The translations under genes and the position numbers were made by a program. A DNA stretch of 37,000 nt from assembly GCA_036557285.1 (NCBI GenBank), contig DATBHW010000047.1:1-37000 (forward strand). Reading direction: 5' to 3'. This DNA comes from Ktedonobacterales bacterium (lineage in GTDB: Bacteria; Chloroflexota; Ktedonobacteria; Ktedonobacterales; DATBGS01). The notes beneath the pieces are model-generated. The model was not told the DNA's origin and ran no database searches. It saw only the letters and a program-made list of their open reading frames with translations. Of the stretch, positions 1-37,000 are shown piece after piece (within the stretch, counting starts at the first letter, position 1; each line of letters opens with the position of its first letter).

Positions 1-81
1 CAACACAGGGAAGCGATGAAAGTAGTATACCGTCTCTCATTCGACCTGTCAAGGGGTGTAGACAAAAGTAATTCCAATACA

Positions 82-218
82 CATGGGGTGTTGGCAGGCA
101 AGATGTGTCACTTGTAGCGCCGCCTTCCAGGCGGCTCAACGCTGGGCTGCTGGAACGTGGCAATGGAGGGCGGACGCTCGCTCTGGCGAATCGTTGGCCG
201 CCAGGGACGGCGGTACAC
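82..218. repeat. REP/BIME-like palindromic repeat, locus 1
   Basis: A left arm ACTTGTAGCGCCGCC-ttcca-GGCGGC starts at 110. A degenerate right arm (GCCGCC-aggga-CGGCGG, then TAC) ends near 214. A flank at 82-100 resembles the reverse complement of the TTGCCAACACCTCAT flank seen at other loci. It lies beyond the 3' end of the minus-strand kinase gene. The short open frames across it are repeat-derived and not believed. Confidence 0.75.
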
Positions 219-233
219 GCGGCAGCGGGGCTT

Positions 234-1334
234 TCAAGAAACCAGGAAAGCGCCGATGCAGATGATACACCCGATGAGCAGCGCAAACCCGCCGACAAGC
301 GGGTCGCCCTGAGCCAGCGCAACGATGCCGATCAGCATCACCAGCGCGCCTCCCATGAAATAGCGCAGCGAGCCTTTCCCCAGGATGGACCCTTCGCGCC
401 GGGGTCTTGGATGAGGCGGCAGTTGAGCTGGCGGTTGAGTAAGCGGTCGAGGGGCGGGAGGCGGGGTATCTGGTGGGGGAGGTTCGGCCAGGGCTGGCAC
501 TGCGGCAGGCAGCCTTGGCGGCAGGATAGCCTCTTCCAGCGCGGCAGCAAACGCCTGCACGCTGGGAAAGCGCGCGTGCGGATTTTTCTCCAGCGCCCGC
601 AGAACGGCCCGCTCCACCTCTGGAGCCAGCGTCGGAACCCTGTCCCGTAAAGGCGGCGGTGGAGCCTGAATATGCTGGAGAGCGACGCTGAACGGATCAT
701 CCCCTGGAAAGGGCGGTTCGCCGCTGAGCCATTCATAGACCACCACCGCCAGCGAATATTGATCGCTCTCCTGGCACGCTCTCCCCTCACACTGTTCTGG
801 AGCCATGTAGCGCGCGGTGCCGCTGATCCTCTGTGGTGTCCGCGAGACGGAACGATGGGATCTGACGGCGATACCAAAATCACTCAGCAAGATTTGCTGG
901 CTATCCCCCACCAGCAAGTTCTCCGGCTTGATGTCTCGATGAATGACTCTGGCCTCGTGGGCATACTGCAATGCCTCGGCAACCTGCTTCACATAGCGCA
1001 AGATAGCCTCCAGCGGCGCTTGCGTCCCTTCCACGTGGCGCTGACGCAGCGTCCCGTTGGAAGCATAGTCCATAACCAGAAAGGGCGTGCGCCCTTCGAC
1101 CCCAAAATCCAGCACGCGCACAATCAATGGGTGAACCAGGTGGAAAATCGTGCTGACCTCGTTACAGAAGCGTTCAAGCTCAACATCACTATATCGTTCG
1201 CTCAGCACTTTGATAGCAGCTTGTCTGCGCGGGACATATAAGTGTTCGCCTAGATAGACCTGGGCAAAGCCGCCTTGCCCTAACAAACGGACCAGCCGAT
1301 AGTTCCCCATTCGCTGACCATCGAGATGAGTCAT
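234..1334 (-). CDS. Membrane-anchored Ser/Thr protein kinase
   Basis: A 366-residue Hanks-type (PknB-like) kinase that should phosphorylate Ser/Thr on partner proteins at the cytoplasmic face of the membrane. The glycine loop is GQGGFAQVYLG (19-29), the ATP-anchoring lysine is K42 in AIKVL, and E59 is the likely helix-C partner. The catalytic loop HRDIKPEN (132-139) has D134, the DFG motif is at 152-154, and an APE motif follows, so the kinase looks active. After the kinase domain come a proline-rich linker and two hydrophobic segments in the last ~45 residues, with no room for an extracellular sensor. The frame stays open upstream into repeat DNA. The ATG at 1334 was chosen because AGGAAGGGAG precedes it and because the conserved domain begins right after. 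The substrate is unknown; no phosphatase or FHA gene is adjacent. Confidence 0.9.
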   Translation of the reverse strand: MTHLDGQRMGNYRLVRLLGQGGFAQVYLGEHLYVPRRQAAIKVLSERYSDVELERFCNEVSTIFHLVHPLIVRVLDFGVEGRTPFLVMDYASNGTLRQRHVEGTQAPLEAILRYVKQVAEALQYAHEARVIHRDIKPENLLVGDSQQILLSDFGIAVRSHRSVSRTPQRISGTARYMAPEQCEGRACQESDQYSLAVVVYEWLSGEPPFPGDDPFSVALQHIQAPPPPLRDRVPTLAPEVERAVLRALEKNPHARFPSVQAFAAALEEAILPPRLPAAVPALAEPPPPDTPPPAPRPLTQPPAQLPPHPRPRREGSILGKGSLRYFMGGALVMLIGIVALAQGDPLVGGFALLIGCIICIGAFLVS

Positions 1335-1463
1335 ACCAAGTCTCCCTTCCTCTGGTGGCCTGGGTATGCCTGATTGTTCCCGCTCTGCCTGATTGTCCCC
1401 AAAGAGTGTACTCTTAAAGCAAGTGTTCGTCAAGTGGTACTTGCAAGGGTTACAATGGGCGCC

Positions 1464-1766
1464 ACTTGTAGCGCCGCCATCTTGGCGGCCAACGTTGGCC
1501 TGCTGGTCCGCTGGCCTGGAGGGCGCACGCTCGCGCTGGCGCAGCGTTGGCCGCCTGGAAGGCGGCGCTACAAGTAACACGCTGCGCTGGCGCAGGGCCT
1601 CGGCTGTTGCCCCGTCCTCCCGCTCCCGTTGGTCGCTCGCGCGTCCCTCCTGGCGGCTCAACGTTGGCCTGCTGGTCCGCTGGCCTGGAGGGCGCACGCT
1701 CGCGCTGGCGCAGCGTTGGCCGCCAAGATGGCGGCGCTACAAGTAACACGCTGCGCTGGCGCAGGG
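1464..1766. repeat. REP/BIME-like repeat, locus 2 (tandem-duplicated copy)
   Basis: This lies between the divergent kinase and GNAT genes. The outer left arm (1464-1490, hairpin loop ATCTT) is the reverse complement of the outer right arm (1718-1744, loop AAGAT). Inside, about 108 bp (1490-1597) recurs at 1659-1766, differing mainly in the pentaloop (tggaa versus aagat). The spacer contains the GC-rich modules seen at other loci. Confidence 0.85.
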
Positions 1767-1779
1767 CCGCTCACTCTGG

Positions 1780-1785
1780 TAGAAT
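1780..1785 (+). promoter_or_regulatory. Possible -10 element of the GNAT gene
   Basis: TAGAAT lies 22 bases upstream of the GNAT start codon. No convincing -35 is visible because the repeat ends immediately upstream. Confidence 0.35.
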
Positions 1786-1806
1786 ACGGGGGAGAGGAGG
1801 GAGCCA

Positions 1807-2322
1807 ATGGAAACCAGCGAACCAACCAACCTGGAGATCACCCTGCGCCCCGCGACGGTTGATGACGCGCTGACCATCCTTGCCATTACCCGCGCTGCCT
1901 TCGAGCAGTTTCTTGATCGGCTGGACCCGCCCAGCGGCGCGCTCAAAGAGACCCTGGAAACTCTGGTGGGAAGCGCCTTTCAGCCCGATCACGGCGTCAC
2001 CCTGGCCTTTGTGGATGGCAAGCCAGCAGGCGCGCTGCGCTGGTCCATCCATCCGCAGCGCGCCCATCTGTACGTCGGGCGCGTGGCCGTCCCGCCCCCC
2101 TATCGCCGCCAGGGCATTGCCTCGGCGCTGATGCATTGGGCCGATGACCACGCGCGCATCCTTGGGCTGCCCGCCGTCCAGTTTGGGGTGCGCCTGCAAG
2201 CTCCCGAAAACATCCGCTTCTATCAGCGCCTGGGCTATCAGATCATCGAGTACGCGCAGCACGCGGGCTACGACCATCCCACCTTCGTCTGGATGCGCAA
2301 AGACCTGCAATCTTCCTCGTAG
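1807..2322 (+). CDS. GNAT family N-acetyltransferase
   Basis: A 171-residue single-domain GNAT enzyme that transfers an acetyl group from acetyl-CoA to an amine on an unknown acceptor. The N-terminal beta-alpha unit (LRPATVDDALTILAI) is followed by the acetyl-CoA pyrophosphate-binding motif A, VAVPPPYRRQGIASALM, near residues 93-109. A C-terminal motif B (NIRFYQRLGYQIIEY) is typical of the family. The ATG is preceded by GGAGAGGAGG at good spacing. The stop is 19 bases from the next start, so it probably forms an operon with the downstream membrane protein. The substrate cannot be named from sequence. Confidence 0.88.
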   Translation: METSEPTNLEITLRPATVDDALTILAITRAAFEQFLDRLDPPSGALKETLETLVGSAFQPDHGVTLAFVDGKPAGALRWSIHPQRAHLYVGRVAVPPPYRRQGIASALMHWADDHARILGLPAVQFGVRLQAPENIRFYQRLGYQIIEYAQHAGYDHPTFVWMRKDLQSSS

Positions 2323-2341
2323 CTCGTGCCGGACCCATCCT

Positions 2342-3331
2342 ATGCAGCACATATTCCGCGATCCCTTGACGCTGGCCGTCCTGGCGCTGCTCGTCGGGCA
2401 AAGCCTGGTGTATATCGTCGGGGGCATCAACAAACAGCGACAACAGCGCCTCAGCGAGAGCGCGCGAGCGCCGCTCCGCCAGGAACTTGTCGCCTGGGGC
2501 GTCCTGTCCCCTGGGCAGGGCGTCAGCGCGCCCGCCGCCTCCCTCTTGCGCAGTTGGCAGGGCATCACTGCCTGGAGCCGCATCGGCATGGGCGTGGGCA
2601 TACTGTTCGCCGCTGGCGCAATGCTCGTCGTCCTGGCGCTGCTCAGCGCCAGCGCGCAGTCCGGCCAGATCACGCCGCCGACCATCCAGGCGGTGACGCT
2701 GCTCCTGCAAGGCTATGCCTTTGGCATGTGCTGCGGGGCCATCCTGGGCCTGCTCATCGGAGCGCCCAGGGTTGGCGCGGCGTCTGCCCGGCAAACCGCG
2801 CCAGCGCAGGCGCCCCCTCGCCTGGCCGAGTACCGCGTTCGTCAGGTCGCTCTGCTGCCTGGCGCGCTCCTGTTGATCAATGTCGCGCTGGTTGGCGGCC
2901 TCGATCTGCTTTTCCTTCAGCAGTTCACCCAGGCGGAACTCTGGACCCTGGCGGTCTTTCCTGGCCTGATGCTGCTGATCTGCCTGCTGGGGGAATGGTT
3001 CACGCGCCGCCTGGCGCAGCTTCCCCTGCGCCCGACAGACGATCCACCGCTGGTCGCGCGCGCCAGCATCAGGTTCCGCGCGCGCCTGGTGGGGATGCTG
3101 CTGGAGCTAGAAATCTTCGCCCTCTTTATTCTGGTAATCTGCCAGTGGCTGCTCCAGACCTACTCGTCGGCGCATCCCGGCGGCTTCATCTACAATGGCG
3201 CGCTGCTCGTCTATGCCGTCGTTCTGCTCTCCATGCGTGGGCTGTTGGAGCGCGCCCAGCGGCAAATGGGCGATCAGCGCGCCGACCACAGCGCGCCTCT
3301 CCCGCAGCCAGCGCCAGAGGCTGAGGCATAA
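2342..3331 (+). CDS. Multi-pass membrane protein, function unknown
   Basis: A 329-residue protein with about seven hydrophobic segments: near 8-27, 81-103, 117-139, 160-182, 200-220, 247-269 and 284-305. The C-terminus is short, polar and proline/alanine rich. No family is recognised and no catalytic motif stands out. The open frame extends upstream across the GNAT gene; the ATG at 2342, 19 bases after the GNAT stop, is the sensible start and the membrane pattern begins there. The gene ends 2 bases from the stop of the convergent acetyltransferase, so the two genes must share a termination region. Confidence 0.75.
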   Translation: MQHIFRDPLTLAVLALLVGQSLVYIVGGINKQRQQRLSESARAPLRQELVAWGVLSPGQGVSAPAASLLRSWQGITAWSRIGMGVGILFAAGAMLVVLALLSASAQSGQITPPTIQAVTLLLQGYAFGMCCGAILGLLIGAPRVGAASARQTAPAQAPPRLAEYRVRQVALLPGALLLINVALVGGLDLLFLQQFTQAELWTLAVFPGLMLLICLLGEWFTRRLAQLPLRPTDDPPLVARASIRFRARLVGMLLELEIFALFILVICQWLLQTYSSAHPGGFIYNGALLVYAVVLLSMRGLLERAQRQMGDQRADHSAPLPQPAPEAEA

Positions 3332-3333
3332 CG

Positions 3334-3897
3334 CTACTGCCTGGCAACCGACTTCGCCATCAGAATATCTGGCTTGCCCAGGCCGTCGGCATCGGGTACC
3401 ACACCCACGATCACGTAGCCCTGCTTTTGATAGAACTCGTAGGGATGATGGCCCGGATTCTGGATGCGCGCGATATGCTCCCAGACGTTCGGATACAGGT
3501 TGACGCCGGAGAGCGTCGTTCGATCAGCCTCATCATCGGTTCCCAGCGTAATCGTCAGCCCGCCGCGCGCCCGCACCTGCGTCTCAAAATCCGCCACCAG
3601 GGCGCGCCCGATGCCCTGCCCCTGAAGCGCGCCCGCGACTACCAGAGGATGCAGTTCCCAGACCCTTCCCCTGTACCGGCTGATACCGCCAATCCAGCCG
3701 ATAGCCGCGCCGCGCGCATCAACAGCGACGCGGCTGATGCGCCCCTTGCCAAACGACTCGCGCACCTCTTCCAGCGCCGCTTCCAGGGTGGGCCAGGCTT
3801 CCGGCGCATGGGTCGCAAATCCCGCCACCAGCAGCGCCGCCACCTGCCGAATGGTCGGCTCATCATCGGGTTGAAGATCAAGAATCCGCATATTCAT
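3334..3897 (-). CDS. GNAT acetyltransferase, AAC(6')-like
   Basis: A 187-residue acetyltransferase. Motif A is in HPLVVAGALQGQGIGRALVADFE (near residues 82-104; QGQGIG contacts acetyl-CoA). The second half carries GTDDE, LSGVNLYP and YEFYQKQGYVIVGVVPDA, a pattern I associate with a GNAT subgroup often labelled aminoglycoside 6'-N-acetyltransferase. That label is family recall, and drug resistance cannot be inferred. AAGGAG lies 10 bases before the first ATG; a second ATG two codons in is an alternative start. The gene is convergent with the membrane protein gene. Confidence 0.85.
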   Translation of the reverse strand: MNMRILDLQPDDEPTIRQVAALLVAGFATHAPEAWPTLEAALEEVRESFGKGRISRVAVDARGAAIGWIGGISRYRGRVWELHPLVVAGALQGQGIGRALVADFETQVRARGGLTITLGTDDEADRTTLSGVNLYPNVWEHIARIQNPGHHPYEFYQKQGYVIVGVVPDADGLGKPDILMAKSVARQ

Positions 3898-3945
3898 AAC
3901 TTCGCTTCTCCTTGGAATGCCTCACAAAACCGACGGTTGGCCCCA

Positions 3946-4191
3946 CCCCTGCCGCCTGGAAGGACGGCGCTACACCCCCGCCCCTGCCGCCTGGAAGGAC
4001 GGCGCTACACCCCCGCCCCTGCTCGTGCGGAGGGTGTGTGAGGCGCTCTTAGAATCAGACTTACTTGTACCGCCGCCCGTAGCGCCGCCGTCTCGGCGGC
4101 CAGCCGCTGCGCCAGTGCCAACGTCCGTCCTCCAGCGCGAACGTTCCGGCGGTCCAACGTCGAGCCGCCTTCCAGGCGGCGCTACAAGTAA
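3946..4191. repeat. REP/BIME-like repeat, locus 3, with a 35-bp tandem repeat
   Basis: Two exact 35-bp tandem units (3946-3980 and 3981-4015), each carrying a GCCGCC-tggaa-GACGGCG half-hairpin and CTAC, are followed by a left arm near 4069-4100 and a right arm ending in GGCGGCGCTACAAGT at 4191. It fills the divergent gap between the GNAT gene and the MaoC gene. Confidence 0.8.
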
Positions 4192-4217
4192 AAATACATG
4201 AATCGCCAGCGGGCTGT

Positions 4218-4246
4218 TTGCCAGCGAACGCCCCACTTGCTACAAT
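4218..4246 (+). promoter_or_regulatory. Sigma-70-type promoter of the MaoC gene
   Basis: TTGCCA (4218-4223), a 17-base spacer, then TACAAT (4241-4246): five of six matches in each box. It lies about 80 bases before the start codon, just beyond the repeat. Confidence 0.65.
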
Positions 4247-4329
4247 ACGCGCAGATGTAAAGCACAAGCCTGGCAGGGCAAACGCTCTGCGGCGGCAGTT
4301 GAACCAGTACAGGAAAGAGGTACAGAGGT

Positions 4330-4800
4330 ATGGGCGCTGCTATCAGCACAGTCGAAGAACTCAAAGCACTGGTCGGCCAGGAAGTCAACCTCGGCCCCTG
4401 GTACGAAGTCACACAGGAGCGCGTCAACGCTTTTGCCGACGCCACCGGCGATCATCAATTTATCCACGTTGACCCTGAGCGCGCTGCGCAAACGCCTTTT
4501 GGCGGAACCATCGCGCATGGCTTCTTCACCCTCTCGTTGATCGTTTCGCTGGGGCAGGGCGGCGAAGGCGTGCGGATGCAGTTGCCGCTGCGCATGGGCG
4601 TCAACTACGGGCTGAATCGCGTGCGCTTTCCGGCGCCTGTGCACGTGGGCAAGCGCATCCGCCTGCATTCCAAACTGCAAAGCGTCGAGGAAGTCGCGCC
4701 GCAGATTCTCCAGTTGATTTACGAGCAGACGGTGGAGATTGAGGGCGAATCCAAGCCCGGCTGCGCCGCCGAATCTATCGTGCGGCTCTACCTGGCCTAG
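4330..4800 (+). CDS. MaoC-like (R)-hydratase / dehydratase
   Basis: A 156-residue single hotdog-fold protein of the MaoC family, expected to hydrate trans-2-enoyl-CoA (or a related thioester) to the (R)-3-hydroxyacyl form. The catalytic motif is intact: FADATGDHQFIHVD with D41 and H46, followed by PFGGTIAHGFFTLSL. Length fits the short (R)-enoyl-CoA hydratase (PhaJ-like) and NodN/MaoC group. AGGAAAGAGG precedes the ATG. It is a single-gene unit with its own promoter and no fatty-acid or PHA genes nearby, so the physiological substrate is open. Confidence 0.88.
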   Translation: MGAAISTVEELKALVGQEVNLGPWYEVTQERVNAFADATGDHQFIHVDPERAAQTPFGGTIAHGFFTLSLIVSLGQGGEGVRMQLPLRMGVNYGLNRVRFPAPVHVGKRIRLHSKLQSVEEVAPQILQLIYEQTVEIEGESKPGCAAESIVRLYLA

Positions 4801-4860
4801 CAGCGCCCCTGGCGGCTGACCGCCTGCCACGTGTACGGTTCCACCACCTATCAGGGGGCC

Positions 4861-5212
4861 ACTTGTAGCGCCGCCACCCCTTCGGGAAGGGCTTCGCCAG
4901 AGCCGCTTGACCGCGCTGGGCGCGGCCATGCTCGCTCGGCTGCGCCTCGCTCGCGCGTCTCTGCCGCTTGCGGAAACTGGGTTTCCGCACTCTCGCTCCC
5001 GTTGGTCGCTCGTGCGTCCCTCCAGGCGGCTGGCCGCTGGCCGCTGGTACGATGGCCTGGAGGGCGAACGCTCGCCCTGGCGGACGGCTGGCCGCCAGGA
5101 TGGCGGCGCTACAGGTACCACGCCCCCGCAGCCCCCCTGCCGCCTGGAAGGCGGCGCTACAAGTACAGTCCTCAGCCTCTGCCTGTACCGCCGCCGTCCC
5201 TGGCGGCGCCGC
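4861..5212. repeat. REP/BIME-like repeat, locus 4 (compound)
   Basis: The left arm begins ACTTGTAGCGCCGCC and carries the CCCTTCGGGAAGGG hairpin variant. Right arms with loops AGGAT and TGGAA end in CTACAGGT and CTACAAGT. A partial CTGTACCGCCGCC arm follows at 5181-5210. It fills the gap between the convergent MaoC and ABC permease genes, so it may also act as the transcription-end structure. Confidence 0.8.
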
Positions 5213-5219
5213 TCTGGTA

Positions 5220-6341
5220 TTAAATCGTGCTGACCACGCTGGCCTGGCGGCGCAGCCCCCAGACTGACAGCAGGAAGATCAGCAGCGTGCTGCCGACCAC
5301 GATGCCAGCATCCAGCAGAATGCTTTCCAGCGTGGTCTGACTCCGCAGCGCCCTTGCAATTCCCTCCCCCAGCCAGTAGGTTGGCAAGACCTTGATCATC
5401 TGTGATACCAGATTGTTCCCCACCAACTCGATCTGATCTGAGAAAAAAATGGGTACAATAAAGAGAATCATCGCAATGCCGCTGAAGCCGCCCAACGCGC
5501 CTTGCGATTTGAAGATGCAGCCAGCCAGCGCGCCCAGCGCGACGCTGAAGAGCGAACCCAGCAGCACAAAGACCAGCAGCAGCGGTATCTGCCCCATAAA
5601 TCCCCTGGCAATCCCCAGCGCAATAAGCGACAGCAGCAGTTGATAGCCGAGCGCCACCAGCAGCTTGGCCGAAATCACGTCCACCCAGGAGGCCGGAGAG
5701 ACCATCAGCATGCGCAGCGTCTTCTTCTCTTTCTCCTCAATGATCAATCCTGGCACGACAGCCATCCCAACGAAGAAAGAAGAAAGCAGGGACGCCAGCG
5801 CATAAAACCCCACCAGAAAGTCGGCAATACTATGTGTGCTGGGCGGATTGATCGTGCTGGCGCTCAGGGTAATTGGCGCTGGACTGACCACCGCGCGGCT
5901 GTAATTGGCAAGCGCGCTCTGCAACAGTTGGCTCTGCTGGTTGTTAATATCATCCCCGTTGAGATAGAGGTGCAGCGCGGGCCGCTGCTCTGCGCGCAGG
6001 CTGGCCTCAAAGTCAGGTGGCACGACCAATCCCACCGCATACGACGCTTTCTTCTTAGCGCCGTTGGCCCCAAAAGCATCGGCCACCTGCTGCGCCGAAC
6101 TGGCCTGCGTGATGTGAGAATTGGAAAAAGCCCCGGTCAATACCTGCTCTACGCCCCGGTTTGGCTGATAGCCAGGGTCATAGACCAGAATCTCGGTCGT
6201 GCTGGTGCCCAGCAAAATCCCAAACACCAGAAACAGGACGGCCAACATGATGGGTGACAGCAGCGTGAACAGGCTTTGCTTATTCAAGAGCAGGTCCAGC
6301 GCGTCTTTGCGCGCAATGGCGCGAATGATTCGTAGGCGCAT
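5220..6341 (-). CDS. ABC-2 type exporter permease
   Basis: A 373-residue permease of the ABC-2 class (NatB/YhaP-like). It has an N-terminal membrane segment near 24-45, a ~130-residue extracytoplasmic loop (near 46-175), then about five membrane segments in the second half. The cytoplasmic EEKEKKTLRMLMVSPAS stretch is the coupling-helix region characteristic of the family. AGAGGAG lies 8 bases before the ATG. It starts 27 bases after the ATPase gene, so the two form one minus-strand operon and one exporter. Substrate unknown; ions, peptides or drugs are all possible for this class. Confidence 0.9.
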   Translation of the reverse strand: MRLRIIRAIARKDALDLLLNKQSLFTLLSPIMLAVLFLVFGILLGTSTTEILVYDPGYQPNRGVEQVLTGAFSNSHITQASSAQQVADAFGANGAKKKASYAVGLVVPPDFEASLRAEQRPALHLYLNGDDINNQQSQLLQSALANYSRAVVSPAPITLSASTINPPSTHSIADFLVGFYALASLLSSFFVGMAVVPGLIIEEKEKKTLRMLMVSPASWVDVISAKLLVALGYQLLLSLIALGIARGFMGQIPLLLVFVLLGSLFSVALGALAGCIFKSQGALGGFSGIAMILFIVPIFFSDQIELVGNNLVSQMIKVLPTYWLGEGIARALRSQTTLESILLDAGIVVGSTLLIFLLSVWGLRRQASVVSTI

Positions 6342-6368
6342 GATACGTACTCCTCTAGAGAACCAGGA

Positions 6369-7256
6369 CTATGCCGGGCGCACGCCCGCGACTTCAATAA
6401 AAACTTCCTCCAGCGTCGCCTCGCGCGAATGCACCGCCCGCACCCGGCCCGCCGCCATCCACCCCGCCAGCCGGGCCTGGTCGGCGGGGTTATCCATGCT
6501 CAGCGTCACCTCGTTCAGCGAATCGCCCCCACGCTCGCCCGGCTGCCCATCATCCAGCGTCACCACCAGCGCGCGCTGCCCATGCGTCAGCTTCAGCGTG
6601 CGCGGCGTGTCGTTGGCGACCAGACGCCCATTGACGATGAAGGCCACCTGCTGGCAAAGCTGATCGGCCTCTTCCATCAGATGCGTCGTCAGCAGAATCG
6701 TTGTCCCTTCCTGGCAAAGCTGCGCCACCGTCTCGCGCACCTCGCGCGCCGAGATGGGGTCCAGCCCCCGGCTCGGCTCATCCAGAAACAGCACCTGGGG
6801 CCGATGCAGCAGTGCGCGTGCAATCATCAGCCGCTGCTTCATGCCATTGGAAAACGTGCGCACTGGCTCTCTGGCCCTATCGCGCAAGTGTACCAGATTC
6901 AGCACCTCGTCTACCCGATTGGTCTGCACGCCATAGAGCCAGCAGGCGAACTCCAGGTTGAGCCGCGCCGACAGCCGCTCGTACAGATTCTGCTCCTCGA
7001 AAACCACGCCGATGCGCTCTTTCAACCGGGCGCGCTCTTTGATGACATCGCAGCCCGCCACGCGGGCGCTGCCGCCGTGAGGGTCGATCTGCCCGGTCAG
7101 CAGGCGAATCATCGTTGTCTTACCCGCGCCGTTGGGGCCGAGCAGCCCAAAGATTTCGCCGCGCCGGACGCTGAAACTGATGCCTGCTACCGCCTCATTC
7201 GCGCCAAAGCTGCGGCGCAGGTCGTTGGCCTCGATCATCACATCAGGTGTATCCAT
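6369..7256 (-). CDS. ABC exporter ATP-binding protein
   Basis: The 295-residue nucleotide-binding subunit of the exporter whose permease follows. Walker A is GPNGAGKT, the Q-loop region is VFEEQNLYERL, the signature FSNGMKQRLMIARAL is a variant of LSGGQ, Walker B is VLFLDEPSRGLDP, and the switch His is in TTHLMEEA. All catalytic residues are present. A C-terminal ~80-residue extension is typical of NatA/DrrA-type ATPases. The ATG at 7256 (MDTPDVMIE) has AGAGAGG six bases upstream; in-frame ATG 7262 and TTG 7277 are less likely starts. Divergent to it is a second, degenerate ATPase fused to LytTR, its probable regulator. Confidence 0.92.
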   Translation of the reverse strand: MDTPDVMIEANDLRRSFGANEAVAGISFSVRRGEIFGLLGPNGAGKTTMIRLLTGQIDPHGGSARVAGCDVIKERARLKERIGVVFEEQNLYERLSARLNLEFACWLYGVQTNRVDEVLNLVHLRDRAREPVRTFSNGMKQRLMIARALLHRPQVLFLDEPSRGLDPISAREVRETVAQLCQEGTTILLTTHLMEEADQLCQQVAFIVNGRLVANDTPRTLKLTHGQRALVVTLDDGQPGERGGDSLNEVTLSMDNPADQARLAGWMAAGRVRAVHSREATLEEVFIEVAGVRPA

Positions 7257-7348
7257 AAGCATCCTCTCTTTATTCAAGCTCCACAGAACGATGAGCGCCC
7301 TGTGTTGTTCTCATCTCAACTCTAACATCGGAAACAGCGGCTTTCTAC

Positions 7349-7450
7349 AAAAATCGGCTGAGTGGAGCCAGGAGCGGGTCAAGAGGCGCAAATCGGGGAG
7401 TCACTGAACGGCCACTGCGCCGAATGGAGCAAAATCGCGGCTGAACGGCG
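7349..7450. promoter_or_regulatory. Direct repeats, candidate LytTR operator region
   Basis: CTGAACGGC occurs exactly at 7404-7412 and 7441-7449, with a relative (CCGAATGGA) at 7420-7428 and CTGAGTGGA at 7358-7366. Several are preceded by AAATCG (7350-7356, 7390-7396, 7432-7437). The set lies between the divergent exporter and LytTR-fusion genes. LytTR proteins bind short direct repeats about two helical turns apart; the 7420/7441 spacing (21 bases) fits, the others less well. Confidence 0.45.
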
Positions 7451-7487
7451 CGGCGGAAACACAGCCATATGATGGGTAGCCCTGTGC

Positions 7488-7493
7488 TACAAT
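7488..7493 (+). promoter_or_regulatory. Possible -10 of the ABC-LytTR gene
   Basis: TACAAT with no recognisable -35 at 17 bases. The CTGAACGGC repeats lie 40-90 bases upstream, a position that would suit an activator. Confidence 0.4.
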
Positions 7494-7565
7494 ACCCCTG
7501 GCATGGCAGGCACACTCACGTTCTGCTGAAACCGCTGGCTCCCTATGCTATATGAGGTTCCGGCA

Positions 7566-8570
7566 ATGTTGCAGGTACGGCGGCTGGAAAAGATCATCGA
7601 ACAACGCACTGTGCTTTCTATCGAGCAGCTTGATGTCGCGCCGGGCGAAGTCCTGGGCGTCATCGGCCCGGTGGGCAGTGGCAAAACGCTGCTCATCCGC
7701 CTGCTCTCTGGCATCGTCGTCCCCAGCGGCGGCAGCGTCATCTTCGATGGGCAGGATATTCACCACGCCCCGGCGCTGCGGGCGCGGATGGGCCTGCTCT
7801 TTGAGGAAGACCTGCTCTACGAGCGCCTTTCCGCGCAAACCAATCTGGAAACCTACTGCCAGTTACACGGCCTGCCAGGCAGCCGCGCCAGAGAGGCGCT
7901 GGCCCTGGTTGGGCTGAGCGACCAGATGAAGACCAGGGCAAACAAGCTCCCATCCCCCGCGCAGCGCCGCCTCGCCTTTGCGCGCGCCTTGCTGGCACAA
8001 CCCGCCATCTTACTGCTTGATCAGCCTACGCTGCGCGTGGACCTGGATACCCAGGCACTCTTCGCCCGATTAATTACCCAGGCAGCCAGCGATGGCGCGA
8101 TGGTGGTCCTGACCGACGAAGACCTCTCCTGGGCCGGAAAGTGCTGCACCCGTATAGTCGAACTGGAAGGCGGGCGCGCCACCAACAGCTACCAGATCGA
8201 AGCGGAACACGGACCAGCCGCGCCTGAGCGCCTCATCCCCTACAAAGTACCGGCCCGCAAAGATGACCGCATCGTCCTCTATGACCCTGGCGATCTGCTC
8301 TATGCCACCAGCCGCGACGGCAAAACGATCCTGCGCACCGCCAATGAAGAAGCCACGACCAACCTGACGCTCCAGGAACTGGAAAACCGCCTGGTTGGTC
8401 GTGGCTTCTTCAAGGCCCACCGCGCCTATCTCGTCAACCTGCAACACATCAAGTCCGTCATCCAATACACCCGCAACAGCTATACCCTGCAATTGGACGA
8501 CAAGCAGGAAACGCTTGTCCCCCTGAGCAAACAATCCGAAAAAGAACTTCAGGAACTGCTCGGATATTAA
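7566..8570 (+). CDS. Degenerate ABC ATPase fused to LytTR DNA-binding domain
   Basis: A 334-residue fusion. Residues 1-~215 are an ABC ATPase with intact Walker A (GPVGSGKT, 34-41) but a decayed remainder. The Q-loop Gln is replaced (FEEDLLYERL), LSGGQ becomes PSPAQRR (129-135), the Walker B Glu is Gln (LLLDQP, 149-154) and the switch His is acidic (LTDED). Residues ~240-334 are a LytTR domain (IVLYDPGDLLYATSRDG, GRGFFKAHRAYLVNLQHI, NSYTLQL). The protein probably binds but poorly hydrolyses ATP and acts as a transcription factor rather than a transport engine. It shares LYERLSA-x2-NLE with the divergent exporter ATPase, suggesting duplication. GAGG sits before ATG 7566; ATG 7545 is an alternative. 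It overlaps the convergent hydrolase stop by 4 bases. Confidence 0.85.
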   Translation: MLQVRRLEKIIEQRTVLSIEQLDVAPGEVLGVIGPVGSGKTLLIRLLSGIVVPSGGSVIFDGQDIHHAPALRARMGLLFEEDLLYERLSAQTNLETYCQLHGLPGSRAREALALVGLSDQMKTRANKLPSPAQRRLAFARALLAQPAILLLDQPTLRVDLDTQALFARLITQAASDGAMVVLTDEDLSWAGKCCTRIVELEGGRATNSYQIEAEHGPAAPERLIPYKVPARKDDRIVLYDPGDLLYATSRDGKTILRTANEEATTNLTLQELENRLVGRGFFKAHRAYLVNLQHIKSVIQYTRNSYTLQLDDKQETLVPLSKQSEKELQELLGY

Positions 8571-9370
8571 GCCTCGCTCGCTTGCTCTGCGGCTGCATTG
8601 ACCTCTTCAATGAACCCGGTGAGCAGCCCCGCGAAGCGATCTGGAATCTCAATCGGCCCCGAATGGCCTACCCCATGCCAGACCTCCAGCGCGCAGCGAG
8701 GGACGTTGGTAAAGACCTCCGCGACACCGGCAAAGGGGACCACCGTATCCTTGTCGCCCCAGGTAACGAGGGTGGGAACAGTGATCTCTGGCAGGCGCGC
8801 CGAAACGTTGAAGCGCGCCATGTCATCCATTGTGCCCAGATAGATGGCCTCATTCCAGCGGGCGGCGTCGTCTATAAGCTGCTCCAGGTACGTGCTGGTG
8901 GGCGGCGTGGCGAACGCGGCCAGCACAAGTGGGCGCAGCCCTTCGCGGTTGCCTTGCTGGGCGTTAATCATGGCGATAATGTCTGCCGGAAACTGCATGC
9001 CAAAGGGCGCGAGCGGATCGACCAACACCAGCGCCTTCAGTCGGTCTTGATGCCGCGTGGCATACTGCATAGCAACGCCGCCGCCCATCGAATGGCCCAC
9101 CAGCGTAAAATGCTGCAAGCCCATCTGCTTCACAAACTCGTGGAGGTCATCGGCATACTGCGCCAGCGTATGGCCCGTCTCGATCTGCTCGGAGTCTCCG
9201 CAGGCGCGCAGATCAAGTGTGTAAGCATGGAAGCGCGGAGACAGCCGCTCCAGCGTTGGCAGCCACCAGCGGTGGGTACTGATGAAGCCATGTACAAAGA
9301 CGATGGTTTCCGTACCAGTTCCCTGCTCCAGGTAGTGCATGCGGAAATCGGTCAGTTGCGCGTGTGCCAT
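8567..9370 (-). CDS. Alpha/beta-fold hydrolase
   Basis: A 267-residue cytoplasmic hydrolase. It has the oxyanion-side HGF motif (27-29), nucleophile elbow GHSMGG with S94, the acid Asp in WGDKDTVVP and the catalytic His in GVGHSGPIE, so the triad is complete. A cap region lies between about 120 and 200. Fold members include esterases, haloperoxidase-like proteins and C-C hydrolases; sequence alone does not choose. AAGGAG is 7 bases upstream of the ATG. Its 3' end overlaps the LytTR-fusion gene by 4 bases in convergent orientation. Confidence 0.9.
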   Translation of the reverse strand: MAHAQLTDFRMHYLEQGTGTETIVFVHGFISTHRWWLPTLERLSPRFHAYTLDLRACGDSEQIETGHTLAQYADDLHEFVKQMGLQHFTLVGHSMGGGVAMQYATRHQDRLKALVLVDPLAPFGMQFPADIIAMINAQQGNREGLRPLVLAAFATPPTSTYLEQLIDDAARWNEAIYLGTMDDMARFNVSARLPEITVPTLVTWGDKDTVVPFAGVAEVFTNVPRCALEVWHGVGHSGPIEIPDRFAGLLTGFIEEVNAAAEQASEA

Positions 9371-9481
9371 GAGAAGTCTCCTTGTGTAGAATAGTTGCTG
9401 TGCAGGACGATACGAAAAGAAGCCACTCCAGCGGCGGCGGTGGGCAGATGATACGCTCTTATCGCTTCTTTGGCAAGTCGG

Positions 9482-10090
9482 CTAACGCCCGCTCCCGTAG
9501 AGGACATCGTACAGCGCGTGCGCCTTGCTGATCGCCTGGCAAATGGCGAGGCGCGGGCCAAAGTTCGCTCGCGGCGTCCAGCGTTCCCTCTGTCCGTCGT
9601 GATAGAGCAGATCGAGCCAGACCTTCTTGCGAGCCGCGCTTTGATACTGGCCGGCAGCCTGATTTCTCCAGGTCTGCGTCTGGCCGCGTATCCTCAGATC
9701 GACCGTCGCAAGCTCAGCGTAAAGAATGCCGATGATGGGTTTGTGCCGACTCACATATTCCACAAAGCCGTTGGAAAGCAGCACAATCAGCGGGTCCGGG
9801 TCTCCGGCGTTTCTGATGGCAGCGGTCACGGTGACAACGATGCCCGCCAGCAAGGCGAGCGCCGCCACAGCGACTCCCACAACGATCAGCGCGGGATACC
9901 CGGCAATCTTCCCTGGGCCAGAAGCAAATACGCCGATCAGCATCGTGAACAGCGCCATACCAGCAAATGTCACTGCGGCGGCACTGACGCCAGCAGCGAA
10001 GGCCGAGCGCCGCTTGCCGCGAACGATCCTCCAGTCGGCAGGTACGATCCCCTGCCAGACCTGATTCACGATTGCCTCTGGACCGATCAT
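9482..10090 (-). CDS. Two-TM membrane protein with PH-like C-terminal domain
   Basis: A 202-residue protein of unknown function. Two hydrophobic segments (near 35-58 and 64-90) are followed by a soluble domain (DPLIVLLSNGFVEYVSRHK through the end). That domain looks like the small beta-barrel, PH-like domains attached to paired TM helices in bacterial membrane proteins (YcxB/YdbT style). The assignment is by pattern only. The open frame continues upstream into repeat DNA; the ATG at 10090 was chosen because CGGAGG precedes it by a good distance. It is in tandem with the hydrolase gene, 111 bases apart. Confidence 0.72.
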   Translation of the reverse strand: MIGPEAIVNQVWQGIVPADWRIVRGKRRSAFAAGVSAAAVTFAGMALFTMLIGVFASGPGKIAGYPALIVVGVAVAALALLAGIVVTVTAAIRNAGDPDPLIVLLSNGFVEYVSRHKPIIGILYAELATVDLRIRGQTQTWRNQAAGQYQSAARKKVWLDLLYHDGQRERWTPRANFGPRLAICQAISKAHALYDVLYGSGR

Positions 10091-10249
10091 CGAGGACACC
10101 TCCGTTCGCGCGCCTGGGTCTGCCTGGCTATTGTAGCCGGGCAGCATGCAACCGTCAAGCAGGGAAGAGAGACCTCGCGGAGTCTTTTCGCCCGCGACAA
10201 CAAGAGCAGAAGTCGTATAATACCGAATCCGCGTGAAGAGGAGCGTTTT

Positions 10250-10530
10250 ACTTGTAGCGCCGCCCCCTTCGGGAAGGGCCGCTTGCCTCGGCTGGGCCTC
10301 GGCACTCTCGCTCCCGTTGGTCGCTCGCGCGTCCCTTCCTGGCGGCCATCGCTGCGCCAGGGCGAACGCTCGCCCGCCAGGCCAGCGTAGCGGCGAGCCA
10401 ACGTTGAGCCGCCTGGAAGGCGGCGCTACAAGTGGCGTTCGCCCTCCAGGCCAGCGGACCAGCAGGCCAGCGTCCAGCCGCCTGGAAGGCGGCGCTACAG
10501 GTAACACGCCACGCCCGCCAACACCTCCTG
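10250..10530. repeat. REP/BIME-like repeat, locus 5
   Basis: The left arm ACTTGTAGCGCCGCC has the CCCTTCGGGAAGGG hairpin variant. Two right arms with loop TGGAA end in CTACAAGT (10435) and CTACAGGT (10503). The CCAACACCTC flank ends at 10529. It occupies most of the divergent gap between the PH-like protein and the methyltransferase; nothing else is seen in the gap. Confidence 0.82.
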
Positions 10531-10628
10531 TGTGGTGGAAGTCAGGGCCGTTTCAGAGCCTTAGCTCGTTGTGCGACAATGGAGGCGCCAGGAGTCCGAG
10601 CACACCATAGAGAAAGCGAAGGCTGGAT

Positions 10629-11279
10629 ATGTCTGAAGCACGCGCCAGCGATCATAACACAATCCCTTCGGTTCATCACCCGTTCTTTAGCAGGTTCTTT
10701 CGCTGGTATGCCAGCACAGGTCCGGCGCGGCGATACCTGGAGCCAATGCGCAGTGAAGTGGCCGGGCTGGCGCGGGGCGTGACGCTGGAGATCGGCGTCG
10801 GGTCCGGGCTGAACTTTGCCCTGTATCCGCCGGGGCAGGTGGAGCGCGTCGAAGCGATTGAGCCTGACGCAACGATGCTGCGCTACGCGGAACAGAGCCG
10901 CCAGCGCGCGCCTGTCCCCATCACCCTGACCCAAGCCCCCGCCGAAGCGTTGCCCTTTGCCGATGAAACCTTCGACAGCGCCCTGGCAACGCTGGTCTTT
11001 TGCTCTGTCAGCGACCCGCAGCGCAGCCTCGCCGAAATCAAGCGCGTCCTCAAGCCAGGCGGCGCGCTGCTGCTTATGGAGCATGTACGCGCCGAAGGGG
11101 CCGTGACCGCGCGCGTTCAGGATATGCTGACGCCGTTCACGAAGCTTTTGTCTGGCGGCTGCCACTGGAACCGCGATACCGCGAAGGCGGTAGCCGAGGC
11201 TGGCTTTCGGATTACCAGCGTGCGCCGCATATGGGGCGGTTTGCAGCCTGGCATCATCATCCAGGCCGAGCGCCCATAA
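10629..11279 (+). CDS. Class I SAM-dependent methyltransferase
   Basis: A 216-residue Rossmann-fold methyltransferase (Methyltransf_11 type). SAM-binding motif I is LEIGVGSGLNF (near 53-63), the ribose-binding acidic loop is VEAIEPD, motif II covers LPFADETFDSALATLVFCSV, and motif III is LKPGGALLLMEHV. The C-terminal GGCHWNRDTAKAVAEAGF resembles small-molecule or lipid methyltransferases of the METTL7/UbiE-like group. The acceptor is unknown. The ribosome site is weak (GAAGG). Convergent with the TPR gene. Confidence 0.87.
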   Translation: MSEARASDHNTIPSVHHPFFSRFFRWYASTGPARRYLEPMRSEVAGLARGVTLEIGVGSGLNFALYPPGQVERVEAIEPDATMLRYAEQSRQRAPVPITLTQAPAEALPFADETFDSALATLVFCSVSDPQRSLAEIKRVLKPGGALLLMEHVRAEGAVTARVQDMLTPFTKLLSGGCHWNRDTAKAVAEAGFRITSVRRIWGGLQPGIIIQAERP

Positions 11280-11280
11280 G

Positions 11281-11295
11281 CAGCGTCCGGCGCTG
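11281..11295. terminator. Small hairpin between convergent genes
   Basis: CAGCG-tccgg-CGCTG followed by TTGT, in the 27-base gap between the methyltransferase and TPR stops. The stem is short and the U-tract weak, so it may serve as a bidirectional terminator. Confidence 0.3.
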
Positions 11296-11306
11296 TTGTC
11301 GAGCCG

Positions 11307-12656
11307 CTATGACTCCCAGACGCCCAGCAGGTCCGTCACTTTCTGGTACGCCTGGTCGGCCTCAGCCGCGCGCCCCAGCGCCTGGAGCGCATTGCCTTTT
11401 TCCAGCCAGACTATGCCCCAGGCAGGGTCGCACTGAATCGCCTGCTCGTAGGCGGCCAGCGCCTCTTCGTAGCGCGCCAGACTCGCCAGCGTCTCGCCCT
11501 GCTTGAAATACGCCAGCTTATCATCCGGCCTGAGCGCCAGCGCCTGCTCGTAAGCGGCCAGCGCCTCTTCAGGGCGCGCCAGCCCCTTCAGCGCGTCACC
11601 CTTCCCGCGCCAGGCGTCGCCGCCAGCCGCGTCATAGGTAATCGCCTGCTCGCAGACGGCCAGCGCCTCCTCGTAACGATCCAGCGCAACCAGGGCCAGA
11701 CCTTTCACCGTATAGCCGCCCGCCTTCATGGGATCCAGGCGCAGCGCCTCTTCAGCGGCGGCCAGCGCCTCTTCGGGGCGGTCCAGCGCCAGCAGGGTAA
11801 TCCCCTGGCCCGCGTGACCTTCAGGCAGCGTGGGAACCAGTTGCAAGCTCTGCTCATAGGCGGCCAGCGCCTCTTCAGGGCGTTGCAGCTTCGTAAGCGC
11901 AAATGCCCTGGCAAGCCAACCGTTTACATCGGCTGGCTCCTGTTCACAGGCGCGCTCAGCGGCGGCCAGCGCCTCCTCAGCGCGCTGCAAGCCCCACAAC
12001 GCTATCGCTTTGCGACCAGGGGCAAAGGTCAGCGGCGGATTCAGCGCCAGCGCCCGCTCGCAGGCTTCCAACGCCTCCTCGTAACGCTGAAGGACGAGCA
12101 GCATATCAATGGTATGACGCCAGGCCAGGCGGTGAGACCCGTCCAGCGCCAGCGCACGTTCGCAAGCTTCCAACGCCTCCTCGTAACGCTGAAGCTGCTC
12201 CAGCGCCATGCCCTTGTTACTCCAACACAGCGCCAGCTCCGGGTCGAGCGCCAGCGCCCGCTCGAACGCCGCCAGCGCCTCGTCGTAGCGTTGCAGCCCC
12301 ATCAAGGCGCTGCCCTTGTTGTTCCAGGCAATCGCAAACTCGGTGTCCAGGGCCAGCGCGCGCTCCGAACAATCAAGGGCTTCAGCAAAGCGCCCCATCT
12401 CCACCAGCGCCTGGCTTTTGCTGTTCCAGGCAAACACAAAGTTGTCATCCAGGGCCAGCGCGCGATCATACGCCGCCAGCGCCTCTTCAGGCCGTTGGAG
12501 ATTGGCGAGGGCCACGCCTTTGCCCGTCCAGAGTTCATAGTGATCGGGCGTCTCCTTCAGCGCCCGCTCGAAGACATCCAACGCTTCCTCATAGCGTTCA
12601 TCCGCCAGGAGTTGCAGACCCTGATTCAGCCAGCGGTCAACGGCTTTTGCGCTCAT
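11307..12656 (-). CDS. TPR-repeat protein, 13 tandem repeats
   Basis: A 449-residue protein made almost entirely of about thirteen 34-residue tetratricopeptide repeats; the helix-B core reads (Y/P/A)EEALAAYERALALDP in most units. No signal peptide, membrane segment or catalytic domain is visible, so it is a cytoplasmic protein-binding scaffold of the long TPR type common in Chloroflexota and cyanobacteria. The last repeat (RAAEADQAYQKV) is the most divergent and caps the array. The repeats are also visible as DNA periodicity. The ATG is preceded by a GGGGGA run. The 5' gap holds repeat locus 6. Partner unknown. Confidence 0.92.
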   Translation of the reverse strand: MSAKAVDRWLNQGLQLLADERYEEALDVFERALKETPDHYELWTGKGVALANLQRPEEALAAYDRALALDDNFVFAWNSKSQALVEMGRFAEALDCSERALALDTEFAIAWNNKGSALMGLQRYDEALAAFERALALDPELALCWSNKGMALEQLQRYEEALEACERALALDGSHRLAWRHTIDMLLVLQRYEEALEACERALALNPPLTFAPGRKAIALWGLQRAEEALAAAERACEQEPADVNGWLARAFALTKLQRPEEALAAYEQSLQLVPTLPEGHAGQGITLLALDRPEEALAAAEEALRLDPMKAGGYTVKGLALVALDRYEEALAVCEQAITYDAAGGDAWRGKGDALKGLARPEEALAAYEQALALRPDDKLAYFKQGETLASLARYEEALAAYEQAIQCDPAWGIVWLEKGNALQALGRAAEADQAYQKVTDLLGVWES

Positions 12657-12831
12657 ACATATCCCCCTTTGGGAGCGCCGCCCTGCGCTCTCCGCAAAGA
12701 TACTCTGCTACTTACAACGAGCGGTACGCCTATTTGGATCTGGCCGAAACTCGCTTCGGGGCGATGTGCAAACCGGCGGTTCATATTCTTTATACTTTTC
12801 ACGGAGTACGCAAACCCGCCTGTAGCGGTAC

Positions 12832-12976
12832 CCACTGGTAGCGCCGCCTTCCAGGCGGCTAGCGATTCGCCAGGGCGAGCGTGCGCCCGCCAGGCCAGCG
12901 TAGCGGCGGGCCAACGTTGAGCCGCCTGGAAGGCGGCGCTACAAGTGGCTGGCCGCCTGGAAGGCGGCGCTACAGG
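12832..12976. repeat. REP/BIME-like repeat, locus 6
   Basis: The left arm (ACTGGTAGCGCCGCC-ttcca-GGCGGC) pairs with right arm GCCGCC-tggaa-GGCGGCGCTACAAGT. A second, isolated right arm ends at 12974. It sits between two minus-strand genes. Confidence 0.82.
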
Positions 12977-12988
12977 GAGAACACCCAT

Positions 12989-14728
12989 TTACCGAACGAG
13001 AATAGTCGCCGTCTCCTTCCCCAGCGTGTACGTCCAGCGCACCGCGCCAGTGCTGGCGTCGCGGGCAGAGACAACGTTGTCGTTCGACCTGGGCGTGACG
13101 GGCGGCCCTACATCATCTGAACTGACATAGACCACGCCATTCACAACCCCATCTATAGAGAGCCGCTTACCAAGTGACTTCCACAGCGCCTTGCCGGTAC
13201 TGGCTTTCAGCGCGTACAGGCCCACCCGCTTCACCGAGACTTGCTCACCCACATAAACCACCCCATCCGCCGCCATCTGGAGACTGGGGTTCTGTAGCTC
13301 TGTATTCCTCCAGAGGCGCGCGCCAGTGCTGGCGTTGTACGCGGCGAAGGGATCAATAAAGTTGCCCACATAGATTACCCCGCCGCTGAGCGCGGCAGCA
13401 TCCCCGCCCAGGGAGATACTAATTTTCTCCCCAATGGGCAGCCGAATCGGCCCGGCTTGTATCTGTGTATGCCACTTGACTGAGCCATCGCTGGCGCTCA
13501 AAGCAGAGAGGGTATCGGGGCTTGACACTTGCTGCGGGCTGGTGAAAGGGACGAGTTCATTGTTGGAGAACAGATACACCAGGCCGTTCTCCACCCCTAC
13601 CGGCGATAACTTGCTCGAAGGCTTCTTGGGATAGAACCAGTGCAGCTTGCCGGTGCTGGCATCCAGAACATACAGGGTAAAGTTTTGAGAGACGATGAAA
13701 ACGCTTGTGGAGTTCGGTATCTGGTATCCGGTCACATAGACCTGGCCGTCGCCCACGCGCCAGGCCGAAAGGCTGCCCTGATGCTGGAAATGCCAGCGTT
13801 CCGCGCCAGTCCTGGCGTCCAGCGCGTAGACCGTTCCGGGCGACGACGCGGCTTCGCCGCGCGCGCTCACATTGGCGGCCAGCGCCGGAATCGTGCCAGG
13901 AAAGGGCGCAAAGCCGAAGTCGAAGCCGCCAGAACTGAGATAGACGGCGCCATCCGCGACCAGATCAAAGCTGGCTTTCTTCGTAAACTGCCAGAGCTGC
14001 TTGCCGCTCCTGGCATCCAGCGCGTAAAAACCCTGCGCTGACTTGCCCGTAGACGAAGCATAGACAATACCATCCGCCACCTGCTCAACCGTAGAGTATT
14101 GAAGCAGCTTGACGACCCAGAGCAGCGTGCCATCCCTCGTATCAAACGCAAAGATATTGCCATCGCTTGCGCCAACATAGAACACCGTATCCGCCACCAC
14201 CTGCGACGTTCCAGCGCCGTCTGGAATCGTATATTGCCAGCGCACCGTTCCGTCTGCCGCGTTGAGCGCAAAGACCCTGCCCTTGTACTGTGGCCTGGGC
14301 GCGCTGGCGAATCCCTGTATGGGCGGCCCATCAAGCTCAAAACCGCCTGGCGGGGGGCTGACCTGCCGGGTGAACCCATAGACGCTCAGCACAGGCAGCG
14401 GCCTGGGGGTCGGCGTCGGGGTCGCATGCCTCTGGACCACCGGGCCAGCAGGAGATTGATGGCTGATAATCAGCGTCGTCGTAATCAACGCCACCACCAG
14501 TACAGCGGCAATCGCACCCCCCCAGGAAAAGAGGCGGCGCGATGGACCCCGGAACCGCCTCGCCGTCAGCGGCGCAGATGGGCTGTCGGAAGCAGAGCCA
14601 GACGCGGCGGCTTCTTCGGATGGAAGCGTCGCTTCTTGATCTTCATCAGGCGCAGGGATTCCCGAAGCAGAGCCAGCCGGTTCTTCTTCGGGCGGAAGCG
14701 TTGCTTCTTGATCTTCATCAGGCTTCAT
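12989..14728 (-). CDS. Membrane-anchored PQQ-type beta-propeller protein
   Basis: A 579-residue protein. Residues 1-~60 are an acidic cytoplasmic tail containing an imperfect 25-residue duplication (DEDQEATLP twice). One membrane segment (near 72-95, AIAAVLVVALITTTLII) follows. The rest is an extracytoplasmic propeller with at least seven blades of the PQQ/BamB type, each carrying variants of VYALDARTGAxxWxF. There is no dehydrogenase active site or heme motif, so a binding or scaffolding role (as in BamB or kinase sensor domains) is more likely than quinoprotein catalysis. ATG 14728 was chosen because GGAGG lies 5 bases upstream; ATG 14740 would place that site inside the gene. Confidence 0.85.
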   Translation of the reverse strand: MKPDEDQEATLPPEEEPAGSASGIPAPDEDQEATLPSEEAAASGSASDSPSAPLTARRFRGPSRRLFSWGGAIAAVLVVALITTTLIISHQSPAGPVVQRHATPTPTPRPLPVLSVYGFTRQVSPPPGGFELDGPPIQGFASAPRPQYKGRVFALNAADGTVRWQYTIPDGAGTSQVVADTVFYVGASDGNIFAFDTRDGTLLWVVKLLQYSTVEQVADGIVYASSTGKSAQGFYALDARSGKQLWQFTKKASFDLVADGAVYLSSGGFDFGFAPFPGTIPALAANVSARGEAASSPGTVYALDARTGAERWHFQHQGSLSAWRVGDGQVYVTGYQIPNSTSVFIVSQNFTLYVLDASTGKLHWFYPKKPSSKLSPVGVENGLVYLFSNNELVPFTSPQQVSSPDTLSALSASDGSVKWHTQIQAGPIRLPIGEKISISLGGDAAALSGGVIYVGNFIDPFAAYNASTGARLWRNTELQNPSLQMAADGVVYVGEQVSVKRVGLYALKASTGKALWKSLGKRLSIDGVVNGVVYVSSDDVGPPVTPRSNDNVVSARDASTGAVRWTYTLGKETATILVR

Positions 14729-14819
14729 GGTGTCCTCCATGCCATTGACAACTCTACCATAGACTACACCTAATATACGGCATAGGGAGAGAAATCTTCT
14801 CTGAGGGTTTTCGGGCGTC

Positions 14820-15007
14820 ACTTGTAGCGCCGCCATCCTGGCGGCTAGCGATTCGCCAGGGCGCGCGTTCGCCCTCCAGGCCACCGGACCAGCAGGCCAG
14901 CGTTGAGCCGCCTGGAAGGCGGCGCTACAGGTACCACACCCCCGCAGCCCCCCAGCCGCCAGGATGGCGGCGGTACTAGTAACACCTCTCGCTTGCCAAC
15001 ACCTCAT
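14820..15007. repeat. REP/BIME-like repeat, locus 7
   Basis: The left arm loop is ATCCT and the outermost right arm loop is AGGAT, its reverse complement; an inner right arm has TGGAA. The locus ends in the TTGCCAACACCTCAT flank (14993-15007). It fills the divergent gap between the propeller and amidase genes. Confidence 0.83.
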
Positions 15008-15044
15008 GTTTGGGAGAACTGGTGTGCCGCCAGCCCCACTGTGC

Positions 15045-15050
15045 TATAAT
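15045..15050 (+). promoter_or_regulatory. Consensus -10 of the amidase gene
   Basis: A perfect TATAAT about 66 bases before the amidase start, preceded by GTGC. The -35 region is poor, so it may depend on an activator or on upstream contacts. Confidence 0.5.
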
Positions 15051-15116
15051 AGCCTGGCGCGCATGCCTGGTCTGTAAGCGCGCCGACGCGCATCAGAAGA
15101 GAGGAACAAGACACCG

Positions 15117-16589
15117 ATGCCTCATCACACAGCACAGCTTGACCCCTTTGCCTCTGCGCGGGCCATGCTTGACGCGCTGGAAGTGCGCCAGATTTCCGCG
15201 ACAGAACTGCTGGAGCAGCACCTGACGCGCATCGCGCGCCACAATCCGACGCTCAACGCCATCGTCATCCCCAACGAGGAGCAGGCGCGGCGGCAGGCGG
15301 CCCAGGCCGACGCAGCCTACGAGCGCGGGCAGTGGCTGGGGCCGCTGCATGGGCTGCCGCTGACCATCAAAGACTGTATCGAGGTCGCGGGCCTGCGCAC
15401 CACAGCGGGCGCGCGGGAGTTTGCCGAAAACGTCTCCAAAGAGAGCGGGCCGGTAGCCCGGCGCGTGCTGGACGCTGGCGCGGTGCTGATCGGCAAGACC
15501 AACGTGCCACCCTATGCGGGCGACTGGCAGGCGAACAATCCCATCTTTGGGCGCACCAATAACCCCTGGGACTTGAGCCGCAGCCCCGGCGGCAGCACTG
15601 GCGGCGGCGCGGCGGCCCTGGCCGCTGGCCTGACCCCACTGGAGTTTGGCAGCGACATCGGCGGCTCCATTCGCGTGCCTGCTGCCTTCTGCGGCCTCTA
15701 CGGCCACCGGCCCAGCGACAGCGCCGTCCCGCGCAATGGGCATATCCCCGGCTCGCCCATTCCGAATCCGGCGCTGGTAATGGCGGTGCAGGGGCCGCTG
15801 GCGCGCAGCGCCGCCGACCTGGAACTGGCGCTCGATGTGATTGCTGGCCCCGTCATCGGCGAGGATGTAGCCTGGCGGCTGGAACTGCCCCCGGCGCGGC
15901 ATACCTCGCTGGCCGATTTTCGCGTGGCTGTCTTGCCGCGCGCCGACTGGTTGCCGGTGGATGGGGAGATCGGCGCGGCGCTGGATGACCTGGTCTCGCG
16001 GCTCAGCCGTCTGGGCGCAAAGGTTGGCGAGGCGCAGCCGGAGGGCTACGATCTGCGCAAGCACGAAGAAACCTATGCCGCGCTGCTGAGCCTGTATATC
16101 TTCTCCGACGTACCCGATGAGGCGCGCCCGCAGATCGCGGCGGGGCTGGAACGCTCGGCGGACCCGTTCGCCCAGGCGCAGCTTCTCGGCCTGACGGCCA
16201 CCACGCCGCAGTTCCTGCGCCTGCTGCAACGCCGCGAGCGCGAGCGCGCCCAGTTCCGCGCCTTCTTCCGCGACTGGGACGTGCTGCTGACACCCGTGAC
16301 GATCACGCCCGCCTTCGCGCACGTTGATCCCGACCTCTCGTTCCCGGCGCGCACGCTGACGATCAACGGGGAAACGGTCTCCTACCAGCGCATGCAGGTC
16401 TATCCAGGCGTGGCAACGCTCATCGGGCATCCTGCGACGGCTTTTCCCTGCGGGCGCACCAGAGGCGGCCTGCCCATTGGCTTGCAGGCTATCGGCCCCT
16501 ATCTGGAAGACCGCACGCCCATCGCCTTTGCCGCGCTGCTGGAAAAAGCCTTCGGCGGTTTCACGCCGCCACCAGGCTATAGCGAATAA
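15117..16589 (+). CDS. Amidase (amidase signature family)
   Basis: A 490-residue amidase-signature hydrolase that cleaves an amide C-N bond. The Ser-cisSer-Lys triad is intact: K85 in LPLTIKD, S160 in PGGSTGGGAAALAAG and S184 in GSDIGGSIRVPAAF. Length fits stand-alone amidases. gatB and gatC are not adjacent, and a glutaminyl-tRNA amidotransferase role is unlikely on context alone. The ATG follows AGAGGAAC. The next gene begins 32 bases later and may be cotranscribed. Substrate unknown; related enzymes act on aliphatic or aryl amides. Confidence 0.9.
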   Translation: MPHHTAQLDPFASARAMLDALEVRQISATELLEQHLTRIARHNPTLNAIVIPNEEQARRQAAQADAAYERGQWLGPLHGLPLTIKDCIEVAGLRTTAGAREFAENVSKESGPVARRVLDAGAVLIGKTNVPPYAGDWQANNPIFGRTNNPWDLSRSPGGSTGGGAAALAAGLTPLEFGSDIGGSIRVPAAFCGLYGHRPSDSAVPRNGHIPGSPIPNPALVMAVQGPLARSAADLELALDVIAGPVIGEDVAWRLELPPARHTSLADFRVAVLPRADWLPVDGEIGAALDDLVSRLSRLGAKVGEAQPEGYDLRKHEETYAALLSLYIFSDVPDEARPQIAAGLERSADPFAQAQLLGLTATTPQFLRLLQRRERERAQFRAFFRDWDVLLTPVTITPAFAHVDPDLSFPARTLTINGETVSYQRMQVYPGVATLIGHPATAFPCGRTRGGLPIGLQAIGPYLEDRTPIAFAALLEKAFGGFTPPPGYSE

Positions 16590-16621
16590 GTTCTTTTCAT
16601 AGAAGTGAGGGTCGTTCACCT

Positions 16622-17356
16622 ATGGCTCCCAAACTGAATCAGATTATCGCCGTTGAAAAGGGCATCAAGAGCCGGTCATTTCAAGACCTGACCGAAGCGC
16701 ACCACCAGTTGCAAAAGCAGACGCTGCTGTCGGGCATCTCACGAACCTATAGGCCAAAAGATGAGGAAGGTGAGCAGCTTCCGCCCGAATCCACCAAAGT
16801 GCAGGTGAAAGCCCAGGACATCATCCGCCAGACGGTGGACGTGATGACCAAACTCTTTGACGCCACCGCCACCAAAGACTGGGCCAACTGCAAGGCCAAA
16901 GCGGATGTGGTCGTTGATGGGCAGACCTTGATAAGCCAGGTTCCGGCCACCTATCTGCTCTTTCTGGAAAAGCAATTGACCGATCTGCATACCTTCATCA
17001 AGAAGCTGCCCGTACTGGATGCTGCCGAGTCGTGGACGTTCGACGCTTCCGCCGACTGCTGGGCCACCGAGCCGGTGCAGACGCTGCGCACCAAAAAGGT
17101 GCCGCGCAACCATGTGAAGGCCGAAGCCACCGAAAAGCATCCGGCCCAGGTCGAAGTGTATTATGAGGACGTGACCGTCGGCTTCTGGCGCACCGTCAAG
17201 TTTTCCGGCGCGCTGCCCGCTCAGCGCGTCAACGAACTGCTGGAGCGCGTGGAGCGGCTGCAAGAAGCGGTGAAGTTCGCCCGCGAAGAAGCGAATAACC
17301 TGGAAGTCGAAGAACAAAAGGTGGGCGAAAAGTTCTTCAAGTACCTCTTCGGCTAG
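16622..17356 (+). CDS. Conserved protein of unknown function (DUF7873-like)
   Basis: A 244-residue soluble, charged protein without signal peptide or membrane segment. The opening MAPKLNQIIAVEKGIKSR, the GISRTYRPKDEEGEQLPPE stretch, KDWANC (near 81-86) and RTKKVPRNHVKAEATEKHPA are strikingly conserved-looking. I recall near-identical stretches from actinobacterial hypothetical proteins (DUF7873), but function is unknown there too. The C-terminal ~40 residues are a predicted helical, glutamate-rich region. GAGGGT precedes the ATG. It lies 32 bases after the amidase and just before a strong promoter for the next transcript. Confidence 0.82.
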   Translation: MAPKLNQIIAVEKGIKSRSFQDLTEAHHQLQKQTLLSGISRTYRPKDEEGEQLPPESTKVQVKAQDIIRQTVDVMTKLFDATATKDWANCKAKADVVVDGQTLISQVPATYLLFLEKQLTDLHTFIKKLPVLDAAESWTFDASADCWATEPVQTLRTKKVPRNHVKAEATEKHPAQVEVYYEDVTVGFWRTVKFSGALPAQRVNELLERVERLQEAVKFAREEANNLEVEEQKVGEKFFKYLFG

Positions 17357-17358
17357 CC

Positions 17359-17388
17359 TTGACACGCGCCGCAGCGGCATGGTAGAGT
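17359..17388 (+). promoter_or_regulatory. Sigma-70-type promoter
   Basis: TTGACA (17359-17364), 18-base spacer, TAGAGT (17383-17388). It starts 3 bases after the preceding stop codon and drives the small ORF and probably the RNA methyltransferase leader. Confidence 0.6.
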
Positions 17389-17427
17389 TGGAGGGCGATA
17401 AACAACTACCCATCGAGGAAAGCAACG

Positions 17428-17565
17428 ATGTCTGTGAGTATGGCGAGCGCCCTTGTCGAGCGGCTTCAGCAAAGCTGCCGCTTTTGCGCGCAGAAGCTTG
17501 GGAAAATTGCTCCTGATCACCAGGGCCATACTCTGCCCATTTTCAGGAGGGCTTCCTCAAGCTAA
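17428..17565 (+). CDS. Possible 45-residue small protein with C-x2-C and H-x2-H
   Basis: A short ORF with GAGGAAAG eight bases before the ATG, about 40 bases downstream of a good promoter, and followed by a terminator-like hairpin. The protein begins MSVSMASALVERLQQ and contains SCRFC (Cys 17 and 20) and DHQGH (His 31 and 34), spaced like a minimal zinc site. No family is recognised. It could be a real small protein, a leader peptide for the downstream RNA methyltransferase, or chance. Promoter, ribosome site and terminator together argue for expression. Confidence 0.4.
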   Translation: MSVSMASALVERLQQSCRFCAQKLGKIAPDHQGHTLPIFRRASSS

Positions 17566-17594
17566 GACATCGCAGATGCGAGAGTAAGAAGATC

Positions 17595-17646
17595 AGCCGT
17601 GGGCAAAGATGGCCGTAAGGAGGCCAGACGCTCACGGCTTTTTTTT
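17595..17646 (+). terminator. Intrinsic terminator or attenuator
   Basis: A 7-bp stem AGCCGTG/CACGGCT (17595-17601 and 17633-17639) is directly followed by eight T residues (17639-17646). The long loop contains a second short hairpin, GGCC-gtaagga-GGCC. It ends the small-ORF transcript before the methyltransferase gene. Confidence 0.6.
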
Positions 17647-17669
17647 ACCTGTTCCCATCCCTCTTCTCT

Positions 17670-17713
17670 GACACCGCGAGGCTGTCTGGCGCACCAGACG
17701 GCCTCTTCGTGTC
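17670..17713 (+). promoter_or_regulatory. Strong hairpin in the RNA methyltransferase leader
   Basis: A 12-bp stem with a 4-base loop (17678-17689 with 17694-17705, one U-G pair) is extended by GACAC/GTGTC (17670-17674 with 17709-17713) across a small internal loop. There is no U-tract after it. The GTG at 17709 lies in its 3' strand, another reason to prefer ATG 17754 as the start. Confidence 0.55.
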
Positions 17714-17753
17714 CGCGAGTACTCCATTTGAGAACAGCGAAGGATGGAGACAT

Positions 17754-18503
17754 ATGGGAGAGCAGGTAATCCTCGAAGGACATATCTCGGTCAGCGCCGC
17801 GCTCAGGTCGGGCAATCGCCCCATTCAGATCATCTACGCGCAAAGAAACGTGGCCGACGAGGCGCTCCAGTCGCTGGCATCGCTCGCCAGAGCCGCCGGA
17901 GTCAAGATACAACTGGTTGGCAACGATAGGATTGAGGCGTATGCCACCGGCAGGAGTCACGGAGGTATCATTGCCCTGGCCGGGCCAAGAAGAATGCTCG
18001 CGCTGGAGGAATTATTGGGGAAGCAGGGCGCGCCGTTCATCGTCATGGTGGATGGTGTGGAAGACCCGTTTAACTTCGGGGCAGCCATCCGGTCCTTGTA
18101 CGCGGCGGGCGCTGATGGGCTGGTCGTGCGCCCGCGCAACTGGACTTCGGCGGGAATCGTCGCCAGGGCGTCGGCTGGAGCCTCAGAACTTATCCCTACC
18201 GCCCTTGCCAGGACGCCGCACGAAGCCGCCGCCTTTTTCCGCCAACGCGGCCTGCTCATCGCCTGCGCTACCCATCATAACAACGCGGCGTCTCTCTATA
18301 CTGCCGACCTTTCGGTCCCGCTCTTCTTACTGATCGGTGGGGAAAAACGCGGCATCACCCGTTCATTTGTGGAGCGCGCAGACCTGCATCTCTCCATCCC
18401 CTATACGCGAACCGATGCGCACTCCCTGGGCGCCGCCGCCGCCACGTCAATCATCGCCTTCGAGATCATGCGCCAGCGCCGCCAGGAGCGGGCAAGGGGG
18501 TAG
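17754..18503 (+). CDS. TrmH/SpoU family RNA 2'-O-methyltransferase
   Basis: A 249-residue SPOUT enzyme expected to methylate ribose 2'-OH in rRNA or tRNA from SAM. The N-terminal ~95 residues form the substrate-binding domain (EGHISVSAALRSGNRPIQIIYA). The SPOU domain follows: motif 1 DPFNFGAAIRSLYAAGADGLVV with the conserved N and R, motif 2 LLIGGEKRGI, and motif 3 LSIPYTRTDAHSLGAAAATSI. Motif 3 departs from the usual IPM...SLNVSVA (His before SLGAAAA), so exact specificity is uncertain. GGAG lies four bases before ATG 17754; an in-frame GTG at 17709 is less likely. The leader holds a terminator and a strong hairpin. Confidence 0.88.
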   Translation: MGEQVILEGHISVSAALRSGNRPIQIIYAQRNVADEALQSLASLARAAGVKIQLVGNDRIEAYATGRSHGGIIALAGPRRMLALEELLGKQGAPFIVMVDGVEDPFNFGAAIRSLYAAGADGLVVRPRNWTSAGIVARASAGASELIPTALARTPHEAAAFFRQRGLLIACATHHNNAASLYTADLSVPLFLLIGGEKRGITRSFVERADLHLSIPYTRTDAHSLGAAAATSIIAFEIMRQRRQERARG

Positions 18504-18619
18504 GATGCATGGCATATGAAGGGTGCGCAAGCCCTGGGCGATGCTGGCCTATAACTTGCCGCGCCCACATAGCGAGAAGCGGAGAGACGCTCACACGTAC
18601 CCTGGCAAGGAGCATAGTG

Positions 18620-19054
18620 ATGCAACTCGTCTACCGTCTCATCGTCTGGGCGCTTGGTGTGATTGGCGCAGCAGCAGCCCTGGGGATCAACACCTTCTAC
18701 TCCATCTCCACGCGGTTCCAGGATCTCGTAGGTCTTCACCCCGACGCTTCGCATGGCTGGCTCGGCCTGGGCTGTGCCATCCTGGGCTTTATGGGGGCGT
18801 GTTTCGTCTTGTTCAGAGTCAGCCTCCCGCTTGGCGCGATTCTGCTGATCATCGCGGGCATCGGGTTCTTTTTCGTCGTCAACTGGTGGGCGCTGCTGGC
18901 AAGCCCGCAGATGCTGCTCGCCGCCTTTTTCGCCATCTACTACTACCTGGACACCAGGCACGATCTCGCGCTCGAACGAGCCGCGCAGCAGGCCAGAGAG
19001 CAGCCCAGGCCGGAACGCCCTCCCCCGGAGAGCGGCACAGCAGCCGTGAGCTGA
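18620..19054 (+). CDS. Small four-TM membrane protein
   Basis: A 144-residue protein with four hydrophobic segments (near 5-25, 47-67, 70-92 and 96-110) and a charged, proline-rich C-terminal tail. No family is recognised. AAGGAG lies 7 bases before ATG 18620; the frame is open further upstream but without a ribosome site. It follows the RNA methyltransferase by 116 bases and has its own possible promoter (TATAAC at 18550). Confidence 0.7.
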   Translation: MQLVYRLIVWALGVIGAAAALGINTFYSISTRFQDLVGLHPDASHGWLGLGCAILGFMGACFVLFRVSLPLGAILLIIAGIGFFFVVNWWALLASPQMLLAAFFAIYYYLDTRHDLALERAAQQAREQPRPERPPPESGTAAVS

Positions 19055-19197
19055 CGACGCGCCCGCCTGTCCATTGCCCAGGTTTTCACAACGATGGCAT
19101 AGAACTTGCCGCCTTCTCGGGCGTGCGCCTTCACGGCTTCGTCAGGCGCAGTCGAGCAAAGAGCCTTTGCGCTCTGTAGAAAGGGAAAACACCACCA

Positions 19198-19425
19198 ATG
19201 AATGAACTGATTAACCAGATCACCCAGCGGGTCGGCATCTCACAGCAGCAGGCGCAGCAGACCGTCCAGGTCGTTATAGGCTTCTTGAAGCAGAAGCTGC
19301 CCGGACCAATGGCCTCCCAGTTGGATAACTTCGTCAGCCAGCAGGGGACGCCAGGCGGCCAGCAAAGCATGGGCGGCCAACCCCATCAGGACATTGGCGG
19401 CATGTTCGGAGGAGACCGGCCCTAA
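19198..19425 (+). CDS. Small DUF2780/DUF937-like protein
   Basis: A 75-residue protein. The first ~45 residues (MNELINQITQRVGISQQQAQ, VVIGFLKQKLPGPMASQLD) match the helical pattern of the small DUF2780/DUF937-type domain; the tail is Gly/Gln rich. Function unknown; members are often stress- or envelope-associated small proteins. An AGGGAAAA ribosome site is present. It sits upstream of the DUF4332 gene with a 57-base gap and may be cotranscribed with it. Confidence 0.68.
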   Translation: MNELINQITQRVGISQQQAQQTVQVVIGFLKQKLPGPMASQLDNFVSQQGTPGGQQSMGGQPHQDIGGMFGGDRP

Positions 19426-19482
19426 ACGCATCTCAGCAGTGTTTGCAGCAACCATCGCCAGCAATGGCCGAGAGGAGATGGT

Positions 19483-19884
19483 ATGGCACACAAAATAAGC
19501 GAGATTAAAGACCTTGACCCTGGCATTCAGGCCAGGTTAGAGCAGGGAAAGATTCACACCGTCGAAGATTTGCTGAACGCAACCAGCACTCCCCTGCAGC
19601 GCGCCGCGCTGGCAAAGCAGTTGAATGTCAACCCAAACCAACTGACCGAGTGGATCAACCGCGCCGACCTCATGCGGTTGAAAGGGGTTGGCAAGGAAAT
19701 GGCGAATCTGCTTGAGGAGAGCGGCGTGGATTCCTGCAAAGAACTTCAGCACCGCAAATCCGACAAACTCCAGGCGAAGCTGAAGGAGATCAACGACAGC
19801 AAACATATCACGCACCACGCGCCAACTCTGGCGCAAGTGGAAGAGTGGATTACGGAGTCGTCGGCTTACGCGCAGCATGCGTAA
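19483..19884 (+). CDS. DUF4332 protein with helix-hairpin-helix repeats
   Basis: A 133-residue protein of the DUF4332 type. Two helix-hairpin-helix-like units are visible: IKDLDPGIQARLEQGKIHTVEDLL (7-30) and LMRLKGVGKEMANLLEESGV (63-82), the latter with a GVG turn. It probably binds nucleic acid or a protein partner non-catalytically. GAGAGGAG precedes the ATG closely. No membrane segment. The partner is not evident from context. Confidence 0.8.
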   Translation: MAHKISEIKDLDPGIQARLEQGKIHTVEDLLNATSTPLQRAALAKQLNVNPNQLTEWINRADLMRLKGVGKEMANLLEESGVDSCKELQHRKSDKLQAKLKEINDSKHITHHAPTLAQVEEWITESSAYAQHA

Positions 19885-20040
19885 TCTCCCCCTGCATGTT
19901 CGTCAGCGATCAGGCTGCCGTCGGGCGTTCTCCCCGATGGTGGCCTGATCACTTGTGCAGTGGCTTGCAAAGTGCTCACCCGCCACAGCTTTGTCTCGCC
20001 GGTTCCACCCAACCTGAAGTGTTAGCAGGCGGGGCGTCTT

Positions 20041-20250
20041 ACTTGTAGCGCCGCCTTCCAGGCGGCTAGCGATTCGCCAGGGCGAGCGTTCGTCCTCCAG
20101 GCTAACGGACCGGCAGGCCAGCGTTGAGCCGCCAGGATGGCGGCGCTACAGGTACCACCCCTCCGCAGCCCCCTGCCGCCGGGATGGCGGCGCTACAGGT
20201 ACCACACCTCCGCAGCCCCCCTGCCGCCAGGATGGCGGTGCTACAAGTGG
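20041..20250. repeat. REP/BIME-like repeat, locus 8
   Basis: The left arm ACTTGTAGCGCCGCC-ttcca-GGCGGC is followed by three successive right-arm hairpins with loops AGGAT, GGGAT and AGGAT, each followed by CTACAGGT or CTACAAGT. It ends 12 bases before the TetR promoter. It accounts for most of the 19885-20311 gap. Confidence 0.83.
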
Positions 20251-20261
20251 CCTCCCTACCC

Positions 20262-20291
20262 TTGACAAAAAACATACATGCGTGTTAGTAT
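20262..20291 (+). promoter_or_regulatory. TetR gene promoter
   Basis: TTGACA (20262-20267), 18-base spacer, TAGTAT (20286-20291). The spacer and -10 are covered by the inverted-repeat operator, a standard layout for autorepression. Confidence 0.65.
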
Positions 20292-20295
20292 GTTT
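20270..20295. promoter_or_regulatory. TetR operator, copy 1
   Basis: AAACATAC and GTATGTTT are perfect inverted half-sites separated by 10 bases, overlapping the regulator's own promoter. The half-site resembles those bound by AcrR/TtgR-type repressors. A second copy matching 21 of 26 positions lies upstream of the exporter genes. Confidence 0.7.
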
Positions 20296-20311
20296 GTGGA
20301 GGAGGGGAGAG

Positions 20312-20932
20312 ATGGCTCGCAAAACCAAAGAAGAGGCTGCCGCCACGCGCCAGGCGCTGCTGGACGCCGCGCTGATCGTCTTCAGCCAGAAAGGCTACGC
20401 GGCGGCGCGCCTGGAAGAGATAGCCGAAAACGCGGGTGTCTCGCGCGGCGCCATTTACTGGCACTTTGGCTCGAAGGCCGAACTCTATAGCATCCTGGTA
20501 GATGAGACGATGGGGCGCATTCAGGGTGTAGTGGATCGCGCCGTCAGCGGGGGAGGCAGTTGGCTGGATATTCAGCGCCGCGTGATGATCTACATTATTA
20601 CCCTGCTCGAAGAGGATGAAACCTATCGCGCTGTGCAGGAACTGACCATACTCAAAACCGGCCTTGCTCCAGAGTTGGGTGAGGGCATGCGCAAAAAACA
20701 GGAAGCTATGCGCCAGCTTGAAGAAGAGATCGCTGGATACTATCGAGAGGGCATCGCGCTCGGCGAAGTGCGCGCCAACCTTGACCCGGTGATTGCCGCG
20801 CGCGCGATGCTCGCTTATCTCAACGGCGTCAGCCTGAACTGGCTGCTCGACCAGCAGGCATTCTCCCTGCGCGAGAGCGCCCCCGCGCTGGTAGATGTGT
20901 TCATGTACGATATTGCTGCCCGGCCAGCATAG
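20312..20932 (+). CDS. TetR/AcrR family transcriptional repressor
   Basis: A 206-residue TetR regulator. The N-terminal helix-turn-helix covers LLDAALIVFSQKGYAAARLEEIAENAGVSRGAIYWHFGSKAEL in sections (residues ~16-58), with the recognition helix SRGAIYWHF. The ligand-binding domain continues to the end and resembles the TtgR/AcrR group controlling multidrug exporters. ATG 20312 follows GGAGGAGGGG; the frame is open 10 codons further up without a site. It is followed by an ABC exporter operon preceded by a second copy of its operator, so exporter repression relieved by a drug-like ligand is the likely circuit. Confidence 0.92.
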   Translation: MARKTKEEAAATRQALLDAALIVFSQKGYAAARLEEIAENAGVSRGAIYWHFGSKAELYSILVDETMGRIQGVVDRAVSGGGSWLDIQRRVMIYIITLLEEDETYRAVQELTILKTGLAPELGEGMRKKQEAMRQLEEEIAGYYREGIALGEVRANLDPVIAARAMLAYLNGVSLNWLLDQQAFSLRESAPALVDVFMYDIAARPA

Positions 20933-20944
20933 CTGCTTTTTTTT
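20925..20944 (+). terminator. Weak intrinsic terminator after the TetR gene
   Basis: CAGC-ata-GCTG straddles the stop codon, and a run of eight T residues (20937-20944) follows one base after it. The stem is short, but the U-tract is good for this GC-rich genome. Confidence 0.4.
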
Positions 20945-20952
20945 GCAACTTT

Positions 20953-20978
20953 TTACAAACCAACACGTATGTATGTTT
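20953..20978. promoter_or_regulatory. TetR operator, copy 2
   Basis: Read on the minus strand, these 26 bases match operator copy 1 at 21 positions, with the first ten identical (AAACATACAT). The site lies between the TetR gene and the exporter operon, about 60 bases upstream of the operon's best promoter. Confidence 0.65.
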
Positions 20979-21038
20979 ACCTCAACAAAAAGAACAAAGA
21001 TCAGAACTTAATAATCTTAATATTACCTGATGGTACTA

Positions 21039-21067
21039 TTGACTTTTTCAATGTCATCTGTTATAAG
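21039..21067 (+). promoter_or_regulatory. Promoter of the DrrAB-like exporter operon
   Basis: TTGACT (21039-21044), 17-base spacer, TATAAG (21062-21067), inside an unusually AT-rich stretch (20936-21075). About 95 bases of leader follow before the start codon. Confidence 0.6.
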
Positions 21068-21164
21068 ATTAAAGAGAGAGCGACAAACCCACCACAAGGA
21101 CTGTGAAACGATAGACGGACAGGCACGTCACAACCAACAGAACGAACAGGAGGAACCATCTCTT

Positions 21165-22130
21165 ATGGAGATGATCGAGACGCAGAAGCTGGCGAAGACC
21201 TTTAAGTCGCGCAAAGGCGCTGTCGAAGCGGTGCGCGGCGTGGATCTGCGCGTGAACCAGGGCGAAATCTTTGGCTTCCTGGGGCCAAACGGCGCGGGCA
21301 AGACCACCACCATGCGTATGCTCTCAACGCTGCTGGACCCAACGGGCGGGCAGGCGAAAGTCTGCGGCTATGACCTACGGCGCGAACCAAAGCGCGTGCG
21401 CATGCAGATCGGCTATGTCGGCCAGAAGGGCGGCGCGGAGCCAAAAGAAACCGGGCGCGAGAACATGGTGCTGCAAGCGCGGCTCTATGGCATGAGCAAA
21501 GCCAATGCCCGCCAGCGCGCCGCCGAACTGATTACCAGGCTCGATCTGGAGCCATACGCTGACCGGCTTGTCAGCACCTACTCTGGTGGGCAGCGCCGCC
21601 GCCTGGATATTGCTATGGGCATGATGCACCGGCCACGTCTGCTCATTCTGGATGAACCCACCACCGGCCTGGACCCACAGAGCCGCATGCGCATTTGGGA
21701 CGAGATACGCAGCCTGCGCTCCGAGGGCATGACGATCTTCCTGACCACTCACTACATGGATGAAGCCGACATTCTCTGTGATCGCCTGGCAATTATTGAC
21801 AACGGCAAGATCGTCGGCGAAGACACGCCCAACGCCCTCAAGCAGCAGATTGCCGGAGACATTATCTCGCTCGGCCTGAATATCCAGAACGGCGCCAGCG
21901 CGCAGGTGAAAGAGAAGTTGAGCGCCCAATCGTTCCTGCGCGAACTTCAGGAAACCGAAGTCGGCCTGCAACTCTACGTGGAGCGCGGCGAAGAGGTGCT
22001 GCCCGAAGTCCTGCGCCTGCTCGACCACAACGGTACGTCCATCCGCACGGTGACGCTGGCGCGTCCGACGCTGGAAGATGTCTTCCTGCGCCTGACCGGG
22101 CGCTCGCTGCGTGAAGAGCGAACCGCTTAA
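21165..22130 (+). CDS. DrrA-like ABC exporter ATP-binding protein
   Basis: A 321-residue ATPase of the daunorubicin-resistance (DrrA) group. Walker A is GPNGAGKTT, the Q-loop is IGYVGQKGG, the signature is YSGGQRRRLDIA, Walker B is LLILDEPTTGLDP, and the switch His is in TTHYMDEAD. The C-terminal ~100 residues (VKEKLSAQSFLRELQETE to RPTLEDVFLRLTGRSL) are the DrrA-specific extension. AGGAGG lies about 11 bases before ATG 21165; ATG 21171 is an alternative. It forms an operon with the permease 19 bases downstream and is probably controlled by the adjacent TetR repressor. Likely role: export of a hydrophobic drug or lipid. Confidence 0.92.
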   Translation: MEMIETQKLAKTFKSRKGAVEAVRGVDLRVNQGEIFGFLGPNGAGKTTTMRMLSTLLDPTGGQAKVCGYDLRREPKRVRMQIGYVGQKGGAEPKETGRENMVLQARLYGMSKANARQRAAELITRLDLEPYADRLVSTYSGGQRRRLDIAMGMMHRPRLLILDEPTTGLDPQSRMRIWDEIRSLRSEGMTIFLTTHYMDEADILCDRLAIIDNGKIVGEDTPNALKQQIAGDIISLGLNIQNGASAQVKEKLSAQSFLRELQETEVGLQLYVERGEEVLPEVLRLLDHNGTSIRTVTLARPTLEDVFLRLTGRSLREERTA

Positions 22131-22149
22131 GAGAGAAGGAGAACCCCCG

Positions 22150-22914
22150 ATGACAAAACTCATCCGCGATACCTGGCTGATCTTTGGCTCTGCGCTGCGC
22201 GTCATGCTGCGCAACCCGGCCTGGGTCTTTTTCGGCCTGTTTCAGCCCATCTGTTATATGCTCTTGTTCGCCCCGCTGCTCAAAAATCTGGTTGGCGTGC
22301 CGGGCTTTCCCAGCGGCGGCGCGTACAACGTCTTCACGCCTGGGCTGATGATGATGATGGCGATCTTCGGCACCGGCTTTGCTGGCTTCACCGTCATTGG
22401 GCAACTGCGCGAAGGCACCATCGAGCGCCTGCGCGTCACGCCGGTCAGCCGACTGTCGTTGATGCTCGGCATGATATTGGTTAGCCTGCTGAACCTGCTG
22501 GTCCAGACCGCCTTGCTGATCATCCTTGGGGTGATTCTAGGCTTCCGGCCCGACGCGGGCGGGCTGGCGCTGCTGGTTGCCCTGATATTGATCGGCGGCT
22601 TGATGATGGCCTCTTGCTCCTACGCGGTAGGCTTGCTGGTGAAAGACGAAGGGGCGCTGGCCGCCGCCGTCAATCTGGTCGCGCTGCCGCTCTTGCTGCT
22701 CTCCGGCATCATGCTGCCGCTCTCCTTTGCGCCCGACATTTTGCAGAAGATTGCCAAAGGCAACCCTTTCGCCTACGCGGTTGACGCCTCGCGGGCGCTG
22801 GTTGATGGCAGCCTGACCAACGTAGCCGTGATACAAGGCTTCATCATCTTTGGCGTGCTGGCGGTGCTGGGTGTGTATTGGGTCACGCGCTCCATTCGCA
22901 AAGCCGCCATGTGA
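22150..22914 (+). CDS. DrrB-like ABC-2 exporter permease
   Basis: A 254-residue permease with six predicted membrane segments, the compact ABC-2 layout of DrrB. The cytoplasmic loop GQLREGTIERLRVTPVSR is the conserved coupling region; PLSFAPDILQKIAKGNPFAYAVDASRALVDG near the end is the ABC-2 permease signature region. ATG 22150 follows AAGGAG by 8 bases. It ends the TetR-linked exporter operon and is followed by a large hairpin. Confidence 0.92.
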   Translation: MTKLIRDTWLIFGSALRVMLRNPAWVFFGLFQPICYMLLFAPLLKNLVGVPGFPSGGAYNVFTPGLMMMMAIFGTGFAGFTVIGQLREGTIERLRVTPVSRLSLMLGMILVSLLNLLVQTALLIILGVILGFRPDAGGLALLVALILIGGLMMASCSYAVGLLVKDEGALAAAVNLVALPLLLLSGIMLPLSFAPDILQKIAKGNPFAYAVDASRALVDGSLTNVAVIQGFIIFGVLAVLGVYWVTRSIRKAAM

Positions 22915-22937
22915 ACAGATTCACTCCCTCACCCCCC

Positions 22938-22977
22938 GACAACCCCCTCTGGCACGAGAGGCCAGGAGGGGGTTGTC
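22938..22977 (+). terminator. Long hairpin after the exporter operon
   Basis: A stem of about 16 bp with one bulged G (22938-22953 with 22961-22977, GACAACCCCCTC/GAGGGGGTTGTC as its outer part) and a 7-base loop. There is no T-run after it, so it may mark an mRNA 3' end rather than a classical intrinsic terminator. Confidence 0.6.
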
Positions 22978-23033
22978 ACCTGTAGCTGGTGGAACTACCG
23001 CTCATCCTGGCGGCATACGAATTGCAACAGCGG
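22978..23033. repeat. Degenerate REP-like remnant, locus 9
   Basis: CACCTGTAGC followed by a decayed arm and CATCCTGGCGGCATACGA. It preserves the GTAG and one GGCGGC but no closing arm. Confidence 0.4.
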
Positions 23034-23137
23034 CTCAAGCGCGGCTTACGTCGCTGTGCAAGGCATCGCATCCAGTTTCCGTTGCTCATGTCCCGATAGC
23101 CTATACCCTACAATGATCTAGAAAAGAGCCTCTGGCA

Positions 23138-24205
23138 ATGAAGCCCCCCGTCTTCTCTCTAAAAAATGCCCCGCTCTCGGCAGCCTGGCGAACCTCCCAA
23201 CGGCGCCTGGGCGTCCTTGGAGCCAGCCTGCTTCTGCTCCTGAGCGCCTGCGTCAGCAGCCAGCCGACAGCGCCAACCGTGATCAGCCCCAAGACGGTGC
23301 AGGCCAAGGCAACCAGCCAGGCGCTGCTGAACCAGTATGAGGTATCAATTTTCCAGGCCCAGGGATATGGCCTGGATCTGACCCCCTATCAGCAGCAGCT
23401 CAAGAAAGATCGCAAGAACTTCCAGCGCGCCCAAACCGAAAAGGCGTATAAAAACCTCGCGGCGACGCTTCAGGCGCAGGTGAGCACCTTGCAGCACATC
23501 GCTATAGTCACGAAGACCAGATACCACCTGCAACAACTACAGCTTTTGATAAACCAGACGGACAGTAACAACGACTACGAATATATCAACGCCGACGACG
23601 CCTATTTGCAAGAGCAGGCGCGCTTCGAGAAGGCGGTCACGATAGATGACTATCAGAAGATTGATACGCAGGCGCAGGTTCTGGTTACGAACCTGACCGC
23701 CCTGCTGGCGAACCTGAACGATCAGACACCACACGATCAGCCACACGCGGCGGACCTGCAACTGATTCAGACGTATCGGTTGACGGGCAAAGTCATCATC
23801 GTTTCGCTGACCGAACAGACTCTGCGCATGTACGAGAACGGCCTGCTAGCCGGATGGATGTATGTTGTGACCGGCCAGCGCGCCGCCCAAACGCCGCCCG
23901 GGTTGTGGCATGTCATGTCGAGGCAGACCCATATCGTCTTCAAGTCTTCCGAGCCGCCAGGCTCGCCGCTCTGGTATCCACCGACGCCCATCAACTACGC
24001 GATGGCCTATCATACCGGCGGCTACTACCTGCATGACGCAACGTGGCGCTCATACTTTGGGCCGGGCGCGAACCTGCCGCATCACGATTACACCTCTGGC
24101 AAATATTCCCTGAATGGCACGCATGGCTGCATCAACATGACCCTGAGAAACACCATCACCCTCTATGATTGGGCCAGAGTCGGCATCCCTGTGATCGTCT
24201 ACTAA
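23138..24205 (+). CDS. L,D-transpeptidase (YkuD) lipoprotein
   Basis: A 355-residue exported enzyme. The N-terminus has a long, basic n-region, a hydrophobic core and a lipobox LLSAC with C38, so it should be lipid-anchored outside the membrane. Residues ~50-205 are a helical, Gln-rich region that may form a coiled coil or wall-binding spacer. The C-terminal YkuD domain (~215-355) begins GKVIIVSLTEQTLRMYENG and ends with the active site GTHGCINM (H329, C331). It should make or hydrolyse 3-3 peptidoglycan cross-links or attach proteins to the wall. The frame starts with ATG 23138; the ribosome site is unclear (AAAGAG). Convergent with the YceI gene. Confidence 0.9.
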   Translation: MKPPVFSLKNAPLSAAWRTSQRRLGVLGASLLLLLSACVSSQPTAPTVISPKTVQAKATSQALLNQYEVSIFQAQGYGLDLTPYQQQLKKDRKNFQRAQTEKAYKNLAATLQAQVSTLQHIAIVTKTRYHLQQLQLLINQTDSNNDYEYINADDAYLQEQARFEKAVTIDDYQKIDTQAQVLVTNLTALLANLNDQTPHDQPHAADLQLIQTYRLTGKVIIVSLTEQTLRMYENGLLAGWMYVVTGQRAAQTPPGLWHVMSRQTHIVFKSSEPPGSPLWYPPTPINYAMAYHTGGYYLHDATWRSYFGPGANLPHHDYTSGKYSLNGTHGCINMTLRNTITLYDWARVGIPVIVY

Positions 24206-24219
24206 ACTTGGACACAGCG

Positions 24220-24244
24220 AGAGGGCAGCAACGTGCTGCCCTCT
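24220..24244. terminator. Bidirectional hairpin between convergent genes
   Basis: A perfect 11-bp stem AGAGGGCAGCA/TGCTGCCCTCT with loop ACG, between the L,D-transpeptidase and YceI stop codons. It has no long T-run on either strand. Confidence 0.6.
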
Positions 24245-24292
24245 CTGCTAAGGGAAAACGGCTGGTGGAGCTTACCCCTGCCAGAGCCGATC

Positions 24293-24859
24293 TCAAGCCG
24301 ATGGCTTTTGCTCGACGATCTCACCCTCGATCAAGATTTGCACTTCGTCGGCGACGATCCATTTGCCATCAAACATCATGTTGAACGTCATGCCGAAGTC
24401 CTTGCGGTTGATCTGGCCCTCGGCGCTGTAGCCGATGCGATGGCCCATCCTGGGGTCATTGATTGCCCCATAGACCACCCCGTTGAGGGTGACTGGCCGG
24501 GTGTTGCCCTTGATGGTCAGGTCGCCGGTCAGGGCATAGCGATCCTCTCCAAGTGAATCAACCCTGGTGCTCTTGAAGGTAATCGTTGGGTAGTTCTCGG
24601 TGTCCAGAAAATTAGACGCCCGCAGATCGTCATCCCGTTTGGGGTGGTTGGTGTGGATACTTGCCGTCTGGATAGTGGCTTCAATCGCTAACGTTTCGGG
24701 GTGGTCGGGGTCAATGTGGCCGGTCACGCTGACCTCGGCAAAGTGGCCGCGCACCGTCATCATGCCCAGATGCTTGGCAGTGAACTCAACCTGCGTGTGG
24801 AACGGGTCAGCTTGCCAGAGGGTACCAGTTCCGGCTTCTGTCTTACCGGGGATAGTCAT
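24293..24859 (-). CDS. YceI family protein
   Basis: A 188-residue YceI-type lipocalin-like beta-barrel, a family known to bind isoprenoid-type lipids. The family pattern is clear: WQADPFHTQVEFTAKHLGMMTVRGHF at the start (shown here in part), FKSTRV in the middle and GYSAEGQINRKDFGM near the end. There is no signal peptide, so this copy is probably cytoplasmic, as in many Actinobacteria. GGAGG lies 7 bases before ATG 24859; the frame stays open upstream without a site. Divergent from an HxlR regulator with which it probably forms a regulatory unit. Confidence 0.9.
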   Translation of the reverse strand: MTIPGKTEAGTGTLWQADPFHTQVEFTAKHLGMMTVRGHFAEVSVTGHIDPDHPETLAIEATIQTASIHTNHPKRDDDLRASNFLDTENYPTITFKSTRVDSLGEDRYALTGDLTIKGNTRPVTLNGVVYGAINDPRMGHRIGYSAEGQINRKDFGMTFNMMFDGKWIVADEVQILIEGEIVEQKPSA

Positions 24860-24936
24860 GTCATGTCCTCCATCAAAATGATGTGTACTGCACCGCACGA
24901 AAAGATGGATCAATTCTGATTGTTCCCTTCGTGCCG

Positions 24937-24957
24937 TTATTTTCCATACGGAAATAA
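24937..24957. promoter_or_regulatory. Palindrome at the YceI transcription start
   Basis: TTTCC-atac-GGAAA with longer flanking symmetry (TTAT and ATAA), overlapping the expected start site of the YceI transcript. Candidate HxlR operator. Confidence 0.45.
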
Positions 24958-24985
24958 ATATACTCAAGAAAGCTCCTCTTGTCAA
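24957..24985 (-). promoter_or_regulatory. YceI gene promoter
   Basis: On the minus strand: TTGACA (24985-24980), 17-base spacer, TATATT (24962-24957). Near consensus and correctly oriented to transcribe the YceI gene with a leader of about 90 bases. Confidence 0.7.
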
Positions 24986-25002
24986 GGATGCGTTTGGAAG
25001 CA

Positions 25003-25017
25003 AAGTATGGTATACTT
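25003..25017. promoter_or_regulatory. HxlR gene -10 within a palindrome
   Basis: AAGTAT-ggt-ATACTT encloses TATACT (25011-25016), six bases before the HxlR start codon. GTATGG and ATACT also occur in the divergent YceI control region. The position suggests autoregulation and a leaderless or nearly leaderless mRNA. No good -35 is seen. Confidence 0.5.
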
Positions 25018-25022
25018 CTGAT

Positions 25023-25418
25023 ATGACTTCCTCAGATTACGCGCCGCCAACAGAGCAAGCAGCCATCTGCGCGACCCAGCCCCTGGGCCGCGCCCTGCGT
25101 TTGCTTGGCGACGTGTGGACCCTCATGATCATCCACACGCTGCTGGGGGGGACCAGGCGCTTTGGCGAACTGCTGGAGACGCTCGGCAATGTCAGCCCCA
25201 AAACGCTCTCGCATCGGCTCAAGATGCTGGAAGAGCTTGGCTTTGTGCAGCGTCACGCCTTCCTTGAGATTCCCCCAAGGGTCGAGTACTGCCTGACCGA
25301 GAAAGGGTTGGCGCTGGTTGACATCATGGAGGCGATCAAGCAGTTTGGCGAACGCTACCTTTCCGACGCGCCGCCTGCCCCGCTCGCTGCTTCTTCTGCC
25401 CTCCCAACCTTCGATTGA
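25023..25418 (+). CDS. HxlR family transcriptional regulator
   Basis: A 131-residue winged-helix regulator of the HxlR/MarR-like group that binds DNA as a dimer. LGRALRLLGDVWTLMIIHTLL (in part) leads into the helix-turn-helix with RFGELLETLGNVSPKTLSHRLKMLEELGFV, followed by the wing (PPRVEYCLTEKG). HxlR proteins commonly sense electrophiles or redox state via Cys; here C24 and C90 are the only Cys residues. No ribosome site precedes the ATG and a TATACT lies 6 bases upstream, so translation may be leaderless. The divergent YceI gene is the likely target. Confidence 0.9.
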   Translation: MTSSDYAPPTEQAAICATQPLGRALRLLGDVWTLMIIHTLLGGTRRFGELLETLGNVSPKTLSHRLKMLEELGFVQRHAFLEIPPRVEYCLTEKGLALVDIMEAIKQFGERYLSDAPPAPLAASSALPTFD

Positions 25419-25515
25419 CACTCTCCCGCCTTTTAAGCGGGAGATTCTTCCTTCATCCAGCCGACTTGGCTGGGAGCCAGCTTACCCCACCTATCGCTCC
25501 GGCCTGAGCCTCTAA
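25419..25515 (+). mobile_element. IS200/IS605-like structured end remnant (omega-RNA-like)
   Basis: Two successive hairpins, CTCCCGC-cttttaa-GCGGGAG (25423-25443) and CCAGCC-gactt-GGCTGG (25457-25473), are joined by ATTCTTCCTTCAT. GCTTACCCCACCTATCGCTC follows. This order and wording resemble the conserved non-coding end of IS605/IS607-type elements where the TnpB guide RNA lies. No tnpA or tnpB gene is in the window. It starts right at the HxlR stop, so the first hairpin may also end that transcript. The identification is family recall and not verified. Confidence 0.45.
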
Positions 25516-25532
25516 ACCAGACCCGTTAGATC

Positions 25533-25594
25533 ACTTGTAGCGCCGCCTTCCAGGCGGCCAGACGATTAGCCGCCTGGAAGGCGGCGCTACAGGT
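25533..25594. repeat. REP/BIME-like repeat, locus 10 (minimal unit)
   Basis: The simplest copy: a 26-base left arm (GTAG at 25537-25540, hairpin GCCGCC-ttcca-GGCGGC), a 10-base spacer, and a 26-base right arm that is its reverse complement except for one base. It defines the unit from which the larger loci are built. Confidence 0.92.
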
Positions 25595-25716
25595 AAAGCG
25601 CCTCTCCCCAAGCGGAGTTGGTATTACGGGCTTCCCAGGTTCAATCTCAGCGTATTCTAATCTCTGCCTGGTATACTAGCGGCACATGTAAGCATCTTTT
25701 TTTCAGGGAGCGCGAA

Positions 25717-25980
25717 ATGGACGCACAAAGCCGCCTCTCTCCCCGGCCCTATCGAGCGCCGAAGCGCCGCTGGCGCGTGCGCCTGGGGGCCGGGCTGCTC
25801 AGCCTGGCCGGTTTGCTGGGGCTGTGGCAGATCGTGTCGCGCGCGCCAGCGGCAGCCGCGCAGCAAGCGCCGACCCTCCAGAACGCCGAGCAGCAATTGC
25901 AGCTTGGCAACGGCACACAGGGCTGGTTTTCGCCCGCAGGCGCGCCGCGCCCGCCAGATACCGTCAGCGGCGTCTCATGA
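25717..25980 (+). CDS. Small single-pass secreted or membrane protein
   Basis: An 87-residue protein with a strongly basic N-terminus (RPYRAPKRRWRVR), one hydrophobic segment (near 24-42) and a Gln-rich extracytoplasmic tail. No family is recognised. AGGGAG precedes ATG 25717, and a TATACT lies at 25672. Its stop overlaps the start of the membrane cytochrome gene (ATGA), so the two are translationally coupled and likely act together. Confidence 0.7.
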   Translation: MDAQSRLSPRPYRAPKRRWRVRLGAGLLSLAGLLGLWQIVSRAPAAAAQQAPTLQNAEQQLQLGNGTQGWFSPAGAPRPPDTVSGVS

Positions 25981-27161
25981 AACATGGCTGTGCCAGAGCG
26001 CCGCTGCTCCTCGGCATCCTTCTCGGCTGTATCCTGACGCTGGGGATCGCGCTGCGCCCATCAACCGCGCTGGCGAGCGCCAACCCATCAACGGCGCCGG
26101 TGATCGCCTATCAGGCGCGGCTTGATGGGCAAATCCTCGACGATACAGCCCTGGGAACGGACAGTTCTGGCGCTTATCTCATTCACCATCTGCTGATAAC
26201 GGCTTTGCTGCATCCCATCGGCGCTGGCCCGGCGCTGGCGCTGCGCCTCGATCTTTCGGAGGCGATTCTGCCCGACGCGGGCATTGTGCAGGGGCCGGAT
26301 GTCTTCCCAGGCGGCGGTACCGTGAACGCTGCGGGGCTGCTGCGGGGCAGCGCCAGAGTCACGGACCCCGGCGGCACGATCAGCGTCTACGTGGCCGACG
26401 TGCGCGGCCTCTATCTGGCAGATGGCAGCAGCCATCTCGACCTGGAGGGGGCAGGCGTCGGCCAGGCGCAGGGCGGCACAGCGTCGTTATTCGTCACTAT
26501 CGCGCCCCACCTGGGCAGCGCGATCAGCGGGCAGGTCTCCGGCTCGCTGAATCTGCCGCAGGCTGCGCTGGACCTGCTCAACGACAGCGGCCCGCTGGCC
26601 GGACCGACCCTCTGGTATCTGGTGCGCGCCTCCGGGCTGGCCTCGCTGGGGCTGCTCTGCGTCACGGTCCTGATCGGCCTGGCGCTGCGCGTGCGCCTCT
26701 GGCAGCCGACTCTGGAACGCTGGCGCGTCTACGACCTGCACCTCACCTGCTCCATCCTCACCGCCGTGTCGCTGGCGCTGCATCTGCTCGCCGTCTTCGT
26801 TGATCGCGTCGTGCCTTTCAGCCTGGCAGATATGCTCATCCCGCTGCACGCCAGCTATCAGCCGCTCTGGATCGCGGCGGGCATGTTCGGCTTGTATCTG
26901 CTGCTGATCGTCTGGGGCAGTTCGCTCATCCGCAGCCGCATCAGCTACAGCTTCTGGCGCAGGCTGCACCCGCTGGCGCTGGCCGCGCTGGGGCTGGTCA
27001 TGCTCCACGCGCTTTTTGCCGGAACCGACGGCCTCGCGCTCTGGCTGCGCGCCGCGCTTGCCCTCATCGCCTTCGCCGTCATCTGGTTGTTCATCCTCTG
27101 GATGCGCCTCAAAGCCGCCGCGCCAAAGAAACCGCGCCACCCTATCTCCAGCCAGAGCTAG
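25977..27161 (+). CDS. Ferric-reductase-like membrane protein with extracytoplasmic N-terminal domain
   Basis: A 394-residue protein. A signal-like segment (8-32) is followed by a ~180-residue extracytoplasmic, Gly/Ala-rich, probably beta-structured region with no recognised family. Then come five or six membrane helices (from ~225). The membrane part carries paired histidines in YDLHLTCS, LALHLLAV, RRLHPLAL and MLHALFAG, the spacing expected of a b-heme-binding ferric-reductase-like (YedZ/FRD) core. No FAD or NAD(P)H domain is present, so electrons must come from a partner. ATG 25977 overlaps the previous stop by 4 bases. Possible roles are transmembrane electron transfer or redox sensing. 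Confidence 0.75.
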   Translation: MKHGCARAPLLLGILLGCILTLGIALRPSTALASANPSTAPVIAYQARLDGQILDDTALGTDSSGAYLIHHLLITALLHPIGAGPALALRLDLSEAILPDAGIVQGPDVFPGGGTVNAAGLLRGSARVTDPGGTISVYVADVRGLYLADGSSHLDLEGAGVGQAQGGTASLFVTIAPHLGSAISGQVSGSLNLPQAALDLLNDSGPLAGPTLWYLVRASGLASLGLLCVTVLIGLALRVRLWQPTLERWRVYDLHLTCSILTAVSLALHLLAVFVDRVVPFSLADMLIPLHASYQPLWIAAGMFGLYLLLIVWGSSLIRSRISYSFWRRLHPLALAALGLVMLHALFAGTDGLALWLRAALALIAFAVIWLFILWMRLKAAAPKKPRHPISSQS

Positions 27162-27174
27162 TTGAGGTTCCACC

Positions 27175-27406
27175 ACCTGTACCGCCGCCGTCCCTGGCGG
27201 CCACCGCTGCGCCAGCGCAAGCGCCGCCCTTGCCACCAACGCCGCGCCTATTGGGCGGGGAGTCCACCTGTAGCGCCGCCGTCCCCGGCGGCTCACCGCT
27301 GCGCCAGGGCGCGCGTTCGCCCTCCAGGCCAACCTACCAGCAGACCAGCGTTGGCCGCCTGGAAGGCGGCGCTACAAGTAACATATCTCGCTTGCCAACA
27401 CCTCAT
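27175..27406. repeat. REP/BIME-like repeat, locus 11
   Basis: Two left-type arms (CTGTACCGCCGCC and CTGTAGCGCCGCC, loops based on GTCCC) precede a right arm GCCGCC-tggaa-GGCGGCGCTACAAGT ending at 27379. The TTGCCAACACCTCAT flank ends at 27406. It fills the gap before the XRE promoter. Confidence 0.82.
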
Positions 27407-27472
27407 GATTCGCTGCGGTTTTCTGGCAAGGGTCTCTGGCATAGGAACTTTTTCCGTCATCGCATGGAATAC

Positions 27473-27511
27473 TTGACTTTTTTGGTTTATAAGGGCTATA
27501 CTTTAGCTAAA
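27473..27511 (+). promoter_or_regulatory. XRE gene promoter with adjacent palindrome
   Basis: TTGACT (27473-27478), 18-base spacer, TATACT (27497-27502). The perfect 10-bp palindrome TTTAGCTAAA (27502-27511) starts at the end of the -10 and is a candidate self-operator. Confidence 0.65.
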
Positions 27512-27536
27512 TATTGCAGCAGAGGGACGGCAAGGC

Positions 27537-27764
27537 ATGAAAACATTCAAGCGTCTGAGACAAGAAGCCATGCTAACGCAGGGTGGGCTTGCTGCTGCCT
27601 GTGGCGTGAGCAAGCAGGCTGTATGGGAATGGGAACATGCGTATGCCCGCCCTAACCCGGAAAACCTGAAGAAGCTGGTTGTTATTCTGGGAAAGGAGGT
27701 TTCAGAAATATTAGATGCGCTTGAGGCGACCGCAGAGCAATATAAAGAACGCGCCGCCGCCTAG
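27537..27764 (+). CDS. XRE family helix-turn-helix protein
   Basis: A 75-residue cro/C1-type DNA-binding protein. The HTH covers LRQEAMLTQGGLAAACGVSK (7-26) and QAVWEWEHAYARPNPENLKK (in part), the standard XRE order. The rest is a short helical tail (EILDALEATAEQYKERAAA). There is no sensor domain. GAGGGACGGCAAGGC precedes the ATG. It is small enough to be an antitoxin or a solo regulator; no toxin follows directly. Confidence 0.88.
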   Translation: MKTFKRLRQEAMLTQGGLAAACGVSKQAVWEWEHAYARPNPENLKKLVVILGKEVSEILDALEATAEQYKERAAA

Positions 27765-27812
27765 AGAGTAACCAGGCAGCGGCAAGGTACCAGCCACAGG
27801 AACCGTCAAGAA

Positions 27813-27853
27813 CCCACGCGCCGGTATGGCTATTGTACCCTATGGCGCGTGGG
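27813..27853 (+). promoter_or_regulatory. Large hairpin before the small winged-helix gene
   Basis: A perfect 10-bp stem CCCACGCGCC/GGCGCGTGGG (27813-27822 with 27844-27853) is extended by GGTA/TACC inside. It ends 15 bases before the AAGGAG ribosome site of the next gene; it could terminate XRE transcription or modulate translation. Confidence 0.55.
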
Positions 27854-27881
27854 CATGGCAAGTCGGAAAGGAGCCATGTTC

Positions 27882-28238
27882 ATGTCGTCCACCACGACGT
27901 TTGATTTCACCCTGCGCTACCAGCGCACGCCTGGCGCGAAGTATCACGTGCGTCCGTTCTCTCTCTTGCAGCAAGAGATCCTCTATCGCTGCGACGGCAA
28001 AGTCACCGTGGCTGATCTGGCCGACGCGACGCGCTGCACGCATCGGGAGATACGGGCAGCGTTAGTCTTCCTGAGCCAGCATGGCTGTGTCAGAACGCTG
28101 CTGCCAGACCCCGCGCTCCTGACGCCCAGGCCGCAAGCATCCGCTCAACACGCTTCATCGCCGGTACAGGGCGGCACGTGGCGCTGGTTTGCTGCCCTGA
28201 AGCGCAAGCGGATCAGCTATGAAGCCGCCAGGAGGTGA
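27882..28238 (+). CDS. Small winged-helix-like protein, function unknown
   Basis: A 118-residue protein. The central part (RPFSLLQQEILYRCDGKVTV, ADLADATRCTHREIRAALVF, LSQHGCVRTLL) has the helix pattern and length of a winged-helix DNA-binding domain, but it cannot be placed in a named family. The N-terminus is a short beta-like strand region and the C-terminus is basic (LKRKRISYEAARR). AAGGAG lies 8 bases before ATG 27882; ATGs at 27855 and 27876 are upstream alternatives. Confidence 0.6.
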   Translation: MSSTTTFDFTLRYQRTPGAKYHVRPFSLLQQEILYRCDGKVTVADLADATRCTHREIRAALVFLSQHGCVRTLLPDPALLTPRPQASAQHASSPVQGGTWRWFAALKRKRISYEAARR

Positions 28239-28245
28239 TGTCTTG

Positions 28246-28314
28246 GCGCCGGGTGGCGCGCCCCACGACCAGCCCGGCGCAAAAAAAACGGGCATGACGG
28301 CTGCCCGCAGTCAT
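28246..28314. other. Two hairpins flanking an A-tract
   Basis: GCGCCGGG/CCCGGCGC (28246-28253 with 28273-28280), then eight A residues, then a second stem-loop built on ATGAC/GTCAT (28294-28298 with 28310-28314). The A-tract is on the wrong strand for a forward intrinsic terminator. It separates the winged-helix gene from the toxin-antitoxin genes. Confidence 0.45.
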
Positions 28315-28379
28315 CGCTCTTGCAGAAAAGGCCACCAGAGAAGATAATAGGTGGAGAGATACCATCACAGGAGGGTCTG

Positions 28380-28613
28380 ATGATCGAGACACTTCAGCGC
28401 GTGCTTGAACAAGTTGAGCAGCTTCATCCCGACGACCAGGCCATTATTGCTGAGCGGCTTCAGCAGCTGTTAGAGGAACTGGCCGACGATCAGCGTTGGC
28501 ATGCACTCTTTGCCGATCCTCGCAGCCCTGAGCTACTTGATCGCCTGGCCGATAAAGCCCAGGCCGAATACGACGCGGGCGAAACCGAAGAGGGCGGCTG
28601 GGGCGAGAAGTGA
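28380..28613 (+). CDS. Antitoxin-like small protein of a type II TA pair
   Basis: A 77-residue acidic, helical protein (VEQLHPDDQAIIAERLQQLL, EELADDQRW, LADKAQAEYDAGETEEGGW). Size, charge and position before a RelE/ParE-type toxin fit an antitoxin. No ribbon-helix-helix or HTH motif is obvious, so DNA binding, if any, is not visible. GGAGG lies 5 bases before ATG 28380. Its stop overlaps the toxin GTG start (GTGA), giving translational coupling. Confidence 0.72.
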   Translation: MIETLQRVLEQVEQLHPDDQAIIAERLQQLLEELADDQRWHALFADPRSPELLDRLADKAQAEYDAGETEEGGWGEK

Positions 28614-28879
28614 AATCTGCCCGCACTCGCCAGTTCAACAAGCTGTTTGACGCGCTGCCTCTCGATGTGCAGCGCGATGCCACCGAAGCCTACAAGCAGT
28701 TCGCCAGTGACCCCACGTACCCCGGCCTGCACCTGGAACCGGTACACGGCAAGCGGGGCCAAATCTACTACTCAGCGCGGGTCGGCTCCCATTACCGCGC
28801 CCTCGCCAAGCGTTTGCCGGATACCTGGCTCTGGTTCTGGATTGGCCCCCACGCCGAATACGACAAGTTGCTGCAATAA
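28610..28879 (+). CDS. RelE/ParE-superfamily toxin-like protein
   Basis: An 89-residue protein with a GTG start overlapping the upstream stop by 4 bases. The RelE/ParE layout is visible: a helical N-terminus (FNKLFDALPLDVQRDATEAY), PGLHLEPVHGKRGQIYYSARVGSHYRAL as the central sheet (shown in part as HGKRGQIYYSARVGSHYRA) and the closing FWIGPHAEYDKLL. The strand with R-x4-YR and the final H-x-EYD are typical of RelE-type folds. Activity could be ribosome-dependent mRNA cleavage or gyrase inhibition; sequence does not decide. Confidence 0.78.
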   Translation: MKSARTRQFNKLFDALPLDVQRDATEAYKQFASDPTYPGLHLEPVHGKRGQIYYSARVGSHYRALAKRLPDTWLWFWIGPHAEYDKLLQ

Positions 28880-28921
28880 GCAGCCTACCTTGAAGCGCCA
28901 CCCACAAGCGGAGGGAGTGTT

Positions 28922-29467
28922 ATGGACATTCGCTTTATACAGTCTCAGCACCACCGTATTGCGACGGTGGTCACGCGCAAGGATGGCGTGCGCCTGAGTG
29001 TGCCGGTCTATGGACCGCTCGACCCCATCCCGCATGACCTGGCGCACTACGTTCTTGAGTTGGAACTGGGGCTTGAGGATGGCTTCTGGGGGAGCGTGGC
29101 CGCTGGCGCGCTATTTGAGGGCATACATATCCTTGCGGGCCGCCAGGGTCCACACGCGACGGATCGCTCGCGCGCGGTGCTGGCGGCGCATCGGCAGGGA
29201 ATTGGGATTTCTGAGGTGCTGGTTGGCTGGATAATGGACGTAGTGAAGGGAACGAGCCTGGGCAACGAACCGCTGCCTATCGCCTCCCCACTCGTGCGCA
29301 CACGGGCCGACCAGGCCGCCCTGCTCGCGCGGCTGCGTCCCGCCATCGAAGCGATGTGTACGCGCTGGGGCGCTGTTCCACCGGGCGGCACGCTCCTGGT
29401 CGTGTGGCCTGATCGCCCGGCGCGTCTTGAGCGAGCTTCACATAGGCGAGCCGCCCGCCAGCACTGA
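28922..29467 (+). CDS. Conserved hypothetical protein
   Basis: A 181-residue soluble protein without signal peptide or membrane segment. The stretch PIPHDLAHYVLELELGLEDG (37-56) and FWGSVAAGALFEG look like conserved motifs; I recall a similar HDLAH-containing hypothetical family in Actinobacteria, without known function. His-Asp-x2-His could bind a metal, but this is speculation. GCGGAGGGAG precedes the ATG. The basic C-terminus (RLERASHRRAARQH) may be disordered. It is 42 bases downstream of the toxin and could be cotranscribed. Confidence 0.72.
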   Translation: MDIRFIQSQHHRIATVVTRKDGVRLSVPVYGPLDPIPHDLAHYVLELELGLEDGFWGSVAAGALFEGIHILAGRQGPHATDRSRAVLAAHRQGIGISEVLVGWIMDVVKGTSLGNEPLPIASPLVRTRADQAALLARLRPAIEAMCTRWGAVPPGGTLLVVWPDRPARLERASHRRAARQH

Positions 29468-29503
29468 GAATCCAGGCAGCCAGCAGATACGAGCACTGCC
29501 GGG

Positions 29504-30247
29504 CTACCCCTCCTCCTCAGCCGAGCCAATGCCTGGCAGTGTGATGATCTCGGTTAGCGCCGCGTCGTCATACTGCCAGGGTGAATACCCTTTGCCGCGC
29601 CCAAAGTAGACAAAGAACTCCGAGACGCCAAGACGCGGGCGCAGGGCCAGCTTCGCCGTGCCCAGCGTGGTCAGGCCAGCCGCCGCGCCCGCCTCCAAGA
29701 CCTGACGCAGCGCCTCCATCAACAGCGCCGGATCATCCACCTGCCCGCTGCGGCGCGCCTGGGCGCTCTCCACCTCGAAGAGGGGCTTCAACAGAGCCAG
29801 AACTTCACCCTCCGGCGCGAGCATCTTTGCGGCTATAGGAAGCGCCCTCGTGAGTGAGAGGTAGGAGAGATCGAGGGTGATGAGTGTGGGGCGCGGCTCC
29901 AGCGCCAGCAGAGAAGCATCGCCCAGGTTGGTGCGCTCCAGATTGCGTACCCTGGGGTGGGCGCGCAGACGGCCCACCAATTGACCGTACCCGGCCTCAA
30001 CCGCGTAGACCAGCGCCGCGCCATGCTGCAATAAACAATCTGTGAAGCCGCCGGTTGACGCGCCGCTGTCCAGCGCCACGCGCCCGGCAGCGGAGACAGC
30101 AAAGTGATCGAGCGTGGCCTCCAGCTTCAAGCCGCCGCGACTGGCGTAGCGGCGGCGTCCGCGCACGCGCAAAAGGGCATCAGACGGCGCGGGCATGCCC
30201 GGCTTATCCATCGGCTGACCATTGACCAGCACCTGCCCGGCCATCAC
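29504..30247 (-). CDS. tlyA: TlyA-like rRNA 2'-O-methyltransferase, start uncertain
   Basis: From GTG 30247 the protein has 247 residues. The FtsJ-like domain is intact: SRGGLKLEATL with the catalytic Lys, LDSGASTGGFTDCLL as SAM motif I, LITLDLSYLSL with the catalytic Asp, LLKPLFEVE with the second Lys, and SEFFVYF with the Glu. TlyA makes 2'-O-methylcytidines in 16S and/or 23S rRNA. The S4 RNA-binding domain should begin upstream. The same frame continues to 30334 and encodes RKRPLAALLVERGIFESEAE, clearly S4-like, but a TGA (30337-30335) precedes it and no ATG, GTG or TTG falls between. Either a non-standard start is used or a frameshift or sequence error removed the original start. Confidence 0.82.
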   Translation of the reverse strand: MMAGQVLVNGQPMDKPGMPAPSDALLRVRGRRRYASRGGLKLEATLDHFAVSAAGRVALDSGASTGGFTDCLLQHGAALVYAVEAGYGQLVGRLRAHPRVRNLERTNLGDASLLALEPRPTLITLDLSYLSLTRALPIAAKMLAPEGEVLALLKPLFEVESAQARRSGQVDDPALLMEALRQVLEAGAAAGLTTLGTAKLALRPRLGVSEFFVYFGRGKGYSPWQYDDAALTEIITLPGIGSAEEEG

Positions 30248-30462
30248 CCAGCGCCGCGCTTCCGCTTCGCTCTCAAAGATGCCACGTTCGACCAGCAGCG
30301 CCGCCAGCGGGCGCTTGCGCGCTGATCGTGCAACTCAAGCAATCTACGTCAAGAGAGACGCCGCTTTCTAGCATACGTTTTGAGGGATTCACGCACCAGC
30401 GCCTATGCTGGCGCTTCTGGAGCAAGTATAGCATAGCTTTTTCCTCTTCGCCGGGCGCGTGG

Positions 30463-30468
30463 TAGAAT
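30463..30468 (+). promoter_or_regulatory. Possible -10 of the Uma2 gene
   Basis: TAGAAT about 42 bases before the start codon; the -35 region (CTTTTTCC area) is weak. Confidence 0.35.
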
Positions 30469-30509
30469 GTCATCGAGAGGCGTTTTCAACCCTGGAAAGG
30501 GGGCGCGCA

Positions 30510-31118
30510 ATGGCAGCCACGCTGCACTATAAGATTATCAAAGAGCCTGGCATCCTGCTCAGCGCCGAAGAATATAGTCAGCTTCCCGATGCGCCCGGCT
30601 GGTACACGGAGCTTGACAAGGGGAGAGTGGTCTACATGCCCGCCGTCAAGGATCATCGGCATGGCTGGATTCTGGATAATCTGGTCGGCGAGTTTTCGCC
30701 GTATGTGAAGCGACAGCAGCTAGGGCGGCTCACCTACCAGCAAGAGGGCTACGATATTAGCCGGCCAGGCGATGAAGGCGAAACGGTCTGGATGCCTGAT
30801 CTTGGCTTCGTCTCCAAAGAGCGGCTGCCCATCGTCGAAGCTGCAAGAGCGCAGAAGAAGTACGCGCCTCTCGCGCCCGATCTGGCCGTTGAGATCGTTT
30901 CACCGAGCCAGACGCGCTCTGAGCTTGCCGAGCGGGTGCAGCGATGGCTGGCCGCCGGGACGCGGCTGATGTGGGTGATCTGGCCCGACGAGCAGAAAGT
31001 GGACGTGTGGACCTCCGATGAAGCCCTGCGCACGCTCAATGCGAGCGATCTACTGGATGGGCTGGATGCAGCGCCGGGGTTCACAATGCCAGTAGCTGAT
31101 TTGTTCGTGTTTGTATAG
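30510..31118 (+). CDS. Uma2 family (DUF820) PD-(D/E)XK nuclease-like protein
   Basis: A 202-residue Uma2-type protein. The family pattern runs from LSAEEYSQLPDAPGWYTELDKGRVVYM (in part) through the metal-binding core WMPDLGFVS and PDLAVEIVSPSQTRSEL to LMWVIWPDEQKVDVW. The core Asp, the Glu-x-Val of VEIVSPS and the later polar residues are preserved, so the restriction-endonuclease-like fold looks intact. The family is abundant in cyanobacteria and Chloroflexota and its biological role is unsettled. AAAGGGGG precedes ATG 30510; the frame is open further up. No mobile-element genes adjoin it. Confidence 0.88.
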   Translation: MAATLHYKIIKEPGILLSAEEYSQLPDAPGWYTELDKGRVVYMPAVKDHRHGWILDNLVGEFSPYVKRQQLGRLTYQQEGYDISRPGDEGETVWMPDLGFVSKERLPIVEAARAQKKYAPLAPDLAVEIVSPSQTRSELAERVQRWLAAGTRLMWVIWPDEQKVDVWTSDEALRTLNASDLLDGLDAAPGFTMPVADLFVFV

Positions 31119-31155
31119 CCGTGTTTGTACCACCAGAAACGGCAAATCTTTTTCG

Positions 31156-32361
31156 CTACCTCGCCTGCGCGTAAGTCGCGTTTCCAACGTCCTGCACCAT
31201 GCCTTTTAGCTGCATCAGCAGCAGCGCGCTGGTGACTTCCGCCGCAGGCATGCTGGAAGCCCGGCAGAGTTCGTCAATATGCAGAGGCTCTGGCGCGGCG
31301 GCCAGCAGCGCCAGCAGCGCGCCCTCCACGCCGGTAGCAGGCAGCAGCGCCCGCATCTCCTGCTGCGGAGCCTGCTGGAGCTTTAGCTCCTCCAGAATAT
31401 CCTTGACGCTCATGACCAGCTTCGCGCCCGCCTGAATAAGCGCATTCGTCCCCTCGCTGGCCTTGCTGTAGATGTGGCCGGGAACAGCAAAGACCTGGCG
31501 ATTCTGATCCAGCGCAAAGCGCGTCGTAATCAGCGCGCCGCTGGACCGGGGCGCTTCCACCACGACCACCCCCAGGGATAGCCCGCTGATCACCCGGTTG
31601 CGGATAGGGAAGTTCGTCGGTTCGGGCTGTGTACCCAGCGGAAACTCCGAAACCAGCGCGCCCTGCTCGCAGATGCGCGCCGCCAGTTTCGCGTTTTCGG
31701 GCGGATAGATCACGTCCAGGCCACAGCCCAGCACCGCGATAGTTCGCCCGTCAGTCGCAGCCAGCGCCGCCTTATGCGCGGCAGTATCAATACCGCGCGC
31801 CAGCCCGCTGATAACCGTCACTTTATTGCTGGCAAGCCCGCGCGCCAGATGCTCCGCCACCTGAAAGCCATAGGAGGTCGCCTTGCGCGTACCCACCATA
31901 GCAACTGCCCAGGCGTCTTCAGGGGCAAGCGTGCCGCGCACGTAGAGCAGGATCGGGGGCAGATAGATTTCGCGCAGCAGTTCGGGGTAATCCGGGTCGG
32001 CCTGCGAGACCGCCCGGATGCCGCGCCGGGCCAGCGCCTCCAGTTCGGCCTCTGGCGCTGGTCCCTTCGCCCGCTGCGCCAGCAGCGCCTCGGTGGCGCG
32101 GGCATCCAGCCTGGCGGCCAGCAGATCAGCGCGCCCGGCGCGCCAGGCAGCGGCGGCGGAGCCAAAGAAGCTGAGCAAATCGCCAAACCGCTTCGGCCCG
32201 ATGCCGCGCACCCGTGTGAAAGCCACCCAGCAGGCCAGTTCCTCCGCGCTCAGCCCTCCTGCGCGGGTGGGCAGACCATCCGTTGGCGCGGCCTCATCCT
32301 CGCGCTCAGCCTCAGCCCCTGGCAGGGAAGGCTGGCGCGCGGGCGGCTCCGTTTCAGGCAT
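31156..32361 (-). CDS. dprA: DNA processing protein DprA
   Basis: A 401-residue DprA/Smf protein, the ssDNA-binding loader of RecA during natural transformation. A Pro/Glu-rich N-terminus is followed by a helix-hairpin-helix region (RVRGIGPKRFGDLLSFFG), then the Rossmann-like DprA core: AMVGTRKATSYG, ISGLARGIDTAAHKAAL, AVLGCGLDVIYPPEN, SEFPLGTQPEP, FPIRNRVISGLS and FAVPGHIYSKASEGTN. The C-terminal ~60 residues form the winged-helix DML1-like domain. All conserved motifs are intact. AGGAG lies 9 bases before ATG 32361. It begins 14 bases after the kinase stop, so the two genes form an operon. No other competence gene is in the window. Confidence 0.95.
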   Translation of the reverse strand: MPETEPPARQPSLPGAEAEREDEAAPTDGLPTRAGGLSAEELACWVAFTRVRGIGPKRFGDLLSFFGSAAAAWRAGRADLLAARLDARATEALLAQRAKGPAPEAELEALARRGIRAVSQADPDYPELLREIYLPPILLYVRGTLAPEDAWAVAMVGTRKATSYGFQVAEHLARGLASNKVTVISGLARGIDTAAHKAALAATDGRTIAVLGCGLDVIYPPENAKLAARICEQGALVSEFPLGTQPEPTNFPIRNRVISGLSLGVVVVEAPRSSGALITTRFALDQNRQVFAVPGHIYSKASEGTNALIQAGAKLVMSVKDILEELKLQQAPQQEMRALLPATGVEGALLALLAAAPEPLHIDELCRASSMPAAEVTSALLLMQLKGMVQDVGNATYAQAR

Positions 32362-32375
32362 TCCGGCTGGCTCCT

Positions 32376-34322
32376 TTAAGAGAGGGGATAGATCGTCAAG
32401 TTGCTGAACAGCACCGTGGCAGGCGGCAGGTCGTTCCTGACGACGCTGAAGAGGGCAAAAACCGACGCGTCGGAATAGTCAGGCGAAAAGGGCGCGATGG
32501 CGATGAAGGTGTGATCGAGAAAGATAGCAAACTGGTTGCCCTGAATGATGACTTCCAGGGCAGCGGGTGCATCAGGAGTCAGCGCCAGACGCGCGTCTGG
32601 CGTCTCATCCTGGGCCTGGCTCGTATTATTCGGGTCGGCCACCATCACCGCATAGCCTCCGGCAGCGTTGAGAAGCAAGGCGTATCCTGCGGCATTAGGG
32701 GGGAAAAAGCCCAGTCCATAGATCACGCTGGCGCTGCTGACACTAATCGTCACCTCCACAGCGCAAAAAGCCAGCCGCTGCTCAGTCGTCGCGGGCACGG
32801 TGTTATTATTGTTATCCCGCTTGAAAAGGGCGCGGGTAGGCAGGCGCAGGCCATCGTTCGCAAATGATCCCGGCGAAGAGACGTGCCAGCCTTTATGATC
32901 GTTTCTGTGCAGACTCTGCTGGAGGATGGGGTCGTTGCTCTCGGCAGCCGCCAACAGGCGGGTATATCGCTCGGCGTCGGTTGGCGTCGCCGTTGGTGTA
33001 GGCGATTGCGCCGTCGCGGTGTTCGTCTGGGAAATGCGGGTGTTGGCGCCCTGGCCCAGCCTGCTCAATCCGGCCAGCGCCACCACGCACACCAGCATCG
33101 CCACCAGCCCGATAAAGAGGGCGGGTATCCACCAGTTGCGGCGGCGCGGCGGGCCGGGCGGCTGATAGGGCGGCGCGCCCCATCCTCCAGGCGCGGCCCG
33201 CAGGATCGTCGCCGCCTGGGTTGGAAGCTCGCCGCGCAGATCATCAGCAAAGGGGTGATCGTCGTCCTGCTCATCGTCACGCTCGAAGGGCGGGGGCGGC
33301 GCAACCGGCAGCGTGACGCGCGCCCTGGCCGACCTGACGCTCTGCGCCGTTGGCGCTCCGCTCAGCGTTGCCTCGAACGCCTCAGCCAGCGCCCCCACCG
33401 TCGGGAAACGCTCTTCCGGCTGTTTCTCCAGCGCGCGCATCACCACCGCATCAACCCCACGCGGCAGGCCGGGCGCGTGTTCGCTCGGCAGCGGCGGTGT
33501 GGCGCTGACCTGCTGAATAATCAGCCCATAACTGTCCGACGCCTCGAAAGGCAGCGCGCCCACCAGCAGTTCATAGAGCAGCACACCCGCGCTGTATTGA
33601 TCGCTGGCCGGAACCGCGTGCCCGTTGATCTGTTCCGGGGCCATATACGACAGGCTGCCCATCACAATGCCTGTGCGTGTCAGGTGGGCCGCCTCGCCCG
33701 ACTCTGAACCCGCGACGACCCGCGCAATGCCGAAATCGGCCAGGCACAGCCGACCATCCTCGTGAAAGAGCAGGTTGCTGGGCTTCACATCGCGGTGAAC
33801 AATCGGCTGAGGGCGCTGGTGCGCGAAATCCAGCGCGGCGGCGATCTGATGGAGCCAGGCAGCCGCCACGACAGGATCAGCGGGCTGCTTCGGGCGCATA
33901 CGTCTGCCAAGCGTGCCACCCGTCAGCAGCGGCATCACCAGATAAGCCAGCGGGCCATCAATATCGAAGTGCAGCACCGGCACGATATTGGGGTGGTCAA
34001 GCTGGGCCGCCAGCCGCGCCTCGCGGAAGAAACGCGCGCGCAGTTCCTTCGGCGCGTCGCCCGCCAGCCCCGCGTTGGGGGCCAGCACCTTGAGCGCCAC
34101 CAGACGCCCCAGCGCCAGATCGCTGGCGCGATACACCGCGCCCATGCCGCCGCGCCCCAGCAGCGCCTCTATGCGAAAACGCTCACTGAGCAGCGCGCCC
34201 TTCGGCAGCGCGCCACAGGTCAGGCATTGCTGCACAGGCGTGGCAAAGGTCGTCTGGCAAGCAGGATTACTGCATTGCCAGGCAGGCGCTTGAGGAGCGC
34301 CAGTCTGTTCTTGCTGATTCAT
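32376..34322 (-). CDS. Ser/Thr kinase with zinc ribbon and extracytoplasmic lectin-like domain
   Basis: A 648-residue transmembrane kinase. Residues 17-36 hold a zinc-ribbon (C17-x4-C22, C33-x2-C36). The kinase domain starts near 50: GRGGMGAVYRAS loop, Lys in VALKVL, HRDVKPSN catalytic loop, ADFGIAR and APEQ motifs, all intact. A disordered Pro/Asp-rich linker (~320-395) leads to one membrane helix (WWIPALFIGLVAMLVCVVAL). A Thr/Pro stalk follows, then a ~190-residue C-terminal domain with a beta-sandwich (concanavalin/LamG-like) pattern ending TVLFSNLTIYPLS. This is a receptor-type kinase; the outer domain may bind a carbohydrate. The ribosome site is weak. Cotranscribed with dprA (14-base gap). 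Confidence 0.9.
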   Translation of the reverse strand: MNQQEQTGAPQAPAWQCSNPACQTTFATPVQQCLTCGALPKGALLSERFRIEALLGRGGMGAVYRASDLALGRLVALKVLAPNAGLAGDAPKELRARFFREARLAAQLDHPNIVPVLHFDIDGPLAYLVMPLLTGGTLGRRMRPKQPADPVVAAAWLHQIAAALDFAHQRPQPIVHRDVKPSNLLFHEDGRLCLADFGIARVVAGSESGEAAHLTRTGIVMGSLSYMAPEQINGHAVPASDQYSAGVLLYELLVGALPFEASDSYGLIIQQVSATPPLPSEHAPGLPRGVDAVVMRALEKQPEERFPTVGALAEAFEATLSGAPTAQSVRSARARVTLPVAPPPPFERDDEQDDDHPFADDLRGELPTQAATILRAAPGGWGAPPYQPPGPPRRRNWWIPALFIGLVAMLVCVVALAGLSRLGQGANTRISQTNTATAQSPTPTATPTDAERYTRLLAAAESNDPILQQSLHRNDHKGWHVSSPGSFANDGLRLPTRALFKRDNNNNTVPATTEQRLAFCAVEVTISVSSASVIYGLGFFPPNAAGYALLLNAAGGYAVMVADPNNTSQAQDETPDARLALTPDAPAALEVIIQGNQFAIFLDHTFIAIAPFSPDYSDASVFALFSVVRNDLPPATVLFSNLTIYPLS

Positions 34323-34403
34323 AACGTGCAGAGCTTACCCCACAGCGCGGCAGGGCGTCAAGAGGACACTTCCTCTTAGTTCCACCAACTATCGGGGGGC
34401 GCC

Positions 34404-34614
34404 ACTTGTAGCGCCGCCCCCCTTCGGGAAGGGCCGCTTGCCTCGCCTGGGCCTCGGCAGTCTCGCTCCCGTTGGTCGCTCGCGCGTCCCTCCTGGCGGC
34501 TCAACGCTGGCCTGCTGGTACGGTGGTCTGGAGGGCGAACGCTCGCCCTGGCGCAGCGTTGGCCGCCTGGAAGGCGGCGCTACCAGTACCATGCCTCGCT
34601 TGCCAACACCTCAT
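34404..34614. repeat. REP/BIME-like repeat, locus 12
   Basis: The left arm ACTTGTAGCGCCGCC has the CCCTTCGGGAAGGG variant, followed by the GGGCGAACGCTCGCCC internal palindrome. The right arm is GCCGCC-tggaa-GGCGGCGCTACCAGT. The TTGCCAACACCTCAT flank ends at 34614. Very similar in order to locus 5. Confidence 0.85.
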
Positions 34615-34619
34615 TTTTG

Positions 34620-34829
34620 CTAGAACACTTCCTCTTCTTCGCCCGCCGAACCCTCCAGCACCTTCATGCTGACAAGTTGGATGCTGAATGGCCCCTCTTT
34701 TTGATACGCAGCAACGCCAAGCTCGATGACGCGCCGGGCAATCTCTGTCGCCAGCCTGGCATAGTCGTGGGCTGGCTCGTCTTCGCCTTCAATCGTGAGG
34801 CGCACAGCCACATCTGCCGCCTTCAGCAT
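34620..34829 (-). CDS. Small hypothetical protein
   Basis: A 69-residue acidic protein (MLKAADVAVRLTIEGEDEPA, IARRVIELGVAAYQKEGPFS). No family is recognised. It has a plausible alternating strand/helix pattern and no membrane segment. AAAGGA precedes the ATG at acceptable spacing. It is 46 bases downstream of the lipoprotein stop on the same strand and could be the second gene of that transcript. Confidence 0.55.
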   Translation of the reverse strand: MLKAADVAVRLTIEGEDEPAHDYARLATEIARRVIELGVAAYQKEGPFSIQLVSMKVLEGSAGEEEEVF

Positions 34830-34875
34830 GACCCCTGGTCCTTTCCGGCTGGCTCACATGTCGTGAGCCTGAGCA

Positions 34876-35568
34876 TCAGTTATCAACGCTAACCCAGTTT
34901 CCCCCGCCTTGATCGAGATCAATGTGCATAATCGGGTGAATCTCCCAGAGCGTCTTGCGCGTCTTGCCAAGCTGCTCCGGGTGTTCCTGATCAAACAGGA
35001 GCCAGCCGCTAATGCGCACATGCTGGCCCTTCAGATCCTTCAGAGCATCCACCCAGCCTGGGCGCTGCGCCTGCATACGCGGCGTAATTTCAATGACGAT
35101 AGATTCCGCCCTCGAATCGGAGGCATTCACCGCCAGCCACATATGATAATCGCGGTAATCGGAGGCGTGGCAGTTCGTTGATTCCGTACCCTCGTGCTTA
35201 TAATCCAGCAGATAGCCCGTCGTCTCGACTGGCGCGCCCTCGTATTTGGCAATTTCAGCCCGCTCGCTGTCGGACCAATTGCCATGCGACACCCGCTCCG
35301 TATCCTGCGGCCAGGTCAGGGCCAGCAGATCAGCGAGCGAGACGCTGACATAATTGCCCTCATCGGTGCGGTTCTTGAACGTATTTAAGATCGTATCGCC
35401 GCCATCGCCGGTCCCAGGGCAGCCATGAAAACTGGGATCGTCGGGAGTGATATTGGCGCTGGCAATGGGGCCGGTGGGCGCATTGCCTCCTGGCCCGGTC
35501 GAAATATCACAGGCCGCGAATACCAGCAGGGAGAGCGCCAGGAAGAAGGAAAATGCTCTGTTCCGCAT
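34876..35568 (-). CDS. Exported lipoprotein, function unknown
   Basis: A 230-residue protein with a clear lipoprotein signal: MRNRAFSFFLALSLLVFAAC with Cys at 20, so it is anchored outside the membrane. Two further Cys (in HGCPGTGD and TNCHASDY) may form a disulfide. The middle and C-terminal parts (APVETTGYLLDYKHEG, HVRISGWLLFDQEHPEQLG, TLWEIHPIMHIDL) have the strand pattern of an OB-fold domain. No named family. ATG 35568 was chosen because the signal peptide starts there and AAAGGA lies upstream; longer starts would add 13 residues before the signal. Confidence 0.75.
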   Translation of the reverse strand: MRNRAFSFFLALSLLVFAACDISTGPGGNAPTGPIASANITPDDPSFHGCPGTGDGGDTILNTFKNRTDEGNYVSVSLADLLALTWPQDTERVSHGNWSDSERAEIAKYEGAPVETTGYLLDYKHEGTESTNCHASDYRDYHMWLAVNASDSRAESIVIEITPRMQAQRPGWVDALKDLKGQHVRISGWLLFDQEHPEQLGKTRKTLWEIHPIMHIDLDQGGGNWVSVDN

Positions 35569-35864
35569 AGCCAACACCATCCTTTTTGCTACAAGACACA
35601 TCTGCATCGCCTGGAAGGTTTCTTACCTATGCCCGCCTGCATGCAGTGTAGCAATCTTAAGGCCAGTGCACAAGAAGCAGGCGGATTTAACTCTCACCTC
35701 ATCGCTGGCCGCGCGCTTCCAGCGTGCCACACGGCCTCAATTCGATAGACGGTATAGACGGTAAGGAAGCCGCAAGAAGCACTCGCCTGGCAAGCGCATT
35801 GCTATACAGGTTTATCGGGTAGGACAAAAGGGCCAGTGTTGGTTGAGCAGATCACCAGCAAAGC
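35569..35864. other. Intergenic region, no gene seen
   Basis: No coding region or repeat of the REP family is seen here. It holds one exact 9-bp tandem duplication (TAGACGGTA at 35746-35754 and 35755-35763) and a CTGCATGCAG palindrome at 35638-35647. It separates divergent genes. Confidence 0.5.
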
Positions 35865-35893
35865 TTGACAGCATCGCACGAGACAGGTATACT
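35865..35893 (+). promoter_or_regulatory. Near-consensus sigma-70 promoter of the GAF gene
   Basis: TTGACA (35865-35870), 17-base spacer, TATACT (35888-35893). The start codon is 8 bases after the -10, so transcription should begin at or beside the ATG and give a leaderless mRNA. Confidence 0.8.
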
Positions 35894-35900
35894 CCCAATC

Positions 35901-36932
35901 ATGAACGAGCAAAGGCAGCAGCACGAGCCACGACCAGAGCCAGCGGACCCGAATCGAGGGAGAGCGCCTGGCGGCTCTCGCAGCAAAACCACCAAAGAGC
36001 TAGAAGCGGTCTTCCAGCGGCTCATAGCGAACGCCGTGACGTTGACCGGCGCGCGCGAGGGAACGATGACCGTTCTCTCTCCAACCAGCAAGAGGTTGAT
36101 ACCTCTGGTGGCCTATTGTCCTGAAGGCCCCCAGCCTTCCCAGCGCGAATACGCCTCGATTGCCCGCTGGGTCGCCGCGCATCGCGCTCCAGTGATTGTC
36201 GATCAGGCAGCCACCGATCCACGCATGCAGACGCCAGGGGCCGCCCCGTCTGGCTCGCTGGTGAGCGTGCCGGTGCTGGCCGGTCAGGAAGTGCTGGGAA
36301 CCCTGATGCTCTCTAACTCCATCAGACCTCTCGCGTTCAACCGCGCGCACCTGAAGCTGCTGGAAGCTCTGGCAGACCTGGCAGCAGCCACGATCCTCCA
36401 GGCGCGGCAGCGAGAAGCCGCCTCCAAACAGGCGCAGATACTCACAACCGTGGTGGAAGTCGGGCGGGCGCTGAGCAATACCAACGATGGGCGTCAGATC
36501 CTCAGCCTCACCACCACAGGGATTCGGAAGCTCATCCGCTGCGAGGAAGCCGTTCTCTTCAGCTATGAGGTGGATACCAACGAACTCAGGGGGGTAGCCG
36601 GACTGGGTACGCTGAGCGCCCGCCTGGCGGAGCAGCGCATCCACATGGACGACCCTCAATCGGTCACGGCCTGGGTGGCGCGCCAGCGCCGCCCCCTGCT
36701 GCACTCCGCTGGCTCGCGGGCCTTTGTCGGCCCGGTCACAGATACCCTGCTGACCAGAGAAGACCTCGCGCTGATGGCCGTGCCGCTGGTCGCGCAGGAC
36801 CAGCTTTGGGGAGTCATCACCCTGGCGCGCCCGGAAGCATTCGACAAACATGACCTGGGTACCATGCTCAACCTGGGCAACTTTGTCGCCCCCGCCCTGG
36901 CGCAAGCCAACCGCGACGGACCCATCCTTTGA
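35901..36932 (+). CDS. Tandem GAF-domain protein
   Basis: A 343-residue soluble protein with two GAF domains, roughly 30-165 and 185-335. Each has the standard strand-helix pattern (SLVSVPVLAGQEVLGTLMLS and MAVPLVAQDQLWGVITLARP), joined by a helix (LLEALADLAAATILQARQRE). There is no histidine-kinase, GGDEF or HTH output domain, so it acts as a stand-alone ligand or redox sensor, or pairs with another protein in trans. No Cys dyad for bilin binding is obvious. ATG 35901 was chosen because it lies 8 bases after a near-consensus promoter; an upstream in-frame TTG is part of the -35 box and cannot be the start. Confidence 0.87.
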   Translation: MNEQRQQHEPRPEPADPNRGRAPGGSRSKTTKELEAVFQRLIANAVTLTGAREGTMTVLSPTSKRLIPLVAYCPEGPQPSQREYASIARWVAAHRAPVIVDQAATDPRMQTPGAAPSGSLVSVPVLAGQEVLGTLMLSNSIRPLAFNRAHLKLLEALADLAAATILQARQREAASKQAQILTTVVEVGRALSNTNDGRQILSLTTTGIRKLIRCEEAVLFSYEVDTNELRGVAGLGTLSARLAEQRIHMDDPQSVTAWVARQRRPLLHSAGSRAFVGPVTDTLLTREDLALMAVPLVAQDQLWGVITLARPEAFDKHDLGTMLNLGNFVAPALAQANRDGPIL

Positions 36933-36936
36933 GCCA

Positions 36937-37000
36937 GCCACCCGTACCGCCGCTCCCTGGCAGGGCGGCTGCCTGTACCGCCAGCCTCCGTGCTGGCCCG
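36937..37000. repeat. REP/BIME-like repeat, locus 13 (cut by window end)
   Basis: CCGTACCGCCGCTCCCTGGC and a second GTACCGCC stretch look like left arms of the GTACC-type variant seen at locus 11. The rest lies outside the window. Confidence 0.5.

Follow-up and report, generated by a model that had tools for sequence, protein, structure and literature searches.

In the MalK-MalT and BceAB-BceRS systems, the state of a transporter, or the flux through it, is passed to a transcription factor. Most regulators with a LytTR domain bind upstream of the -35 element and activate transcription, and the operator of one LytTR protein, CoxC, is made of direct repeats stepped by 18-21 bp (PMC11347149). 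The family examined here, in which a LytTR domain follows an ABC cassette, is common in Bacilli, a group with laboratory strains among its members, and its closest functional cassettes are the DrrA-type exporter ATPases (TIGR01188). The fusion is already annotated in public databases (presumably with an InterPro/PIRSF entry for this pairing of LytTR and ABC ATPase), so the architecture itself is not new; relatives on Priestia plasmids carry the annotation 'LytTR family transcriptional regulator', and no fusion-specific model was among the best 25 NCBIfam matches. We found no publication on the fusion, its operator, its target or its loss of ATP binding in a search that covered the subscription literature in part, and an earlier published description of the fusion may exist.

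Here we describe a member of this family in a stretch of 37,000 nucleotides (the window) from a Ktedonobacterales bacterium of the phylum Chloroflexota. The regulator and two adjacent exporter genes form a small module:

7566-8570, plus strand: regulator gene, a predicted catalytically dead ABC cassette plus LytTR, 334 amino acids (open reading frame, Pfam, AlphaFold pLDDT 91.7)
7566-8210, plus strand: ABC-cassette domain, residues 1-215 (Pfam PF00005; structural match to ABC nucleotide-binding domains over residues 1-213)
8265-8561, plus strand: LytTR DNA-binding domain (Pfam)
6369-7277, minus strand: exporter ABC ATPase, DrrA-like, predicted target gene 1 (Pfam, TIGR01188; Walker A, signature, Walker B and switch His intact)
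5220-6341, minus strand: ABC-2 permease, predicted target gene 2 (PF12698, E 8e-32)

The regulator is a single open frame from the ATG at 7566 to the stop at 8568-8570; a second in-frame ATG lies at 7545, but the relatives begin at the position of 7566. Pfam gave ABC_tran (E 2.8e-24), LytTR (E 1e-21; PF04397, 77.4 bits, above the cut-off of 22.6) and a weak overlapping AAA_21 match, with no receiver domain (Response_reg) before the LytTR domain. The frame and the Pfam matches confirm the first-pass annotation, a reading of the letters alone that had described an ABC cassette fused to a complete LytTR domain, and the predicted structure bears it out: AlphaFold places a confident, canonical cassette before a short flexible linker and the LytTR domain. 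The best PDB match to the predicted cassette (residues 1-213) is 4yer (Z 29.8, rmsd 1.6, 213 residues aligned); the nearest solved structures are ordinary ABC motors, and the matches listed contain cassettes only, with no ABC-LytTR chain. This regulator is the sole LytTR protein detected in the source genome assembly. Translation of the neighbouring exporter ATPase probably starts at 7256, and this protein, at 271 bits against a TIGR01188 cut-off of 312, is DrrA-like by resemblance.

Elsewhere in the window a short palindromic repeat, GCCGCCTGGAAGGCGGCGCTACA..., a REP/MITE-like interspersed element, occurs in 17 direct copies and in more inverted ones (positions include 1550-1584, 4164-4198, 10408-10511, 12921-12986, 20128-20257 and 34562-34596), and the 5.1-Mb genome holds 509 copies with at most 2 mismatches (control 0). 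On the minus strand, 11307-12656 encodes a tetratricopeptide-like protein of about a dozen similar 34-residue repeats, with a DNA period of 102 bp.

Close relatives of the regulator are found in 20 of 47 genomes of its class, and in the rest of the phylum the fusion is rare (13 of 251 genomes, a sample that includes class members). A scan of Bacilli yielded 461 confirmed candidate stretches, and 80 loci were kept; the motif counts given below refer to 101 full-length members, 19 from Chloroflexota and 82 from Bacilli. A full-length alignment covers the window protein and the Bacilli fusions, which are about 28% identical to it along their full length.

The association with the exporter is close. 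Of the 80 Bacilli loci, 75 have the exporter ATPase directly next to the regulator and 79 have the permease nearby, and no third near-universal neighbour gene was found. The genes are co-directional in Bacilli, with the regulator upstream of the exporter, and divergent in the window, and the predicted operator stays with the exporter in either arrangement. Regulator and exporter occur together in 17 of the 47 genomes, one alone in 3 and the other alone in 1, and neither in 26 (Fisher p 6.8e-9, an indicative value, as the genomes are related to one another). In two genomes the exporter lies on a different contig from the regulator, its promoter still accompanied by the repeat array and the -10 box described below; in a single case, a fragmented assembly, the exporter was present, the regulator was not detected and the array was absent, and in two incomplete assemblies with the regulator no exporter homolog was detected at E 1e-75.

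Two kinds of locus deserve separate mention. In one genome, a single-contig assembly, the regulator and the exporter ATPase are both apparently split by frameshifts, and the pair may be decaying together. On two Priestia megaterium plasmids (L035 and L036) the fusion and the exporter lie near mersacidin-type lantibiotic genes, and the annotation of L036 splits the fusion into two genes, ABC and LytTR.

The gaps between regulator and exporter in Bacilli (n=74) contain up to six direct repeats, TGCTCC(A/T)TTCACC or TGCTCCATTCAGC, with at least two above threshold in 56 of the 74; 72 of the spacings measure 21 bp and 17 measure 20 bp. A position weight matrix built from these Bacilli gaps alone, and then applied to Chloroflexota intergenic regions, gave chains of three sites in 13 of 13, all confined to the exporter strand, and shuffling reached such scores in 0-1 of 300 cases; across the 37-kb window its top match is the regulator-exporter intergenic region. 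A motif-free search also recovered repeats there, 62 and 83 bp apart, and the four recognisable repeats occupy slots 1, 2, 4 and 5 of a 21-bp array:

7440-7452, minus strand: predicted operator repeat 1, CGCGCCGTTCAGC (Bacilli matrix, genome match)
7419-7431, minus strand: predicted operator repeat 2, TGCTCCATTCGGC, 21 bp on from repeat 1 (Bacilli matrix, genome match)
7398-7410, minus strand: degenerate third slot of the 21-bp array, placed by spacing, with no clear repeat
7378-7390, minus strand: predicted operator repeat 3, TGCGCCTCTTGAC
7357-7369, minus strand: predicted operator repeat 4, GGCTCCACTCAGC, promoter-proximal
7319-7324, minus strand: exporter -10 box TAGAGT, 32 nt past the proximal repeat, without a -35 consensus
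7488-7493, plus strand: probable regulator -10 box TACAAT, conserved as GTGCTACAATA (visible in the intergenic regions of relatives)

In the predicted 21-bp arrays of both phyla, successive direct repeats thus lie some two helical turns from each other, as in a LytTR operator. Between the end of the proximal repeat and the -10 box, 65 of 72 Bacilli have 32 nt, and the 13 relatives of the window have 31-33 nt. A sigma-70 consensus scan of the intergenic region gave no match, and a terminator-like match at 7355-7370 was dismissed, as it overlaps repeat 4.

Among the Bacilli loci, the fraction above threshold is 0.82 before the exporter versus 0.01 before the regulator; repeats lie upstream of the regulator in just 1 of 80, and autoregulation in this group was rejected. 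In the source genome the single exact two-site match is the regulator-exporter gap, and a search there for a wider regulon gave scattered one-mismatch matches only (control 1); in four other genomes nearly all operator matches fall at the regulator-exporter locus. By comparative sequence, then, the predicted operators mark the regulator as dedicated to a single target, the exporter. The first-pass annotation had proposed that the regulator controls its neighbouring exporter, a claim that has strong support: conserved arrays precede the exporter in both phyla, exporters unlinked to the regulator keep the array, and the two genes co-occur. We regard such control as very probable.

In the explanation that we favour, to which we assign, taken whole, a probability of roughly 0.5, the LytTR domain very probably recognises the tandem TGCTCCATTCAGC repeats, in 21-bp steps, upstream of the exporter promoter (no further target array was detected in the source genome), and the regulator would then activate exporter transcription. 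Activation is likely, and we infer it from an array placed just upstream of a promoter that has a conserved -10 box and no -35 consensus. The same regulator and operator might instead repress the exporter, much as the LytTR repressor CoxC overlaps the -35 (PMC11347149), and the next downstream 21-bp slot would indeed overlap the -35 position; the recognisable array, however, ends about 9 bp upstream of that position, at its fixed 32 nt from the -10 box, and the promoter has no -35 consensus, so that repression seems to us rather unlikely.

The state of the ABC domain can be read from five sites, all on the plus strand:

7665-7688, plus strand: Walker A, GPVGSGKT, residues 34-41, intact
7818-7829, plus strand: YERL, residues 85-88, the best conserved motif of the ABC part (aligned with LptB F90-L93)
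7947-7970, plus strand: degenerate signature, LPSPAQRR, residues 128-135
8007-8024, plus strand: degenerate Walker B, with Gln153 in place of the catalytic Glu
8118-8120, plus strand: switch-His position, occupied by Glu185

The Q-loop position is E80, and the residue calls of the first-pass annotation (Walker A intact; Q-loop Gln, LSGGQ, catalytic Glu and switch His replaced) are correct throughout. It had counted all four replacements as decay, which does not hold for the Q-loop: the Gln is absent from the regulator, but it has also given way to Glu in the working exporter of the window and is missing from 90 of 90 cognate exporter ATPases (FEEQN or LTDNS), in which all other catalytic motifs are intact. 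A Q-loop change therefore says nothing about decay, and we ruled it out as a sign of it. Homologs with the same fusion and all catalytic motifs, which would speak against decay, were looked for and number 0 of 101. The substitutions are conserved in part: signature and switch His are lost in 101 of 101 full-length homologs, with differing replacement letters, which argues against both chance and sequencing error, whereas the catalytic Glu is variable: 7 of the 19 members from Chloroflexota and 79 of the 82 from Bacilli retain it. What remains of a functional ABC ATPase in the regulator is the cassette fold, without an LSGGQ-type signature, catalytic Glu or switch His, and its ABC domain is, judged from these residues, almost certainly non-catalytic, with the fold kept and residues needed for hydrolysis lost.

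Walker A itself is intact in 13 of the 19 Chloroflexota members, broken in the other 6 and absent from all 82 Bacilli members, and its state requires at least four changes on the tree. The ABC part of most family members is thus predicted to be unable to bind ATP in the usual way. ATP sensing is consequently not the general mechanism of the family, and the 'ATP-binding sensor' of the first-pass annotation is not supported in that role; nucleotide binding could still matter in the window protein or in the Chloroflexota branch that bears a Walker A.

The conservation of the ABC part is concentrated elsewhere. YERL sits just after the Q-loop, and its Y85 and R87 are kept at 96-100% in both groups, against a mean identity of 40-52% for the ABC part. 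The stretch LYERLSA-x2-NLE, which had been noticed in both the regulator and the divergent exporter ATPase (6369-7277, minus strand), is indeed common to the two, and LY.RL is present in 89 of 90 cognate exporters versus 2 of 54 other ABC paralogs of the same genomes. A YER-containing pattern served in part of the locus search; since just 2 of the 82 proteins from Bacilli match it, the conservation of YERL is not an artefact of the search. In the alignment, Y85, L88 and R140 of the regulator correspond to F90, L93 and R150 of LptB, a cluster that binds the permease coupling helices, as shown by mutation and cross-linking (PMC5082905).

We therefore prefer a reading in which the ABC domain would be a sensor of transporter state: as a decoy motor it would use the retained YERL surface to dock on the permease coupling helix or the exporter complex, and the activity or occupancy of the exporter would set the amount of regulator free for DNA. 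As the module comprises no more than three genes, one of these, or something that they handle, is the likely signal. That the ABC domain docks on the transporter is the weakest step, advanced tentatively and at somewhat less than even odds; more doubtful is the general form of the proposal, in which the pseudo-cassette throughout the family would dock on the permease of the exporter that it controls, and the state of the pump would directly control pump transcription, with no kinase involved and no ATP bound by the sensor. A need for YERL in folding, or mere descent from the exporter lineage, may also explain why the motif was retained.

Other roles for the ABC domain account for some of these data. 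As a nucleotide sensor, the first-pass reading, it would bind but not hydrolyse ATP or ADP, with DNA binding set by the bound state. The Walker A of the window protein and of the 13 Chloroflexota members and the canonical predicted fold suit such a role, as does Gln153, since exchanging the catalytic Glu for Gln is the classic way to trap ATP in engineered nucleotide-binding domains. We nevertheless find it improbable: the Bacilli members, all 82 without a Walker A, have the same operator and target, the motif has changed state repeatedly on the tree, and no member has kept the signature or the switch, both of which an ATP sandwich dimer requires. The ABC part might instead be a scaffold, used for dimerisation or spacing only, in a regulator that is constitutive or set by its amount. 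Tandem-repeat binding does suggest oligomers, and the ABC part evolves fast (within the two groups, mean identities are 52% and 40%, against 81% and 72% for the LytTR part), but its best conserved residues belong to the cluster that contacts the permease, not to the nucleotide-sandwich interface, and a constitutive factor would have no need of near-universal linkage with one exporter, which makes this role, too, a poor prospect. The dedication of each regulator to one exporter is the usual logic of drug-induced pumps and would accord with an ABC domain that directly binds the exporter substrate or another small ligand, giving a ligand-induced activator; the predicted fold, however, has no added domain or insert able to form a ligand pocket, and to our knowledge the nucleotide-binding domains of known transporters do not serve as substrate-binding domains, so that we think direct binding very unlikely.

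The phylogeny of the ATPase part bears on where the regulators came from. Those of Chloroflexota and Bacilli form one clade (SH-aLRT 99), and regulators and cognate exporters lie together on one side of a branch with a support of only 60, so that an ancient descent of the regulator from the exporter lineage is plausible on the sequence evidence. When the ABC part was taken by itself, the grouping of the Chloroflexota regulators with their own exporters survived an AU test (p-AU 0.35), and the deeper origin of the regulators is accordingly uncertain. The 'duplicated transporter subunit' proposed by the first-pass annotation thus gains weak support, and any such duplication would be ancient; a local duplication of the neighbouring exporter was rejected as the main reading on account of the position of the regulator among those of Bacilli.

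With target, operator and promoter geometry now defined, regulation in this family is directly testable. If the dead cassette reads the transporter, the module would offer a simple, kinase-free means by which the supply of the pump follows its use. It would also clearly exemplify an enzyme domain that lost its chemistry and was retained as a docking surface.

The regulator resembles CoxC (MHYT-LytTR) and RcoM (LytTR) in having an N-terminal putative sensor and a C-terminal LytTR domain, and in an operator of at least two direct repeats, in steps of two helical turns, near the -35 (PMC11347149); unlike these proteins, whose N-terminus senses gas, the window family has a dead ABC cassette, up to six copies of TGCTCCATTCAGC and an exporter as its predicted target. 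With the ABC-LytTR fusions of Bacilli (such as WP_034655952.1, from a Priestia megaterium plasmid) it shares domain order, exporter neighbourhood and operator type, but those lack Walker A and lie on the same strand upstream of the exporter, whereas the window member has a Walker A and is divergent. It differs from DrrA in scoring 122.4 bits against the TIGR01188 cut-off of 312.45, in lacking signature, Glu and His, and in its fusion to LytTR. The transporter-coupled control proposed here would, by analogy, place it beside MalK-MalT and BceAB-BceRS, with the difference that the putative coupled factor would itself carry a motor-like domain.
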